From the NCBI RefSeq assembly GCF_903064525.1, contig NZ_LR797830.1, forward strand, positions 930,001-994,000: a stretch of DNA of 64,000 nucleotides, written 5' to 3'. Position 1 is the first letter of the stretch; the number at the start of each line of letters is the position of its first letter. Positions 1-64,000 of the stretch are shown here, one piece after another. Source of the stretch: Methylacidimicrobium sp. AP8. Lineage in GTDB: Bacteria; Verrucomicrobiota; Verrucomicrobiia; Methylacidiphilales; Methylacidiphilaceae. Position numbers and translations under genes: made by a program. The notes beneath the pieces are model-generated. The model was not told the origin of the DNA. It was given only the letters and a program-made list of their open reading frames with translations, and searched no databases.

Positions 1-536
1 AAGATCGCCATCAGGTTTTCCTCGACCGTGAGCTTGCGGAAGATCGACTCTTCCTGCGGGAGGTAGCCGAGTCCCTTTTGCGCCCGCCGGTGCATCGGCA
101 TCCGCGTGACCTTTTCTCCGTCGATGAAGACATCGCCTTCGGTAGGCCGGATCAGGCCGACGAGCATGTAAAAGGTGGTCGTCTTCCCGGCCCCGTTAGG
201 ACCCAGGAGCCCGACGATCTCGCCCCTTCCGATGTGCAGATCGACGCCGTTGACGACGCGCCTATGGCCGAACTGCTTGACGAGCCCCTTGGCAGAAAGG
301 GGATAGATTCCCTCCTGCTCGTCGGCCGCGGGGGGGTGAAGAACCCGGGACGGAACCGGCTGTCCCGCCGCCTCGTGGACCGGGGCTTCGGAAACTTCGG
401 GATTGGTTCGGTGCGGCGAGCTTCCGCCGGGGCCGAACGGCGAGGGATTGTCCCATGGCGGGAAAGAGACGCGGCCGCGGGAACCGAAGGGGTGGGAGGC
501 CGGATCGGGAAGGCCGTCCTGGCGGGGACTGTCCAT
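1..536 (-). CDS. lptB: LPS export ABC transporter ATPase LptB, 3' part outside window
   Basis: Cytoplasmic ATPase that powers lipopolysaccharide extraction from the inner membrane with LptF/LptG. The visible part has the Walker A loop (GPNGAGKTT), then the [13 protein letters not shown] and [14 protein letters not shown] segments typical of LptB. The rest of the ABC domain lies beyond base 1. The ATG at 536 follows a GGCGGGA Shine-Dalgarno-like stretch and adds about 80 proline- and serine-rich residues before the ABC domain begins ([18 protein letters not shown]). LptB homologues usually start directly with the ABC domain, so the extension is unusual and a later start cannot be excluded. The gene is divergent from hemQ. 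Identity is well supported; the start is less certain. Confidence 0.9.
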
Positions 537-653
537 GCTTCCCGCCAAGAGTATCAGAAGTGCCGCCCTCAGGCAATGGACTCGGCGGCCTGAGAGGGGA
601 AGAGAGACTTTCGATTGCCATCGGGCGGCGATTTCCGCAAAGATCCATAGGTT

Positions 654-1469
654 GTGAATCCTGCAACCGCCGGAAAGCTGGAGCCCAAGGAGGGGCTCTT
701 CGTCCTCCACCTTTTCTACCGGTTCGAAGGAAGAGATCTCGCAGGGGCGGCGTCGTCCAAGGTGCTGCTGGGAAGCCTGGAAGCATTGCTCGCGGAGGCC
801 CGCGAGGCGGATCGGACGCAAGTTGCTACCCTGTCCCTGATCGGGAGGGCCGACCTCGGCTTCCTTTTTTTCTGCCCCGACCTCCACCGGCTCCATCGCT
901 GGGAGAAGCGGCTGGCCGCCCTGCTTGGCCGCAACGGGTGGGCGAAGACCTTCTCCTTCTTCTCGATGACGGAACGTTCCGAGTACACGACCTCGGAAGA
1001 AGAACATGCCGATCAGCTCATTTCCCAGGAGGGGCTCGTTCCCGGATCCCAGGAATTCGAGGAGAAGATGAAGTCCTTTCGCGAGCGGATGCGCCACTAC
1101 ACCGAGGTCCGGCTCTACCCCACCCTGCCGGATTGGCCCTTCTTCGCCTTCTATCCGATGAACAAGAAGAGGGAGGCGGGGATGAACTGGTACGTCCTCT
1201 CGCTCGCCGAAAGGAAGGAGCTGATGCGGGGCCACGCGCTGGTCGGACGGCGTTACACCGGGCGGGTCGTCCAGTATGTGACCGGATCGACCGGCTTGGA
1301 CGACTGGGAGTGGGGTGTTACCCTCTTCGCTCACGATCCCTACGAGGTGAAGGCGATCGTGACCGAGATGCGCTTCGATTCTGTAAGCGCCCGTTACGGG
1401 GAGTTCGGTCCCTTCTACACCGGGTTGCAGGCGCCCGTCGCCGAAATCCTCGACCGGCTCGCCGTTTGA
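654..1469 (+). CDS. hemQ: Coproheme decarboxylase HemQ (chlorite dismutase family)
   Basis: Peroxide-dependent decarboxylase that turns coproheme into heme b, the last step of the coproporphyrin-dependent heme pathway. The 271-residue protein carries the family signatures [14 protein letters not shown] (about residues 167-180), [11 protein letters not shown] with the expected proximal heme ligand His194, and [15 protein letters not shown] (about 211-225). These match HemQ rather than true chlorite dismutases, which need a distal Arg that I cannot confirm. The start is GTG at 654. The glutaredoxin gene follows 100 bp downstream on the same strand. The presence of HemQ suggests the cell does not rely on the classical protoporphyrin route. 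Confidence 0.9.
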
Positions 1470-1569
1470 GCTATCCTCATCGGCCGGGAACTCCTCGACT
1501 TTTCATGCGGGAAGGAAAAGCGAGCCTGAGCGACGGAAATGAAGAGGCCGTCAATCGCCGTTTGAAGCC

Positions 1570-1815
1570 ATGCAGCGAGTAACCCTATACGTGAAAACAG
1601 GTTGTCCTTGGTGTGCCGAGGCGGAGGCCGTGCTGCAACGCTACGGCATCTCCTACGATCGTTTCGACGTTTTACGGAACCCGGAGGCCTATCGCCGGAT
1701 GAAAGCGATCTCCGGACAGTCGCGAGCGCCTACCATGGAATGGGGGGACGAGGTGCTTGCGGATTTCGGGGCCGAGGAGCTCGAGGCCTTCCTTCGGGAC
1801 AAGGACTTGAAGTAA
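1570..1815 (+). CDS. Glutaredoxin-like thiol-disulfide protein
   Basis: Small 81-residue cytosolic redox protein with the glutaredoxin fold. The active site CPWC lies at about residues 12-15, after a beta strand (VTLYVKTG). A conserved cis-proline region (RAPTMEW) and the C-terminal helix DFGAEELEAFLRDKDL complete the fold. The length fits NrdH or minimal glutaredoxins. Specific partners cannot be told from sequence. It lies downstream of hemQ and converges with def, whose stop is 26 bp away. Confidence 0.85.
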   Translation: MQRVTLYVKTGCPWCAEAEAVLQRYGISYDRFDVLRNPEAYRRMKAISGQSRAPTMEWGDEVLADFGAEELEAFLRDKDLK

Positions 1816-1840
1816 GCCGAACGGTCGTCCCGGCCGCTTC

Positions 1841-2407
1841 TTATTCTTTCGGAGCCATGGCTGGCAGACCTTGCCGGATGCGCGCGAGCTTTTCCTTGAT
1901 CTCCTTCCGCTGAGCGGGCTTGAGGTAGTCGATGAAGAGCTTGCCGTGGAGATGATCGACCTCGTGTTGAATCACCACGGCCAGAAAGCCGCTCGCCTCG
2001 AAGACCAGGGGCTTCCCGCGAAGATCCTGGGCCCGGACCGAGACACGCCGGGAGCGCGGGACGTCGATCCGCAGCCCGGGAAAGCTCAGGCAGCCTTCGT
2101 TGCCGATCTCCTTGGATTTCGTCAGCGAGAGGACGGGGTTGGCCAGGAAAAGGGGCATCTGCTCTTCGAGCGGCACCGGCCTGCCTCCGACGATCATCGA
2201 GGAGGCGGCTTTAGCCGCCGTGACGTCTACCACCGCAAGCAGCAGAGGCTTGCCCACCTGCTGGGCGGCGAGGCCGACACCCTCATTGGCGGCCATCGTT
2301 TCCCGCATGTCCTCGGCGAATTTTTGGAGATCGGAATCGAATCGCCGAACGGCGGCACCGGGTTGGCGAAGAATCGGATTGCCGTAGAGAACGATCGGAA
2401 GAATCAC
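1841..2407 (-). CDS. def: Peptide deformylase
   Basis: Metalloenzyme that removes the formyl group from the N-terminal methionine of new proteins. All three motifs are present: GVGLAAQQ (residues 43-50), EGCLSFP (104-110, metal ligand Cys106) and HEVDH (148-152, two His ligands and catalytic Glu149). The 188 residues fit the family. The ATG overlaps the exbD stop by four bases (ATGA), so the two genes are probably translationally coupled. Confidence 0.95.
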   Translation of the reverse strand: MILPIVLYGNPILRQPGAAVRRFDSDLQKFAEDMRETMAANEGVGLAAQQVGKPLLLAVVDVTAAKAASSMIVGGRPVPLEEQMPLFLANPVLSLTKSKEIGNEGCLSFPGLRIDVPRSRRVSVRAQDLRGKPLVFEASGFLAVVIQHEVDHLHGKLFIDYLKPAQRKEIKEKLARIRQGLPAMAPKE

Positions 2408-2832
2408 GGGTTGGGGACCTGCGAGGATTTGGCTTCTACCGTAAAGGTGGGAAGGTTGGCAATCCCGGCAACTTTGGCGGCATCCATGACCTGGAGAATG
2501 ATTTCGAAGGGGGCCTTCTTGCTTGCCTTGAGAGCGATCTTGGTCTCCGGCGACTTGGCGAGCGTCTCCTTGAGGAGACGCCCCAGATCCTTGGGCTCGA
2601 CCGGCTTGTCGTCGAGGAAAACCTTCTCATCCTCGGTCACGTAGAGGATGCGGGGAAGATCGGCCCGGACGGGCTTGGCACGCGCCGACTCCGGCAAATC
2701 GATCTTCACGGCGGGCTCCTCTCGCTGAAAAGTCGTGGTTACGACGAAAAAGAGGAGCACGATCGACAAGATGTCGATCAGAGACACCAGGTTGATGAGG
2801 GGTTGCCGCTTCGGGCGTTCAACAAACCGCAT
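2404..2832 (-). CDS. ExbD/TolR-type biopolymer transport protein
   Basis: Inner-membrane subunit of a proton-driven energy transducer (ExbBD/TolQR type). The 142-residue protein has a short cytoplasmic N-terminus, a single membrane helix at about residues 12-34 containing Asp20 in the position of the essential proton-carrying Asp, and a periplasmic domain ending in VMDAAKVAGIANLPTFTV, typical of ExbD/TolR. The partner ExbB/TolQ gene is not visible in the window. It is co-transcribed with def and lies 81 bp downstream of the exported protein gene at 2914-3579. Confidence 0.85.
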   Translation of the reverse strand: MRFVERPKRQPLINLVSLIDILSIVLLFFVVTTTFQREEPAVKIDLPESARAKPVRADLPRILYVTEDEKVFLDDKPVEPKDLGRLLKETLAKSPETKIALKASKKAPFEIILQVMDAAKVAGIANLPTFTVEAKSSQVPNP

Positions 2833-2913
2833 GGAAAGTCCTGCTCAATGGAAACGATTTCCGGGCGCGATCAAGGAAAAAAGTTCAGTCGGAGCCTCGC
2901 GTTTTTCGGAGCG

Positions 2914-3579
2914 TCAGGGGCGCGTCGGCTGCGCCTCCTGGGAGAGGACCGGGGGAACCCGATTTGCCTGCTGGAAGAAGATGTAGGAGAGGATCAGGGA
3001 CATTTTATCCTCCCGGGCGATGCGGAGGTTCGGCGGGACCCGGAATGGGGTGCCGCTGGTGAAGAGCACTCGGACCTTTCCGCCGGCCAGCAGGAAGACA
3101 TGGACCAGCGGGGCCTTCGGGGGTGGAAGCCTTTCGTGAACGAGGATGTAGCTCCCGCTAAGGGAGTCGGTCCTGCCGACTAGCGCGTGGGTTCCTTTTC
3201 GATTCAGATGGTGCTCGATGGCTTTCCTCTGCGCATCGGACAGCGATTCGAGAAACTGCCGCAGCCCCCCGGTCGGATCAAATGGAGCTTCCTGACCGTT
3301 TCTCTGGGCGCCGCCGACGGCTGGCGCAGGCCTGGGCGCGGGGTCGCCGGCTTGGCCTATCTGCACCGGATGCAGGGGGGGTTCCGACGGAGCCCGTTCG
3401 GGTGCCGGGGCTTGGCCTTCCGCTGCCGGCAGTGGATATTCGGGGTCGGTTTGCGCCGCAATCGGGTCGGGACCCAGAAGGACGGCGAGAAGAAGGGGCA
3501 AGGCGACCAGCCATGACAGGTCGGTAAGACTCGTAGGCTCGTCATTTGCGAATCCATGTGCCGTCCGGCTCTTGTACAT
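2914..3579 (-). CDS. Unknown exported protein, last gene of the ydbH-like operon
   Basis: I do not recognise this 221-residue protein. It has a hydrophobic stretch near residues 22-41 (LSWLVALPLLLAVLLG) ending in IAAQ, which fits a signal peptide or anchor. A proline-rich segment follows (about residues 42-95), then a conserved-looking domain from FDPTGGLRQFL to the C-terminus, with ALVGRTDSLSGSYILVHERL and VHVFLLAGGKVRVLFTSG. The ATG at 3579 is preceded by GGGAGA and overlaps the end of the upstream fusion gene by 38 bp, so the three genes form one operon. A role in the same envelope process as the YdbH-like protein is inferred from position only. Confidence 0.6.
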   Translation of the reverse strand: MYKSRTAHGFANDEPTSLTDLSWLVALPLLLAVLLGPDPIAAQTDPEYPLPAAEGQAPAPERAPSEPPLHPVQIGQAGDPAPRPAPAVGGAQRNGQEAPFDPTGGLRQFLESLSDAQRKAIEHHLNRKGTHALVGRTDSLSGSYILVHERLPPPKAPLVHVFLLAGGKVRVLFTSGTPFRVPPNLRIAREDKMSLILSYIFFQQANRVPPVLSQEAQPTRP

Positions 3580-4027
3580 ATTCTCCCGGGAATGCGCGTC
3601 GGCTCCAGCTACGCGCATAGGCTTCCTGGATCTCTTCGAGGGGCTTGCCCTGTAATTTACTTTGGGCCATGTAGAGCTGCAAGCGGTCCCGGTTCTCATC
3701 CTGGACGACGCGCTCCGCGTACTGCTTGTACGCGGGGTCGGCCGGAGGATGGACGACGGCCAGGTATCCGTCGCGGTCTTCTCCGACGATGCCTGCGTTC
3801 TTCAACCCCTGGATCTCCCCGGAACGGAGCCGCCGGCGCTCCGCGACCTGCGGCGAGACGGGCGGGGCATGCGCGCTCTCCTTCTCGGTGACGACCACAT
3901 TCATGTGGACGTGGATTTTCACCGGTTCCGGAGTCGTGACGCGCACCGTCGGAGAGCACCCGAAAAGGACGATCGGAACGGCGGGAAGAAGCCAACCCTT
4001 AGGGGGAAATCGGTGGGTGCTCTCCAT
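3542..4027 (-). CDS. YnbE-YdbL fusion lipoprotein (DUF1318 C-terminal domain)
   Basis: Predicted outer-membrane lipoprotein of 161 residues. Residues 1-24 form a signal peptide with lipobox LFGC (Cys24). Residues 25-47 (SPTVRVTTPEPVKIHVHMNV) resemble the mature part of E. coli YnbE, a tiny lipoprotein. Residues 66-161 resemble YdbL (DUF1318), ending in RAFPGEYVQEPDGTWIRK, which matches the PGEYV...G.W.KK signature of that family. In E. coli these are separate genes acting with YdbH in trans-envelope lipid homeostasis; here they form one polypeptide. The ATG at 4027 has a GGAGG five bases upstream and overlaps the end of the YdbH-like gene by 29 bp. The fusion is read directly from one frame; the function is by homology. 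Confidence 0.8.
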   Translation of the reverse strand: MESTHRFPPKGWLLPAVPIVLFGCSPTVRVTTPEPVKIHVHMNVVVTEKESAHAPPVSPQVAERRRLRSGEIQGLKNAGIVGEDRDGYLAVVHPPADPAYKQYAERVVQDENRDRLQLYMAQSKLQGKPLEEIQEAYARSWSRRAFPGEYVQEPDGTWIRK

Positions 4028-5780
4028 TCGTGACCTCCGGCAACTGATCAGAATTCGGCTCCAGAGACAAGCCGCTTGCGATCGGCTTCCCCAAGCGGGG
4101 ATCTTGTTGCCAGCGGATCGTGAAGTTTCTCCTTCCTTCGGGCCCGCGCAATTCCAGCCGGAGGCGGCTCTCCGGGAGGGCGTAGGAAAGGGAAAGAAAG
4201 CCGACGTTGTAGGCATAGCTGCGGAGAGCACGGGCGAGCATCTCCATGAGCTGGCGCTTGGCCGGCGTCCAGTCGGCGGGAAGGTGTTGGAGGAAAGGAT
4301 CGATGTCCCGGATCTCCAGCTTTCCCGGACCGTCGAGCGTCAAAAAGCCAATCGCGCTCCGGAGGCTCGTTCCGCGCGCGTCGAGGCGGAGGCGGCCCTC
4401 CGCCGTGCCCGTGAGCAAGAGAGCGAAGCGATCGCTGGTGAACTGACGGGCGATCGGTTCGACCGGCACGCCGGTAAAGTGAATCCACCCGCTCCATGGG
4501 AACTCGTTCTGGAAGAGGATCGAAAACCCTCCGTTCCCCTGTCCTCCGTAGAGGTTTCCTCCGAAGTGGCCGAAGATCCCGCTGCTATTGAAGGTGACGT
4601 CGAGCCAGTCGTCGGTCGCCGTGATCCCCCGCCAGGATACCGAATCGAAGAAGATCGTATGGACGAGATTATTGGCCTTCCGTTCGCTCGCCGGCAGGTT
4701 GAAGGAGAGATGTCCGCGGCGCACTTCCAGCACGACATTGTAGGCCGGATACTCGATCCGCCCCGGCATGATCTCGATCTCGTTCCGAAGGCTTGCTTGC
4801 GACCAGTCGTTGAGCGGGACATCGTGAGCAGTCAGGCCGAAAAGGAACGGGAGGACAACTCCGGGCGCGCCGAAGGCGCTGATGAGGAACTGGCCGCCCC
4901 GAACGAGCACGTCGTCGGCGGTCCAGTATTCCAAGGTTTCTTCGCGGTGTTTCTTGCGCCGGATCTCCTCCTCCCTCCGGAACTGTTCCACATACCAGAA
5001 AAGATCGGGTCCGAGATAGAGGACCGGATTGAAAATGCCCAACTGCTCGACGCGGTGCTCCGAGAGCCCGCGCCAGGAAAACTTCACTCGGAGAGCGCCG
5101 ATCGTGAGGATCTTGGCAAGGGGGTCGTAGGGAGAATAGACCTCCACGTTCCGGGCGGTGGCGATGTTTAGCAGGCGATCGTCCCGGCTCAGTCCGGCGA
5201 TCGGGATGTCGTGGAGCTCGATGGGGTGGTCGTGAAAGCCAAGGGCCAGCGGGATCGGCGGCAGGTGGGGCGCCAAGCGGTCGATGTTGATCGTGGCCCG
5301 ACCCACCCGGACGGTGTCGATCCGGAGGCGGGGCTGCGGCAGAAGCTCGACCCACCGGTGAGGACGCCCTCCTGAGCTCGAGGCTCGCTCGAGAAAGGAG
5401 ATCAGGGCCGAGCTCCAGACCGTCGGCGAATCGATTCCTACGTAGGCCAGCCGTTGCCGTAGGAGGAGATCGTCCCACCGCCAGCCGACCTCGACACGGG
5501 GAATGGAGCCGACCTCCCCGAGCGAGACGTCGCGAAGGAGGAGGGAGTGCGGGGAGAGCCATTCGGCGGACGCCACGTCGAACGGAAGGTCGAGGGAGCG
5601 GGCGAGCCGGGTGAGAAGCAGGGCCGTATTGGCCCGGATCCGCCGGCCGACCCATGGCCCGACGGCGAAGAGCAGCGCCGCGAGTACGAGGGGTAGGGCG
5701 AGCGCCCAAACGGACCTCCGGAGAACCCGCTTCTTCCACGGAGGGCCGTGCGGCTGCGGCTCCGGTCCATCGTCCGTCAT
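3999..5780 (-). CDS. YdbH-like AsmA-family trans-envelope protein
   Basis: Predicted 593-residue protein anchored by one membrane helix (about residues 23-43) with a long periplasmic, beta-rich body typical of AsmA-like bridges that carry phospholipid between inner and outer membranes. YdbH assignment rests on size class, the anchor-plus-beta architecture and above all the next gene, a YnbE-YdbL fusion, which reproduces the order of the E. coli operon. E. coli YdbH is larger (about 880 residues), so this is a shorter relative. Clear motifs are few: LRDVSLGE and a C-terminal DLDPFLQ-like segment (IRDIDPFLQHLPADW) are visible. Divergent from bactofilin. Confidence 0.7.
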   Translation of the reverse strand: MTDDGPEPQPHGPPWKKRVLRRSVWALALPLVLAALLFAVGPWVGRRIRANTALLLTRLARSLDLPFDVASAEWLSPHSLLLRDVSLGEVGSIPRVEVGWRWDDLLLRQRLAYVGIDSPTVWSSALISFLERASSSGGRPHRWVELLPQPRLRIDTVRVGRATINIDRLAPHLPPIPLALGFHDHPIELHDIPIAGLSRDDRLLNIATARNVEVYSPYDPLAKILTIGALRVKFSWRGLSEHRVEQLGIFNPVLYLGPDLFWYVEQFRREEEIRRKKHREETLEYWTADDVLVRGGQFLISAFGAPGVVLPFLFGLTAHDVPLNDWSQASLRNEIEIMPGRIEYPAYNVVLEVRRGHLSFNLPASERKANNLVHTIFFDSVSWRGITATDDWLDVTFNSSGIFGHFGGNLYGGQGNGGFSILFQNEFPWSGWIHFTGVPVEPIARQFTSDRFALLLTGTAEGRLRLDARGTSLRSAIGFLTLDGPGKLEIRDIDPFLQHLPADWTPAKRQLMEMLARALRSYAYNVGFLSLSYALPESRLRLELRGPEGRRNFTIRWQQDPRLGKPIASGLSLEPNSDQLPEVTNGEHPPISP

Positions 5781-5930
5781 CCGGCACGGGATGATAGCAA
5801 CGGTCCTCCGGATCGGAAACCGTAAAGCAGCGATTGGTGCGAAACCTAGAAAAAGAGATTGAAATGAGCCTTGTAGCCGCGTTTGCTATGCGGGGAACAG
5901 GGGGAAGGCTTTGGTGTGTCTTTTCTACCG

Positions 5931-6449
5931 ATGAGTACTTCTACGGATGCGCAAAAAAACGAGGGAGAGAACCACGGTCCTAAGGTGACGGTCTTGACGA
6001 GGGATACCGAATTCCGGGGGACGGTCGGCTTCACAGGAGAGCTGCAGCTCAACGGAAGGCTGGAAGGAGAGATCCTCTCCGAAGACGGAACCCTGATCAT
6101 CGGCGATACGGCTCTGGTCAAAGCCGACATTCGGGCGAAGCGGGTGATCGTGCGCGGCCAGGTGTTCGGCAACATCCTCGCCCGCGAGCGGTTGGAACTG
6201 GTCGGCTCGGCCCGCGTCGTGGGGGACGTCCAGACCGGGGCTCTTGCCATTGAACAGGGTGCGGTCTTCATCGGAAAGTCGGAGAGCTTGCAAGCAGACA
6301 AGGTCGAGAAACCCGATCTCTCCTCCTTCTTCAAGATGCTGACCTCCGTCAGCCGGGAACCGGCGCCTACGAAGGCCGGGAAGGGGATCGACGCGACCAG
6401 GCTCATTCCCGGCATGGAAGCAAAATCCGGCGAGAAGGGAAACCCTTAG
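5931..6449 (+). CDS. Bactofilin (polymer-forming cytoskeletal protein)
   Basis: Bactofilins polymerise into filaments that shape cells or position wall enzymes. The central domain (about residues 20-120) shows the repeating beta-helix pattern: GTVGFTGELQLNGRLEGEI, then DTALVKADIRAKRVIVRGQVFGNI, then ARVVGDVQTGALAIEQGAVFIG. The flanking termini are disordered, as is usual. The chosen start is ATG at 5931 (MSTSTDAQ); an in-frame TTG at 5883 would add 16 residues without a better ribosome binding site. Followed 43 bp later by asd on the same strand. Confidence 0.9.
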   Translation: MSTSTDAQKNEGENHGPKVTVLTRDTEFRGTVGFTGELQLNGRLEGEILSEDGTLIIGDTALVKADIRAKRVIVRGQVFGNILARERLELVGSARVVGDVQTGALAIEQGAVFIGKSESLQADKVEKPDLSSFFKMLTSVSREPAPTKAGKGIDATRLIPGMEAKSGEKGNP

Positions 6450-6492
6450 CCGCGCGGCAGGACGGCCTTCTTTTGCGGCTGGAAACCGCGCC

Positions 6493-7494
6493 ATGGGCTT
6501 GCGCATCGGCATCGTCGGGGTGACCGGAGCGGTCGGTCAGGAGGCTCTCCGCCTGCTCGAGCAGGGGGATCTTCCGATCCGCGAAATCCGGCTTTTTGCC
6601 TCGGCCCGTTCCGCGGGGCGGAGCTTTCTCTTCCGCGGGGAGCCGGTTCGGGTCGAAGAGGTCGCGACGGAACGGCTCGCGGGGCTCGACTATGTCTTCT
6701 TCAGCGCCGGCGGCTCGATCTCCCGTCGGTACGCGCCGGAGGCGGTCGAGGGCGGTGCGGTGGTGATCGATAATTCGTCGGCTTTCCGGATGACGGACGG
6801 GGTCCCGTTGGTGGTACCCGAGGTCAACGCGAAGGCGCTCGGCCGCCATCGGGGCATCATCGCCAATCCGAATTGCACCGCGGCCATTCTCGCCACGGCG
6901 GTTTGGCCTCTCCATCGAGCCGCAGGTATCGAACGGATGGTGGTCGCGACCTATCAGGCGGCAAGCGGAGCCGGGGCGAAGGCCCTGGCCGAGCTCGACG
7001 CCCAGGTCCGGCAGTATGCGGCTGGAGAAGCGATTCAGAAGAAGGTCTTTCCGGAGCAGATCGCCTTCAACGTCTTTTCCCACAACACCCCGATCGACGA
7101 ATCCGGGTTCAACGAGGAGGAGAATAAGGTCGCGCAGGAGATCCGCAAGATTTTCGGCGAGCCGGATCTAGGCGTATGCGCCACCTGCATCCGGGTGCCG
7201 GTCTTCCGGGCGCACTCCGAGGCGATCGTGATCGAAACCCGGCGGAAGCTTCCGGCGGAGGAGGCCCGGGAGATCCTGAGCCATGCCCCCGGCGTCACGG
7301 TCGTCGATGACCGTAAGGCTAATCGCTTTCCCACTCCCCTGGAGGCTGCCGGAAAGCGGGAGGTTTTGGTCGGCCGGATCCGGGAGGACCTTTCCCATCC
7401 GCGCGCGCTCGCGCTCTTCGTGAGCGGCGATCAGCTCCTCAAGGGCGCCGCCTGGAACGCGGTCCAAATCCTCGAGCTGCTCGCGGGTCGTTAG
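6493..7494 (+). CDS. asd: Aspartate-semialdehyde dehydrogenase
   Basis: Reduces aspartyl-4-phosphate to aspartate semialdehyde with NADPH, feeding lysine, diaminopimelate, threonine and methionine synthesis. The 333-residue protein starts with a Rossmann nucleotide loop (VGVTGAVGQE), has the catalytic Cys in NPNCT (about residue 136), the active-site region YQAASGAGAKAL, and the substrate-binding stretch CIRVPVFRAHSEAI with the catalytic His. Length and motif order match bacterial Asd exactly. Confidence 0.95.
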   Translation: MGLRIGIVGVTGAVGQEALRLLEQGDLPIREIRLFASARSAGRSFLFRGEPVRVEEVATERLAGLDYVFFSAGGSISRRYAPEAVEGGAVVIDNSSAFRMTDGVPLVVPEVNAKALGRHRGIIANPNCTAAILATAVWPLHRAAGIERMVVATYQAASGAGAKALAELDAQVRQYAAGEAIQKKVFPEQIAFNVFSHNTPIDESGFNEEENKVAQEIRKIFGEPDLGVCATCIRVPVFRAHSEAIVIETRRKLPAEEAREILSHAPGVTVVDDRKANRFPTPLEAAGKREVLVGRIREDLSHPRALALFVSGDQLLKGAAWNAVQILELLAGR

Positions 7495-7555
7495 TCCGGG
7501 GAACCCGGTCCGTTCCCGCTTGGGGAACGGCGCGGCGGGCGCGTATAGTGAAAGC

Positions 7556-9664
7556 ATGACTATCCGACTGCGAATCGGCGGCATGACTTGCTCCAACTGC
7601 GCCCGGCACGTGCAGAGCGCCTTGAGCGCCGTTCCGAAGGTGATTTCGGCGCGGGTCGAGCTGGAGAAGGGACGGGCGACGGTCGACGTCGAGGAGGGCG
7701 GTCCTTCCCCGTCGTCGCTCGTGGAAGCGGTCCGGAAGGCCGGCTACGAGGCCGCGCCGGCGGACGAAGAAGAAGACTCTTCGGGGCCTTGGCAGCGGGG
7801 CTTGCTGGTCGGCATCGTGCTCACCCCGCTCCTCTTCCTCCTGCCCTGGCTCGTTCGGGCTCCCCCGCATGCCGCCTGGGTCGGCTGGCTCGAGTTCGCC
7901 CTGGCCCTGCCGGTGCAGATCCTCACGGGCCGTCCTTTCTACCAGGGAGCCTACCGGCAGCTCCGCCACGGAAGGCTCGATATGGACGTGCTGGTCTCCT
8001 TGGGAAGCACGGCCGCGTTTCTGTTGAGCCTCTACGGCCTCTTGCGGCCGGCGGCACTTGCCCATGTCTACTTCGACGAGGCCGCGGCGATTCTTACCCT
8101 GGTCAGCGTGGGTCATTGGCTCGAGGCGCGCGTCTCGCTCCGCGCTTCCCGCACGTTGCGGACGCTTCTGTCGCTGGCTCCGCCCAAGGCGCGCCGGCGG
8201 CTCGACGACGGTAGCGAGGAAGAGGTTTTGGTGGAGGATCTCCGAAAGGGCGACTTGGTCGTGTTAAGACCCGGAGATCGCGTCCCGGTCGACGGCGTCC
8301 TCGAGGAGGGGAAAGCGGTCCTCGACGAAAGCATGCTCACCGGAGAGTCCCAAGTGGTGGAAAAATCAGCCGGCAGCCCGATTTATGCCGGGACGATCAA
8401 TATGAGCCGCCGGATCACGTTGCGGGTTTCGGCCGCCGGGTCGGAAACCGTGCTCGCCCACATCACGTCGGTCGTCGAGCGGGCGCAGCAGAGCCGGGCG
8501 ACGATCCAGCGGCTGGTCGACCGGGTGAGCAACGTCTTCGTGCTTGCGGTGCTCGCGGTGGCCAGCGGAACCGTGCTCGGTTGGGCATGGGTCGGTCTGG
8601 GCTGGGAAACGGCTCTGCTGCGGGCCGCGTCCGTTCTCGTCGTCGCCTGCCCCTGTGCGATGGGGCTGGCGACTCCTGCGGCGATCCTGGTCGCCGCCAA
8701 CGTGGCGGCGCGCCGCGGCGTTCTCCTCCGCGATGCCCAGGCGCTCGAAAAGTGCGGACGGATCCGGAAGATCGTCTTCGACAAGACCGGCACGCTGACC
8801 GAGCCGGCCGTAGGGAAGCCGGTCTACTACGGGAAGCCCCAGGCGGGGGTCGAAGGACTGGCGCTGGCGCTGGCCGCCCCGAGCCGCCACCCCCTGAGCC
8901 AGGCGGTGGCGAGGCGTTTCTCGGACGCCCCGGAAGTGGAGTTGGCGGACTGGGAGGAGGAACGCGGGCTTGGGGTGCGGGCTTCCTACCGGGGGGAGGT
9001 CGCGCGGCTGGGCTCGCTGCGCTGGCTAGCCGAAATCGGCGTTCGGGTCCCGCCGGAGGCGGAGGGAGAGGCGGATGGGGCGCTCGGACTCGCCGTGGGG
9101 AAGGAGTTGTTGGCGACCTTTCCGATCCTCACCCGGCCCAAGCCCTCCGCCGCGGGCGTGCTGCGCGGCCTCCAGGAACGGGGCTACGAGGTCTATCTTG
9201 TATCGGGCGATCGGGCCGAGGCGGCGTTCGCCTTCGCACGCGAGGTGGGAATCCCGGCAGAGCGGACCTTCGCCGAGGTGCGCCCGGAAGCCAAGGCCGA
9301 GATCGTCCGAAGGCTCCAGGCCGAAGGAGGAGGGGTCGCGTTCGTGGGAGACGGGATCAACGATGCCCCGGCCCTCGCCCAGGCCGATTTGGGCATCGCA
9401 GTCCTCCAGGCGACCGATATCGCGCGGGAATCGGCCGACGTGATTCTGCTCCGGCAAGACATCGAGGCGATTCCGGAGATTCTGGCCCTGAGCGCCAAGA
9501 CTCTCCGCACGATTCATGAGAATCTCTTCTGGGCCTTTTTCTACAACGCGGCGGCGATTCCACTCGCGGTCTTCGGAGTGCTCTCTCCGGCTGTCTGCGC
9601 GGCGGCGATGGGCCTCTCCGACCTGTTCGTCGTCGGGAATGCCTTGCGACTCTCCCGCCGGTGA
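7556..9664 (+). CDS. copA: Copper-translocating P-type ATPase (CopA type)
   Basis: Inner-membrane P1B-1 ATPase of 702 residues that exports Cu(I). In order: one heavy-metal domain with GMTCSNC (Cys12 and Cys15), membrane helices, TGES of the actuator domain (about 262), the transmembrane CPC motif in ACPCAMGLATP (Cys365), the phosphorylation site DKTGT (Asp409), SRHP, GDGINDAPAL (about 599), and the last helices with FYNAAAIP and MGLSD, residues that define Cu(I) selectivity. The ATG at 7556 begins right at the metal-binding domain; an in-frame upstream start would add only 12 residues. No copper chaperone or CueR gene is adjacent. Confidence 0.95.
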   Translation: MTIRLRIGGMTCSNCARHVQSALSAVPKVISARVELEKGRATVDVEEGGPSPSSLVEAVRKAGYEAAPADEEEDSSGPWQRGLLVGIVLTPLLFLLPWLVRAPPHAAWVGWLEFALALPVQILTGRPFYQGAYRQLRHGRLDMDVLVSLGSTAAFLLSLYGLLRPAALAHVYFDEAAAILTLVSVGHWLEARVSLRASRTLRTLLSLAPPKARRRLDDGSEEEVLVEDLRKGDLVVLRPGDRVPVDGVLEEGKAVLDESMLTGESQVVEKSAGSPIYAGTINMSRRITLRVSAAGSETVLAHITSVVERAQQSRATIQRLVDRVSNVFVLAVLAVASGTVLGWAWVGLGWETALLRAASVLVVACPCAMGLATPAAILVAANVAARRGVLLRDAQALEKCGRIRKIVFDKTGTLTEPAVGKPVYYGKPQAGVEGLALALAAPSRHPLSQAVARRFSDAPEVELADWEEERGLGVRASYRGEVARLGSLRWLAEIGVRVPPEAEGEADGALGLAVGKELLATFPILTRPKPSAAGVLRGLQERGYEVYLVSGDRAEAAFAFAREVGIPAERTFAEVRPEAKAEIVRRLQAEGGGVAFVGDGINDAPALAQADLGIAVLQATDIARESADVILLRQDIEAIPEILALSAKTLRTIHENLFWAFFYNAAAIPLAVFGVLSPAVCAAAMGLSDLFVVGNALRLSRR

Positions 9665-9721
9665 CGTAGGAATGGGGTCCGCGGCCCAGGCCGCTGCGAG
9701 GCCGCGCAGCCGTCGAATCCA

Positions 9722-10384
9722 ATGGGTTGGGATCTCTGGCTCTTTTACGAGATCAACACGCGCTGGACCTCTCCGCTGCTCGACCGCTGGATGCCCGTGG
9801 TCTCCCACTACCACCACTTCCGGGGAATCGTGCTCGCGGGCGTTCTGGCCTTGGCCGTCTTCGGCCGCTTTCGGGACCGCTGTTTCCTCGGCCTTGTCGG
9901 GCTTTGTCTCGTCGTGGGGGACATGGGTGTGACCGATGGAATCAAGCATCTGGTCAACCGGCCCCGGCCGTTTTCCGTTCTTCCCGGTGTCCGCCTGGTC
10001 GACGAAGGAAAGATTTCCTGGTCCGATCCGAGCCGGGGGCCGCAAGGCCGGTCGTTTCCTTCCGGGCACGCGGCAAACAACGCGGCCCTCGCCTACTTGG
10101 CGACCGCTTTCTACGGGCCGAGGTTTGCCTGGGTTTGGCTCTGGGCGGGACTGGTGGGCTACTCGCGGGTCTATCTCGGGGTCCACTATCCCTCCGACGT
10201 TCTGGCGGGCTGGCTGGCGGGAGCGTTCTACGGCTGGGCGCTGAGCTCCGGGGCCGCCTATGCTTGGCAGCGGTGGGGGAGTCACGCCTTCCCGCGACTC
10301 TACGCCGCCCATCCCCGCCTCCTCTACGAGCCGCGGAAGCCGCGAAAGGAGCCGGAGCCGCCGCGGGAGAGCAATATCGGCTAA
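9722..10384 (+). CDS. PAP2-family membrane phosphatase
   Basis: Integral membrane acid phosphatase of the PAP2 family (220 residues), acting on lipid phosphates such as phosphatidylglycerol phosphate or undecaprenyl pyrophosphate. The tripartite active site is complete: KHLVNRPRP, then PSGH, then SRVYLGVHYPSD with the catalytic His. Several hydrophobic segments (for example GIVLAGVLALAVFG and WVWLWAGLVGY) surround it. The substrate cannot be deduced. It is 57 bp downstream of copA and 16 bp upstream of the amidohydrolase gene. Confidence 0.9.
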   Translation: MGWDLWLFYEINTRWTSPLLDRWMPVVSHYHHFRGIVLAGVLALAVFGRFRDRCFLGLVGLCLVVGDMGVTDGIKHLVNRPRPFSVLPGVRLVDEGKISWSDPSRGPQGRSFPSGHAANNAALAYLATAFYGPRFAWVWLWAGLVGYSRVYLGVHYPSDVLAGWLAGAFYGWALSSGAAYAWQRWGSHAFPRLYAAHPRLLYEPRKPRKEPEPPRESNIG

Positions 10385-10400
10385 GATCGGACGACGACGG

Positions 10401-11621
10401 ATGCTCATCTCGGCTAAGGCTGTCCTCCTCGAACCCGGAGAGATCGTGGCTCCCGGTACGGTGCGCGTGCTCGGAAGCCGGATCGTCGAGGTAGCGGAGG
10501 ATATTTCCTGCCGCCCCGGCGAAGAGCGGATCGTCCTCGAGGACGCCGTTCTCTCTCCGGGCCTGATCAATGCGCACGTCCATCTCGATTACTCGGGCCT
10601 TCGCGGAAAGCTACCCTCCGGGTCCTTCCCGGCCTGGCTGAAGGAGATCATCCGCCTCAAGGCCGCCTTGAGGCGGACGGATTTGCAGGCGTCTCTCGAG
10701 GAGGGGTTCGCGCGGCTGGCCGAATCCGGCACGACCGGCGTGGCCAACATCGAGGCCTTCCCCGAGCTTCTTCTTTGGGCCGAGCAGTTCCCGCTCCGCT
10801 GCTGGTGGTTCCTCGAGCTTATCGACGTCCGCCCTCATATCTGGTCCGCGGAGGCGACCGGCGCTGTGCTCCGCTTCTTCGACCAACCTCCCGGCCCGCT
10901 CGGCAAGCTCGGGCTGGCGCCGCATGCGCCCTATACGGTCTCGCCCGAGCTCTACCGGCTGGTCCGGGAGGCCGCCCGCCGCTTTCGGCTTCCTGTGACC
11001 ACGCATCTGTCCGAGTCGCCCGAGGAGTGGGAGATGTTTTATCACGGAGACGGTGCGCTCCTCGACCTGGTCCGCCAAGCCGGGCGCACGGCAGAGAAGG
11101 GGCGGGAGATCTCTCCGCTGCAGTGGCTCGACCGGATCGGCGGCCTCGCTCCCGGAATGCTGCTGGTCCACTTGAACTATTTAGCCGATGCGGACTGGGC
11201 CCTGCTGGCACGAAGGGACTACTCTGTCGTCCACTGCCCCAAGTCGCACGCTTTCTTTTCCTACGCTCCTTTCCCTCTGGAGCGGATGCTCTCGCTCGGA
11301 ATCCCCATCTGCCTGGCGACCGACAGCCTCGCCAGCAACGACTCCCTCGACTTGCGGGAGGAGATCCGGTCGGCCCGCCGCAAGCATCCCGGAATTCCCG
11401 CCGAGCGGTGGTGGGAGATGGTGACGGCCGCGCCGGCTCGAGCGTTGGGCTACGGCGGCACCCTGGGCGAGATCCGAAGCGGAGCGTGGGCGGACCTGGT
11501 CGCCTTCCGGTGGAAGAGCGGGCTCGATCCGTGGGAAGCCTGCTGCGAGGGCCGGGAGGAGCCGCTCTTCCTCATGGTGCACGGGAGGGTGCTCAAGGCG
11601 GAGGGACGCTGGCATCGATGA
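10401..11621 (+). CDS. Amidohydrolase, ATZ/TRZ-type deaminase family
   Basis: Metal-dependent hydrolase of 406 residues with a complete mononuclear site: HVH (His59, His61), THLSES (His202), VHLN (His257) and ATDSLASNDSL (Asp308). The SLASN.SLDLREE stretch is typical of deaminases such as S-adenosylhomocysteine, chlorohydrolase-like and aminodeoxyfutalosine deaminases. A role in menaquinone synthesis by the futalosine route (MqnX-like) is possible but unproven. The stop overlaps the bioF start (ATGA at 11618-11621), so it is translationally coupled to biotin genes. That placement is intriguing, as no deaminase is known in the standard biotin pathway. Confidence 0.8.
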   Translation: MLISAKAVLLEPGEIVAPGTVRVLGSRIVEVAEDISCRPGEERIVLEDAVLSPGLINAHVHLDYSGLRGKLPSGSFPAWLKEIIRLKAALRRTDLQASLEEGFARLAESGTTGVANIEAFPELLLWAEQFPLRCWWFLELIDVRPHIWSAEATGAVLRFFDQPPGPLGKLGLAPHAPYTVSPELYRLVREAARRFRLPVTTHLSESPEEWEMFYHGDGALLDLVRQAGRTAEKGREISPLQWLDRIGGLAPGMLLVHLNYLADADWALLARRDYSVVHCPKSHAFFSYAPFPLERMLSLGIPICLATDSLASNDSLDLREEIRSARRKHPGIPAERWWEMVTAAPARALGYGGTLGEIRSGAWADLVAFRWKSGLDPWEACCEGREEPLFLMVHGRVLKAEGRWHR

Positions 11622-12751
11622 GCGGGGAATTCCGCGCGGCGCTCCGGAGGGAGCTCGAGAGCCTCTCGGAGGCGGGGCTCTACCGGTCGCTGCCGCAACC
11701 ATCGCACAAAGACGGCAAGCGGCCCTGGTGCAACTTCGCCTCGAGCGATTATCTCGGGCTCGCCCGACATCCGGAGGTGATCGAGGCGGGCTGCCGGGCA
11801 TTCCGCGGATGGGGGGCGGGCCTCGGCGCCTCCCGGCTGCTTTGCCCCGATGCGTCGCTGCACCGGGAGCTCGAAGCGCGCTTGGCTTCCTGGAAGCGGC
11901 GTCAAGCGGCCCTGGTCTTTTCGAGCGGCTATGCGGCCGCCGTAGGAACGATTCCCGTTCTGGTGGGGGCCGAGGATCTGGTCCTCCTCGACCGGCTCAG
12001 CCATGCATCCCTGATCGACGGAGCGCGCGCGAGCAAGGCGACACTGCGCGTCTTCCCCCACAACGATATGGCCGCGCTCGGCGAAATCCTGCTTCGCCAA
12101 CGGCGGCGCTTCCGGCGGGTGCTGCTGGTGACCGAGTCGGTCTTTTCCATGGACGGTGACGTCGCTCCGTTGCGGGAGCTGGTGGCGCTCAAGGAGCAAC
12201 ACGGGGCCTGGTGCCTGGTGGACGAGGCCCACGCCGAAGGCGTCTTCGGGCGGACCGGAGCGGGGCTTATCGAGGCGCTCGGCTTGGAGGGCCGGATCGA
12301 GGTGGAGTTAGGAACCCTTTCGAAGGCGCTGGGATCGGCGGGCGGGTTCGTCGCGGGAGACCGGGAGCTTATCGATCTCTTGGTCAACCGGGCACGCTCC
12401 TTCGTCTACTCGACGGCCCTCCCGGGGCCTGCGGTCGCGGCGGCCGCGGCGGCTCTCGCCCTGGCGATCGGGGAGGAGGGAGAGGAGCGGCGGAAGCGGC
12501 TGCGCGAGCGCATCGCGCTCTTCGCGGGAGGCGACGGAAGCCGCCCTCCCATTTTTCCGGTGGTCTACGGGGAGGAACGCCGGGCGGTTGCGGCGGCGGC
12601 CCGGCTTCGGGAGGGGGGAATCTTCGCACCGGCGATCCGGTTTCCGACCGTTCCCAAGGGGGAGGCCCGGCTGCGGATTTCCCTTTGCGCGTTCCATACG
12701 CCGGAGGAGATCCGGGCGCTCCAAGCAGAGCTCCGGAGAGAGGAGCCGTGA
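11618..12751 (+). CDS. bioF: 8-amino-7-oxononanoate synthase
   Basis: PLP enzyme that condenses pimeloyl-ACP (or CoA) with alanine, the first step of biotin ring assembly. The 377-residue protein has the alpha-oxoamine synthase signatures: FASSDYLGLARHPEV, GAGLGASRLLC, LLVTESVFSMDGDVAPL, DEAHAEGVFG and the PLP-binding Lys in TLSKALGSAGG. Related enzymes such as Kbl or SPT share the fold, but the direct coupling to bioA (GTGA overlap at 12748-12751) supports BioF. Confidence 0.9.
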   Translation: MSGEFRAALRRELESLSEAGLYRSLPQPSHKDGKRPWCNFASSDYLGLARHPEVIEAGCRAFRGWGAGLGASRLLCPDASLHRELEARLASWKRRQAALVFSSGYAAAVGTIPVLVGAEDLVLLDRLSHASLIDGARASKATLRVFPHNDMAALGEILLRQRRRFRRVLLVTESVFSMDGDVAPLRELVALKEQHGAWCLVDEAHAEGVFGRTGAGLIEALGLEGRIEVELGTLSKALGSAGGFVAGDRELIDLLVNRARSFVYSTALPGPAVAAAAAALALAIGEEGEERRKRLRERIALFAGGDGSRPPIFPVVYGEERRAVAAAARLREGGIFAPAIRFPTVPKGEARLRISLCAFHTPEEIRALQAELRREEP

Positions 12752-14118
12752 GCCCCGCGGAGCGAGACAGGGCCTTCGTCTGGCACCCTTTTACGTCCGA
12801 TCGGCCCTGGCGCGATCCGGCGTACCCGATGCCGGTGATCGTGCGCGGGGAGGGCGCCTATCTGTGGGACGAGAGAGGGAATCGCTATTGGGACGGCAAC
12901 TCCTCGATTTGGACCAACATCCACGGCCACCGCCATCCCCGCCTGGTGGCAGCCGTCCGGGAGCAGCTGGACCGGATCGACCACGTTTCTTTTCTCGGGC
13001 TGACTCACCCCTGGGCGTGCGAGCTTGCCGAAAAGCTGAGCGTCATCGCGGGGGGCGAGAGCGGCCCTCGGTACCGGACTTTTTTTTCGGATGACGGCGC
13101 GACGGCGATCGAGGCGGCTGTCAAGATTGTTTGGCAATATTATCGGCAAAACGGCCAACCCCGGCGCAACCTGTTTCTCTGCCTCGAGGAGGGCTACCAT
13201 GGGGACACCGCGGGGGCGATGAGCGTCGGCCGGAGCCGGTTCCACCGGCTCTTCCAGGAACTCCGTTTCCCTTCGGCTTCCGTTCCTTCGCCGGCGTGCT
13301 ACCGCTGCCCCTTCAACCGCGCGGCGGCGGGCCTTCGGGATGCGAGGCTCGACCGCCGCTGCTCCTGGGAATGCCTCCGGGAGCTCGAGAACGCGCTCGA
13401 TCGCCACTGCGATCGAGTCGCCGCGCTGGTGATCGAGCCCAAGGTGCAGGCCGCCGCCGGGATGTGGATGCATCCGGAAGGGTACCTGCGGGAGCTCGAC
13501 CGGCTCTGCCGGGAACGGGGGATCTTGTGGATCGCCGATGAGGTTTTCACGGGCCTGGGCCGGCTGGGGAGCTGGCTCGCCTGCGGGCGGGAAGGGGTCT
13601 TCCCCGACCTGCTCTGCTTGGCCAAGGGGCTCACGGGGGGGATGACTCCCTTGGCGGCCACCCTCGTGCGCGAGGAGATCTACGAGGGATTCCGCGGGGG
13701 GCGCGGCCGGGCCTTTCTCCACGGGCACAGCTACACTGCGAACCCGATTGGCTGCGCGGCGGCGCTGGCTTCGCTCTCGGTCTTCGCAGAGGAGAGGGTC
13801 CTTGAGCGGGTCGCCCGGCGGGCGGCAACTCTGCGCGAGCTTGCCATGGGGTTCTGGCGGCACCCGCGCGTGGGGGATGTGCGGCAAGAGGGTCTGGTGC
13901 TGGCGGTTGAGCTTGTCGAGCGCCGGGAGGATCGGGCACCCTTTCCCGCGGAGATGGAGGTAGGCTTTCGGGTCTGCGAGCGGGCGCGAGCGTACGGTCT
14001 TTTGACGCGGCCCGTCGGGGACGTCCTGGTCCTGGTCCCGCCCCTGTGCGCTTCCCGCGACGACCTGGCCGGGATGGTCGGCGCGCTGGAGCGGGCGCTC
14101 CGGGAGGAGCTGCCGTGA
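12748..14118 (+). CDS. bioA: Adenosylmethionine-8-amino-7-oxononanoate aminotransferase
   Basis: Class III PLP aminotransferase that converts KAPA to DAPA using S-adenosylmethionine as amino donor. The N-terminus FVWHPFTSDRPW and WDGNSSIWTNIHGHRHPR are BioA hallmarks, followed by EEGYHGDTAGAMSVG, DEVFTGLGRLG and the PLP Lys in CLAKGLTGGMTPLAAT. The product has 456 residues. The start is GTG at 12748, overlapping the bioF stop; no other start fits. bioB and bioD are not in the window. Confidence 0.93.
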   Translation: MSPAERDRAFVWHPFTSDRPWRDPAYPMPVIVRGEGAYLWDERGNRYWDGNSSIWTNIHGHRHPRLVAAVREQLDRIDHVSFLGLTHPWACELAEKLSVIAGGESGPRYRTFFSDDGATAIEAAVKIVWQYYRQNGQPRRNLFLCLEEGYHGDTAGAMSVGRSRFHRLFQELRFPSASVPSPACYRCPFNRAAAGLRDARLDRRCSWECLRELENALDRHCDRVAALVIEPKVQAAAGMWMHPEGYLRELDRLCRERGILWIADEVFTGLGRLGSWLACGREGVFPDLLCLAKGLTGGMTPLAATLVREEIYEGFRGGRGRAFLHGHSYTANPIGCAAALASLSVFAEERVLERVARRAATLRELAMGFWRHPRVGDVRQEGLVLAVELVERREDRAPFPAEMEVGFRVCERARAYGLLTRPVGDVLVLVPPLCASRDDLAGMVGALERALREELP

Positions 14119-14152
14119 GCATCGAGCGAAACAGGGCAGGGAACGGAAAGCG

Positions 14153-15544
14153 ATGTTTTGGTCCCGGACCGTTTGGGGAGGGGCGGCTCTTTCGCCCCTT
14201 CGGCAAGTTTTGGGGAAGGCCCTCGGGGAAGATTCCCTTCGGCTTCTCGAAGCGGGGATCTTCGTTCTGGCGATCGTCCATACTTTCCTTGCGCCCTCCC
14301 TCCACCGCATGGGATGCGGCCGTTTGGAGCGGGCGCGCCGGCTCGAGTCGGGACAACAGGCGAGCGCGGCGAACCAGCGGATGGTCGGCGAGCTGCTGCT
14401 ATTCCTGGGCCATGTCGAAGTGGTCTTCGGCATCTGGGTCGTGCCGCTTTTCTGGATTCTGGTCGGCGTCAAGGGATGGGCCGGAGCCATCCAGCGGTTG
14501 GGGCTGAGCCGGGATTTCGCAGAGCCGGTCTTCGTGGTTGCGATCATGGCGGTCACCTCAAGCCGGCCGATCCTTCTCTGCCTGGACCGATGGCTTCAAC
14601 GGGTGGCCGCCTTGGGGCGCGGGTCGGTCGCCGCTTGGTGGTTTTTCCTGTTGACGCTGGGGACCCTGACCGGCTCCCTCGTCACGGAGGCAGCGGCCAT
14701 GACCGTGACCGCTCTTTTGCTCGGCAAGCGCTTCTTTTCCCTCGGCCCTTGTCCCGCCCTCTCTTACGCGACGGTCGGTCTTCTGTTTGCCAACATATCG
14801 ATCGGCGGCTGCCTTACCCATTTCGCTGCCCCGCCGGTGTTCATGGCCGCGCGTCCTTGGGGCTGGGGAACCGGATATATGTTCGTCCACTTCGGGGCGA
14901 AGGCGATCGTAGCGACCGTGTTGAGCAGCCTGCTTTACCTGGCGGTTTTCCGGAAAGAGTTCGCCCGCCTCGAAGCGATCCGCCGCCGGGGCCCGGCGGA
15001 ACAAGTCGCCCCGGAACGGATTCCCGGATGGATCACCGTAGTCCATTTCCTCTTCGTTGCTTGGATCGTGGCTGCGGCCGACACGCCGATCCTCTGCCTG
15101 GGCGGACTCCTCTTCTTTCTCAGTTTTTTTCGCATGACGCGGCCCTTCCAGAGCGGGCTCTCTCTTCGGCAAGCGGTGCTGGTCGGGTGTTTTCTCGCCG
15201 GGCTGGAGATTCTCGGGAGCCGGCAGAGTTGGTGGATCCGCCCGCTCCTCGAGCGGCTCGGCGAAACGAGCCTCCTCTTGAGCGTCGCGGCGATTGCAGC
15301 CTTCAACGACAACACGCTCGTGACCTACCTTGCCAGCCTCATCCCCGACCTGACGGAGACCTCAAAGCAGACCGTGATGGCAGGGGCGATGGCCTCCGGG
15401 GGACTCACGGTAATCGCCAACGCTCCCAACCCGGCGGGTCAAGCCCTTTTGAGCCGGTACTTCCCGCATGGCCTCTCCCCGCTCGGATTGGCCGCAGGAG
15501 CTCTGATGCCCACCGCGATCGCCCTGGTGCTGCTCAGTCCGTAG
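14153..15544 (+). CDS. Putative Na+/H+ antiporter family membrane protein
   Basis: Polytopic inner-membrane protein of 463 residues with about 11-12 hydrophobic segments. Segments such as LTGSLVTEAAAMTVTALLL and AFNDNTLVTYLASLIPDL, with polar TE and NDN residues in otherwise hydrophobic helices, and the late VIANAPNPAGQALL, resemble the putative Na+/H+ antiporter family (Pfam Na_H_antiport_2/3 and the NhaD/ArsB clan). Ion specificity is not evident. It begins 35 bp after bioA but is not obviously linked to biotin synthesis. Confidence 0.7.
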   Translation: MFWSRTVWGGAALSPLRQVLGKALGEDSLRLLEAGIFVLAIVHTFLAPSLHRMGCGRLERARRLESGQQASAANQRMVGELLLFLGHVEVVFGIWVVPLFWILVGVKGWAGAIQRLGLSRDFAEPVFVVAIMAVTSSRPILLCLDRWLQRVAALGRGSVAAWWFFLLTLGTLTGSLVTEAAAMTVTALLLGKRFFSLGPCPALSYATVGLLFANISIGGCLTHFAAPPVFMAARPWGWGTGYMFVHFGAKAIVATVLSSLLYLAVFRKEFARLEAIRRRGPAEQVAPERIPGWITVVHFLFVAWIVAAADTPILCLGGLLFFLSFFRMTRPFQSGLSLRQAVLVGCFLAGLEILGSRQSWWIRPLLERLGETSLLLSVAAIAAFNDNTLVTYLASLIPDLTETSKQTVMAGAMASGGLTVIANAPNPAGQALLSRYFPHGLSPLGLAAGALMPTAIALVLLSP

Positions 15545-15549
15545 ATGCT

Positions 15550-16062
15550 TCAGTTTCCGCAGCCGCACCCCATTCGGCCGCCCATGCGGTGGTGACGGCA
15601 GTGTCTCCTCCCGCCTCCGCCCATGCAGCTCGAAGCCGGGCCCGTGGTCGGCTCGCCTTTTGTTTTCCCGCGGACGGAGGCGACCTGATCGGCCGAGATC
15701 TTCTCTCCTCCCCGGTTCGACCGGAGATAGGTGAGGATGGAAGCGATTTGCCCATCGCTCAGGATCGTTCTCCACGAAGGCATCCGGCCGGTGTACTCCT
15801 CTTCTCCGACGCGGATCCTCCCGGCATAGCCGTTCAAAACGATCCGGATCAGCCGCTCCGGATCGCCGGTCACCCAGGGTGAGTCTTTGAGCGGAGGATT
15901 GGGATCAAGCCCCTCTCCGTCGGCGCCGTGGCACTGCGCGCAGTGCTCGAGGAAGAGCGCCCGCCCGCCCTTCGCGTGCAGCGGGAGAGCCGAGAGAAAG
16001 AACAGCAGGACGAAAGAGGCGAAGAGCCGGCCGGCGGTGACATGTCTAACGGAAGGGATCAC
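15550..16062 (-). CDS. Monoheme cytochrome c with Cys/His-rich C-terminal tail
   Basis: Periplasmic class I cytochrome c. A signal peptide (RLFASFVLLFFLSALPLHA) precedes the heme motif CAQCH, with an ADGEGLDPNPPL loop and a distal Met candidate in GRMPSW, then a final helix SDGQIASILTYLRSN. After this complete domain the protein continues for about 45 residues and ends in a glycine-rich tail with four Cys and three His (SSCMGGGGRRHCRHHR and GRMGCGCGN), suggestive of metal binding. The GTG at 16062 gives 170 residues; a TTG at 16152 would add 30 residues with no clearer ribosome binding site. Converges with the antiporter gene, six bases away. Confidence 0.8.
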   Translation of the reverse strand: MIPSVRHVTAGRLFASFVLLFFLSALPLHAKGGRALFLEHCAQCHGADGEGLDPNPPLKDSPWVTGDPERLIRIVLNGYAGRIRVGEEEYTGRMPSWRTILSDGQIASILTYLRSNRGGEKISADQVASVRGKTKGEPTTGPASSCMGGGGRRHCRHHRMGGRMGCGCGN

Positions 16063-16148
16063 GGAAAGAACATTCCCGCATCCGCGATCCGGAGAAAGGG
16101 GAAAGATTGCCAGCTTTGTCCTATTCGCGGAGTCCGGGTTTTGCTGAT

Positions 16149-16835
16149 TCAAGACGGCGGGTCGGACAGGGTGCCTGCGGCCAACATCTCCAAGAGATCG
16201 ACAAGCCTCGGCTCTTCGGGCAGCGAGAGCCGGAACCGGCTTTCGAGCACCCGCCGGATCTCCCCGCCGCTCGCCAGCCGACGGCGCTCCGTCTTTCCCC
16301 CGATCCCATAAATCTTCAGCTCGCCGTTTCGAAGCGCATACCGGCAGCCGGCGTCCGGCCGCGCAGCGATGAGCTCCTTGCGGAACCGGGAGGCCGGATG
16401 GGAGCAGACATACCAGTTGGCCATCTCATAGTCGACCGGAAGTTGCGGCTGCAGGTCGAATCGATAGAGGGCCTGCCACTCCCCGCCAAGGAGGACTTGC
16501 ACAAGAAAGCCGTCCGCGGAGCGGAGGATCCGCATCGGTTCGTGGCGGGTCTCCTGAACGACATCGGGCTCAAGGCGGAGAGGAGCGGTGAAAGTAAGCC
16601 CTCCGAATCCGACGTCGGCGATGCAGGGTGTGTCCAGGTTTACGAGAAGAACCATATGCGTTCGAGGGGACGGGGTATTTTCGGGAAGGTTCCAACAGAC
16701 GCGGGCTGCTAGGCCGGTGACCGGAAAGCCGAGCGAGCGCAAGACCTCGGCGAAAAGGAGATTGTGCTCGAAGCAGTAGCCCCCGCGGCCTGCGAGAACG
16801 AGCTTTCGCTCGATCGAGTCATCTTCCGACGACAC
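16149..16835 (-). pseudogene. Arylamine N-acetyltransferase, 5' end lost
   Basis: The surviving 228 residues contain the full catalytic triad of NAT enzymes: Cys in RGGYCFEHN, His in RTHMVLLV and Asp in IADVGFGG, and run to a normal C-terminus. The roughly 50-60 N-terminal residues that precede the RGGYC motif in the family are missing. The reading frame now opens with a GTG at 16835, right where an IS481 transposase remnant begins on the opposite strand. The lost part is not seen on the far side of the remnant, which suggests a deletion rather than simple insertion. Activity is unlikely. Confidence 0.75.
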
Positions 16836-17615
16836 TCAATGCGGGACAGGAAGAGCTGGTGATCTACTTGCGCACGCAGCTCCGGCTGCCGCTGGACGAT
16901 CTGCTGGCCGTCATCCGCGAATTTATCGAACCCTCCATGACCCGCTCGGCCTTGGGCCGGCTCCTGCGGCGCCGAGGCCACTCCCGGCTGCCTCAACCGG
17001 AAAAACCGGCCAATCCCACTCAACCCTTTAAAGTTTACCTGCCGGGCTACTTTCATGTGGACCTCAAATACCTGCCCCAGATGGCCGACGAGACGTCTCG
17101 CCGTTATGTCTTCGTCGCCAAGGACCCGAGCCACCCGTTGGGTCTTCTTGGCGGTCAAGCGTGCAAAGACCCCAGCGGCCGTCCGCAGCTTTCTCCAGGC
17201 GCTGGCCAAGGCGGCACCCGTGAAAATCCGAACCATCCTCACCGATAACGGCAAGGAGTTCACCGATCAGGTCTTCGGCCAAGAACCCAAGGATGCCACC
17301 GGATCCCATGAGTTCGACGCGCTCTGCCAAGCATTGGGAATCGAGCACCGCCTGACCAAGCCAAAGTCGCCTCGCACCAATGGCATGGTGGAGCGCTTCA
17401 ACGGAAGACTGGCGCAGATCCTCCGTACTCATCACTTCCAAAGCTCCCTCGACCTGAAAACCACGCTCCACCGCTACGCCTGGCTCTACAACGAACACCA
17501 CCCTCAAAAATCGCTCAATCACCAAACCCCACTTCAGGCCCTCAAAACATGGCAACAATCCCATCCGCATCTCTTCCAAAAAGCAGTACGCAATCATGCG
17601 GGACCTGACAGCTAA
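16820..17615 (+). pseudogene. IS481-family transposase remnant, frameshifted
   Basis: DDE integrase of the IS481 type. Readable parts in order: AGQEELVIYLRTQLRLPLDD (start of the region), FHVDLKYLP with the first catalytic Asp, ILTDNGKEFTD with the second Asp, and PRTNGMVERFNGRLAQILRT with the catalytic Glu, ending at a normal stop at 17613. The frame changes inside the CCC at 17125-17127: YVFVAKD continues as RATRWVFLAVKRAKT only if one C is removed. The N-terminal DNA-binding region is absent. Terminal inverted repeats were not found, so the element is an immobile fragment that also truncates the NAT gene. Confidence 0.85.
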
Positions 17616-17787
17616 GGAATCTATCGAGACTACCAGCGGGAAAAGGGAATCCCAGTTCAGCGGGAAACCCACGTAATCCCGGATAAACCCACGTACATGT
17701 TTGCGCGGGTGGTTTTCCTTGGCTGGACGTGCGTCCAGCGGGTTTGAGGAAAGAGGGCGGATCCCAGAGGGAAGCGGCTGATTTAAG

Positions 17788-17863
17788 TGGCTGCCGCGCT
17801 AGGACTCGAACCTAGAACACCCAGATCCAGAGTCTGGTGTGCTACCAATTGCACCACGCGGCA
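17788..17863 (-). tRNA. tRNA-Gln (anticodon CTG)
   Basis: The minus strand folds as a complete 76-nt tRNA. The 7-bp acceptor stem is TGCCGCG with CGCGGCA. A D arm contains AATTGGTAGCA. The anticodon stem CCAGA/TCTGG closes the loop CTCTGGA with anticodon CTG, and the T arm contains GGTTCGAGTCC. The discriminator G and CCA are encoded. CTG reads CAG (Gln). Confidence 0.95.
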
Positions 17864-17901
17864 GTGAGGTTGGCGGAATCCTTTGTAGGGCAAAAGCCGC
17901 G

Positions 17902-19512
17902 TCATGGCAAGGGCGGGCGAGGGGCGGCCGCAAAGTAGCGCCATTCGAGGTTCGGGAAGAGGTTGTCCCGCCGTTCGCATTCGTCCAGGAACGCGAAGTC
18001 GGGGGAGCCTCTTTCCAGCTGGTCACAGAGCCGATCGAGCCGGTAGAGATGGGTTTCGGTCCGCTTCCGGGCGTAGGAGGAAGCGGTGCCGGTCTTCATG
18101 AGGAAGGCCCAGTCGCTCGCTTGGGCGAGGAGAAGCTCGCGGGCCGCCTGCCGCAGCAGCCTTTCGGGCGGGTCCGGACGGGCGGCGTATCGGGTGGCCT
18201 GGGCGACCAGACGGCGGGCGCCTGCGTGGAGGGGCGGATAGATCCAGTCGTTGACGCCGTCGAGCCAGACCTCCGAATGGCCGCGCCACCCCCAGGAAGA
18301 GGAGGCGGGCTGGGCGAGCTGCTGGGTCGGGTAGCGCTCGAGGAATTCGCCCGGGGTGGTCGGGGAGAGGGGAGCGGGATCGGAAGCCATTCTTCGGAAA
18401 AGGGCGTCGAGGAACCAGGGCCCTTCGTACCACCAGTGGCCGAAGAGCTCGGCGTCATAGGGGGCCAGCACGATCGGGGGGAAAGGAAATCCCTGTTCCC
18501 GGAGAGAGGCGACCTGGCGCCGGCGCTTGGAAAGAAAATCCTCGGCGTGGACGGCCGCCTTCGCGCGCGCCGCCTCCGGAGAGTACGGCTCTTTGGCCGG
18601 GGTCGGGCCGGTGATCCGGTAGTACTTGATCCCGAGGAACTTTCTCTCGCCCGTCGGGAGGATGTAGGGGCGCAGGTAGTCATGGGCGAGCTCGAAGCCG
18701 ATATCCCGGTAGAACTCCCGATAGTCGAAGTCCCCGGGGTAGCCTTCGGAAGCGCTCCAGACCTCGCGGCTCGAATCGACGTCCCGGGCGAAGGCGGCCG
18801 GCCCATGGGGGGTGTAGACCGGGGCGTAGGAACCCAGGAAGGGACGGGGATCGGCAAAGAGGAGGCCGTGGGTATCGACCGCGAACCACCGGATCTCGGC
18901 CTCTTGGAGATAGGCGTCGAGCCCCGGATAGTAGGCGCATTCCGGGAGCCAAAAGCCCCGGGGCTCCGCGCCGAAGATCTCCCGGTGGGAATCCCGGGCT
19001 ACGAGGATCTGGGCCCGAACCGCTTCGGGGGTTTCGGCCAAGAGCGGCAGGTAGCCGTGGGTTGCTGCGCAGCTGATCAGCTCGAGCTTTCCCGTATCGG
19101 CAATCCGCCGGAAGGCTCCCGGAAGATCGGCCCGATAGCGGTCGACGTAGGCCTCGCGAGCTTCCTCGAATCTCTTCCGGTAGAACCCGGCGAGCTTGTG
19201 GAAGGGCGGGGAAGAGATCGTCCGGTCCGATTCCCGGCAGGCGAGCTCGAGAAGCCGCTCCAGGTGGCGCCGGAACCGCCTTCGGAGGAGAGGATCTCCG
19301 AGCATCGCGCAGAGGGTCGGGGAGAGGGAGAGGGTGAGCCGGAAGTCGATCCCGTCGCGCAAGAGCCCCTCGAGGACCTCCAAAAGGGGGAGATAGCATT
19401 CGAGGATCGCCTCGAAGAGCCAGTCCTCCTCGAAGAACTCCTCATGCTCGGGATGGCGGACGAAAGGGAGGTGGCCGTGAAGAAGAATCGAGAGGTAGCC
19501 TCGGGCTTCCAT
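17902..19512 (-). CDS. GH57 1,4-alpha-glucan branching enzyme
   Basis: Glycoside hydrolase family 57 enzyme of 536 residues that introduces alpha-1,6 branches into glycogen. It starts with the family motif LHGHLPFVRHPE. The predicted nucleophile is Glu191 in GFWLPECAYYPG, and the acid/base is Asp353 in APYDAELFGHWWYEG. The C-terminal part has WGWRGHSEVWL and the helical DUF1957 region (LLLAQASDWAFLMKTGTA). These are features of the branching subtype rather than amylases. It is transcribed with the DUF4912 gene 32 bp upstream. Confidence 0.92.
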   Translation of the reverse strand: MEARGYLSILLHGHLPFVRHPEHEEFFEEDWLFEAILECYLPLLEVLEGLLRDGIDFRLTLSLSPTLCAMLGDPLLRRRFRRHLERLLELACRESDRTISSPPFHKLAGFYRKRFEEAREAYVDRYRADLPGAFRRIADTGKLELISCAATHGYLPLLAETPEAVRAQILVARDSHREIFGAEPRGFWLPECAYYPGLDAYLQEAEIRWFAVDTHGLLFADPRPFLGSYAPVYTPHGPAAFARDVDSSREVWSASEGYPGDFDYREFYRDIGFELAHDYLRPYILPTGERKFLGIKYYRITGPTPAKEPYSPEAARAKAAVHAEDFLSKRRRQVASLREQGFPFPPIVLAPYDAELFGHWWYEGPWFLDALFRRMASDPAPLSPTTPGEFLERYPTQQLAQPASSSWGWRGHSEVWLDGVNDWIYPPLHAGARRLVAQATRYAARPDPPERLLRQAARELLLAQASDWAFLMKTGTASSYARKRTETHLYRLDRLCDQLERGSPDFAFLDECERRDNLFPNLEWRYFAAAPRPPLP

Positions 19513-19544
19513 CGGGCGGGGCCGCTTTCTCTCCGGAGGCCGTC

Positions 19545-20813
19545 TTAGCCGGGGATGCGTCCTAACGGCTCGGGGGGAAGCGGCGGCTGCGGGGTGGCGT
19601 CGACCTTCCCGCGATAGGTGCTCCTCCGGAAAAAGGCGAGGGTGGCCCCGCGAGTCTCCACTTTGTCGGGAGAAAGCGCTTCGATGGGGATTCGATAGCT
19701 CCCGTCGGGAAGGAGGAAGTGGTAGCGGAAGGTTCCGTCGGGCTGGAGCGGGATCGGTTCCCCGAGTACGGTGACCTGCGCTTGGGGATCGGTCCCGCCG
19801 TAGAGGATGAGCTCCGCATTAACGTGGAGGAAGAAACCGCGCTCGCCGCCGAGCCCCGGCGGAACGCCCCAGGCGGCTCCGAAAGGGCTGGACATCCATG
19901 ACGCGGGCCAGGCGAACGAGCCCGGCCAAGCGAAGCTCCCCGGCCACCCGACTGCGGCTCCCGGCCGAGCCAGAGAACCGGGCCAAGCGCTCACCGAGCC
20001 CGGCCAAGGCAGGGAGCCCGGCCAGGAAAAAAGGCCGAAGGCGGGAGGGCTGCCTCCAAAGCTTCCGGCGGTCTGCGATCCGGCCCAGGCTGCCGTCCAC
20101 CTGTCGGGGAGCCCGGGGGAAGACGGGGAGGGTCTCCCCCCGCGCGGCTGTTGGAGGCGGGCGAGGGTTTCGGCGAGCCTCTCGCCGGGTCGGGAAAGCG
20201 GGTGAAGCTCCGCGGCGATCCGGCGGAACGGGACTCCCGGGGGGAAGGTGACCAGCGTCCGGTCGGTCCGCTCCGAGGGGGCGAAGCGGGGAAGCGGAAC
20301 GGACGGGGAGGCGCAAAGCGGAAAGAAGGTCTTCTCGGTTCCGCGGACCCTATAGACTCCGAGCTCGGCCGAAAAGCTCCGCCCGCCCTCGGGGAGCCGG
20401 AAGTACCAGTTCCGGCAGCCGGGGGAAAGAACATGCTCCTCGCGGACCGTCCCGTCGGCCCGGCGGAGCCGGAGGACGATGCAGCCGTCGCCGGCCTCGC
20501 GGGCGACTTGAGCCAGGCGCGCTTCGGATCCGTTCCAGTAAGCGAAGAGGGAATCCGGTCCTCGCGCGACTAGGCACAGGCGGAGGGTGTGCCCGTCGCC
20601 CGAGGAGACCGGGACCCCGGAGGGCGGATCTACCGGCGTCGAGGCTGGGCGGCGGGGTGCCGTTGCGACGGTCGGTTCGAGCGAGAGGGTCGGATCGGCC
20701 GGAAGCTTTCGCCGAGGGGGGCGCCGGCCGGGCCGGTTCGCTTTCTGGATGCGGACGGCGGCCGCTTCGGATCGTGCGGAGCGTCGACGGGCGGTGTTCT
20801 TGCGCGAAGTCAT
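19545..20813 (-). CDS. DUF4912 protein with internal WPGS repeats
   Basis: A 422-residue protein of unknown function. A basic N-terminus (about residues 1-38) is followed by a DUF4912-like region (about 75-170, including LVARGPDSLFAYWNG and WYFRLPEGGRSFSAELGVY) and a second beta-rich part near the C-terminus (GERGFFLHVNAELILYGGTD to the YHFLLPDGSYRIPIEALS segment). Between them, residues 264-307 form a low-complexity Trp-Pro-Gly-Ser repeat. DUF4912 genes commonly sit beside GH57 branching enzyme genes, as here, so a role in polysaccharide binding or glycogen metabolism is inferred. Confidence 0.8.
   Translation of the reverse strand: MTSRKNTARRRSARSEAAAVRIQKANRPGRRPPRRKLPADPTLSLEPTVATAPRRPASTPVDPPSGVPVSSGDGHTLRLCLVARGPDSLFAYWNGSEARLAQVAREAGDGCIVLRLRRADGTVREEHVLSPGCRNWYFRLPEGGRSFSAELGVYRVRGTEKTFFPLCASPSVPLPRFAPSERTDRTLVTFPPGVPFRRIAAELHPLSRPGERLAETLARLQQPRGGRPSPSSPGLPDRWTAAWAGSQTAGSFGGSPPAFGLFSWPGSLPWPGSVSAWPGSLARPGAAVGWPGSFAWPGSFAWPASWMSSPFGAAWGVPPGLGGERGFFLHVNAELILYGGTDPQAQVTVLGEPIPLQPDGTFRYHFLLPDGSYRIPIEALSPDKVETRGATLAFFRRSTYRGKVDATPQPPLPPEPLGRIPG
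19893..20024 (-). repeat. WPGS-coding repeat tract in the DUF4912 gene
   Basis: About 44 codons in which W-P-G-S units recur every 5-8 residues (SWPGSLPWPGS, SAWPGSLARPG, GWPGSFAWPGS, then FAWPASW). The DNA is imperfectly repeated and in frame, so copy number could vary without shifting the frame. It links two beta-rich parts of the protein. Confidence 0.8.
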
Positions 20814-21189
20814 GGCCTAAATCTTCCTACCTCTTTCGCAGATCCCGCGAGCCGTCTCCGTTCTGCCCTCGGCCGGCGCCTAGACTTTCCGATAAGCGGT
20901 GCGGCCGGCGGAGGAAGCGATCTCCCGAATCTGCTCGGCTCCGATACCTATTTAGAAGCTTACCGGAACGCCGGCGGCGTGACGAGGAGGAAGTCTCGAA
21001 AACTCTTTCTTCCGGCTGCCGGAGACGGGGCGCTCTGCGGCGGAGCCCTATGAATGACATGTCCATATTCGACCTTGGTGGCGGCGATCATCGGGACCGC
21101 CGTCATCCCGACCGTGATCGCCAATAGGTTCTTTCTTTCGCGCCATCGCCTGCCGAAGACCGCTGCGGTGCCTCCGGTTGCCGGAGAGA

Positions 21190-21485
21190 AGGCGGCCCGG
21201 CTCCGGCCGCCGCTTCGGCAGCAGTCCAGCCGTCTATAACGCGCACCGGGCCCAGGAATAGCGCTACTCCATCCCATGCTCCTCCCGAAGCTTCTGGTGA
21301 AAATGCCGCCCGTTTCACCCTCGTAGCGCTCCCGATACAGTCCGAGGTCCTGCTCCACCGTCTCCATCGGCGCTCTTGCGGACGAGGGACTTCCCGCTCC
21401 TCCGATCCAAAAGCCGCGTCGCATCCAACCAACGGATCCGCTTGGCCATCGCCCGGATGATCACCTCCGGAACTTTCCTGACCCG
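21190..21485 (-). pseudogene. ISNCY-type transposase remnant in an 813-bp gene-poor stretch
   Basis: Between the DUF4912 start (20813) and bamD (21627) there is no intact gene. The minus strand holds pieces of a transposase in three frames: KVPEVIIRAMAKRIRWLDAT then LLDRRSGKS, followed after a shift by APMETVEQDLGLYRERYEG, and after another shift by GRHFHQKLREEHGME, a stop, RYSWARCAL, a stop and TAGLLPKRRP. This order matches the N-terminal half of ISNCY/IS1202-like transposases (HFHEKL.EEHGI..SYTWVK..LQ.AGL). At least two frameshifts, two stops and an internal deletion make it inactive. Nothing recognisable was seen at 20814-21189 and 21486-21626. Confidence 0.6.
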
Positions 21486-21626
21486 CCATCCTTCCGCCTC
21501 GCCATAAGCCGTCCATGCCCCCATCTCATGGACGATCCTACGGCCCCCACACTGCACTTGCTTACGACAGCTTTCCGGCCGACCCCTTGACCGGTAGAGA
21601 CCGAGCGGCTACCCTAGCGAGTCACG

Positions 21627-22697
21627 GTGCTTATTCGGCGGCTCCTTTTGGCTCTGCTTGTGACCGGGCTCGTGCCCGCGCGACTCTATGCTCCGCTTGT
21701 CTGGAGGCCCGGCGAGGGTTGGACCGACGAAAGCACGGGAGCCGGCCTCTCGGCGTCGAGCTCGCGCGATCAGCTCGCGCTCGGCAAAAAATTTCTGGAG
21801 GCGAAAGACTACGACAACGCGATGCGAGCGTTTATGGTGCTCGTGCGCCGCTGGCCATACTCTTTCTTCGCCCCGGAAGCCCAGTTTCGGATCGCCGAAT
21901 GCCTGGAGAAGCGAGGGGATTTCCTTAAAGCCGACAAGGCCTACGACAAGATGATCCAGAAGTATCCGGCGAGCTCCTTCTTCGAGCAGGCGCTCGAGCG
22001 GAAGCTGGCGATCGGCAACCTCTATCTGGCGGGCGAGCCCCAGCGAGTGCTGGGCGTGCCGTTCGGTCCCTCGATGAAGATCGCTGTCGAGATTTTCGAG
22101 TCGATCATCCGTGCGGCCCCATACGGCCGGCTGGCTCCGATCGCGGAGTTTCAGTTGGGCCTGGCGCGGACCAAGGAGAAGAAATACAGCGAGGCGATCG
22201 CGGCTTTCAGCCGGATTCTCGACAAGTATCCGAACTCGGAGCTGGCCGACGACGCCCAGTACCAGCTGGGCTACACTTGGTACTTGTCGGCCTTGTCTAC
22301 GGCCTACGACCAGAGCGCAGGGGAAAAGGCGGTGGAAGCCTTCGAAGATTACATCATCCGCTACCCCTTGGGGGATAAGGTAGCCGCCGCGCGCGAGCAT
22401 CTGGAGCTGCTCAAGAAGCGGGCCACGCTCGGCAGCTTCAACATCGCCGCCTTTTACGAAAAGATGCACAACTACAAGGCCGCCTTCATCTACTACAGCG
22501 ACGTGATCCGCCAGAACCCGCAATCCGAGCAGGGGAAGGTCGCGGAGCAGAAGGTCAAGCAGCTTCGTCCGATGGTCGAAAAAGACCTCGGCTTGCCGGG
22601 GACCGCAACGGCCAGCACGGCTGCTCCGGCGCTGAATCCCCCGAGTCCGGCTCCGGCGGGTGCCCCCGCTGACGGCAGCGGAGCGAGCGGCCCGTGA
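21627..22697 (+). CDS. bamD: BamD-like outer membrane assembly TPR protein
   Basis: Predicted 356-residue periplasmic protein with a signal sequence (RRLLLALLVTGLVPARLYA) followed by tetratricopeptide repeats: ALGKKFLEAKDYDNAMRAF, EAQFRIAECLEKRGDFLKAD and AEFQLGLARTKEKKYSEAIA with SELADDAQYQLGYTWY. This matches the BamD/YfiO family that delivers beta-barrel proteins to BamA. No clear lipobox Cys is visible, unlike E. coli BamD. A Pro/Ala-rich tail ends the protein. The start is GTG at 21627. The stop overlaps the lptE start (GTGA at 22694), tying OMP and LPS assembly in one operon. Confidence 0.82.
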   Translation: MLIRRLLLALLVTGLVPARLYAPLVWRPGEGWTDESTGAGLSASSSRDQLALGKKFLEAKDYDNAMRAFMVLVRRWPYSFFAPEAQFRIAECLEKRGDFLKADKAYDKMIQKYPASSFFEQALERKLAIGNLYLAGEPQRVLGVPFGPSMKIAVEIFESIIRAAPYGRLAPIAEFQLGLARTKEKKYSEAIAAFSRILDKYPNSELADDAQYQLGYTWYLSALSTAYDQSAGEKAVEAFEDYIIRYPLGDKVAAAREHLELLKKRATLGSFNIAAFYEKMHNYKAAFIYYSDVIRQNPQSEQGKVAEQKVKQLRPMVEKDLGLPGTATASTAAPALNPPSPAPAGAPADGSGASGP

Positions 22698-23236
22698 GGC
22701 TTGGGTCGAACGCGAAAAGGATGGGGCCTTGTTGGCTCTTGCTCCTGCTCCTTGCGGTCTTGCTCACCGGTTGCTCGGGAGGCTATCGCCTTGGAACAGT
22801 TGGGGGCAAGCAGATGCACGGGCTGCGCACCATTTGGGTCCCGACCGTGCGGAACAAGACCGTCATCCCTCAGCTTCAGTCGATGGTCACCAACGAGATC
22901 ATCCAGGCCTTCGACAACGACGGGAGCTTGCGGACGGTCGGACCGGAGGAGGCGGACGCGGAGCTCGATGTCACGCTCACCGACTTTGTCCGGATGCCCA
23001 TCCGTCCGGAGGTCCTTGATCCGCTGACGACCGCCGAATACCGCTTCGTCCTTATCGGAACGGTCACGCTCTTGAATCGGAAGCTCGGGAGGAAGGTGAT
23101 CAACGGCGCGGGCGTGTCCGGATCGAGCTTCTTCTTTACCCAGATCAACTCGCCGGAGGCGCAGCGGCAGGTGATGCCTTGGGTGGCGCAGGATTTCGCC
23201 AAGCGGGTCGTGACCCTGGTTACCGAAGGTTGGTAG
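22694..23236 (+). CDS. lptE: LptE-family LPS assembly lipoprotein
   Basis: Predicted outer-membrane lipoprotein of 180 residues with a signal peptide ending in lipobox LLTGC (Cys27). The mature part begins SGGYRLG and has TIWVPTVRNKT and LTDFVRMPIRPE, the layout of the LptE/RlpB-like family that plugs LptD. The GTG start overlaps the bamD stop. Its 3' end overlaps that of thiD by 17 bp, tail to tail. Confidence 0.8.
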   Translation: MRLGSNAKRMGPCWLLLLLLAVLLTGCSGGYRLGTVGGKQMHGLRTIWVPTVRNKTVIPQLQSMVTNEIIQAFDNDGSLRTVGPEEADAELDVTLTDFVRMPIRPEVLDPLTTAEYRFVLIGTVTLLNRKLGRKVINGAGVSGSSFFFTQINSPEAQRQVMPWVAQDFAKRVVTLVTEGW

Positions 23237-24035
23237 TGTCCCCGCTCGGACCGGGCGGTGGCAGGAATTCGTAGGGTCCGGATCGGGAGGTGTGGGGAAG
23301 CAGCGCGGTGAGCCACCCTTTGGCCGCCGCCACGGCGGCGGGGAGTGGATCTCCCCAAGCCAAGCGGGCGGTGATCGCGGCGGAGAGCGCGCAGCCGGTA
23401 CCGTGGGGATCCGATCCGGGGACCCGCGGAGCCTCGAAGGAGCGCACCGTTCCCCCTTCGGCAAGAAAGTCGACCGCCCGATCGCCCCTCAAGTGGCCGC
23501 CTTTGACCAGGAAGGGAACCCCGTGGCGCTCCTCTAGCTCGCGGGCCGCGTCCGCCAGCTCCCCCGGGGAACTGATCCGCCTTCCCAGCAGCCGCTCGGC
23601 TTCGGTTCGATTCGGAGTTACCAGGCGGGCGATGGGGAAAAGGGAGTCCGCGATGGCAGCGAGGGTCTCTCGCGCGGCGAGGGGCTCGCCGCACGAAGCG
23701 GCGAGGACCGGATCGATAACCAGGGGTAAGCCAGACGCGAGCTGCCGCAGGCGGTCGGCCGCCGCCCGGACGATACCGGGGAGGGGAAGCATTCCGGTCT
23801 TGACGGCCGCAACGGGGAGGGACGCGAAGACGGCATCAATCTGGCTGCCGACCAGGGAAGGATCGACGGCGGAGACCGCCACGACCTTGCCGGGGTGTTC
23901 GGCGACGATGGCGGTGATCGCCGTGGCACCGTAGACGCCGAATGCGCAGAAGGCCTTAAGGTCGGCTTGGATGCCCGCGCCCGCGCTCGAGTCGGAGCCG
24001 GCGATCGTCAGGGCGACAGGAGGGAAAGGAGGCAT
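23220..24035 (-). CDS. thiD: Hydroxymethylpyrimidine/phosphomethylpyrimidine kinase
   Basis: Phosphorylates HMP and HMP-P in thiamine synthesis. The 271-residue ribokinase-fold protein begins [20 protein letters not shown], the ThiD signature, followed by [37 protein letters not shown] and the anion hole [13 protein letters not shown]. No thiamine riboswitch was seen in the 68 bp upstream. Confidence 0.93.
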
Positions 24036-24103
24036 CGAGTGGCCTTGCCAAAGGCAGGGGGCGGATTTAGTCTAAGGGGATAGTCGCCCTCTCGGAAAGG
24101 GAA

Positions 24104-24520
24104 ATGAAGACCTCTTTCTCCCCACAGGCTGTACCCGGGCTCGAGGTGAAAATCGAGCAGCTTCGATTCCGGGTCTCCGGCAAAGGAGAGCCGGAACGGC
24201 CGCTGGTCTGCCAATATTATCTCAGCATCCGCAACGGAAGCGATCGGACCGTGCAGCTGCAGGGAAGAAAATGGGTCCTCACCGACGAGGAAACCGGCGA
24301 AAAGGTAGTGATCGAAGGCGAAGGGATTGTGGGATCGTTTCCGGAGCTGCGGCCCGGCGGAAAGTTCCGCTATTCAAGCTATCATCTCTACCGGCAACCT
24401 ACCTGGGCTGAAGGAGCCTATTTCGGACGGGATGAGAGCGGGAGGCCGATCGTGGTCAGCATCCCGCGGTTTCGCATGGCGGCCGTCCCCGAGGGAGAGG
24501 GCGATCGACCGCTGTTTTGA
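24104..24520 (+). CDS. apaG: ApaG family protein
   Basis: 138-residue ApaG protein, an immunoglobulin-like fold linked in enterobacteria to Co/Mg resistance; the biochemical role is unclear. Signatures seen are RNGSDRTVQLQGRKWVLTDE, the glycine-rich VVIEGEGIVGSFPELRPGGK and FRYSSYHL, all matching the family. Divergent from thiD. Confidence 0.92.
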   Translation: MKTSFSPQAVPGLEVKIEQLRFRVSGKGEPERPLVCQYYLSIRNGSDRTVQLQGRKWVLTDEETGEKVVIEGEGIVGSFPELRPGGKFRYSSYHLYRQPTWAEGAYFGRDESGRPIVVSIPRFRMAAVPEGEGDRPLF

Positions 24521-24991
24521 GCGCAAGGCATCTTCGCTCCTCCCGCTCGGAAAATTCGTTGCGCGGGCGGGGCGTTCGCTTATGCTTAAAAGCAGAGTTC
24601 TCAATCACGAGACGGAGACAAGACATTCTGCGCGTGGAAGAGGAAATCGCTGCCGGACCGGAAACCTCCCCCTTTCGATGGAGGATAGGTAAGCAAGCGG
24701 CGTATTCCTCGGCTTCGGTCCGAGCTTCTTTACGGCCGTTCGTCTCGTCATCCCGATTAGGGGATCACCATGGCGTGGCGGCCGGGGAAGAGAGGTCTCT
24801 TCCTTTCGCCGACCGACTTCCGGCATCGCCTTGTCTCCGCTTCCCGGCTATCCGCGGCGGATCGCGGAGGGAAGCCGTTCCAAGAACAGGAGACGCACGA
24901 ATCGAATCGAACCATAAGCCAGAGATCCCTTTCGGCTTCCCGGCGCTAGCGGGCAGCGGAATTCGGGATCTTCGCCAAGGGATAGTTCATC
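24521..24991 (+). other. 471-bp intergenic leader before the RRM gene
   Basis: No gene supported. A possible weak promoter (TTGCGC at 24559-24564, 16-bp spacer, TATGCT at 24581-24586) lies about 400 bp before the RRM start. A long untranslated leader is common for cold-responsive RNA-binding proteins, but I cannot show structure here. Confidence 0.3.
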
Positions 24992-25573
24992 ATGAGCCAG
25001 GATCCTTCAACATCACGAAACGACAGGCGCTATTCTCGGCGCCGCCAGCGGTCGCGGAGGCGCGGAGGACGCGGCGGCAGGCCTTCCGAGGAGCCGCGCA
25101 AGCTCTCCTTCGGGAAGAAAGTGCAAGCCTTTTTCCAGGGGCTCTTTCGGAAACGGCAGGAAGCATCGGCTGCCTCCCCCCGTCCGAGCGCGCCGCGGGA
25201 GGACGGGCGGCCGCCCAAAGCCGCAAAAGCCGCAAGCCAGGGGCCGAAGCGCGAGGAGCCGATGTTCGAATCGGTCGTCGAACCCTCCACCCCTCGGCTC
25301 TACATCGGCAACCTCTCCTACGAGGTGGCGGAGAGCGATCTCTTCGAGTTGTTCTCCAAGGTCGCGCCGGTCAAAAACGTCGACATCGTTCGCGACCGGA
25401 GGACCAATCGCTCGAAGGGCTACGGCTTCGTTGAGATGGCCGACCTGGAGGCGGCCAAGCTGGCCTTCGCGCAGCTCAATCACGCCGAGCTTGTCGGCCG
25501 GCAGATCATCGTCAGCGGCGCCAAGTCGGAACGGCGGGACGGGCGAAGGGAGACCTCCGAGCCCCCTCGGTAG
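24992..25573 (+). CDS. RNA-binding protein with one RRM domain
   Basis: 193-residue protein with a basic, Arg/Gly-rich N-terminus (RRYSRRRQRSRRRGGRGGR), a linker, and one RNA recognition motif at about residues 100-180. RNP2 is LYIGNL (103-108) and RNP1 is KGYGFVEM (142-149), both with the expected aromatic residues. Bacterial RRM proteins of this kind resemble cyanobacterial Rbp proteins and are often cold-induced. The RNA target is unknown. It lies 12 bp before tyrS, likely in the same transcript. Confidence 0.9.
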   Translation: MSQDPSTSRNDRRYSRRRQRSRRRGGRGGRPSEEPRKLSFGKKVQAFFQGLFRKRQEASAASPRPSAPREDGRPPKAAKAASQGPKREEPMFESVVEPSTPRLYIGNLSYEVAESDLFELFSKVAPVKNVDIVRDRRTNRSKGYGFVEMADLEAAKLAFAQLNHAELVGRQIIVSGAKSERRDGRRETSEPPR

Positions 25574-25585
25574 GCCTCGCGCGTC

Positions 25586-26752
25586 ATGGCGGTCGAGGAG
25601 GCGTTGGCGCTGCTGCTGAGCGGCACCGAGCAGGTACATTCTCCGCAGGAGCTGCGGGCGCGGCTGGCGGCCTCCCGCCCGCTGCGGGTCAAGTTCGGGG
25701 TCGACCCGACCTCCCCCGATCTGCATCTGGGCCATGCGGTGCCGCTCTTCAAGCTCCGCCAGTTTCAGGATCTGGGGCATCTGGCGGTGCTGGTGATCGG
25801 CGATTTTACCGCCCAGATCGGCGATCCGACCGGACGCAAAGCGGTCCGGCCGGAGCTTTCCGCGGAGGAGGTGCGCCGCCATGCGGCGACCTACCGGGAG
25901 CAGGCGTTCCGAATCCTCGATCCCGACCGGGTCGAAATCGTCTGGAATGCCGACTGGTTCGAGAAGATGACGAGCCGGGATCTCCTGCTCCTCGAGCGCC
26001 GTGTGACCGCCACCCGTATCCTCCAGCGCCGCGACTTCCAGCAGAGATGGGAAAAGGGCGAGCCGATCGGGCTCCACGAGCTGCTCTATCCCCTTCTCCA
26101 AGGATGGGATTCGGTCATGGTCCACGCCGACGTAGAGATCGGCGGCAGCGATCAGCTCTTCAACATGCTGATCGGCCGGGATCTCCAGGAGCAGATGAAT
26201 CAGCCGCCTCAGGTGGTCCTGACCCTTCCCCTCCTTGAAGGCCTCGACGGCGAGAACAAGATGAGCAAGTCGCTGGGGAATGCGATCGGCGTGGCCGAGC
26301 CGCCGGAGGAGATCTTCGGCAAGACGATGCGCATCTCCGATGCCCTCATGGCCCGCTGGTATCCGATCCTTTTGGGTCGGCCGCTCTCCCCGGATGTCCA
26401 TCCGATGGAAGCAAAGAAGGCGCTCGCCGAGTGGCTGGTCGCCCGGTTCCACGGCACGGAGGCGGCCCAAAGTGCGCGCAAGGGCTTTGAGCGGGTCTTC
26501 TCCCAGCGGGAGGTCCCGGAGGAAGTCCCCGAGTTCGCGTTGCCCGGCCACCAGATGCCGATCGTGGAAATCTTGCTTTTGATCGGAGCGGCGCCCTCCA
26601 GGTCCGAAGCCAAGCGCCTCCTCGCGCAAGGGGCGGTGCTTATCGATGGGCAGCGAGTCACCGACCCCCGCGCGAACGTGAACCTCTCCGGGCATCCCCT
26701 CCTTCGCTGCGGCCGCCGTTTCTTCGCGCGGCTCCACCCCGCGCCGGGGTAG
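25586..26752 (+). CDS. tyrS: Tyrosyl-tRNA synthetase
   Basis: Class I synthetase of 388 residues charging tRNA-Tyr. It has the HIGH-type motif HLGH (residues 47-50) after KFGVDPTSPDL, the tyrosine-binding region GGSDQLFNMLIGRDL, and KMSKS (225-229). A C-terminal S4 RNA-binding domain follows (RSEAKRLLAQGAVLIDGQRV). The architecture belongs to the shorter TyrS group with S4 (about 390-420 residues). Confidence 0.94.
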   Translation: MAVEEALALLLSGTEQVHSPQELRARLAASRPLRVKFGVDPTSPDLHLGHAVPLFKLRQFQDLGHLAVLVIGDFTAQIGDPTGRKAVRPELSAEEVRRHAATYREQAFRILDPDRVEIVWNADWFEKMTSRDLLLLERRVTATRILQRRDFQQRWEKGEPIGLHELLYPLLQGWDSVMVHADVEIGGSDQLFNMLIGRDLQEQMNQPPQVVLTLPLLEGLDGENKMSKSLGNAIGVAEPPEEIFGKTMRISDALMARWYPILLGRPLSPDVHPMEAKKALAEWLVARFHGTEAAQSARKGFERVFSQREVPEEVPEFALPGHQMPIVEILLLIGAAPSRSEAKRLLAQGAVLIDGQRVTDPRANVNLSGHPLLRCGRRFFARLHPAPG

Positions 26753-26797
26753 CGAGGGGTTCGCCGGGGGGGCATCCTCCAGGCTTTTCCGCCGGCG

Positions 26798-26982
26798 ATA
26801 GCGGCCATTTTTTACCAAGGCGAGGTTTCGCGCGAGGGAGAAGCGCAGTGAGTTGTCGACGAGGAACTTCGGCCCCGAAGAGTTTCTGCTCGAGGAGATC
26901 CTGGCGGCCGGACCGGCTCGCAAGCGACTCAATCGGCACCTCTCTCGCGCGAAAGCTCGTACTGGTGAGAAATGGGGGCTAG
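26798..26982. repeat. Diverged MITE-like element with imperfect terminal inverted repeats
   Basis: 185 bp including flanks. The left end reads ATAGCGGCCATTTTTTACCA and the right end, reverse-complemented, CTAGCCCCCATTTCTCACCA. These match the ends of the intact MITEs at 45.4 and 63.5 kb at most positions, and the total length equals that of the 45.4 kb copy. The interior differs. I read it as an old, decayed relative. Apart from this, the 26753-27071 gap holds no gene. Confidence 0.5.
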
Positions 26983-27071
26983 CACCGATGGGCTGGAAAG
27001 CCTACAGCACGGGGCGTGCTCCCGCGGCGACGCCCGCACGAGCAAGCTGGTGGTCCGGAAGATCGCCCGCC

Positions 27072-28952
27072 CTACGTCGATTCGCTTCCTTCGGAGCGGA
27101 CGGGCTTGGGCTTGGGTTGGACCTTTTCGTAGAAGATCCGGACTTCGCTCTCTTTTTTGCCGAGGAGCTGCTGGGCGCGGAGGAGGGCGTTCCGGGTGGA
27201 GAGGTTGGGATGGACGCCGAAGAGGGGGAAGACGTTTTCCCGACCGATGGTGTCGATCACCCCGCTGCTGCGGAGCACGCGGATGATCGGCCGTGTCGCC
27301 CCGCTGATGAGGAGGTGGCGGCCGCTCTCGTGCATCATCTTGGCCAGCTCGTCGATAGCCAGCGCGCAGGTCGCGTCGAGATGGTGGGCGTTGCGCATCC
27401 GGAGGATGACTACCCGGAGAGAGGGATCGAGACAGATCCGGCGGATCTGCTCCCGAAAGAGATCGGCGACGCCGAAGAAGAGCTCTCCCTCAACGTGGAT
27501 GATGCAGATCTCGGGAAGGATCCTCTCCTCGCTGCGGCCTTTTTCCCGTAATCCCTCTTCCGCGTCGTAGGTGTACTCGACGAGGGTGGGCTGCCCGACT
27601 TGCTTGAGAAAGAGGAGCACCGAGACGCCGATCCCGAGGCCGATCGCGAAGTCGAGGGGGGTGAGAAGGGCGCTTAAGAAGGTCACCCCGAACGCGATCC
27701 CGTCGGCTGTCGTCGATTGGAGGGCGATCCGGATCTCGCGCCAGTTGATGAGGGAAAATCCGGTCAGGACGACCAGAGTCGCCAGAGCGGGCATGGGGAT
27801 GTAGGCGAAGAGGGGGCCCGCCAAGAGGAGGCCAGCGGCCAGCAGTAGTCCGCTCCAGAAGTTGCTCAGGACGGTGGCGGGCCTGCTGATCCAGTTGAGT
27901 GCGGAACGGGTGAGCGAGCCGGAAACCGGCATCCCGCCCAAGAAGGCGCAGGCCACATTGGCCGCTCCCTGGGCAAACATCTCGCGGTTGAGGTCGATCG
28001 GCTCCCCGGAGCGGCTGGCCAGCGACTTGCCGATGCTCGCCCCCTCGATCGCGGCGAAGGAGGCGAGCGCCAGGGAGGTGCTGGCGAGCTGGGAAAACCA
28101 CTGCCAGCGGAAAGAGGGGAGGGTAACCGGCCAGTACCCGAAGGGGATCGGATCGAGATAGCGGACCGGAAGGTGGAGCAAGCGGAAGGGAAGGGCCAAG
28201 ACCGATACGACTAGGAGGGCGACCGCCACCGCGGGCAGCTTGGGGAAGAGCCTCTTGACCCACAACCAGGCGAGAAAGGCGAGGAGGCTCAGGGCGACGG
28301 ACGGCCATTGGGCTTGGGGGGCGTGACGGACCGTCTGCTGAACGATGTCGAAGAAGGTGGAAACTTCCGGGATCGAGATCCCGAGCATATGGTGCGCCTG
28401 ATTGGCGATGATCAGGAAGGCCGCCCCGGTGACGTAGCCGATCACGACGGTCCGGGAAACGTATTGGGTAAGGGCCGCGGCCCGGAAGAGGGCTCCGGCC
28501 AGAAGGGCGATCCCCATCAGGAGCAGCAGCAGGCTCAGGGAATGGAGCTTGTCGATCTTGCCCTGCATGCCCAGGTAGAAGCTAAAGACCAGAACGGCCG
28601 TGGCGTTGGTCGGCCCGAGGACGACATAGCGGGAGCTCTGGAAGAGGGGGCCGACGATCGAGGCGACCGCGCAGGCGTAGATGCCGAACTGGACCGGTAG
28701 TCCCGCGATCAGGGCATAGGCCATCCCCTGGGGAAAGGAAAGGAGGGCGACGTTGACCGCCGCGCTCAGGTCGGCGCGCAGCTTGGCCGGGGAGTAGGAG
28801 CGAAAGGTGCTTCGGAGGGGGCCGAGATCCAGGTGGAGCTCATTCCACTGGTCGCGCAGCCTGCGGGCCAGCCGAGCCGAGACCGGCCGGACGCGTTTCA
28901 GGAGGAGCCGTCGCGCATCGTCCGCCAGTCGATTCCCCTTGAGCGGCTCCAT
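27072..28952 (-). CDS. SulP/SLC26 anion transporter with STAS domain
   Basis: 626-residue inner-membrane transporter of the SulP family. The hydrophobic core begins with LRADLSAAVNVALLSFPQGMAYALIAGLPV, the sulfate-transporter signature, and contains GPTNATAVL and GGMPVSGSLTRSALN. The C-terminal STAS domain (about residues 480-600) has HLDATCALAIDELAKMM, where a phosphorylatable Ser is replaced by Ala-rich residues. Substrates of the family are sulfate, bicarbonate, nitrate or molybdate; none can be assigned. The ATG at 28952 overlaps the upstream gene by 55 bp, so the two are probably co-translated. Confidence 0.88.
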   Translation of the reverse strand: MEPLKGNRLADDARRLLLKRVRPVSARLARRLRDQWNELHLDLGPLRSTFRSYSPAKLRADLSAAVNVALLSFPQGMAYALIAGLPVQFGIYACAVASIVGPLFQSSRYVVLGPTNATAVLVFSFYLGMQGKIDKLHSLSLLLLLMGIALLAGALFRAAALTQYVSRTVVIGYVTGAAFLIIANQAHHMLGISIPEVSTFFDIVQQTVRHAPQAQWPSVALSLLAFLAWLWVKRLFPKLPAVAVALLVVSVLALPFRLLHLPVRYLDPIPFGYWPVTLPSFRWQWFSQLASTSLALASFAAIEGASIGKSLASRSGEPIDLNREMFAQGAANVACAFLGGMPVSGSLTRSALNWISRPATVLSNFWSGLLLAAGLLLAGPLFAYIPMPALATLVVLTGFSLINWREIRIALQSTTADGIAFGVTFLSALLTPLDFAIGLGIGVSVLLFLKQVGQPTLVEYTYDAEEGLREKGRSEERILPEICIIHVEGELFFGVADLFREQIRRICLDPSLRVVILRMRNAHHLDATCALAIDELAKMMHESGRHLLISGATRPIIRVLRSSGVIDTIGRENVFPLFGVHPNLSTRNALLRAQQLLGKKESEVRIFYEKVQPKPKPVRSEGSEST

Positions 28953-30049
28953 TTCCGATAAGCCTCCGGCAAGATTTCCGATGGTTTGATTTCGCTGCGT
29001 CCTCCCCAGAAAATGTTCGAATAGAGGACCGGGATCCCGATCTGCCGAAGATGGTCGTCGATGGCGGCCTTGTGGAGCAAGAGCCGATCCTTTTCCCGGC
29101 CGTGCGCGACCGCCATCAGGTTGACGTTGCCGAACTCGGGACCAGCCTCCCGCCAGTAGCAGTGCGTCAGGATCTCGAAGCGGCCGATCTCCTGGCCCGC
29201 CTCCTCCACTCTTCCCGGCGGCACCGCCCAATGGAACAGACCGTTGAAGCGCGTGACCCGCTCGCCCGTCGAAAGCGGTTTCACATGCTCGAGGAAGGTC
29301 GAGAAGCGGCCGAGAATGCCAAGCCGCTCAAGCTCTCGCGCCACGCGGACGAACTCCGGGAAGTCGAGGCCGGCCGATCGGGTGCGGGACTGCCAGAAGC
29401 CCAAGCGGATCTCGTCGGGCCGAAGCTCTTCCTTGAGCACTTCCAGGACTTTCCACTGCACGTCGGAGAGCCTTCGCACTGTGACCGGGTGCATCCGGGC
29501 CCGGGCGGGAGAGAGGGCGCCGATTTCGAGAGTCCGTCGGCGGACATGACCGACGCCCAGGGTGAAGATCCCCTTGGCGCGCAGGATCCGGTGGCGAACC
29601 GCCCCGATCTGGCCGGAGAGGTAGCGGCAGTGGGCTTCGAGGGAGAATCCCTGCGGAACCTTGAGGGTGCTCCAGAGGCGGAAGGAAGAGCCGGCGGAGG
29701 CGGAATCGGTGGAACGGATGACCACATGGCCGCTGAAGGGATCCTCCGCCACGAGAAAGTCGAAGGCCGCGCCGAGCTTCTCCTCGGGAATCTCCCAGGC
29801 GATCAGGGCGCCGGGGGCCAGATCGTTGGCGAGCAGGGTCTGCCGGACTCGGCGGATTGTGCCTGCGGAGAGCATCGCCCGGATCCGGGCAGTGACGGTC
29901 GCGAGGGGAAGGCCGGAGAGGCGGGCGATCACGGCAAAAGGCTCCTCGTGGAATCCGGCCAGCTTGTCCTCGGAGACAGCCAGGATCCGCGCGTTGACCG
30001 GATCCTCGGTGCTCACGGGAAGAGGTTCGTCGAGGTCGAGGGAGCTCAT
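28898..30049 (-). CDS. Double Lrp/AsnC-like protein resembling fused siroheme decarboxylase subunits
   Basis: A 383-residue protein of two similar halves, each with a winged-helix segment and an Lrp-type alpha/beta domain. The first half has FAVIARLSGLPLATVTARI, GTIRRVRQTLLANDL and AHCRYLSGQIG. The second has ELERLGILGRFSTFLEH and RFEILTHCYWREAGPEFGN followed by NLMAVAHGREK. The THCY.R ... N...M.HG pattern is characteristic of NirD/L/G/H and AhbA/B siroheme decarboxylases, normally separate subunits of about 150-170 residues. It could decarboxylate siroheme for heme d1 or be a heme-responsive regulator. The ATG at 30049 has AAGGA upstream. Overlaps sulP. Confidence 0.65.
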   Translation of the reverse strand: MSSLDLDEPLPVSTEDPVNARILAVSEDKLAGFHEEPFAVIARLSGLPLATVTARIRAMLSAGTIRRVRQTLLANDLAPGALIAWEIPEEKLGAAFDFLVAEDPFSGHVVIRSTDSASAGSSFRLWSTLKVPQGFSLEAHCRYLSGQIGAVRHRILRAKGIFTLGVGHVRRRTLEIGALSPARARMHPVTVRRLSDVQWKVLEVLKEELRPDEIRLGFWQSRTRSAGLDFPEFVRVARELERLGILGRFSTFLEHVKPLSTGERVTRFNGLFHWAVPPGRVEEAGQEIGRFEILTHCYWREAGPEFGNVNLMAVAHGREKDRLLLHKAAIDDHLRQIGIPVLYSNIFWGGRSEIKPSEILPEAYRKWSRSRGIDWRTMRDGSS

Positions 30050-30113
30050 GATCCTTCTTTTTGACAACGAAAAAGCACGCAGGGAAAGCAAAACCCCACG
30101 TCCCCGGAGGCGC

Positions 30114-31199
30114 TCAGGGGTTTTCGAGGCGATCGAGGATTGCTTGGGCGAAAGCTTCGGTTCCCACCGTCTTCCCGCCGTCGTCGGCGATGTCCGGCGT
30201 ACGGAAGCCGTCGCTCAGGGCGGCGCGGAACGCCGTTTCGATCGCCTGGGCCGCCTTTTCCTCGCCCAGGCTGTAGCGGAGCAGGAGGGCCCCGCAAAGA
30301 ATTTGCGCGCTCGGATTGGCGATCCCCTTGCCGGCGATGTCCGGAGCCGAGCCGCCCGCAGGCTCATAGAGGCCGAACCGGGCCTTGCCCAAGGAAGCGC
30401 TCGGGAGCATGCCCAGAGAGCCGCAAAGAGCCGCCGCCTCGTCGCTTAGGATGTCGCCGAAGAGGTTTTCGCAGAGGAGCACGTCGAACTGGCGCGGATT
30501 GCGCACCAGCTGCATGGCGGCGTTGTCGACGTAAAGAAAGCCCAGCTGGACGTCGGGGTATTCGGCGGCGATCCGGCGCACGGTCTTGCGCCAGAGCAGG
30601 CTCGATTCGAGCACGTTGGCCTTGTCGACGAGGGTCACGAACTTTTTGCGGGAGCGCGCGGCCGAGAAAGCGACACGGGCCACCCGCTCGATCTCGGCGG
30701 TCTCGTAGACCAAGGTGTCTATGGCTTTCTCGCCCCGGTCGGTCATCACGGTTCCCTTGGGCTGGCCGAAATACAGGCCGCCTGTCAGCTCCCGGACAAC
30801 GAGCAGGTCGACGCCGCGGGCGATCTCAGCCTTGAGAGGGGAGGCGCTCAGGAGTTCCGGGTAGCAGATGATCGGGCGGAGATTGGCGTAGAGGCCGAAG
30901 GTGCGCCGGAGGGGAAGAAGGGCGGCCCGCTCGGGCTGCTTTTCGGCGGGAAGGGCTTCCCATTGGGGGCCGCCGACCGCACCGAAGAGGATCGCTTGCG
31001 AGTCGCGGCAGATCGCGAGGGTCTCCTCCGGCAGGGCCTTTCCGACGGCATCGATGGCCGCCCCCCCCACCAGGGCTTCCTCGAAGTCGAGGCGGAAGCC
31101 GAACCTGTGCGCCGCGGCCCGAAGGATCGGCAAAGTAGCGGCCATGATTTCCGGCCCGATGCCGTCGCCGGCGAGGACGGCGATGCGATAGGTCTTCAT
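30114..31199 (-). CDS. leuB: 3-isopropylmalate dehydrogenase
   Basis: NAD-dependent oxidative decarboxylase of leucine synthesis. The 361 residues include [11 protein letters not shown], the substrate Arg cluster ([10 protein letters not shown]), [14 protein letters not shown], the metal-binding [11 protein letters not shown] and [21 protein letters not shown]. The order and length match LeuB; the RELTGG segment separates it from isocitrate dehydrogenase. leuD is 31 bp upstream on the same strand. Confidence 0.95.
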
Positions 31200-31230
31200 G
31201 AGCGGAAAGAGATCCCGGATCGAAGCGTCC

Positions 31231-31773
31231 CTATGGGGTGGGAACCATGCCCGCTCGGCGGGCGTATTGGAAAAGACCTCCGGCCTCGATGACGGGCCGG
31301 GCCTCTCCCAGGGGTTTTAGCGGGTGGAGCGCACCGCCCGAGCGGAGACTTTCGTCCTGGAGATCGATCTGGACGGGATCGCCGGTTCGGATCGTTTCGC
31401 AGAGGCGCTGGGCGCACTCATAGGGATAGAGGGCGCCGGTCGAAACCGCATTGCGGAAGAAGATCCGGGCGTAGCTTTCGGCGATCACGATCCGGCAGCC
31501 CGCGGCGGCGAGCGCGATCGGGGCGTGCTCCCGGGAAGAGCCGCAACCGAAGTTGCGGCCGGCGATCAGGATGGGATAGCGGGTGGTTTCTTCCCCCGGG
31601 CTGACGAAGCGCACCGGGTAGAGTTCCTCGGGGAGGCCCGAGAGCGCATGGGAGCCGAGCTTGCGGTACTCTTCGGGCACCGTCGGAAGCAACATCAAAT
31701 ACTGGGCGGGGATGATCTGATCGGTGTCGATGTTATCGCCGACGACGTAGGCAAAGCCGGAAATCGTAGCCAC
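31231..31773 (-). CDS. leuD: 3-isopropylmalate dehydratase small subunit
   Basis: Small (180-residue) swivel-domain subunit of isopropylmalate isomerase. Signatures are GDNIDTDQIIPAQYL at the N-terminus, then NFGCGSSREHAPIAL and ESYARIFFRNAVSTG, and IDLQDE near the C-terminus. The size matches the short, archaeal-type LeuD. The large subunit leuC is not in the window, so leuDB are separated from it here. Confidence 0.93.
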   Translation of the reverse strand: MATISGFAYVVGDNIDTDQIIPAQYLMLLPTVPEEYRKLGSHALSGLPEELYPVRFVSPGEETTRYPILIAGRNFGCGSSREHAPIALAAAGCRIVIAESYARIFFRNAVSTGALYPYECAQRLCETIRTGDPVQIDLQDESLRSGGALHPLKPLGEARPVIEAGGLFQYARRAGMVPTP

Positions 31774-31956
31774 TGTGTGGTCTCATTCGAGCTTTATCGA
31801 GGTCCCGGAGGGATGGCAATCGCAAAGTAACCCGTTCTTGCGGAAAAATCAAAACGGAGCTTGTCCTTGCGGGCGGTGCCGGCGCGCCGGGGCGGAGAGG
31901 AAAAGCGGAGCAAGAGGCTGGACGGGGTAGCCCCCTTTTGCGATTTTCCTTCCACC

Positions 31957-32940
31957 ATGGCGCCGGAAAATCCCGGGGAGATTGCATCCTCTTCCCGCGC
32001 GGGAGGTTGGCTGCGCCGCCATCTCCTCGGACTGCGGGATCTTGAGAAGGAGGAGATCCTCCTCCTGCTCGATGCGGCCGAGAGGATCGCGAAGTGCTTG
32101 GAGGCCGGAGCAGAGCTTCCTTCTCTGCACGGGCTGACCGTCGTCAATCTGTTCATCGAGCCGAGCACGCGGACGCGGGTCTCCTTCGAGCTGGCGGCCA
32201 AGCGGCTCGGGGCGAGCGTTCTGGAGATCGACCAGGAGTCGAGCTCGATCCGGAAGGGGGAGAGCCTCAAGGACACCGCTCGCAACCTGGAGGCGATGGG
32301 GGCCGATTTCCTGGTACTCCGCCATTCGGCCGCAGGGGCGCCGCACTTTCTGGCCGACCGGGTGCGCTCCTCGGTGATCAACGCGGGCGACGGCGCGCAT
32401 GAGCATCCCACGCAGGGGCTCTTGGACCTTCTCACGATCCGGCGCCGCCTCGGGAGGGTCGAAGGGATTCGCGTCGCGATCGTGGGGGATATTCTCCACA
32501 GCCGGGTGGCCCGTTCGGATCTCTGGGGCTTGCGCAAGCTCGGCGCCGAGGTGACACTCGTCGGTCCCCGGACCCTGCTCCCGGAGGTCTTCAGCCGCTT
32601 CGGGGTGCGGGTGAGCAGCGAGCTCGACCCGGTCCTCCCCTGGGCGCAGGTGGTGATCCTGCTGCGCATCCAGCACGAGCGACAGCGGGAAGGGACTTTC
32701 CCTTCCCTCGAAGAGTATGCTTCCCTCTACGGCCTCAACGCCGCCCGTCTGCGCCGCTGTCCCCCGGAGGTGCTGCTGATGCATCCGGGGCCGGTCGAGC
32801 GGGGGGTGGAGATCGAGAGCGAGCTTGCCGACGGTCCGAGCTCGGTGATCCTCGACCAGGTGGCCAGCGGGGTGGCCGTCCGGATGGCCGTCTTTTCGGA
32901 GTTGGCCCGGTTTCACCGGCGGGAAAAGGGGGGGAGGTGA
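31957..32940 (+). CDS. pyrB: Aspartate carbamoyltransferase catalytic subunit
   Basis: Condenses carbamoyl phosphate and aspartate in pyrimidine synthesis. The carbamoyl phosphate loop EPSTRTRVSFE, GAHEHPTQGLLDLLTI and VGDILHSRVARSD are all present; the C-terminal MHPGPVERGVEIES is family-typical. ATG at 31957 gives 327 residues, close to the family norm; an upstream start would add 32 unlike residues. No PyrR attenuator or regulatory pyrI was recognised. It opens a run of four overlapping genes. Confidence 0.94.
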   Translation: MAPENPGEIASSSRAGGWLRRHLLGLRDLEKEEILLLLDAAERIAKCLEAGAELPSLHGLTVVNLFIEPSTRTRVSFELAAKRLGASVLEIDQESSSIRKGESLKDTARNLEAMGADFLVLRHSAAGAPHFLADRVRSSVINAGDGAHEHPTQGLLDLLTIRRRLGRVEGIRVAIVGDILHSRVARSDLWGLRKLGAEVTLVGPRTLLPEVFSRFGVRVSSELDPVLPWAQVVILLRIQHERQREGTFPSLEEYASLYGLNAARLRRCPPEVLLMHPGPVERGVEIESELADGPSSVILDQVASGVAVRMAVFSELARFHRREKGGR

Positions 32941-34217
32941 GCGGCTTCTACCGTCTTTCGGGCGGACGCATCCTCGATCCGAGCCGGGGCCTCGACGAGG
33001 TCGGCGACCTTTTCGTGGCCGGGGGCCGCCTGGTCGATCCCGCTTCCCTTCCTGCGGAGACGCGATGGGAGCCGATCGACGTCTCGGGCCACATCGTCGC
33101 TCCGGGCCTCATCGACATCCATGTCCATCTCCGCGAGCCGGGAGAGCCGCACAAGGAGACGATCGCCTCGGGAACGCGCGCCGCCGCTGCGGGCGGGTTC
33201 ACGGCCGTCGTGGCGATGCCCAATACCCAGCCGCCCGCCGACCAACCGAATACGATCGGCTGGATTCGGGAGCGGGCGCGGGAGCAGGGGGTCGTGCGCG
33301 TCTACCCGACCGGCTGTCTTTCCGTGGGGCGGAAAGGGGAGAAGCTCGCTGCCTTGGGCGCTCTGCGCGCCGCCGGGGCCGTCGCGGTGACCGATGACGG
33401 GAGCTGCATCCAGAACGCGGGCCTCATGCGCCGGGTGATGGAGTATGCCGCCATGCTCGGCCTTCCGATCCTGGAGCACTGCGAGGAGACGAGCGTTTCG
33501 GCCGGAGGGGTGATGCGCGAAGGCTACTGGAGCGCGGTCCTGGGCCTCCGCGGGTGGCCCGGCCTGGCCGAGGAGCTCATCGTGAGCCGGGATCTCCTCC
33601 TGGCGGAGCAGACCGGCGCCAAGCTCCACTGCCAGCATCTTTCGAGTGCGGGCTCGGTCCGGCTCATCCGGGAAGCCAAGCGGCGCGGGGTGCCCGTTTC
33701 GGCCGAAGTGACCCCGCACCACCTAGCCTTGACCGACGCAGAGCTCGCGCGCTACGACACCCATTTCAAGATGAATCCCCCGCTCGGCTCGGAGGCCGAC
33801 CGGGAAGCCTTGCTGGAGGGGATCGTCGAGGGGACGATCGACGTGATCGCCAGCGACCACGCCCCGCACGCTTCTTTCGAGAAGGAGGTCGAGTTCGATC
33901 GGGCGCCATTCGGCGTTGTGGGTCTCGAAACGATGCTCGGGGTGGCGGCGGAGACCCTGGTCAAGACCAAGCTGCTTGATTGGCCGGGGCTGATCGCCCG
34001 GCTGAGCACGATCCCCGCCCGCCTTCTCGGGCTTCCGGGAGGAACGCTGGCCATCGGAGCCCCGGCGGACATCGTGGTCATCGATCCCCATCTCCGGTGG
34101 ATGGTGGATCCGCAGGCATTCCAATCCCGGGGCCGGAACACGCCGTTCTCTGGGCGGGAGCTGCAGGGGAGGGCGGTGCTCACGATGGTGGAAGGGAAGA
34201 TCGTATGGCGGCTGTGA
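32937..34217 (+). CDS. pyrC: Dihydroorotase (class I type)
   Basis: Zinc amidohydrolase of 426 residues forming dihydroorotate. Metal motifs: DIHVHLREPGEPHKETI near residue 60, EHCEE, the CQHLSSA His and SDHAPH. This layout, with one carboxylated-Lys-free loop, is the class I PyrC-type often paired with PyrB. The GTG start overlaps the pyrB stop by four bases. The 3' end overlaps the carA start by 13 bp. Confidence 0.94.
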   Translation: MSGFYRLSGGRILDPSRGLDEVGDLFVAGGRLVDPASLPAETRWEPIDVSGHIVAPGLIDIHVHLREPGEPHKETIASGTRAAAAGGFTAVVAMPNTQPPADQPNTIGWIRERAREQGVVRVYPTGCLSVGRKGEKLAALGALRAAGAVAVTDDGSCIQNAGLMRRVMEYAAMLGLPILEHCEETSVSAGGVMREGYWSAVLGLRGWPGLAEELIVSRDLLLAEQTGAKLHCQHLSSAGSVRLIREAKRRGVPVSAEVTPHHLALTDAELARYDTHFKMNPPLGSEADREALLEGIVEGTIDVIASDHAPHASFEKEVEFDRAPFGVVGLETMLGVAAETLVKTKLLDWPGLIARLSTIPARLLGLPGGTLAIGAPADIVVIDPHLRWMVDPQAFQSRGRNTPFSGRELQGRAVLTMVEGKIVWRL

Positions 34218-35380
34218 GGGAGAAGGAAGCCGTGCTCGTCCTGGAGGACGGGGAGGTTTTTCGGGGACGGGCGGTGGGGGAGAGGGACCGCCGTGGGGAA
34301 GTCTGCTTCAACACCGCGATGACCGGATATCAGGAGGTGCTCACCGATCCCTCCTACCGAGGACAGCTGGTGGCCATGACCTTCCCCGAAATCGGCAACT
34401 ACGGGGTCAATCCTTCGGACGATCAGTCGCCGAAGGTGCAGGTCGCCGGCTTTTTGATGCGGGAGCTGTCCGAGCGGGCGAGCAGCTGGCGCGCGACCGG
34501 AACCCTTCGGGAGTATCTGGCCGCGGCAGGGGTGGTCGCCGCCGATCGGATCGATACGCGGCGCTTGACCCTCCGGCTGCGGCAGCAGGGGGTCTGCCGG
34601 GGGGTGCTCTCGACCGAGCCGATCGAGGTGGCCGAAGCGGCGGCGATGGCCCGCGAGTGGAGCTACGGGGAGCGCGATTTTGTGCGGGAGGTGACCTGCG
34701 CCGAGCCCTATGCTTGGGAGGACCACCCGGCGGCGCAGGACTTCCCGGAGGACGGGGAGGGAGCGAGAGGAGGAGCGGCGGCCAAGGCCCCGCTCCGGCT
34801 GGCGGCCTTCGACTTCGGGATCAAGTACGCGACGCTGCGGCTGCTGCGGTGGGCGGGCTTCACGGTGCGGGTCGTGCCGGCGGGGACCTCTCCCGAGGAG
34901 ATCCTGGCGGGTGGGTTTGACGCAGTCTTTCTGTCCAACGGCCCCGGGGATCCTGCGGGCCTTCCCGCGCTCCACCGGACGGTGCAGGCGCTGCTCGGCA
35001 AGAAGCCGATCTTCGGGATCTGCCTCGGGCACCAGCTCCTTGCCTTCGCGCTGGGCGGAAGGACCTTTAAGCTGAAGTTCGGCCACCGCGGCGCCAACCA
35101 TCCCGTAGCCGATCTCGAGACAAAAAAGGTGAGAATCACTTCGCAGAATCATGGCTACGCAGTCGATCCCGAGTCGCTGCCTCCGAACGTGCGCGTCCGG
35201 GAGGTGAGCCTCAACGACGGGACTTGCGAAGCGATGGCCCACGAAGAGCTGCCGATCTTTTCGGTCCAGTATCATCCGGAGGCGGCCCCCGGCCCCAATG
35301 ACGGGCTCGGCTGGTTCTCGGTCTTTCGAGCCATGGCGGAGAGCGGCCGCCCGCTGGGGGGGGGCCCGGGCGGATCATGA
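34205..35380 (+). CDS. carA: Carbamoyl-phosphate synthase small (glutaminase) subunit
   Basis: Glutaminase subunit that feeds ammonia to CarB. The N-terminal domain has FNTAMTGYQEVLTDPSY; the GATase domain has the nucleophile Cys in GICLGHQLLA, oxyanion region LSNGPGDPAG and the catalytic His in VQYHPEAAPGP. 391 residues. ATG at 34205 lies inside the end of pyrC. carB is not present in the window. Carbamoyl phosphate made here would be used by the PyrB encoded just upstream. Confidence 0.95.
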   Translation: MAAVREKEAVLVLEDGEVFRGRAVGERDRRGEVCFNTAMTGYQEVLTDPSYRGQLVAMTFPEIGNYGVNPSDDQSPKVQVAGFLMRELSERASSWRATGTLREYLAAAGVVAADRIDTRRLTLRLRQQGVCRGVLSTEPIEVAEAAAMAREWSYGERDFVREVTCAEPYAWEDHPAAQDFPEDGEGARGGAAAKAPLRLAAFDFGIKYATLRLLRWAGFTVRVVPAGTSPEEILAGGFDAVFLSNGPGDPAGLPALHRTVQALLGKKPIFGICLGHQLLAFALGGRTFKLKFGHRGANHPVADLETKKVRITSQNHGYAVDPESLPPNVRVREVSLNDGTCEAMAHEELPIFSVQYHPEAAPGPNDGLGWFSVFRAMAESGRPLGGGPGGS

Positions 35381-36444
35381 AGCCTTCGGAGCTGAGGGAC
35401 CTATGCGGCCGGCGGCTCGGACGGGAGGAGGTCGAGAGGGCGGTTGCGCTCCTGCTCGACGCGGAGATCCCAGAGGAGGAGAAGATCGCGTTCCTGACCG
35501 ATCTGGAGGAACGCGGGGCGACGGGCCGGGAGGCGGCGTTTTTCGCCGCAGCCTTTCGGGCGCGGGCGGTCCCCCTGGGATTTTCCGGCCATTGGGAAGG
35601 CAAGCCGCTCTTGGACTGCTGCGGCACTGGCGGAGGAGGGCTGAACCTCTGCAACGTCTCGACCGGAACCATGTTCGTGCTGGCGGCCGCAGGCATTCCG
35701 GTCGTCAAGCACGGCAACCGCGGGATAAGCAAGGTTTCGGGGAGCGCGGACGTCCTGGAGGCGATGGGCATCCCGATCGAACTCTCGCCGGAAGCGGCGG
35801 AGCGCAGCCTGCGGGAGCTCGGGATGACCTATCTCCATGCCCCTGACTACCATCCGGCGTTCCGGACGCTGGGTCCCCTGCGGAAGAAGCTCGCCGCCCG
35901 GGGCCGGAAGACGATCTTTCACCTGCTGGGGCCGCTCCTCAATCCGGCCCGCCCTTCGGCGCAGGTGGTCGGGGTCTTTTCCCGCGCACACCTGGCCCTT
36001 ATCGAGGAAGCGCTCCGGCTGGGCGGTTGCCGGAGGACCGCTGTGGTCTTCGGGACCGATGCGCAGGGGCGGGCTCTCGGAGAGCTCGGCATCGACGGCG
36101 AGGCGGAGGTCCGGGGTCTTGCCCTCCAAGGGGTCCGGGAGGCGTTGACCGTCTTCGCCCGCCGTCGGGGCTATGCGGGCTCCAGGTTGGAGGAAGCGCT
36201 GGTCGGGTCCGCGCGGGAGAGCGCGGCCCGGCTCCGGGCGGTGTTCGAGGGTCGGGAGAAGGGGCTCGTCCGGGGGCTTCTCGTGGCGAATGCCGCGGTG
36301 GGGCTGATCGCCGGCGGGTATCCCGGTTCGTTCGCCGAAGCGCTCGATGCGGTTGAGGATCTGCTCGATCGCGGTATGGCGGCGGAGAAGCTCCGGGCGG
36401 CCGAACGCCTCGCCCCCGACCTGCGCCGCGCCTCTCGGTTCTAG
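35377..36444 (+). CDS. trpD: Anthranilate phosphoribosyltransferase
   Basis: Transfers phosphoribosyl from PRPP to anthranilate in tryptophan synthesis. 355 residues with the PRPP motif DCCGTGGGG, NVSTGTMFVLAAAGIPV, KHGNRGISKVSGSADVLEA and HPAFRTLGPLRKKL, all TrpD signatures. Start overlaps the carA stop (ATGA). Its position at the end of a pyrimidine operon is unusual; no other trp gene is adjacent. A TrpD2-like function is conceivable but the motifs fit classical TrpD. Confidence 0.9.
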   Translation: MKPSELRDLCGRRLGREEVERAVALLLDAEIPEEEKIAFLTDLEERGATGREAAFFAAAFRARAVPLGFSGHWEGKPLLDCCGTGGGGLNLCNVSTGTMFVLAAAGIPVVKHGNRGISKVSGSADVLEAMGIPIELSPEAAERSLRELGMTYLHAPDYHPAFRTLGPLRKKLAARGRKTIFHLLGPLLNPARPSAQVVGVFSRAHLALIEEALRLGGCRRTAVVFGTDAQGRALGELGIDGEAEVRGLALQGVREALTVFARRRGYAGSRLEEALVGSARESAARLRAVFEGREKGLVRGLLVANAAVGLIAGGYPGSFAEALDAVEDLLDRGMAAEKLRAAERLAPDLRRASRF

Positions 36445-36513
36445 AACGGAAAGCGGAACCGGGAGGGAAGGGAAGTGCGTTTTGCCGCGGAAAACGGAGA
36501 GAAGACCAGACCG

Positions 36514-37620
36514 ATGAGACGACGATGGAGAGCGAAGGGCTGCGCCGGACTCGCCCTTCTTTGGCTGCTCGGCCCGGCGCCCGGCCGGGCCGAGGCTCCG
36601 GCCGACGAGCCGGCCGTCCAGGTCGTCCAGCGAGTCCTCCCGGCCGTGGCGAACATCAACGCCGAGCGGGTCGTGCGCCGGCAGGTGCGGGATCCGTTCG
36701 AGCTCTTCTTCGGCCGCTACTATATCTTCTCGGAGCGGGTGCGGAGCCTCGGTTCGGGCGTCGTCGTCGCACCCGAGGGATTCGTCCTTACCTGCGCCCA
36801 CGTCGTCGAGCGGGCGGTCAATCGTGCGGTCAAGGTAAGCCTCTCGCAAGGAAGCGGCTACCAGGCAGATGTTCTGTTCGAGGACCCGGCTCAGGATCTG
36901 GCGCTTCTCAAGGTCCATGCGCATAAGGCTCTCCCTGCTTACGACATCCAAAGGCTTTCTCCCAACCTTTTGGGCCAGACGGTGATCGTGCTCGGAAACC
37001 CGGTCGGCTATCAGAACAGCGTCTCCAAGGGGATCCTGAGCGCCAAGGACAGGGCGATCCAAACGGAGGAGGGGCAGATCGGTGGACTGCTCCAGACCGA
37101 CGCCGCGATCAATCCGGGCAACAGCGGCGGGCCGCTCGTCGACCTGACGGGCGCCTTCGTCGGGTTGAGCTCGGCCAAGTTCAGCGGGGAGGCGATCGAG
37201 GGGATCGGCTTTGCCATTCCCGGGGAGCGGGTGCTCGCCTGGTACCGGAAGGCGAGGGAAGCGGCCCTGGGCGGCCGGAAGGCTCCGGTCGCCACCCTCG
37301 ACCGTTTTCTGGCGAAGCGGTTCGGCATCGTCGCCCAGGAGCTGACCGAGGAGCTGGCCGCCTCCTTCCGGGTCGCGCCGGGAAGCGGCCTCTTGATCGG
37401 ATCGGTGGAGAGAGGAAGCCCGGCCGCCGCCGCCGGGATCCAGGCGGGGATGATCCTTGTGGCCATCGGGAACATTCAGGTGTCGGATCTTGGGGATCTT
37501 CCGCCCGAGCTGGCGAAGATCGGTCCGGGAGCCCGGGTCCCGCTGACGATCACGATCGTGGAGCAGCGGGGGCCGATCCTTTTTCAGCGGACGCAGACGG
37601 TGGAGGTCGTCGCCCGTTAG
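36514..37620 (+). CDS. HtrA/DegP-like periplasmic serine protease with one PDZ domain
   Basis: Predicted exported trypsin-like protease of 368 residues. A signal peptide (RRRWRAKGCAGLALLWLLG to GRAEA) precedes the protease domain with a complete triad: His in TCAHVV, Asp in AQDLALLKV and Ser in GNSGGPLVDL. One PDZ domain follows (GLLIGSVERGSPAAAAGIQAGMILVAI read in two parts: SVERGSPAAAAGIQAG then MILVAIG). The single PDZ resembles DegS or short HtrA. An in-frame GTG at 36475 would add 13 residues; the ATG at 36514 is preferred because GGAGAGAAG lies upstream and it gives a compact signal peptide. Confidence 0.88.
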   Translation: MRRRWRAKGCAGLALLWLLGPAPGRAEAPADEPAVQVVQRVLPAVANINAERVVRRQVRDPFELFFGRYYIFSERVRSLGSGVVVAPEGFVLTCAHVVERAVNRAVKVSLSQGSGYQADVLFEDPAQDLALLKVHAHKALPAYDIQRLSPNLLGQTVIVLGNPVGYQNSVSKGILSAKDRAIQTEEGQIGGLLQTDAAINPGNSGGPLVDLTGAFVGLSSAKFSGEAIEGIGFAIPGERVLAWYRKAREAALGGRKAPVATLDRFLAKRFGIVAQELTEELAASFRVAPGSGLLIGSVERGSPAAAAGIQAGMILVAIGNIQVSDLGDLPPELAKIGPGARVPLTITIVEQRGPILFQRTQTVEVVAR

Positions 37621-37724
37621 CGCGGAGTGCGCATGGCAGGCGGTCGGTGGCGAGGTGGCGGAAAGGAGGGGGGCGGGATGCTCGCCCCTTGTGCGCGCCT
37701 CCGCATTTGCATAGAGTCTTTCTA

Positions 37725-40754
<3,030 letters not shown>

Positions 40755-40795
40755 TCGTCCGGGGATCAAGAGAGGCCAGCGGACGCTGGGACCCG

Positions 40796-42028
40796 ATGAC
40801 CGTCGAACTAGTGAGCACCGGAACCGAGCTCCTGTTGGGCGAGGTGGCGGAGGCCCATCTGGCCTTTGTGGGCAGGGAGCTTCGGTCCTTGGGGCTGCGG
40901 CTGGAGCGGCAGACAGTCGTGCCCGACGGGATGGTTGTCCGGCGCGTCCTTGAGGATGCGCTCTTCCGTTCGGATGTCGTGCTCGTGACGGGCGGGCTGG
41001 GAGCCACCTCCGACGACAACACGCGGGAAGCCGCGGCCGAGGCGATCGGCCGGGAGCTCGAGTTCCAGCCGGCGGTCGAATCGCGAATCCGGGCCTTTTG
41101 CTCCGCCAAGGGGATCGCGGCGCTGCCGGAAGCCATTCGGCGACAGGCGATGGTTCCCAAGGGGGCGCAGGTCCTCTGGAACTCCGCAGGCCCCGCGCCC
41201 GGACTTTTCATCCAGAAAGGGAGGCTGGCGATGTTCCTGCTGCCGGGACCGCCCCGGGAGCTGGTGCCGATGTGGCGCTCGGCGGTCGTCCCTTGGCTGC
41301 GCGCCCGCGCGAACGGTCAGGCTTTTTTCTGGCGCTCCTGGTGGAGCGTGGGCTTGAGCGAGTGGGAGGTCCAGGAGCGGGTGGAGAGAGATCTCCGCGC
41401 CTTGGGGATACAGGAGATCGGCTATTGCGAGCGGGCAGGAGAGGTGGAGCTTCGTATTGGCCACTCCGAGGCGTCGGTCCTCGACCGCGCGGAGGTGCTG
41501 GTCAAAGAGCGGCTAGGATCGTCTCTCTTCGGCGGGGAGGGTATGACCTTGGAGGGAGCGGTCATCGAGCTGGCGACGCGTGCCGGCCGGACCATCGCCA
41601 CTGCGGAATCCTGCACGGGGGGGCTGGTCGCTCACCGACTGACGGATGTGCCGGGAAGCTCCGCAGCGTTTACTTTCGGCTGGATCGCTTATGCGAACGC
41701 GGCGAAAGTGGAGCAGCTCGGAGTGGCTCCCGAGCTGCTGGAGGCCCACGGGGCCGTGAGCTCCGAGGTGGCGGAGGCGATGGCGGCTGGTGCGCTGCGG
41801 CGGAGCGGGGCCGACTTGGCGGTTTCGGTGACCGGGATCGCCGGGCCGACGGGGGGAACCCCCGAAAAGCCGGTCGGCCTAGTCTGGTTCGGGTTGGCGG
41901 CCAAGGGAAAGGTCGTTTCCTTCCGGAAAATCTTTCCTGGGGATCGGAGCATGGTGAAGCGGCTGGCTTCGCAAGCGGCGCTCGATGCGCTCCGGCGGGC
42001 TCTTCTCGCCGGTGGTGAGCTTGGATAG
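40796..42028 (+). CDS. cinA: CinA-family nicotinamide-nucleotide amidohydrolase
   Basis: Two-domain protein of 410 residues. The N-terminal molybdopterin-binding-like domain has STGTELLLGEV and VTGGLGATSDDNTREA. The C-terminal amidohydrolase domain (about residues 250-410), which deamidates NMN, has AESCTGGLVAHRLTDVPGSS and SVTGIAGPTGGTPEKPVGLV. The length and both domains match CinA. It begins 41 bp after secA. Confidence 0.94.
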   Translation: MTVELVSTGTELLLGEVAEAHLAFVGRELRSLGLRLERQTVVPDGMVVRRVLEDALFRSDVVLVTGGLGATSDDNTREAAAEAIGRELEFQPAVESRIRAFCSAKGIAALPEAIRRQAMVPKGAQVLWNSAGPAPGLFIQKGRLAMFLLPGPPRELVPMWRSAVVPWLRARANGQAFFWRSWWSVGLSEWEVQERVERDLRALGIQEIGYCERAGEVELRIGHSEASVLDRAEVLVKERLGSSLFGGEGMTLEGAVIELATRAGRTIATAESCTGGLVAHRLTDVPGSSAAFTFGWIAYANAAKVEQLGVAPELLEAHGAVSSEVAEAMAAGALRRSGADLAVSVTGIAGPTGGTPEKPVGLVWFGLAAKGKVVSFRKIFPGDRSMVKRLASQAALDALRRALLAGGELG

Positions 42029-42043
42029 TGATGAAATTAAGAG

Positions 42044-42074
42044 TTGTTTTGGAGCGGGAACTTTTTTTTAAAAT
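42044..42074 (+). promoter_or_regulatory. Possible promoter for aat
   Basis: AT-rich island between cinA and aat: TTGTTT at 42044-42049 and TTTAAA/TAAAAT at 42067-42074, spacer 17-19 bp, just upstream of the GTG at 42081. It implies a very short leader. Confidence 0.35.
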
Positions 42075-42080
42075 AACGCC

Positions 42081-42746
42081 GTGGCAGCGATCATTCTGAA
42101 CCTCTTCCGCATTCATTTTCCGGATGTATCCCGCGCCGATCCCGACGGCTTGGTGGCGGTCGGAGGGGATCTGTCGGTGGGCCGGCTTCTCGCGGGCTAC
42201 CGGTCGGGCATCTTTCCCTGGACCGATCGGCCGCTGACTTGGTGGTCGCCCGATCCGCGGGCCATCTTTGAGCTGGATCGCTTTCATGTCCCCCGGCGCT
42301 TGGCGCAGAAGCTGCGGCAAGGGAAATTCGCGTTCACGGTCAACCAGGCCTTTCCGGAAGTCATCCGCGGCTGCGCCCGCCCGGCGCCCGGACGGGAGCA
42401 CACATGGATTAGCCCGCGGTTTATCAAGGCTTACTGCGAGCTGCACCGGCAGGGATACGCCCACAGCGTCGAGGTCTGGAAGGACGGCGAGCTTGTCGGA
42501 GGGCTTTACGGAGTGGCGATCGGGGGGTTCTTTGCCGGCGAATCGATGTTTCATCTGGTCTCGGATGCCTCGAAGGCGGCCCTTGTCTTCACGGTGAACC
42601 GCCTGATCGAGCGCGGCTTCCGGCTCTTCGACACCCAAGTGGCCACCCCGACGACGCGCCAGATGGGGGCGATCGACATCAGCCGCGACGAGTACCTGCA
42701 GCGGCTTTCCGAGGCTCTCTCCCAGCAGGCTTCTTTTGCTCCCTAG
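42081..42746 (+). CDS. aat: Leucyl/phenylalanyl-tRNA-protein transferase
   Basis: Adds Leu or Phe to N-terminal Arg/Lys of proteins, marking them for the ClpAPS N-degron pathway. 221 residues with FPDVSRADPDGLVAVGGDL, YRSGIFPW, WWSPDPRAIF, the TWISPRFIKAYCELH region and GGLYGVAIGGFFAGESMF, all characteristic. GTG start. Its stop overlaps the arsR stop by four bases, tail to tail. Confidence 0.94.
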   Translation: MAAIILNLFRIHFPDVSRADPDGLVAVGGDLSVGRLLAGYRSGIFPWTDRPLTWWSPDPRAIFELDRFHVPRRLAQKLRQGKFAFTVNQAFPEVIRGCARPAPGREHTWISPRFIKAYCELHRQGYAHSVEVWKDGELVGGLYGVAIGGFFAGESMFHLVSDASKAALVFTVNRLIERGFRLFDTQVATPTTRQMGAIDISRDEYLQRLSEALSQQASFAP

Positions 42747-43123
42747 CGGTCCCCGCTGGACGGGGCTTCCCCGGCCGGTTCCTGCTCGCTGCCCGGCGGC
42801 CGGACCGCGGCCTCCCCGCAGATGTCCCGTGCGAGGCCCGGCCGGCCGCAGCAGTCGTGGAGGAGATAGCCGATCAGCCGATTGACCGTCGCGAAGTTGA
42901 CCGAATAGAGGACGAGCTTCCCCTGCCTTTGCGAGCGCGCCAAGCGGGCGTGCTTCAGCTGCTGCAGATGGAAGGAGAGGGTGGCTAACGGGACCTTGAG
43001 CCGCGCCGCGATCTCCCCGGCCGGCATCCCCCCGGGTCCGGCCTGAACCATCAGCCGAAAGACGTCGAGCCGGGTCTCCTGTCCCAGCGCGGCGAGGACT
43101 TCGACGGCTTGACGCGTTCTCAT
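42743..43123 (-). CDS. arsR: ArsR-family metalloregulator
   Basis: 126-residue winged-helix repressor that probably releases DNA on binding As(III). The HTH is AAGEIAARLKVPLATLSFHLQQLKHARL-like: helices GEIAARLKVPL and ATLSFHLQQLKHA are clear. Cys91, Cys92 and Cys102 in DCCGRPGLARDIC near the C-terminus form a plausible As(III) site of the CC-x9-C type. It is divergent from the broken ACR3 gene, so the 65-bp gap probably holds its operator. The gene itself looks intact although its efflux target is not. Confidence 0.88.
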   Translation of the reverse strand: MRTRQAVEVLAALGQETRLDVFRLMVQAGPGGMPAGEIAARLKVPLATLSFHLQQLKHARLARSQRQGKLVLYSVNFATVNRLIGYLLHDCCGRPGLARDICGEAAVRPPGSEQEPAGEAPSSGDR

Positions 43124-43143
43124 GGTTTTAGTATTGTAAAAAT

Positions 43144-43183
43144 ATCAATATGGATGCTAATTGGCTTCCTATTGCTTTATAAT
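43144..43183 (+). promoter_or_regulatory. Putative ArsR operator and ACR3 promoter
   Basis: AT-rich gap between arsR and ACR3. An inverted repeat CAAT (43146-43149) and ATTG (43160-43163) fits an ArsR-type operator. A perfect TATAAT at 43178-43183 ends only five bases before the ACR3 ATG at 43189, which implies a leaderless or near-leaderless transcript. No good -35 box was seen. Confidence 0.35.
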
Positions 43184-43312
43184 CGCTTATGAATGCACAG
43201 TCAAGCAAGCGGGTTGCCTTCTTCGAGCGCTATCTCAGCCTGTGGGTTGCGGCGTGCATGGTGCTCGGCGTAGCTCTCGGCAGGGCATCTCCCGCGGCCG
43301 CCCACCGCCTAA

Positions 43313-44841
43313 CAGCCTGTCGGCCTTAGTACGAGAGTTTGCCACGATGCGGCGACGGTCCGATGCGGCATGGGGAGCGATTGTCTCGGGAATCCTAAAA
43401 ACCAAGACAATGCGACGACCGTTTTTCCGGCGGAGAGCGACCATAGGGATCCAATCGGAAGGGAACCGGGCTTGCGGGCTCCCCCAAGCTTCCAAAGTCG
43501 CTTGAAGTTGTACGCCAAGCAGACCAACGACCATTCGCCCTGGACTTTGGCTTGCCCGCGGAGCCGAAATGCTCGGAAGCCCATTACCGATTTGATGATG
43601 CCGAAGACCGGTTCGACCGTCTGCTTGCGTCGAGCATAGAGGCGGCGGCCTTCCGGACTGGCGAGCTTCTCAACCATCTTGCGTCTCCACGGGGCGGTAT
43701 ATTCCACGGGCTTCTCCCGTCGACGATCGGTGGGCCGGAACTCGTATCGCCGGCGGCATTCCCGAGCTTCAGCCCTCATCGGACAGTAGACTTCGATTCC
43801 CTCCGCCTGCAGAGCCTCGACCTGTTCGCCATTGGCATACCCCGTGTCTACCAGCACCGCACGGACCCGACCGGCTTCCGTAGGAATGGCCCGCAGGTCG
43901 GCTTCCCACTCGCCGGCATCGTTGGCGCACACACTCACCCGAGCCGAAAGAAAGCACCAAGGCACTCCCTTCCGCATCTACGGCCGCTTGCGCATTAATA
44001 GCTCCGTGCGAAGGCTTCGCTTCCCGCTCTTGCGCATCTGCCGGCTCAAGGGCTCGGTCAGGTTGCTTTGCTCCTCCGCCCCAGGCTTCTCCTCCGGAGG
44101 GTGGATATGCCGCCCTTTGGCACTCCCCTTGCGAGCTTCCCGTTCTTTTCCCTTCCGCTCGTAATCCGCACGCTCCCGCTCCGCTCGCTCCTTGGCCCGT
44201 TCCTCCAGCCGGCGTTGCGCTTCCTCTAGCTTTGCCTGGAGCCGCTCCCGCCGACCAATCTCCTCAGGTAGCTTGCCCGGATCCGCTTCCTCTCTCCGGT
44301 CCGCTTCCTCCGCCTTCTTCAAGAGATCTGCCACATCCGCCCGCAAAAGCTCCACCAGTTCTCCGGCCCGCTCGTAGGTCACATTCCGATGCTTGCTCGC
44401 GTTGGCCCGAATCTTGGTCCCGTCGACACTCACCACCCCGACCTTCAAAAGCTTCATCTCCCGGGCCAACTCCAAGACCTTCAAAAAGCAGTCCGCCACC
44501 GCAGCAAAGTTCTCCCGCCGAAACCGGCAGATCGTGTCGTGATCCGGATGGGTCTTCGCACAAAGATAACGCACCGCCACGTCCCGCCGCGTCGCTGCCT
44601 CAATCCTCCGACTCGAAAAGATTCCGTTGGCGTAGCAATAAATCAAAAGCGAGAGCATCATCGACGGCGGATACTGTGCGTCCCCAGTCCCGCATACGTT
44701 CACCCGAAAGCCCCGCAGATCCATCCTCTCCACCGCCTCGATGACAAAATGCACCAAGTCGTCCTCCTCCACCCAATCTCGCAGGTCCTCGGGCAAAAGC
44801 ATCGGCGTCATCCGATCCACCGTCACAAATCGCTCAGCCAT
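43313..44841 (-). pseudogene. IS1182-family transposase, multiply frameshifted
   Basis: DDE transposase read from an ATG at 44841 (MAERFVTVDRMTPMLLPEDL). The N-terminal DUF772 domain is intact (HPDHDTICRFRRENF), as is the first Asp in VVSVDGTKIRANAS. Near 43978-44020 the frame breaks repeatedly: after SRQMRKSG the conserved text SEAFARSY, then NAQAAVDAEGSALVLS, then SARVSVCANDAGEWEADL lie in three successive frames. The rest has the second Asp (VLVDTGYANG) and the Glu region (KQTVEPVFGIIKSVMGFR then GEWSLVCLAYNFKRL). Three indels within about 80 bp make it inactive. Confidence 0.85.
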
Positions 44842-44889
44842 GCCCTCTTTTACCATATTCCAGAAGGAAAAGGAAAGTCCGACAGGCTG
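43313..44889. mobile_element. IS1182-like insertion sequence, 1577 bp
   Basis: Bounded by imperfect inverted repeats: left CAGCCTGTCGGCCTT, right (reverse complement) CAGCCTGTCGGACTT. It is flanked by 4-bp direct repeats CTAA at 43309-43312 and 44890-44893. The insertion lies inside the ACR3 gene. The only gene is a broken transposase on the minus strand. Confidence 0.9.
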
Positions 44890-45430
44890 CTAAGCGGCAT
44901 GGAATGGGGAGGGAGCCACATCAACATCCCGATCGCGGTTCTGATCTGGCTCATGATCTTCCCGATGATGCTCAAGATCGACTTCGGCGGCCTGCGCGGG
45001 GTCGCCCGGCGGCCGAAGGGGCTGGCGATCACCCTCTTTGTCAACTGGCTGGTCAAGCCCTTCAGCATGGCTCTGATCGGATCGCTCCTCGTCGTCGGGC
45101 TCTTTTCCTCGGCGTTCCACTGGATCGACCCGGCCACCGCCCACAATTATCTAGCCGGCTTGATCATCCTGGCGGCGGCTCCTTGCACGGCGATGGTCTT
45201 TGTCTGGAGCTATCTGGTCGAAGGGGATGCGGCGTACACGTTGGCGCAGGTGGCCGTCAACGACCTCATCATGACCTTCGCCTTCGCCCCCATCGTCATG
45301 CTGCTTGTCGGGGTGAGCGGGATCGTGGTCCCCAAGGAGGTGCTGCTCACCTCTGTCGTCGCCTTCATCGTGATTCCGCTGGCGGCGGGCTGGGTGACCC
45401 GCAGCCTCGTCATCCGACTCAAGGGCCTAG

Positions 45431-45607
45431 CGGCCATTTCTCACAAGCTTTCTCCTACGGCTTGCAAAACGGGCTCGTCTGCTTCGTTGGGCTTGGTTTT
45501 CCATCCTCGCAGTATGTCTTCATACAGCTCCGGTGGAAAACCTGCGCCCGCCTCGCACCCAAGCCCATTTGCGGCGCCTCGGCTACGAAATTTGTGAGAA
45601 ATGGCCG
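45431..45607. mobile_element. MITE copy A, 177 bp, inside ACR3
   Basis: Non-coding element with 16-bp perfect terminal inverted repeats (CGGCCATTTCTCACAA at the left, its complement at the right) and CTAG direct repeats at 45427-45430 and 45608-45611. The uninterrupted target can be read as AAG GGC CTA GCC TGG, giving the ACR3 residues KGLAW. It shares nearly all of its interior with copy B at 63.5 kb; they differ mainly in a short block (TTGG here, CTCCC there). The terminal repeats differ from those of the neighbouring IS1182-like element, so another transposase must move it. Confidence 0.92.
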
Positions 45608-46107
45608 CTAGCCTGGTTCGAAGGTGCGTTCCTTCCGCCCTTCCAGCCGGTGACGACTCTCGCCCTCCTGGCAACGCTGGTGATGATCTTCGCCTTCCAG
45701 GCGGAGAACATTCTGGCGAACGGGATTGCGGTCGGGTTGCTGGCCATTCCGATCCTGATCCAGGTTTATGCCAACGCGGGCCTCACCTACCTGCTCATGC
45801 GCTGGTTCCGGGTGCCGCACCCCGTCGCTTCTCCCGGAGCATTGATCGGGGCGAGCAACTTCTTCGAGCTTGCGGTGGCGGTCGCGATCACGCTCTTCGG
45901 CCCGACCTCCCCCGCGGCGCTGGCGACGGTGGTCGGGGTTCTGGTCGAGGTGCCGGTCATGCTTTCGGTCTGCCGCTTCTGTGTCGGCACCAAGGCCTGG
46001 TACGAAGCGATCGGATTGGATTTCTTCGACACGGAATCGATTCCGCAGGAAATCGAGTGTGTCGGAAAGGCAGCGGAAGAGAAAATCGGACAAGGAAAGG
46101 AGAAGCG

Positions 46108-46467
46108 ATGACGACGATCGAGATTTTTGAACCGCCTCTCTGTTGCCCTACGGGCGTTTGCGGGGCCGAAGTCGACCAGGCTCTCGTCGATTTCGCCGCC
46201 GACGTGGAGTGGGCGAAGCACAAGGGCATGACGATCCGCCGGTGGAACCTCCTCCGACAACCACTCGCCTTTGCGGAGAACCCCAAGGTGAAGGCCTTCC
46301 TGGAGCGGTCCGGCCAAGAAGCTCTTCCCTTCTTCCTTGGAGGAAGGTTGCCTAGACGATCGGCAACCGCTTGCTCAGAGCGAACTCGGCCAACCTGGCC
46401 AATTGCCGGTCCAGATCCGCTTTTGGATCGGCGCTGGACACGCGCGCCTAGAGGGCGACGCCGTTAG
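46108..46467 (+). pseudogene. arsD: Arsenic metallochaperone ArsD, 3' end replaced
   Basis: ArsD passes As(III) to efflux ATPases and represses ars genes weakly. The start is intact: IEIFEPPLCCPTGVCG with the three As-binding Cys, then VDQALVDFAADVEWAKHKG and LAFAENPKVKAFLERSGQEA LPFFLGG (split here). After GG (about 46345) the sequence no longer resembles ArsD; it runs into the 3' end of an IS607 remnant lying on the other strand and stops at 46467. The final residues (RRSATACSERTRPTW...) are therefore chimeric. The N-terminal part could still bind As(III). No arsA is present. Confidence 0.8.
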
Positions 46468-46609
46468 GCTGCGCCGGCTCCGCATGCACGATCACGGTTC
46501 CGGCCGGCAACTGCTCGGCCGGGACGGGCAAACGCCCATCCTTCCGCATCCGCCAAGCCGTCTTGTAGCTAATGCCCTGCTGCTTGGCCCAGACACTCAA
46601 CGTAAATTT
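46352..46609 (-). pseudogene. IS607 serine-resolvase transposase (TnpA) remnant
   Basis: The minus strand reads LSVWAKQQGISYKTAWRMRK then DGRLPVPAEQLPAGTVIVHA, the MerR-like DNA-binding start of IS607 TnpA, then NGVAL, an amber stop, and ARVSSADPKADLDRQLARLA followed by EFALSKRLPIV. The stop replaces the Tyr of the normal YARVSS motif, next to the catalytic Ser. The frame ends at a TAG at 46352-46354, where the ArsD sequence begins. The catalytic domain's remainder and tnpB are missing. The ATG start is also lost. Confidence 0.85.
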
Positions 46610-46670
46610 CGCTCTAGGCAAGCCGCCACGGGGGTAGGCTGATTCGTCAGCGGGGCCGGCGGGTCGGCCG

Positions 46671-47174
46671 CTACCCCGACGAGAGCTTGCGCAGCTCGGC
46701 CTCGAGCTGCGGCCGAGCGAGGCTCTCCAGCGGAAGAGCAAGCAAGCGCCGGAACCGCTCTTCGAGCGCCTGCGCGATGCCGACGAACGCCCGCTCTTTT
46801 TCCTCGACCGTCCCTTCAACGGCGGCGGGATCCGGAAAGGGCCAGTGCGCGCGGGCGGCCGGATAGGGCCAGAGGGGACATTCGGCCGCCGCGCTGTCGC
46901 AAAGGGTGATTACCGCCGCGAAGGGATCGCTCGGAAGCTCGTCGAGCCGCTTGCTGCGGGCAGAGGAAGCATCGATGCCGTACACCTTCCGGAGCACGGA
47001 AAGGGCGTGAGGGTTGACCCGGCCTGCCGGGTGGGAGCCGGCGCTTTCGACCCGGCATCGGCCGCCGGCTAGGGAACGGAAGAGGAATTCGGCGAGGATG
47101 CTCCGCGCGGAGTTGCCGGTGCAGAGGAAAAGGAAGCCGGGCTTGGTCGGGGACGCGAGCGGTTCGGCTAGCAT
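46671..47174 (-). CDS. arsC: Arsenate reductase, LMW phosphatase/thioredoxin type
   Basis: Reduces arsenate to arsenite for export. 167 residues from ATG at 47174. The P-loop CTGNSAR (Cys18 to Arg24) starts the catalytic site; a redox pair C-x6-C lies in TLCDSAAAECPLWP, matching Cys82/Cys89 of S. aureus ArsC; FPDPAA holds the expected catalytic Asp. It looks intact, so arsenate could still be reduced although both ACR3 and arsD here are broken. It is transcribed opposite to ACR3. Confidence 0.9.
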   Translation of the reverse strand: MLAEPLASPTKPGFLFLCTGNSARSILAEFLFRSLAGGRCRVESAGSHPAGRVNPHALSVLRKVYGIDASSARSKRLDELPSDPFAAVITLCDSAAAECPLWPYPAARAHWPFPDPAAVEGTVEEKERAFVGIAQALEERFRRLLALPLESLARPQLEAELRKLSSG

Positions 47175-47257
47175 GGGTGCCGGGGATAGAGTTGCGGATG
47201 CAACGGATTTGCTTGTTCGGCGCTGCGATGGCAAGGCAAAGTTTTGGCTCCCATTCG

Positions 47258-48079
47258 ATGAGAAGCCAACCGGATTGCTCACAGGAGACGGCGGCAGGAG
47301 ATCGATACCCCGGCCTGCGCCCGGCGGCGAACGGCTTACCCGCCAAGGACCGGAAGGGAGAGCACGGCTACGGGCGGCTCGACCAGTCCGGGAGGGACCG
47401 CTTTTTTGCCATCGGGGGAGCGATCTGCCACTGCGTTCTCCGCAGGAGCGCTCGCATCGCGATCGAAGGATTGGAGCGGATCCCCCGCAGCGGCGGCTGT
47501 CTTTTGGTCGCCAACCACATCAGCCATTTCGATCCGATCCTGCTCGGGATGAAATCTCCGCGGCCGATCGACTATGTGGCGGACGGGAAGCTCTTCAACG
47601 ACCTGCTCCTCGCGCAGATCCTGAGCGCGCTCAACGTGATCCCGGTCGACCGGAACCGCCAGGATGCCCGGGCGGCCAAGGCGGCCATCGACCGCCTCAA
47701 GCAGGGTAGGATGGTGGGCCTATTCCCCGAGCGCGGGATCCGCCATGGGAAGGCCTCGATCCTGCTGGGCGCCCGGCTCAATCCGAGCGCGGCCGTGCTA
47801 GCCCAGAAGGCCAACGTGCCCGTTCTGCCCGCGGTCGTCGTGGGTTCCGACCGGCTCTATCAATTCCGTTCGTGGCGTCGCCCGCCGCGGGTCTTCGTCG
47901 CCTTCGGGGAGCTGCTCGCTTCGGAACCGGGCGAGGACCGCTCCTCCTTTGCCGCGCGCATTCATGATCGGCTCCTTTCCCTCTTCACAAGCCTTGTCAA
48001 GCGCTATGGGATCGACCCGATCGACTTTCCCCATTCGGCGCAGGAGAGGTGGAGGGAAGAGGAGCGCGCGCGGACATAA
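47258..48079 (+). CDS. Lysophospholipid/glycerolphosphate acyltransferase (PlsC family)
   Basis: Membrane-associated acyltransferase for phospholipid synthesis. The acyltransferase domain begins near GLERIPRSGGCLLVANHISH, with the HX4D motif in NHISHFDP, then DRNRQDARAAKAAIDRL, the glycerol-phosphate binding FPERGIRHGKA (in place of FPEGTRS) and VPVLPAVVVGS. The start is uncertain: in-frame GTG 47177, ATG 47228 and ATG 47258 are possible and none has a strong ribosome binding site. The 3' end overlaps the M14-like gene by 83 bp, tail to tail. Confidence 0.8.
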   Translation: MRSQPDCSQETAAGDRYPGLRPAANGLPAKDRKGEHGYGRLDQSGRDRFFAIGGAICHCVLRRSARIAIEGLERIPRSGGCLLVANHISHFDPILLGMKSPRPIDYVADGKLFNDLLLAQILSALNVIPVDRNRQDARAAKAAIDRLKQGRMVGLFPERGIRHGKASILLGARLNPSAAVLAQKANVPVLPAVVVGSDRLYQFRSWRRPPRVFVAFGELLASEPGEDRSSFAARIHDRLLSLFTSLVKRYGIDPIDFPHSAQERWREEERART

Positions 48080-48899
48080 CATCCTGGGAGCGGCGGGAGG
48101 AGACGCGGCGCGGGCGGCCATCGCCGGAAGGCAGCCTCCCTGCGGCGAGCAGGGCGAGCGCCGCGTCGATCGCCTCCATGTGGGCTTTGACGCGCAAGCC
48201 GACGTCGAATTCCGAGGGGGTCTCGATCGTGAAGACCCTCCGGCATCCCTGGAAGTGGAGATAGGCGGCTTCGGGCAAGCCGATCTTCTCCAGCCATTTT
48301 TTCCGCAAGGGCCGTGTGAGAATCCCGTTGCGGTGCTTGCGCCCTTCGATCCTGTCGCGGGGATCGACGGGACACCAGGAGCTCACCCGGGAGAGGATCT
48401 CTTCTCCGAACCCGGCTTCGCCGCTCCGGCCCGTCTCGTAGAGGTAGATGCCGCAGGCATCGTAATCCTCGTGGAGGAGGAGGGCGAGGTCGAAGGGACC
48501 GCGGCGGTCGTAAAGGGCGTGGAGCTCCCGGATCAGCGGCAGGTCGCTCCGGTGAAAGGATCGATTGAGGTCAAGACCCTGCTCGTTAAGCCGCGAGTTG
48601 TGGCGCAGCCCCCACGGGTTGAGCAGCGGGACGACCGTAAAGCTAAATTCGGAAACCCAACGCGGCTTTTGCTCGAAGTAGGAGAGCAGGGCTTCGACTC
48701 CGGCGGGCTCGTCTCCATGGATCCCTGCCGAGAGGAAGACATGGGGCCGTCCCTTGCGGCCGCCGAGTTCCCGGGAGCAGAGCACCTCCACCGGGTCGTT
48801 GCCGATCCGGAGGAGAATGGTCCGCCTCCATCCCAGCAGCCGGCCCAGCGCAATCGCCCGCCTGTGGATGCAGGCGGGGTCGTGAACGGCATGAATCAT
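47997..48899 (-). CDS. M14-like zinc carboxypeptidase / succinylglutamate desuccinylase family protein
   Basis: 300-residue predicted metallohydrolase. Zinc ligands are HGDEPAGVEAL (HxxE), followed by NPWGLRHNSRLNEQGLDLNR with the substrate Arg/Asn pattern of M14 enzymes. A later catalytic Glu is likely in FTIETPSEFD. The fold is shared by carboxypeptidases that trim muropeptides and by aspartoacylase-like enzymes; no signal peptide is seen, so a cytoplasmic substrate is likely. ATG at 48899 chosen (MIHAVHDPACIHRR); an earlier start adds 13 residues. Confidence 0.75.
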   Translation of the reverse strand: MIHAVHDPACIHRRAIALGRLLGWRRTILLRIGNDPVEVLCSRELGGRKGRPHVFLSAGIHGDEPAGVEALLSYFEQKPRWVSEFSFTVVPLLNPWGLRHNSRLNEQGLDLNRSFHRSDLPLIRELHALYDRRGPFDLALLLHEDYDACGIYLYETGRSGEAGFGEEILSRVSSWCPVDPRDRIEGRKHRNGILTRPLRKKWLEKIGLPEAAYLHFQGCRRVFTIETPSEFDVGLRVKAHMEAIDAALALLAAGRLPSGDGRPRRVSSRRSQDVMSARAPLPSTSPAPNGESRSGRSHSA

Positions 48900-48934
48900 G
48901 GGTTGAGGAAAGGGGACGGAACGAGCGCCGGAAG

Positions 48935-49744
48935 TCAAGAGGGATCGGGAAGGGTGCCGCGTCCTCCGGCGGCCTCTTTGCTCTGCTGCCAGAGAAGCTC
49001 CAATTCGGCCGACGTGGGCGCGTTCCCCGGAGGGAGGTTACGCAGTTTCTCCTCGATGAACTCCACCCGGGACCGAAAGCGCCCGGCGGCCGCGCTCAGC
49101 GCGCATTCGGCGCTAACGCGCAGATGGCGGGCTAGGTTGACGACCGTGAAGAGGAGATCGCCGATCTCCTCCTCGATCCGCTTCGGATCCCCTCCGGCGA
49201 CCGCATCCTCCAGTTCGGCCAGCTCCTCGGCGATCTTCGCCCTAGGTCCGTCCGCATCGTTCCAGTCGAGGCCGAGTTTGGCCGCCTTGCTCTGGTACTT
49301 CTGGGCGCGAAGGAGGGCGGGCAATGCAAGCGGGATTCCGTCGAAGACGCTCTTCCGCTCGGGCTTTTCTTCCCGCTTGGTTCGTTCCCAGTGGACGATG
49401 ACCTCCTCGGCGGTCTCGGCGCTCGCGTCTCCGAAGACATGGGGATGGCGCCGAATGAGCTTTTCCGAGAGGCTTTGGGCGACGTCATGGAAGGAGAAGG
49501 AACCCCGCTCGTTCGCCATCTGGGAATGGAAGAGCACATGGAGGAGAAGGTCGCCGAGCTCCTCCCGGAGCGCTTCCGGCTCGTTCCGGTCGATCGCTTC
49601 GAGCACCTCAAAACACTCTTCCAGGAGCTGCCCCTTGATGCTTTGGTGGGTCTGCGCCCGGTCCCAAGGGCAGCCGCCGGGGGCCCGCAGCCGGGCAATG
49701 ATGGATTCGAGCCGGTGGATGACGGAGTCGGAGGAGGTGCTCAT
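48935..49744 (-). CDS. mazG: Nucleoside triphosphate pyrophosphohydrolase MazG
   Basis: House-cleaning hydrolase of dNTP/NTP, 269 residues, with two all-alpha MazG domains. The first has GGCPWDRAQTHQSIKGQLLE, EECFEVLEAID and EELGDLLLHVLFHSQ (EExxE...ExxD); the second has KIAEELAELEDAV and IEEEIGDLLFTVVNLARHL. Matches the E. coli protein in length and order. The start overlaps the stop of the DUF362 gene by four bases. Confidence 0.93.
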   Translation of the reverse strand: MSTSSDSVIHRLESIIARLRAPGGCPWDRAQTHQSIKGQLLEECFEVLEAIDRNEPEALREELGDLLLHVLFHSQMANERGSFSFHDVAQSLSEKLIRRHPHVFGDASAETAEEVIVHWERTKREEKPERKSVFDGIPLALPALLRAQKYQSKAAKLGLDWNDADGPRAKIAEELAELEDAVAGGDPKRIEEEIGDLLFTVVNLARHLRVSAECALSAAAGRFRSRVEFIEEKLRNLPPGNAPTSAELELLWQQSKEAAGGRGTLPDPS

Positions 49745-50880
49745 CGGAGGGGAACCAGCAGGATGTTCTTGGGATCGGAGGTACCCAGCCCGTACTCGAC
49801 GGCGGTCTGGATGTAATGGATCATGGGCTGCAGCGAGGGGATGTGCGCCCCGATGCGCCATGCGTCAACGCGGCCGACGAGCAGCGAGTCGATCGCCACA
49901 GGATCGTTGCTCAGGTAGATCGCCCCGAGGGGATAGGTATATTCCGGGGAGAAGTCGGGCCCGCCCGCGTATTGGGCGATGAGGGCGTCCATCACGTGGA
50001 GAACGACCTTGCTCCGGACGAAGGGCCGGTCCAAGATCTCCGCAATAGCGGGATCGCCCCAATTCCCCTCTCCTTGGAACCGCCGCGTGTTGTCGACCAT
50101 CCCGAGGGCGAGGGAAGCGAGGCTGCCGTAGAAGCCCACCGCGCTGTTGTCGGTGCAGACCGGGACGTTGATGATTTTGGTGCAGATCTGCGTCACCAGC
50201 CGCGCGTAGTAGGACTTGTTGCTCACCTGGTTCTCCAGGCTTCCCGCCGACACGCCTTGGCCGTAGAGCTGCGCGACACTCTGCTTTTCGCCGCGCTTCT
50301 GGGATCGCTGCGCCTCTCCGCCGCCGGGCTTGATGCCGCGAAAGGCTAAATCCCCCCAAATGAGGCGGCCGAGGACTTCATTCACATAGAAGACGTGCTC
50401 ATCGAAACCCGTTTCCGGAATCACGGAGCGGACGCTGTACGGCGCGCCTTGCGGGCGGGGCAGGTAGGCGGCTTCCCGGAGGTCATCTTCCAGCTTGTCC
50501 CAGACGACGACTTGGTAGAAGGGAACGCCCGCTTCCTCCAAGCTTTCGGCGATGGCGGCCACCAGAGGCTTCCGGCTCGACATGACCGGACCGCCCGAGG
50601 CGCAGATCTTGATTCCCACGACGTCCTGCGGTGAGACGCCGAGCTTGGCCCAGGCCGCCTTCATCGATGCCTGCTTGGTATATTCGAGGAGGGCGTCGCG
50701 GAACATGGTCCGAACCGCGGCATCGTCTACCGAGAAGTTATGGACCACCGAAGGCCGCTCGACGATGACCACGGCCGAACCGGCGGAGATCGCCCTCGGG
50801 GTGTCCGTAAGCAGCAGTAAGAAAGGTACAAGAAAAAGCAGGTGCCCCATAAGGAGCGCGAAGGCCTTGCGTTTTGCCAC
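49741..50880 (-). CDS. DUF362-domain exported protein
   Basis: 379-residue protein of the DUF362 family, some members of which bind iron-sulfur clusters. An N-terminal signal or anchor (AKRKAFALLMGHLLFLVPF then LLLLTDTPRAISA) is followed by DVVGIKICASGGPVMSSRKP and NVPVCTDNSAVGFYGSLASL, then DALIAQYAGGPDFS and the DPVAIDSLLVGRVDAWR segment, family-typical. No ferredoxin-like Cys cluster was seen. The start is ambiguous: GTG 50880 gives a KRK n-region; an ATG at 50919 would overlap the divergent dnaG. Confidence 0.72.
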   Translation of the reverse strand: MAKRKAFALLMGHLLFLVPFLLLLTDTPRAISAGSAVVIVERPSVVHNFSVDDAAVRTMFRDALLEYTKQASMKAAWAKLGVSPQDVVGIKICASGGPVMSSRKPLVAAIAESLEEAGVPFYQVVVWDKLEDDLREAAYLPRPQGAPYSVRSVIPETGFDEHVFYVNEVLGRLIWGDLAFRGIKPGGGEAQRSQKRGEKQSVAQLYGQGVSAGSLENQVSNKSYYARLVTQICTKIINVPVCTDNSAVGFYGSLASLALGMVDNTRRFQGEGNWGDPAIAEILDRPFVRSKVVLHVMDALIAQYAGGPDFSPEYTYPLGAIYLSNDPVAIDSLLVGRVDAWRIGAHIPSLQPMIHYIQTAVEYGLGTSDPKNILLVPLR

Positions 50881-50903
50881 GGTAACCGATTTATTCCAGC
50901 GCG

Positions 50904-52652
50904 ATGGGGACGCCGGCATTCCGAGATTTTGTCGAAACGGTCCGAGCCGCCAGCGACATCGTCGAGATCATCGGCAGTTATGTTCCTCTAAAGCGAGCGG
51001 GCTCCAAATACAAGGCTCTCTCCCCATTCAATCCCGAACGGACTCCTTCTTTCTTTGTCGATCCTCAGAAGCAGCTTTTCAAGTGTTTCAGCAGCGGTCA
51101 CGGGGGTACGGTGTTCGATTTCGTGATGCGCTACGAGCGGCTCGATTTCCTGGGCGCCTTGCGCTTGTTGGCCGAGCGCGCCGGAATAGAAATGCCCGCC
51201 GGCTTCCGGAAAGAGACGGAGTCCCCTTCGTCGCGCGAGCGCCTTCTCTCTCTCCACAAAGCGGTAGCCGACTGGTGGCGCACGATCTTGTGGAAGGAGG
51301 CCGAGGGAGAAGCGGGTCGGCGCTATCTGGCATCCCGAGCCGTACCGCGGGAGATCGCGGAAGCTTTCGGGATCGGATACGCGCCGAATCGCTGGGACGG
51401 CGTCCTCCGATGGGGGGCGGCGCAGGGCTACCCGGTCGAGCTTTTGGCGGAGGCCGGTCTGGTCGTGCTCGGAGAGAAGGGGAGGCCTTACGACCGGTTC
51501 CGCGACCGGCTCATCCTCCCGATCGCCGACGAAGGCGGCAGGATCGTGGGCTTCAGCGGCAGAATCGTGGGCGGCGACGGATCCGGCCCGAAGTATCTCA
51601 ACTCTCCCGAGACTCCGATCTTTACCAAGGGGAAGGTCCTCTTCGGCATGGACCGAGCCAAGCGGGCGATTCTTCAGGAAGGGAGAGCTGTTCTCTGCGA
51701 AGGACCAATGGATCTGATCCGCTGCCATGCCGTCGGGTTTTCGCATGTGGTCGCCGTCCAGGGCACGGCCCTCACCGAACACCATGCTCGGCTTCTCCGG
51801 AGATTTACTGAAGAAGTGATCGTCTGCTTCGATGCCGATCGAGCGGGGGAGAACGCCGCCGTGCGGGGGATCGAGATCCTGACCGAAGCCGGACTCGAGG
51901 TGCGCGTGGCATCGCTCCCGGCGGGCGAGGACCCGGACAGCTTCCTCTGCGGGGGCGAGGCGGCGGTCTCCCGCTTCCGGGAGATTTTGCAGCGGGCCCC
52001 TACCTACCTCTCCCATCTGCTGGAACAGGCCGCATCCCGGAATGACCTGAGCCTGCCGCGCGGCCGCAGCCGCGCAGTGCAATCGATTGCCCCCTGGCTC
52101 GCCAAAGTGTCCGACCCGATCCGCCGGGAAGCTCTCGCTCTGGAGGCGGCGGTGCGCCTAGGCGTTTCTCGCGGCGCCCTGGAACAGGCGATGCGGAAGG
52201 CCGACATGCCGAGCCAAGGCGGCCGATCCCCCTCCGTACCTCTTCGGGCCAAACGGGATGCGGTCCTGACCGAGTTGATCTGGTTGCTCTGCGAAGCACC
52301 GGGGATTCAGGGGAGGGTCCGCATGGAACTGGATCTGCGGTGGCTTGAGGAAAACGAGGAGGGAGGGCTCGTGCAGAAGATCCTTTCGGCCGGGTCGGAT
52401 CCGGAGGCGCTTTTCCCCGCTCTATCGGAAGAAGAACGGTCCTTGGTCACGGGCTTGCTTGTGAGTCCGCCGCCCGTCGATCCTTCCATCGAGCCGGAGG
52501 AGCGGTGGAGCCAGCTCCGCGAGCGGCTTGCGTATCTTTGGAAGCAAAGGCGCATCCGCCTCCTCGAGGAGCGGGTTCGCGCCGGAGGTTCCTCCGCAGA
52601 GATACAGTGTGCCTTGCGGGAACTCGTTGACTTGCGCAGGAGCCTCGAGTAA
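50904..52652 (+). CDS. dnaG: DNA primase with degenerate zinc-binding motif
   Basis: Makes RNA primers for replication. 582 residues. The N-terminal zinc domain aligns without gaps to the family ([19 protein letters not shown] then KCFSSGHGG) but the ligands at positions 40, 43 and 64 are Ser, Asn and Ser; only Cys61 is kept. In E. coli the four ligands are Cys40, His43, Cys61 and Cys64. The catalytic core is normal: [11 protein letters not shown], the Toprim Glu in [15 protein letters not shown] and [12 protein letters not shown] helicase-binding C-terminus follows. It leads rpoD by 64 bp, the classic macromolecular-synthesis order. Confidence 0.9.
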
Positions 52653-52716
52653 CCTTAACCACTTTGTCTTTTTGTGGCCGTCTCCTAGACGTCGGAACCT
52701 TGAACCTGAGTCGAGC

Positions 52717-54591
52717 ATGACCATGCCGCGAAATCCAAGAAGCAAGAAAACCAGCCTGTCATCCACTCCGTCCTCATCGATTCCTTTCCCCCACTCTGCG
52801 GATGCGCCCATGCATTCCCCGACTGCGAACAAGACAGACCACGCTGCGGAAAACGGCCATTCGGCCGTCGTCCCCGCTCAGCCGCCCCTGCCGTCCGTCC
52901 CGCTCGTCGTCGAAGAGCAGCAGCTAGCCCAAAAGCTCGCCAAGATATGGTCTGATGAGCCGCTACGGCAGGAGAAGCTGCGGGCGCTGGTCAAGCTCGC
53001 CAAGGAGCAGGGCTATCTCACTTACGACGACATCAACGAGGCTCTTCCCGATTGCGTGCCGCAGCCCGACGAGATCGAGGCGATCATCGCCTTCTTACGG
53101 AGCCTGGAAATCGATGTCATCGAAAGCTCCGAGGTCGATCGGCAGAAGAGCCCGGCGCCGGCAGAAACCGGAATGGCGGCCGAGGAAAAGGAGGCCAAGC
53201 TCGATATCCTCGACGACCCGGTGCGGATGTATCTGCGGCAGATGGGACAGGTGCCTCTGCTGACCCGCGAGGAGGAGGTGGAGATTTCCAAGCGGATCGA
53301 GAACGCCGAGCTGATGGTTCAGAAGTGCCTCCATAGCTTCGGGTTCATCGCTCGGGAATACCTAAACCTAGCCCGCAAGCTCGAGCAGGGGCGGGAGCGC
53401 TTCGACCGGCTGATTCAAGACAAGCATATCGAAGGGCGCGATGCCTACATGAAGATCCTGCCCGGCCTCATGAAGAAGCTCGAGGAGAAGATCGAGGAGA
53501 GCGATGCCACCTATGTCCGAATGAGCGAATTGCCGGCCGGCTCGAAAGAGAGGGAGAAGCTCGCCAAGGAATTGGAAAAGCAGCATCAAGCCCTCGAAAA
53601 GATCGTGCGCCGCTTCTATTTCAAGCAGAAGGTCGTCGAGGATCTTGTGCAGGTAAGCGAAGAGCGCTTTCAGGAAATCTGCCGGTGGGAGAACGAGAGG
53701 AAGCGGCTCCGCGCCCAGGGACGCGGGGCCAAGACCGCAGAGGCGCTGGCGGCCGTCGAGGAGCAGCTGCAGCAATTCCAGCGGCAGGCCCACGCCGGGA
53801 TCGAGGAGTTTAAGAGAAAGCACAACGAGCTCAAGAAATGGTTGCAGCAGGCGATGCGGGCCAAGACCGAGATGGTCGAAGCCAACCTCCGGCTGGTGAT
53901 CTCGATTGCGAAGAAGTACACCAATCGCGGCCTCTCCTTCCTCGATCTCATCCAGGAAGGAAACATGGGGTTGATGAAGGCGGTCGAGAAGTTCGAGTAC
54001 CGCCGAGGCTACAAGTTTTCGACCTATGCGACCTGGTGGATCCGCCAGGCGATTACTCGGAGCATTGCGGATCAGGCTCGGACCATTCGGATTCCGGTGC
54101 ATATGATCGAGACGATCAACAAGCTCATGCGGGTCCAGAAGCAACTGATTCAAGAGCTGGGCCGGGAGCCGAATCCGGAGGAGATCGCCGACGAGATCCA
54201 GCTGAGCGTCGATCGCATCCGAGCGATTCTCAAGATGGCCCAACAGCCGATCTCCCTACAAAGCCAAGTCGGCGAGAGCGACGACACGACCTTTGGCGAC
54301 TTCATCGAGGACAAGTCGGCGGAAAATCCTTCTGAGATGACCGCCTACTCGCTTCTCAAGGAGAAGATCCGCGACGTGCTGCACACTCTCACCGAGCGAG
54401 AGCGAACGGTGATCGAGCAGCGCTTCGGGCTGCTCGACGGCTACCCGCGCACGCTGGAGGAGGTCGGTCGGCAGTTCCGCGTCACCCGCGAGCGGATCCG
54501 GCAGATCGAAGCCAAAGCCCTTCGGAAGATGCGCCATCCGACTCGACTGCGTCATCTCGAAGGCTTTCTCGAAGCCAATCGAGGCTTTTAG
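52717..54591 (+). CDS. rpoD: RNA polymerase principal sigma factor
   Basis: Group 1 sigma-70 of 624 residues. In order: a variable N-terminus, region 1.1-like [20 protein letters not shown], region 1.2 [20 protein letters not shown], an inserted non-conserved region, regions 2.1-2.4 ([40 protein letters not shown] and [20 protein letters not shown]), region 3, and region 4.2 [20 protein letters not shown]. The ATG at 52717 is chosen; another ATG two codons later is equally possible. Confidence 0.95.
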
Positions 54592-54701
54592 TTGCCGTCA
54601 TGTCTCCCAGGCCTTTTGGCGGAGCTTCCCTTCCGGATCGGCCTCGGCTTTTGCGGAGTCGCGCGGAAGGCTTCTTTTGTGGTAAGATGGGCGGCGGAAG
54701 C

Positions 54702-54710
54702 AAGGAGGTG
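54702..54710 (+). promoter_or_regulatory. Strong ribosome binding site fixing the recA start
   Basis: AAGGAGGTG, with its GGAGG core six bases before the GTG at 54715. It is the best Shine-Dalgarno match near the gene and favours the GTG over the ATG at 54730 or upstream in-frame starts. Confidence 0.8.
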
Positions 54711-54714
54711 TTTT

Positions 54715-55782
54715 GTGGAATCGGAAAAGATGGATCTCAAGGGGCGGAGGCAGGATAAGAATCTCGATCTGGCTATCCAGGCCATCGCGAAGGAATATGG
54801 CGAGGGGGCGATTCTTCGCCTGGGGGACGATCAGGCCCGGCTGCAAATCGAAGTCATTCCCACCGGCTGCCTGGTGATCGATCGGGCCCTAGGAGCCGGA
54901 GGCTTTCCCCGGGGCCGTGTCATCGAAATTTTCGGCCCTGAATCTTCCGGGAAGACCACGCTCGCCCTCACCGTCGTGGCCCAAGCCCAAAAGCTGGGAG
55001 GGGTCGGCGTGATCATCGACGTCGAGCACGCGCTCGACCCGCAATACGCCCAGAGGCTGGGTGTCAACATGTCCGAGCTGCTGATCTCCCAGCCCGACTG
55101 CGGGGAGGAGGCCTTAACCATCGCGGAGACTTTGATCCGTTCCAACGCGGTGGATGTGATCGTGGTCGATTCGGTGGCCGCGCTCGCCACACGTGCCGAA
55201 TTGGAAGGGCAGATCGGAGACGCGACGGTCGGCGCGCAGGCACGCCTGATGAGCAGCGCGCTTCGGAAGTTGACCGCGCTCATCAGCAAGGCGAAGACGG
55301 TCTGCATCTTCACCAATCAGCTTCGCGAAAAGATCGGAGTGATGTTCGGGAATCCCGAGACGACGCCGGGAGGCAAGGCGCTCAAGTTTTATGCCTCGGT
55401 GCGCATCGACGTGCGTCGCATCGGACAGCTCAAGACAAGCGACGGGACCGTCTACGGAAACCGGACGAAGATGAAGGTCGTAAAGAACAAGATCGCTCCT
55501 CCCTTCACCGAGTGCGAATTCGACATTCTGTATAACGAGGGGATTTCCCGCGAAGGGGCGCTCATCGACTTCGGGCTCGACCAGAAGATCCTCGACAAGC
55601 GCGGCGCATGGATCTACTTCGACGGCACCCAGATCGGCCAGGGAAGGGAAGCGGCCGTCCAGGCGATCCGGACCAATCCGGAGCTTGCCGCCCGCATCGA
55701 CGCGGCGGCGCGCGCAAAGGCCTTCGGCGGCGCTCAGGTCGAGGCAAGGCGGGAGGCGGCCGAGAAGCCGGCCGGCGACTGA
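54715..55782 (+). CDS. recA: Recombinase RecA
   Basis: DNA strand-exchange ATPase, 355 residues. Walker [22 protein letters not shown], Walker [11 protein letters not shown], the L1/L2 loops ([12 protein letters not shown] and [20 protein letters not shown]) and the C-terminal domain are complete. No LexA box was recognised upstream. GTG start fixed by the strong ribosome binding site. Converges with valS 24 bp later. Confidence 0.97.
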
Positions 55783-55806
55783 TCCCGCCGGATGCGCGGA
55801 AGCTCC

Positions 55807-58437
55807 TTACTGCGAGATCTCTCTCAGCTGATCTTCGATCCGGCGGATCGCGGTTTCGAGCGCTTCGGCCTGTTTTTTCCAGGTTTGGAGCTTTTCCGGA
55901 GCGACCCGGCCGGAGATCTCCGGATTCTCCAGCCGCTCCCGAACGGCCTTCCAAGTGCAAGCGAGCTTCTCTTTCTCGCTCGCCAGCCGCTTCCGCTCCA
56001 ATTCCAGATCGATGACCCCCTCCAAGGGCAGATAGAGCTCGCCGATGGGGGTAAGCACCATCGGAGCCTTGGGAGGCGGGCCATCAATGTCGGCGATTTC
56101 GCTCGCGTTGGCGAGCGCTGCAAGCACCGCCCGCTCGTCCCTATTCAAGGGAGCCTCGGCTCGAAGTCGAAAGGGCACCTTTTGGTTGGAGGGAACGGCG
56201 TAGGTGGAACGTAGGCGGCGGGCGCGCTCAGCAGCTTGGTAGACCGCTTGCGCGCGCAGGGCGGCTTCCTTCCGATCCGAAATCCGGTGTGCAAGTCGCC
56301 GCGCCTCCGCCGCGCTGAACCAGCCGGCGAATTGAATAGTGGTGGCGCCGAGCCCAAGGCGGTTCCAAAGCTCTTCGGTAACGAAAGGGCAGAACGGATG
56401 GAGGAGCCGAAGAATCCAGGAGAGAGTGTAGTCGAAGGTTGCGAGGGTGCCCGAGGTGGTCCGGCTTCCCTCTTGGCCGAGATCCACCTTGGCCGCCTCG
56501 AGGAAGGAGGCGCAAAAGTCATCCCAGACGAAGCCGTAGAGAAGGCCGGCAGCCTCGCTGAACTCGTATGCTCCGAAAGCATCTTCAAGCCGGATGCCGG
56601 TCCGGCTCAAAGCGGAAAGGATTTCGACCGCGAACGGCGTCAGAGGGTGCTCCCAAGGCCGGGCGTGCGCCGAAAGAGGTCCATAGCGGACGCGAAAGCG
56701 GCAAGCGTTCCAGAGCTTGTTGCAGAAGTTGCGGCCCTCTTCGATCTGCTTTTCGTCGAAGCGGATGTCCTGCCCCTGCGGGGCGATCCGCAGGAGGCCG
56801 AACCGGAGGCCGTCCGCTCCGTACTTTTCGATCAGGACCAGAGGATCAGGGGAATTGCCGAGGGATTTCGACATCTTCCTACCCAATCGGTCCCGGATGA
56901 GGCCGGTGAAATACACGGTCCGAAACGGGATGTTCTCTTCTATATCTTCGCCTCGGCCCGGTCGGAATTCGAGTGCCGCGATGATCATGCGGGCGACCCA
57001 GAGAAAGATGATGTCGGGACCGGTCACGAGCACCGATGTCGGATAAAACTTTCTGCGCGTGGGAGGGTCCATCGTTTCGAACGCCCAGAGCCAAGAGGAA
57101 AACCAGGTGTCGAGGGTGTCGGGATCTTGCACCCAATCCGGGCCGGGCGATTCGATCTGGCATCGATGCACGCCGTCTTTCCACCAGACCGGAATGCGGT
57201 GTCCCCACCAGACCTGGCGGGAGATGCACCAGTCTTGGATGTTTTCTATCCAATGTTCATACACTTTTTCCCAATGCTCGGGGAAGAACCGGATCCGGCG
57301 CTCCCGCACGACCTGGAGGGCTTCCTCGAGCCTCGGATAGCGCAGGAACCACTGTTCGGAGAGCCGGGGCTCGATCGGCACGCCCGCCCGCTCGCTCACC
57401 CCCACGGTATGGCGGTAGGGCTCGACCTTGGCGAGCAGGCCCAATTCGTTCAAGAGCGCGGCGGCCTTCGTCCGCGCGGCGAAGCGATCGAGCCCGTCCA
57501 GCTCGGGCACCGCCGGGCAGTGGAGACGGCCGTCCGGATGGAGGATATCGACGATCGGCAGGCTGTGCCGTTGCCCGATTTCGAAGTCGAGCTTGTCGTG
57601 GGCGGGGGTGATCTTGACGGCTCCCGTGCCGAAGGAAGGATCGACCGCCGCATCGGCGACGATCGGAATCGGTTCGCGGGGAAAGGGACGAAGGGCCCGC
57701 TTTCCGATCCATTGCCGATAGCGCTGGTCGTCCGGATGCACCGCGATGCCCGTGTCACCGGGAATCGTTTCCGGCCGGGTAGTGGCCACCGTGAGGAAAG
57801 AACCGGGTTCGTCCTCCAGCGCGTAGCGCACGTAGTAGAGGTGCGACTCCTCTTCGCGCGGCAGGACTTCCTCGTCGGAAAGGGCGGTCAAGGAGGCCGG
57901 GCACCAGTTGATCATGCGCTTGCCCCGATAGATGAGCCCTTTCTGGTAGAGGGCGACGAAGACCCGTTGTACCGCCTGCGAATAGGCGGGATCCATCGTG
58001 AAGCGCTCCCTCGACCAGTCCGCCGAGCATCCCAGCTTCTTGAGCTGCTCGACGATGATGCGTCCGTGGGTTTCTCGCCATTCGCGGACCATTTGGAGAA
58101 ACTCTTCCCGGCCTACTTCCTTGCGCCCGATGCCCCGCTGCTTGCGCAGCGCTTTCTCCACGACCATCTCGGTGGCCAGGCCCGCATGGTCGGTGCCGGG
58201 AAGCCAGAGAACCTCATAACCTTCGAGGCGGGCCTTCCGGGCCAGGACGTCCTGGATGGAGTTGTTCAGGACGTGCCCCAAGGTCAGCACCCCGGTAATG
58301 TTCGGAGGCGGCATGACCATGGAGAACGCGGGCTTGGGAGACTGGGGATCTGCTCGGAAGATGTCGTTGCGGAGCCAACGAGCGTAGAGCGATTCGGCGA
58401 TCGTTCCGGGCTCGTATGCTTTCGGTAAATCGGACAT
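55807..58437 (-). CDS. valS: Valyl-tRNA synthetase
   Basis: Class I synthetase of 876 residues. It has the HIGH-type motif in PPPNITGVLTLGHVLNN, the editing (CP1) domain (TTRPETIPGDTGIAVHPDD), DWCISRQVWWGHRIPVWW, KMSKSLGNSPDP, the anticodon-binding helical domain and a C-terminal coiled coil (ERKRLASEKEKLACTWKAV) that is specific to ValS. Confidence 0.96.
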   Translation of the reverse strand: MSDLPKAYEPGTIAESLYARWLRNDIFRADPQSPKPAFSMVMPPPNITGVLTLGHVLNNSIQDVLARKARLEGYEVLWLPGTDHAGLATEMVVEKALRKQRGIGRKEVGREEFLQMVREWRETHGRIIVEQLKKLGCSADWSRERFTMDPAYSQAVQRVFVALYQKGLIYRGKRMINWCPASLTALSDEEVLPREEESHLYYVRYALEDEPGSFLTVATTRPETIPGDTGIAVHPDDQRYRQWIGKRALRPFPREPIPIVADAAVDPSFGTGAVKITPAHDKLDFEIGQRHSLPIVDILHPDGRLHCPAVPELDGLDRFAARTKAAALLNELGLLAKVEPYRHTVGVSERAGVPIEPRLSEQWFLRYPRLEEALQVVRERRIRFFPEHWEKVYEHWIENIQDWCISRQVWWGHRIPVWWKDGVHRCQIESPGPDWVQDPDTLDTWFSSWLWAFETMDPPTRRKFYPTSVLVTGPDIIFLWVARMIIAALEFRPGRGEDIEENIPFRTVYFTGLIRDRLGRKMSKSLGNSPDPLVLIEKYGADGLRFGLLRIAPQGQDIRFDEKQIEEGRNFCNKLWNACRFRVRYGPLSAHARPWEHPLTPFAVEILSALSRTGIRLEDAFGAYEFSEAAGLLYGFVWDDFCASFLEAAKVDLGQEGSRTTSGTLATFDYTLSWILRLLHPFCPFVTEELWNRLGLGATTIQFAGWFSAAEARRLAHRISDRKEAALRAQAVYQAAERARRLRSTYAVPSNQKVPFRLRAEAPLNRDERAVLAALANASEIADIDGPPPKAPMVLTPIGELYLPLEGVIDLELERKRLASEKEKLACTWKAVRERLENPEISGRVAPEKLQTWKKQAEALETAIRRIEDQLREISQ

Positions 58438-58509
58438 TCGCTTTCCCTAGCCTATCGACCCTCGGGTTGGCCAGCGAGGATGTGCGGCGAATCAGGCCAG
58501 CGGACCCGG

Positions 58510-60920
58510 CTATAGGTTACGCGGCTTCCACTCCGGTGCGGTGAGCTTGCCGGAGCCATGATACTCGAAAAGCTTGCTGATCGGGAAGAGGACAACCCCC
58601 ATCGGCCCGCGAAGGTTGACCCGGGCGTCGGCTTCCAGATCGTCGCGGAGGAAATTGTAGCTCCCCTTACCGATGACCGTAAAGGCGACGCTCGCGATGG
58701 TGAACTGCTCGGTCGAGATCTCGCCGTTTCCGACGCGGAAGTGGGCGTGCGCCTTATCCGCCTTGGCCATGGCGAAATCGGGGATGACCGTGCTTATGGC
58801 GGTCGACAGCCCCCCCAAAAACGGGATGGAGAGAATGTAGCCGTGACGAACGTCAAAATCCCCTTCGCCGGTGAGCGAGGGGAGATTGCCCACGTAGCCG
58901 GAGAGGTCGAGATGAAATTGCAGCGGACCCGAGCATTTCTCGATGTGGTAGAGGTTTGCCATGACCTTATGGAAATCGGCGTGATCGAGATCGAAGATCG
59001 AATGAAAGGGGCACGGGGCGGGCGGGGGTTGAGGGTAACCTGGACGCTTCCATGAAGCGGGCCGTCGAAAAGGGACGCGCGGTCGACCTGGACGGTGAGC
59101 TCGCTCCGGCGCAGGAGGACCCTCCCTTTGGGCGCCACGACGGGGAAGTTGCGCCCGAAAAGGACGTAGTTGAGGATCGAATCAGAATCGACCTCGACCC
59201 GGAGGTTGGTAACCGGGTTCTTGCTCCCCTCGTTAAGATCGACGATGCCGCTCACCTGGAGTTTCGGCGGCTTTTCGAAGCGATAGGGCTCCACATATTT
59301 CGGGAACTTCTCTCCCAGCGCCGGAGCCGAAGCGATGACGTCGATCGAGGAGGAAAGGTCGTGGACGGTCACGATCTTGCGGGCAAAATCGTTGTCGAAA
59401 TTTGCCGAAACCGTCCCTTCGGGCCGCACCGCCACGAAGTGCGAGAACCGGAGGGTTTGGTCCCGATATTCGATGTCGGACTGGATGGAGCGGACGGAGA
59501 CTCCCTTATACGAGCAGTTCTTCGCCGAAAAGCTGCCGCGGGCTTTCCAGCTCGAGAGATCCAAGGGATTCAGGCTTAGGACCTCGCCCCGTGCCCGGGG
59601 AGGCTCCTTCGGGAAGGAGAGCGACTCCAAGAACCGGTCGGCTGCGGAACCGCCTAGGCCCAGGAAAACGGTCGGGTCGATGCTCGACTCCGCCTTGATG
59701 CGTAGCTTGGGCGGCGAGACTTCGTAAAGGATCTCCGCATCGACATTTCCTCCGGCGGAACGAAGCTTGGCCTCCGGAATGAAGAGCTTGAGCCCGTCGT
59801 AGGCCAGGGGGACGGAAAGCTCCTCGAAGGGATGACCCCGATAACGGAAGTGGTGCCAATGGAGATCGGTCGAAACGCGGAGGGAGCGTTCCGAGCCCCA
59901 CTTCGCCGTCAGCCGTCCGCTCAAGCTGGGGAGATCGAGGAAATGGAACTCTTGGACGACGGCGGCGATGCGGTCCGGAAGCGAAGGACGGAGGACGGTC
60001 GGATCGGCGTTGCTCAGGAATTCGACGAAGCCGGTCCGTTGCGTAAGGTCTGCCTCTCCCCAGAGGGAGATCTCCCCCCGCGGAAATCCGAGGCGGACCT
60101 CTTCCATGCGGAAGGTCCGGCCGGCCAGACGGAGATCCCCGGTAAGCCGTCCGAGGGGAATCTGCCGCCAGGAGATCGGGGAAGGGAGGATTCGGCACTG
60201 AATGCTCGCTTCCCAGGGGGCTTTCGTCGCCATCGAAAGCTCGACCTCCACAGGAATCGGCCGCTCGGTTTCGATTTCATCGACGACGGCCAGAATGCGG
60301 TGCCAGAGTTGATCGGCCGCTTGATACCCCTCGGGAGTGGCCGGCGGCAGCGAGGGGTATCCATTGAGGAGGATGCGTCCTTTGATCCGGAGCTCGAAAT
60401 TGAGGACCCGAGCGCTGGCGCTCAAGATTTCCAAGGCTCCCGGCACGAAGTTGACGCGAGCAGAGACTTGGGAGAGCTCTACTTCGCACTGCGGAGTAAT
60501 CGGAAGGCGGATCGTGGCGTTGTGCACCGATGCGTTCTTGATCCAGGGTGTGCCTTTCCACCAGGCGAGCCAAGCGACCGAAAGCCGGACGCGGTCGACC
60601 TGGAGCCAAACGTCCTGTCGATCCCGATTGCGGAAGATCGCCACCCGGCTGGCCACGAGATGACCGAAAGGGTCGAGGGATAGGTGCCCGACGGAAACGG
60701 GTATATCTCGCGCCTCCAGCTCCGCCAAAAGGACGTTTTTGATTTGCGTGGGGACTCCGTTGAATCGTAATAGGAGGAAGACGGCGACGAGCACGGCCCC
60801 CAGCAGCCCGACCGTGGCGAGGACAAAGTGGCTCGCGACTCGGGCAGCGAAACCGGAGAGTATCCGCAGGACGGAGGACCGGGAGGGGGGTAACTTCCTT
60901 GTCTTTGACCTTCGTGACAT
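58510..60920 (-). CDS. AsmA-like trans-envelope protein, single frameshift
   Basis: Large AsmA-family protein of about 800 residues: an inner-membrane anchor (HFVLATVGLLGAVLVAVFLL) and a beta-rich periplasmic body with SLDPFGHLVASRVAIF near the start, ending in the AsmA_2-like stretch GDFDVRHGYILSIPFLGGLS and LRDDLEADARVNLRGPMGVV. The reading frame changes near 59008-59028, inside C-runs on the coding strand: after NPRPPRAP the text continues as FHSIFDLDHADFHKVMANLY in another frame, down to the stop at 58510. One C too many explains it. It may be a sequencing error, a phase-variable tract or a recent mutation. Function, by family, is lipid transport between membranes. Confidence 0.7.
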
Positions 60921-60981
60921 CGATTCGCGGCCGCTCTCGTCGGCATCCGACGGGACGGGGCACTGGGCCTTTGTTCATTTT

Positions 60982-62355
60982 ATGACAGAAGAACCTTTAA
61001 TGGAAAAGATCGTTGCGCTCTGCAAGCGACGCGGCTTCGTCTATCCCTCTTCGGAAATCTACGGCGGGCTCAACGGCTTGTGGGATTTCGGCCCGCTCGG
61101 CGTCGAGCTCAAGAGAAACATTAAGGAGCATTGGTGGCGTTCGATGACCCAGCTGCGCGACGACATCGTGGGTTTCGACGGCTCGATCCTCATGAACCGG
61201 GCGGTCTGGAAGGCGAGCACCCATGAGGATCAGTTCGTCGACTGGCTGGTCGACTGCAAGGTCTGCAAGGCGCGCTTCCGGGCCGATCAGCTCGCCGACG
61301 CCCGCTGCCCCCAAAAGCCCTCAAAGCATCCGGGAGAGTGCGGCGGCGAGATGACCGAGCCTAGAAGGTTCAACCTTCTCTTCCGGACTTACGTGGGACC
61401 CCTGGAAGAGGAGAGCGCGCTCACCTATCTGCGCCCGGAGACCGCGCAGGCGATCTTCGTCCAGTTTCGGAACGTGCTCGAGACCTCGCGAAAGAAGATC
61501 CCCTTCGGGATTGCGCAGATCGGCAAGTCGTTCCGCAACGAGGTGAATCCCCGCAACTTCCTCTTCCGGTCACGCGAGTTCGAGCAGATGGAGGTCGAAT
61601 ATTTTATCCGGCCGGGGACCGGGCTCGAGGAGCTGGAAAAGTGGAAAGAGGCCCGCCTGGCCTGGTACGAGTCGATCGGGATCCGGCGGGAGCATATTCA
61701 TGTGCGGGACATTCCGGCCGGGGAGAGGGCCTTTTATTCGGAAAAGACCTATGATCTCGAGTACACCTTCCCTTTCGGACGCCAGGAGCTCGAAGGAATC
61801 GCCTACCGGACCGATTTCGACCTGCGCCAGCATGCGGAGGCCAGCGGCAAGCCGCTCGACTATTTCGACGAGGAGACCGGGCAGAAGTACATACCGCATG
61901 TGATCGAGCCGAGCGGCGGCGTCGACCGGACTTTCCTGGCGCTCCTTTGTGAGGCGTATGACGAGGAGGACGTGGCGGCCGAAGGCGGGAAGGTCGAAAA
62001 GCGGGTCGTCCTCCGCTTCTCCCCGCGCGTGGCGCCGATCAAGGCGGGCGTCTTTCCCCTTCTCAAGAACAACGAGGAGCTGGTCCGGAAGGCCCGCGAG
62101 GTCGCCGACCTCCTCCGGATATCGATGCGCGTCTTTTATGACGAGAGCGGAGCGATCGGCCGCCGGTACCGGCGGATGGACGAGGTGGGAACGCCGTTCG
62201 GCGTGACGATCGACTTCGAAACCTTGGAAGGGGTGCGAAGCGGAGCGCTTGCCGGGGAAAAGGATACGGTCACCGTCCGGGAGCGTGACTCCATGCGCCA
62301 GGAGCGCGTCCGGATCGCCGACCTGCTCGAGTACCTCAGACCGCGGGTTTCTTGA
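60982..62355 (+). CDS. glyQS: Glycyl-tRNA synthetase, dimeric (alpha2) type
   Basis: Class II synthetase of 457 residues of the eukaryote/archaea-like dimeric form. Motif 1 region FPSSEIYGGLNGLWDFGPLG (VYPSSEIYGG, LWDFGPLGVELK), a zinc-like insertion with CKVCKARFRADQL, RPETAQAIFVQF, motif 2 FRNEVNPRNFLFRSREFEQM, motif 3 EPSGGVDRTFLALL, and an anticodon-binding domain (VAPIKAGVFPLLKNNEEL). The ATG at 60982 is preferred; a second ATG at 61000 is possible. Confidence 0.94.
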   Translation: MTEEPLMEKIVALCKRRGFVYPSSEIYGGLNGLWDFGPLGVELKRNIKEHWWRSMTQLRDDIVGFDGSILMNRAVWKASTHEDQFVDWLVDCKVCKARFRADQLADARCPQKPSKHPGECGGEMTEPRRFNLLFRTYVGPLEEESALTYLRPETAQAIFVQFRNVLETSRKKIPFGIAQIGKSFRNEVNPRNFLFRSREFEQMEVEYFIRPGTGLEELEKWKEARLAWYESIGIRREHIHVRDIPAGERAFYSEKTYDLEYTFPFGRQELEGIAYRTDFDLRQHAEASGKPLDYFDEETGQKYIPHVIEPSGGVDRTFLALLCEAYDEEDVAAEGGKVEKRVVLRFSPRVAPIKAGVFPLLKNNEELVRKAREVADLLRISMRVFYDESGAIGRRYRRMDEVGTPFGVTIDFETLEGVRSGALAGEKDTVTVRERDSMRQERVRIADLLEYLRPRVS

Positions 62356-62470
62356 GCCCGACAAGCGAGGATGCGTAAAAATTTCCGGCAATAAGAATTC
62401 GACTTCCGATCGGAACGTGGGGATCGGGAAATCATGCCGACGCCTCTTCCACCCGGCGAGCTGTCGAAGG

Positions 62471-62686
62471 ATGCCGAGGAAGTTCCCTTCAAAAATGCGC
62501 AGCGAGGGATGGACGGTCGCGGAACTGGAGGACGGCACCGCCGTCTGGGTCAAGGCGGAGATCATCCGGATCCTCCGTTTGCGAGAAAAGAAGGATCCTG
62601 CCGGCAATCCTCTTTACGGCGTTCGATCGGCCCCATTTGTGTTCATCGAACACGCGTCCGGCACCGAGCGGAAGGATCAACCATGA
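62471..62686 (+). CDS. Small hypothetical protein
   Basis: 71 residues, not recognised. The body reads SEGWTVAELEDGTAVWVKAE then IIRILRLREKKDPAGNPLYG and ends EHASGTERKDQP. The alternating charged and hydrophobic pattern and a coding-like frame support a real small beta protein; codon use resembles neighbours. Starts ATG 62471 or 62495. It ends four bases into the next possible gene (ATG at 62683), hinting at an operon. Confidence 0.45.
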   Translation: MPRKFPSKMRSEGWTVAELEDGTAVWVKAEIIRILRLREKKDPAGNPLYGVRSAPFVFIEHASGTERKDQP

Positions 62687-63050
62687 TTGCTGCGGAAATG
62701 GCCGCCGGAAGCCTCTTTTTGCAGACGGAATCTTGGAGGCTTTGCCTGCCCACGGAGGAAAAGGTCGAAGAGCCGGCATCTTCTGCGGCGACAATTGCAT
62801 GGATCGGGGCCGGCCGACCGCGGCCCGGGCAGCCGGTGACGCCCCTCCTCGCCCTCTCTCCACGAAGGGCGCACGGCGGTCGGGATTTGTCTTGCCGACT
62901 GTTGCCGGCGAACAACTTGTTTCCTTTGTCTCATCGGATGCGGTTTTTGTTTCCGGCGACGCATCTCTGCCGTTCCTCCCTTCCGACATCGAGGCAAAAA
63001 AGCGGTTCTGTCCTTCCTGCGACAAAATCCGGATTTACTACGACCGGTGA
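62683..63050 (+). pseudogene. Unrecognised, probably frameshifted small gene
   Basis: From ATG 62683 the frame begins MIAAEMAAGSLFLQTESWRL and continues plausibly to about 62870. Beyond that, the better text lies in another frame (GFVLPTVAGEQLVSFVSSDA then FLPSDIEAKKRFCPSCDKIR) and ends at 63050, overlapping the next start by four bases. I read this as one broken gene of about 120 codons. No family recognised; the CPSC pair is the only visible motif. Confidence 0.3.
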
Positions 63051-63295
63051 TCGCCGGCATCGCCGAGAAACTTGCAGCATATTTTAAGAACCGGCCGGTT
63101 GCTCCTCCCGCGTTAGAGGTCGTCGAGAATCCGGAGGAGCCGGACGATCGGATGCTCGTGCTTTTCGCGGAAGCTCGGCTCTCGATCTCGGAAGGCCTTC
63201 GGGATCTCGAGGCGTTCTGCCGGGAGTGGTGGTTTCGACGGCAAGCCTTTCGCGAAGGCGACCGGGATGTTCCTCTCGGCTTCTCCGAAGTTTGA
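63047..63295 (+). CDS. Small hypothetical protein upstream of a HEPN-like gene
   Basis: 82 residues from GTG 63047. Reads IAGIAEKLAAYFKNRPVAPP, a central PEEPDDRMLVLFAEARLSIS and EGLRDLEAFCREWWFRRQAF before a DRDVPLGF end. Acidic, mostly helical, no known motif. Its stop lies within the start of the HEPN-like gene (29-bp overlap), so the two probably form a gene pair. Confidence 0.5.
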   Translation: MIAGIAEKLAAYFKNRPVAPPALEVVENPEEPDDRMLVLFAEARLSISEGLRDLEAFCREWWFRRQAFREGDRDVPLGFSEV

Positions 63296-63842
63296 CCGGT
63301 CCGGCTTCTTTGCGTTGGCCGGGAGCCTACAACAAGGTTCCTTTCCCGCCGGTCCCCGCGAGGCATGCCTGCGCACCGCAAGGAACCGGGCGTATTTCGC
63401 GGTCTTTTGCCCCGCCAAGACCTATTCGGGATTCCGTGCCCGAGGCAAGAACGCAGGGCATAGGCGGGTGCGCGATCGCTTTAAGCAATCCTCCAATCTA
63501 GCGGCCATTTCTCACAAGCTTTCTCCTACGGCTTGCAAAACGGGCTCGTCTGCTTCGCTCCCGCTTGGTTTTCCATCCTCGCAGTATGTCTTCATACAGC
63601 TCCGGTGGAAAACCTGCGCCCGCCTCGCACCCAAGCCCATTTGCGGCGCCTCGGCTACGAAATTTGTGAGAAATGGCCGCTAGTCGAACGATCCATTGGA
63701 CAACTTGTTGACGCAACTCCCTGTCGACCGCTGCCATGCGGACTACAAGGCGGACGCCGCAGATCCGGAGAGGAGAACTCCGGAAAGCTCGGCCAAAGCT
63801 TCGAGGATCGCCGAACTTCTGCGAGAGCTATCCGATGTCTGA
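63267..63842 (+). pseudogene. HEPN-like protein gene broken by MITE copy B
   Basis: The left part reads FDRSGFFALAGSLQQGSFPA then REACLRTARNRAYFAVFCPA and GHRRVRDRFKQSSN, resembling the core of HEPN/UPF0332-like proteins (RTA.NRAYYAVF...H..V...F). The MITE follows. To its right, another frame reads SNDPLDNLLTQLPVDRCHAD then YKADAADPERR and AKASRIAELLRELSDV, the usual C-terminal half. Joining the halves at CTAG leaves a +1 mismatch, so a second indel exists near the junction. HEPN proteins are often toxin or phage-defence RNases; the R-x4-6-H motif is not certain here. Confidence 0.55.
63502..63679. mobile_element. MITE copy B, 178 bp
   Basis: Same 16-bp terminal inverted repeats as copy A (CGGCCATTTCTCACAA), with CTAG direct repeats at 63498-63501 and 63680-63683. 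The interior is nearly identical to copy A apart from a small block that makes it one base longer. Such similarity between sites 18 kb apart indicates recent movement. It encodes no transposase. Confidence 0.92.
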
Positions 63843-64000
63843 CGCCGGGAAACGGGAAGAGGCCCGGACCGCTCCGAAACCTCGGTAAGCGTGAGAAATC
63901 GCGCGTTTCGGCCGACACGGGAGGGCGCGCGGCCGGACGCCGCATCCTTGAGTGGCCTCGCTCTTGAGCGTGCGGACGGGTGCCGCTTCTTTCCGCGCGT

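Follow-up and report, generated by a model that had tools for sequence, protein, structure and literature searches.

A conserved YnbE-YdbL fusion lipoprotein encoded next to a ydbH-like gene in Methylacidimicrobium (Verrucomicrobiota)

The YdbH-YnbE-YdbL system is one of the routes that have been proposed for the delivery of phospholipids to the outer membrane. In 2024 Kumar, Davis and Ruiz reportedly found that YnbE extends the groove of YdbH by strand augmentation, and that YdbL, described as a periplasmic protein in Escherichia coli, is an anti-polymerization chaperone that is said to stop YnbE from stacking on itself. The role assigned to YdbL rests on few experiments in E. coli, and we know of no experiments on this system in any member of the Verrucomicrobiota. 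The name given to the PDB entry 28oj, 'Probable chaperone-like protein YdbL', agrees with a chaperone role. E. coli YdbH, an inner-membrane protein, acts jointly with YnbE, a lipoprotein of the outer membrane (PMC12977461; PMC11784454), and when extra ydbH-ynbE-ydbL is supplied to a tamB yhdP mutant, its defects are suppressed (PMC8593681).

In this work we analyzed a stretch of 64,000 nucleotides, referred to here as the window, which corresponds to positions 930001-994000 of the single-contig 2.30-Mb genome of a Methylacidimicrobium (Verrucomicrobiota, Methylacidiphilales). In this window a ydbH-like gene is followed by a single gene whose product joins a YnbE head to a YdbL domain. The parts are already known; the fused architecture is new relative to the literature searched, which excluded most subscription journals and in which no description of a fused YnbE-YdbL protein was found. 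We read the operon as encoding a YdbH-type lipid bridge between the inner and outer membranes with a self-chaperoned lipoprotein tip, a reading to which we assign a probability of roughly 0.7.

Organization of the locus

The genes lie on the minus strand in the order ydbH-like gene, fusion gene, third gene and a gene encoding ExbD, and the 5' end of the fusion gene overlaps the stop end of ydbH by 29 nt (Table 1). The mature lipoprotein starts at Cys24 with CSPTVRVTTPEPVKIHVHMNV, and its C-terminal end is PGEYVQEPDGTWIRK. The gene order, the overlap between ydbH and ynbE, and a lipobox followed by a head of the form CTPxxxxxxP..INMNV are shared with the E. coli operon, and the DUF1318 fold and the PGEYVQ...G.W.RK end are shared with E. 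coli YdbL. In contrast to E. coli, YnbE and YdbL are here a single lipoprotein, the YdbL part is presumably tethered to the membrane, and YdbH has 593 instead of 879 residues. The fused head also lacks the C-terminal part of YnbE, which reads EHEIxIKVDK...F in Proteobacteria and VDRALDDFFGDLD in the split genes of Verrucomicrobiota, and the linker and the DUF1318 domain stand in its place.

Table 1. Positions in the window of the operon genes and of the parts of the fusion protein
Feature	Positions	Strand	Basis or remark
ydbH-like gene, 593 aa	3999..5780	-	N-terminal TM anchor, AsmA-like beta-groove protein; translation and profile match
ynbE-ydbL fusion gene, 161-aa lipoprotein	3542..4027	-	Start ATG 4025-4027
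Type II signal peptide, residues 1-23, lipobox VLFG/C	3959..4027	-	Direct reading
YnbE head, residues 24-47 (CSPTVRVTTPEPVKIHVHMNVVVT)	3887..3958	-	Proteobacterial YnbE HMM, hhalign
Variable linker, residues 48-64	3836..3886	-	Low conservation; mostly unstructured in model
DUF1318/YdbL domain, residues 65-161	3545..3835	-	PF07027, phmmer, Foldseek, VIA-align
Third operon gene, up to 221 aa	2914..3579	-	tblastn conservation beside the fusion

An earlier note, made from the sequence alone, had described positions 2914-5780 as a ydbH-like gene followed by a YnbE-YdbL fusion gene. The genes and the strand are as it stated, and the lipobox cysteine, the motif and the C-terminal end that it quoted can all be read from the translation, but the first part of that span is the third gene, which lies outside the fusion. 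The host belongs to the Verrucomicrobiota, in line with the proposal of a YnbE-YdbL partnership outside Proteobacteria.

The product of the third gene has a hydrophobic N-terminus and a Pro-rich stretch. Using tblastn, it was found adjoining the fusion with 64-82% identity in Methylacidimicrobium and 33-36% in Methylacidiphilum, with nothing significant outside Methylacidiphilaceae, and it matches no Pfam family. It is probably accessory to the operon, and a family-specific partner of the bridge is a possible role for it.

In the YdbL half of the fusion, residues 71-161 match DUF1318 (PF07027) with 71.4 bits against a gathering cut-off of 27 (E 9.4e-20), and among solved structures the sequence search recovered a single relative, E. 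coli YdbL (28oj_A; phmmer E 1.2e-5). In the AlphaFold model of the fusion this half reaches a pLDDT of 94-98, and it superposes on 28oj with a Z of 14.1 and an rmsd of 1.3 over 86 residues using VIA-align, and with E 1.1e-5, a TM of 0.89 and an rmsd of 1.7 using Foldseek. The DUF1318/YdbL domain is complete in the fusion, and the DUF1318 body described in the earlier note is upheld.

Distribution and origin of the fusion

In a survey of 241 genomes drawn from the Verrucomicrobiota, DUF1318 was found in 93. Eighty DUF1318 loci, relatives included, were inspected upstream for a YnbE head, which is present in 78 of them, either within 900 bp or in the same frame; 33 are fused and 45 separate. The split loci keep the ydbH-ynbE-ydbL order of E. 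coli; those represented by L132, L133 and L174 share phylum, operon order and domains with the locus in the window and differ from it in having separate genes and a YnbE in which the strand is followed by the VDRALDDFFGDLD segment.

Fusions of the type found in the window occur in Methylacidiphilales and in families named Verrucomicrobiales, Akkermansiaceae and Verrucomicrobiaceae. They form one clade (support 99/97) of 19 rows that covers many families, and no reversion was observed inside it. Other fusions were found in families f21, f23, f26, f37, f38 and f41, most of them with a different type of head (KPIHITMDVNLKVDKEL). Those at loci L109, L112-L117, L156, L162 and L165-L167 also carry the YnbE head and DUF1318 in one frame; nonetheless, their heads, mostly of the KPIHITMDVNLKVDKEL type, keep a part after the strand, and in the tree their bodies are not placed within the window-type clade. 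A sequencing artefact was rejected given that the frame is intact in all six of the other genomes of the genus that were searched and in many families.

Several additional observations were made during the survey. An apparent triple fusion (G290, L109), in which DUF1318 lies in a 679-aa frame overlapping ydbH, was discarded as a spurious upstream frame, the gene being an ordinary 146-aa YnbE-YdbL fusion. Three sequences titled Bacteroidetes bacterium, Betaproteobacteria bacterium and Blastochloris sp. (L182, L186 and L188, respectively) carry a fusion of the Methylacidiphilales type, and their titles look mislabelled. Genomes G199 (L124) and G219 show one in-frame TGA near the end of the DUF1318 match, which may point to gene truncation or to another genetic code. 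A second DUF1318 fusion is present in the same genome outside the window (G000:C1:2242861-2243286; L095 5954-6508, plus strand), and also in Methylacidiphilum; it has a decayed head (CAPLYLHSPKPLLFDVDLDTEI) without YnbE score, its upstream neighbours encode a NUDIX protein and a CHASE2 protein, and no YdbH gene adjoins it. This gene may be a paralogue that departed from the YdbH system.

Families f21, f26, f37 and f38 contain split as well as fused members, and because both states coexist in them, repeated fusion within the phylum is likely, judging from the distribution of the genes. This argument is better than that of the gene tree: the best tree needs 3 changes and the starred branches force 2, but a single fused clade is not rejected by the AU test (p 0.166), and the idea of several independent fusions on the basis of the tree alone was dropped. 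A broader proposal, which we put forward tentatively and at less than even odds, is that the joining of YnbE and YdbL is convergent and arose several times in Verrucomicrobiota, that it would have converted a diffusible chaperone into a built-in polymerization stop, and that the tip would be a defined 1:1 (perhaps single-copy) unit and not a stack of YnbE copies as suggested for E. coli.

It could be argued instead that the fusion is real but neutral, i.e. that the loss of a stop codon joined adjacent, co-translated ynbE and ydbL genes while their mode of working stayed the same, and that cleavage of the chain in the periplasm may even yield free YdbL. The spacing of the split genes agrees with this idea, given that most of them are -20 to +30 nt apart and 13 of the 45 overlap by exactly 4 nt, so close that one indel can join them; the variable, mostly unstructured linker agrees as well. 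However, the well-supported window-type clade persists across many families with no reversion observed, and its members have lost the C-terminal segment of YnbE, so that the two halves cannot simply revert to the ancestral pair. We consider a neutral fusion unlikely.

The YdbH-like protein and the YnbE head

The 593-residue protein has no Pfam match when analyzed alone, and PF11739 finds nothing in the genome that contains the window, a divergence that counts against the bridge reading; in one relative PF11739 gives an E of 0.0096. When a profile made from 13 homologues of the window YdbH (A1) was compared by hhalign with a profile of PF11739-type YdbH (A2, 20 of 22 rows matching PF11739), a probability of 98% was obtained (E 1.1e-13) over 212 C-terminal columns equivalent to residues 614-830 of E. 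coli YdbH, the similarity lying in the C-terminal third. The ydbH context that had been claimed for the gene directly upstream of the fusion holds. For the Methylacidiphilum homologue, the model consists mainly of beta structure; besides YdbL, its best match is the TamB of TamAB (9xdd_B; E 4.2e-4, prob 0.99), with a TM of only 0.31.

The system might work with YdbH on a cargo other than phospholipids, for instance hopanoids or other lipids of the group, and a YdbH that is both short and divergent would fit this possibility. No direct evidence speaks for such a cargo, and the groove architecture in the model resembles that of TamB; we regard it as improbable. One ydbH-type gene is present in the genome. 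Neither TamB nor YhdP is detectable in it, for which reason the YdbH-fusion system may be a main lipid bridge of the organism. The other AsmA-type matches in the genome are two, both weak: a second AsmA/DUF748-like protein encoded in the window (58794-60920, minus strand; PF05359, E 1.4e-7, N-terminal part only) and G000:C1:1456563-1456961.

When run against the window genome and 20 fused relatives, the Pfam model of YnbE (PF13617, 34 positions) gave no significant match, and of 80 genomes from the phylum not one passed its gathering cut-off; the upstream survey found plain or fused ynbE in most of these genomes, and therefore it is the model that fails for Verrucomicrobiota. In contrast, a profile (A3) built from fused heads within the order aligns from the Cys with a profile of six proteobacterial YnbE proteins (A9) with 94% and E 1.4e-7 in hhalign. 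The window head alone scores 14.9 bits against the A9 HMM (E 5e-4 at Z=499). For comparison, mature E. coli YnbE starts with CTPRIEVAAPKEPITINMNV, and those of Pseudomonas and Photobacterium begin with CTPTVQ. On the basis of profile and context we class the head as a YnbE homologue and not as a member of PF13617; the identity given to it in the earlier note is upheld by the proteobacterial profile, which recovers the head that the Pfam family misses. The absence of a significant YnbE match, which the earlier note had named as grounds for refuting its reading, thus applies in form only, to the Pfam model.

The failure of PF13617 could also suggest that the head is a generic lipoprotein anchor, which would bring a YdbL-like protein to the outer membrane without any YnbE function; this is very improbable and was rejected, given that when 499 distinct lipobox-like mature starts from all the loci gathered were ranked with the A9 HMM, YnbE-type heads, fused and split alike, took roughly the first hundred places, and the first unrelated start appeared at rank 105 with 1.6 bits, and that the conservation sits after the Cys and not within the signal peptide.

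In six congeners the fusion keeps both its length and its frame, with 77-80% identity, and its closest named relatives are those of Methylacidimicrobium tartarophylax and M. cyclopophantes (80%), which places the genome in this genus. Within the genus, the head and the DUF1318 domain are both 88% identical, whereas the signal peptide shows 72% identity and the linker, where conservation within the mature protein is lowest, 69%. The dN/dS (from medians within the genus) is about 0.16 for the head as against about 0.54 for the signal peptide. Signal and linker drift, but conservation of the head equals that of the DUF1318 domain, and the head is therefore a selected YnbE segment under purifying selection.

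Proposed function of the fused tip

In the lipid bridge that we propose, Cys24 would anchor the fusion in the outer membrane, and a strand segment of approximately 22 residues from YnbE (CxPTVxVxTPEPVKIxVxMxV) would dock at the C-terminal end of the YdbH beta-groove, which is open, and would complete the path for phospholipids. The YdbL domain, held on a flexible linker, would keep this strand from stacking on other copies, as proposed for the free YdbL of E. coli. The covalent link would provide one chaperone per tip and would dispense with the C-terminal segment of YnbE. A fixed stoichiometry at the YdbH tip, as the earlier note had argued, is a reasonable inference.

Structure prediction did not reveal the beta-strand augmentation that the earlier note had suggested to look for. 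In the model of the fusion alone (alignment of 20 rows) the head has a pLDDT of about 50-75 over residues 21-60 and forms no strand. To model YdbH and the fusion in one chain we took advantage of a Methylacidiphilum locus where both genes share a reading frame and are separated by a single TAA, which was read as Gly as a modelling device; in this read-through chain (26 rows, four of them spanning both proteins) the head has a pLDDT of about 26, forms no strand and is undocked. AlphaFold thus pairs the head with neither YdbH nor the DUF1318 domain, but given that both alignments are shallow this is weak evidence against docking, and we take the models neither to support nor to refute it.

The fusion acquires more meaning from the chaperone role proposed for E. 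coli YdbL, namely to limit the polymerization of YnbE. A conserved natural fusion represents independent evidence, from another phylum, for YdbL acting directly on YnbE. It also shows which part of YnbE is dispensable, namely the C-terminal segment, and which is indispensable, the Cys and the TPEPVKIxVxM strand. The fusion is a ready-made 1:1 construct for structural work and for deciding between a polymeric and a single-unit tip, and the apparent lack of TamB and YhdP would make this organism a simpler test case than E. coli.

Follow-up and report, generated by a model that had tools for sequence, protein, structure and literature searches.

A fused siroheme-decarboxylase-like protein of Methylacidimicrobium, probably acting in a siroheme route to heme b that ends in ChdC

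Siroheme decarboxylases have been described both as paired subunits, such as AhbA and AhbB of Desulfovibrio desulfuricans (4czd, 4un1), and as a single chain, such as NirDL of Hydrogenobacter thermophilus (4ch7, 4czc). Palmer and co-workers (PMC4145669) reported that an HXYXR motif is conserved in these enzymes, that His115 of AhbA ligates the iron while Arg119 is a possible propionate contact, and that Arg102 of AhbB is catalytic, its alanine mutant being inactive. ChdC (HemQ) is known as the terminal enzyme of the coproporphyrin-dependent pathway, which runs through HemE, CgoX and CpfC. The two kinds of enzyme meet in Haloferax volcanii, where nirDL and ahbC occur together with a ChdC-type protein and where uroD, cgoX and cpfC are absent, as the authors of that study remark (PMC5746218). 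Here, we describe a protein encoded in a 64,000-nucleotide stretch of the genome of Methylacidimicrobium sp. AP8 (the window, i.e. the whole stretch of DNA that was analysed). The protein is probably a single-chain siroheme decarboxylase that makes didecarboxysiroheme for heme b, with ChdC acting last and another enzyme performing the step of AhbC.

The coding sequence (Table 1) is a real gene and not a chance open reading frame, because it is present in a single copy in its own genome (G000), has 59 related loci among the genome contigs searched (55–86% identity, most of them full length) and shows a dN/dS of 0.10–0.17 against four close relatives. Its ATG is preceded by the bases AAGAAGGATC; an alternative TTG start at 30091 would yield a protein of 397 residues. 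The NCBIfam models of AhbA (NF040708; residues 32–165, 33.8 bits) and AhbB (NF040707; residues 222–343, 74.3 bits) cover separate halves of the chain, which bears out the preliminary description of two siroheme-decarboxylase-like modules in one protein of 383 residues; the motifs quoted there, HCYWR (residues 296–300) and NVNLMAVAHG, are present as well. Both matches lie under the equivalog cut-offs of 140 and 125 bits, respectively, and the protein is therefore not filed as AhbA or AhbB. The match to Pfam AsnC_trans_reg2 reaches 60.2 bits, with a cut-off of 27.

Table 1. Features of the fused protein and of ChdC in the window
Feature	Position	Strand	Basis
Fused siroheme-decarboxylase-like protein, 383 aa	28898..30049	minus	ATG start, sequence profiles, AlphaFold model, alignment
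First module, AhbA/NirD-like, residues 33–166	29552..29953	minus	NCBIfam AhbA model
HTH-like segment of first module	29852..29947	minus	Pfam NirdL-like_HTH, 20.3 bits, under cut-off 27
Motif H108-V-V110-I-R112	29714..29728	minus	Aligns with iron-ligand His115 and Arg119 of AhbA
Second module, AhbB/NirL-like, residues 223–344	29018..29383	minus	NCBIfam AhbB model
Motif H296-C-Y298-W-R300	29150..29164	minus	Aligns with His98, Tyr100 and Arg102 of AhbB
Conserved C-terminal tail FWGGRSEIKPSE	28976..29011	minus	Past the region sequence-aligned with AhbB or NirDL
ChdC/HemQ coproheme decarboxylase	654..1469	plus	PF06778, 165.7 bits; NF008913, 225 bits, under cut-off 253

Sequence searches of solved structures retrieved at E<1 only the fused NirD-like protein 4ch7 and AhbB (4czd_B); a profile of 57 relatives recovered, besides these two, AhbA (4czd_A), which aligned with the first half. 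With a mean pLDDT of 88.4, the AlphaFold model superposes on 4ch7 with a Z score of 26.2 and an rmsd of 3.4 over 303 of 309 residues, and on 4czc with a Z score of 25.7 over about 300 residues, while the best match outside NirDL reaches only Z 9.3. In the model, as in its matches 4ch7 and 4czc, two Lrp/AsnC-type modules form one barrel, an arrangement characteristic of siroheme decarboxylases. Many Lrp/AsnC regulators also match the C-terminal half, at Z 7–9. Monooxygenases and sulfur oxygenase reductase appear in the same range, which we take to reflect the common barrel fold.

In alignment A1, from which the partial loci L058–L060 were left out, H108, V110 and R112 of the first half and H296, Y298 and R300 of the second are invariant in all 57 rows. 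The His and Arg positions expected to bind the tetrapyrrole are thus present in both halves, and the Tyr of HXYXR is absent from the A-type half, position 110 being Val throughout. The tail FWGGRSEIKPSE is nearly invariant in this alignment. Four relatives from genus g6, which we take to be Akkermansia, keep the His and Arg of both motifs and have Gln at the position of N310, where the others have Asn; in two of these four the tail is degenerate. The outcome named in the preliminary description as speaking against a decarboxylase, a lack of such residues in both halves together with grouping with plain Lrp regulators, was not observed: the His and Arg residues are kept, and a tree of the halves places E. 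coli Lrp and AsnC apart from the decarboxylases, although its branches are long and it proves little.

The titles of the 59 related loci include Verrucomicrobia, Phycisphaera, Planctomycetales, Chloroflexi, Eremiobacterota, Actinobacteria-type names, Thermoanaerobaculia and two Proteobacteria. Record titles may be incorrect for bins from metagenomes; the planctomycete genome of L028 is complete. Within a sample of the phylum Verrucomicrobiota, the family (E<1e-10) was found in 31 of 193 genomes, among them two of 0.92 Mb (G036 and G057, presumably Xiphinematobacter). Gene content was compared in 50 of the 193, namely all 31 carriers and 19 non-carriers, with 142 non-carriers outside the set; the AhbB profile detected no second siroheme-decarboxylase-like protein in these 50 genomes, apart from one 31-bit match in G078.

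In its own genome, the heme link of the window gene is not provided by its neighbours. ChdC lies in the window about 27 kb away and is not adjacent, and HemA, HemC and CobA-HemD are encoded elsewhere in the genome. A SulP gene would overlap the decarboxylase-like gene by 55 nt if the ATG at 28952, which has GGAGG upstream, is the SulP start. The overlap had been taken to suggest a possible link with anion or nitrogen oxide metabolism; this suggestion is weak, as SulP is a lineage-specific neighbour, adjoining the family gene in only six of 60 loci (L001–L005 and L010), whose records are titled Methylacidimicrobium, Methylacidiphilum, Methylacidiphilaceae and LP2A, together with the window's own genome. 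Clustering of open reading frames over the 60 loci revealed no neighbour common to more than 13 of them, other than frames overlapping the gene itself. Among the 59 loci L002–L060, ChdC is encoded near the family gene in two, L039 and L046, and in L046 so are HemA, HemC and CobA-HemD. There, on one strand, the family gene ends at 9203, only 6 bases separate it from chdC (9210–10034), and an aldo/keto reductase gene (10179–11210), hemC (11262–12254) and cobA-hemD come next in this order.

HemE-type URO-D is absent from 29 of the 31 carriers and present in 18 of the 19 non-carriers. HemY exceeds its cut-off in a single carrier (30 without) and in 18 non-carriers, and HemH shows the same counts; the Fisher p values, about 2e-11 for HemH and about 2e-10 for HemE, are descriptive only, the genomes of one phylum being related. 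The discordant genomes are as follows: G013 is the lone carrier with hemE, hemY and hemH, all three within 5 kb; G096, the other HemE-positive carrier, has a URO-D match of 227 bits at best and is discordant in possessing the family gene with neither ChdC nor AhbC; and G030, the lone non-carrier without HemE, HemY and HemH, has an AhbC-like protein. When 46 of the 59 related loci were followed into their 45 genomes (L034 and L046 share one), HemH was not found in 44, the sole match being a 60-bit fragment with an internal stop.

ChdC occurs in 15 of the 31 carriers, i.e. in all 15 outside genus g6, and in none of the 19 non-carriers. AhbC-like proteins scoring above 390 bits were found in 15 of the 16 g6 carriers, as well as in G030 and G189. 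In the g6 genome G027, an AhbC/NirJ1-like protein scores 397 and 416 bits, below the cut-offs, and the adjoining gene encodes a TIGR04053 protein (452 bits, over the cut-off) that reaches 322 bits with the AhbD model; this pair resembles the known Ahb layout. Conversely, the AhbC model detected no homologue for that step in 14 of the 15 ChdC carriers, G000 included. The best match in G000 (81 bits) is, by eye, a PqqE-like protein encoded beside PqqC and not AhbC. From the presence of HemQ, the preliminary description had concluded that heme b is probably made without the Ahb route. Profile searches of G000 found neither HemE nor HemY (CgoX) nor HemH (CpfC), so HemQ/ChdC probably finishes coproheme derived from siroheme; its presence does not exclude a siroheme route, of which it is probably the last step.

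Further support comes from CobA, whose product is precorrin-2. In G000 CobA is detected above the cut-off (TIGR01469, 292 bits). The two 0.92-Mb genomes contain the family gene and ChdC, and gave no match for NIR_SIR (sulfite/nitrite reductase), AhbC-like proteins, HemE, HemY or HemH. In their CobA-HemD fusion, dN/dS is 0.081 for the CobA half and 0.080 for the HemD half, with 0.084 for AtpD. CobA is thus kept under selection in these genomes, and therefore some process in the cell needs precorrin-2. No cobalamin pathway was seen by eye in the gene starts of G036, which keeps a CbiX-family chelatase (PF01903, 74.6 bits). A CysG_N-type precorrin-2 dehydrogenase exceeded the cut-off in none of the 50 genomes; since those with siroheme enzymes were also negative, the model is uninformative for this phylum. 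The N-terminus of E. coli CysG likewise gave nothing significant in G036 (phmmer). The report of a Xiphinematobacter genome in 2015 (PMC4607532) gave hemE, hemD, hemY and hemH as missing and raised the possibility of diverged analogues; HemD was found here in G036, fused to CobA.

The fold, the residues, the orthology, the presence and absence of genes, one co-oriented run of heme genes and the selection on CobA are direct results, and a mechanism can be proposed on their basis. The two modules would fold onto each other to form one barrel holding siroheme, with His108 of the first half probably serving as iron ligand and Arg300 of the second half aiding removal of CO2 from the C12 and C18 acetates, so that 12,18-didecarboxysiroheme would be formed. 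In G000 and most carriers, another enzyme would then strip the C2 and C7 acetates to give coproheme, which ChdC/HemQ would convert into heme b as the last step; in genus g6, the AhbC-like and AhbD-like radical SAM pair would carry out these two last steps. Such a siroheme route fits the carriers because coproheme for ChdC would be made without HemE, HemY and HemH. What we infer in this proposal is the substrate, the reaction, the order of the steps and that a further enzyme exists. Several observations speak against it: AhbC was not found in 14 of 15 ChdC carriers, a CysG_N-type dehydrogenase and, in the part of G000 searched, CbiX were not found, G013, G030 and G096 are discordant, ChdC is rarely encoded near the family gene, and Val stands in the first motif in place of Tyr.

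With regard to the acetate-stripping step, a scan of G036 for CxxxCxxC gave, as radical SAM proteins judged by eye, MqnE, MqnC, LipA, HemW (confirmed by model), MiaB and a KamA-like protein. The aldo/keto reductase encoded in the heme gene run of L046 is 62% identical to the sole such protein that BLAST detects in G036, where its gene and the family gene are about 4 kb apart. Neither an aldo/keto reductase of the L046 type nor CbiX was found in G000, of which 56% (about 1.30 of 2.30 Mb) was covered by the search. The aldo/keto reductase is accordingly a lead for the missing step and not a finding; the candidates are this enzyme and the fused protein itself. It is quite possible, if not quite probable, that bacteria of about six phyla use the fused decarboxylase and ChdC to turn siroheme into heme b, with the acetates stripped by an undescribed enzyme unlike AhbC.

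Alternatively, the fused protein may replace HemE, removing all four acetate carboxyl groups as CO2 from uroporphyrinogen, uroporphyrin or iron-uroporphyrin to give coproporphyrin or coproheme, with a CbiX-type chelatase adding the iron and with no need of siroheme or AhbC. This would account for the absence of AhbC and agrees with the lack of HemE in 29 of 31 carriers, with the CbiX-family protein kept in G036 and with the ligand of the NirDL structure 4czc, an analogue of iron-uroporphyrin III according to the title of that entry. We nevertheless regard it as unlikely, since CobA, which would be useless in such a pathway, is constrained as strongly as HemD in the two 0.92-Mb genomes, which gave no NIR_SIR match, and since the family occurs together with an AhbC-like enzyme in g6 carriers; why HemY and HemH are lost would also need explaining.

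A decidedly improbable reading, given the invariance of the catalytic residues in 57 of 57 rows, is that of an Lrp/AsnC-type transcription regulator sensing heme or siroheme. It could draw on the HTH-like segment, which scores under the Pfam cut-off, on the Lrp/AsnC regulators that the C-terminal half resembles, and on a relative, NirL of Heliophilum, which is reported to bind DNA (PMC4145669). The Z score of 26 with NirDL nevertheless applies to the whole chain, the E. coli regulators branch outside the decarboxylases (on long branches), and the gene is kept in two 0.92-Mb genomes. That retention also counts against a part in making heme d1 for a cytochrome cd1 nitrite reductase, the option left open by the preliminary description, for which the name NirDL of the closest solved relatives might be cited. 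AhbC-type and NirJ-type models give high scores to the same proteins, and no NirJ-like protein was seen in G000 with the related AhbC model, which gives nothing above 81 bits there, so a heme d1 function is hardly credible.

Many bacteria are without hemE, hemY and hemH, including methane-oxidising Verrucomicrobiota and an apparent symbiont of nematodes. If the siroheme-to-ChdC route holds true, it explains how heme is made without those three genes and answers the question posed by the Xiphinematobacter genome as reported in PMC4607532. It would also mean that ChdC alone is no marker of the coproporphyrin route, and that one clearly defined enzyme is missing, which probably works without radical SAM chemistry of the AhbC type.

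Fusion of the two modules, presented earlier as unusual, is not so: the solved Hydrogenobacter NirDL is already fused, as is a Cupriavidus homologue. Fused siroheme decarboxylases are already known, and what the present protein adds to them is a new branch. It shares with H. thermophilus NirDL the single chain of two modules, the fold over 303 residues and the His/Arg positions, but the two are only 22% identical, the first motif is HxVxR here and HxYxR there, and the conserved C-terminal tail belongs to the present protein; in addition, no NirJ-like gene was detected in its genome and the family occurs in genomes with ChdC. With AhbA/AhbB of D. desulfuricans it has in common the iron-ligand His and the Arg of the first half and the His, Tyr and Arg of the second, whereas those are separate subunits partnered by the radical SAM enzymes AhbC and AhbD. 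As regards pathways, G000 shares CobA with the siroheme-dependent Ahb pathway and differs from it in that the AhbC deacetylase was not found, while ChdC is shared as terminal enzyme with the coproporphyrin-dependent pathway, whose HemE, CgoX/HemY and CpfC/HemH were not found here. In literature searched by title and the start of the abstract, with subscription journals mostly outside it, we found no proposal of a siroheme-to-ChdC route for these bacteria. The nearest parallel is the route of Haloferax volcanii (NirDL/NirGH, AhbC, and AhbD or the ChdC-type PitA; PMC5746218), which likewise joins a siroheme decarboxylase to ChdC without uroD, cgoX and cpfC; Haloferax, however, has AhbC and AhbD, and 14 of the 15 ChdC carriers here are without AhbC. 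What is new is thus the context, namely the likely place of a fused siroheme decarboxylase in a bacterial siroheme route that ends with ChdC.

Among the 50 Verrucomicrobiota genomes, none contained a CysG_N-type precorrin-2 dehydrogenase scoring above the cut-off of the CysG_N model, and sulfite/nitrite reductase domains were found in 37 of these genomes. The 0.92-Mb carrier genome G036 retains a CysJ-like flavoprotein; no match to NIR_SIR was obtained in this genome. BLAST also detected in G036 a single aldo/keto reductase (C1:328501-329562) of the kind encoded at the related locus L046, the two sharing 62% identity.

Coordinates of the features considered
Feature	Location	Remarks
CysJ-like flavoprotein	L133:13613-14755 (G036)	FAD and NAD domains; TIGR01931, 411 bits, below cut-off
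Aldo/keto reductase	L046:10179-11210	Between chdC and hemC, within a run of heme genes
AhbC/NirJ1-like and TIGR04053/AhbD-like radical SAM genes	L179:9444-11745 (G027, genus g6)	Adjoining
hemE, hemY, hemH	L184 (G013, C1:218023-222843)	Near one another
Acr3-like frame, ArsD-like stretch, transposase-like gene	Window 44389-46467 and 43309-44856	Read by eye

Visual inspection of window positions 44389-46467 and 43309-44856 revealed an apparently interrupted Acr3-like arsenite transporter frame followed by an ArsD-like stretch, both adjoined by the transposase-like gene.

The carrier G027, which encodes the radical SAM pair, yielded no matches for HemE, HemH or ChdC, and nothing above the cut-off for HemY. 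Another carrier, G013, combines the family gene with hemE, hemY and hemH, and may therefore possess two routes to heme.
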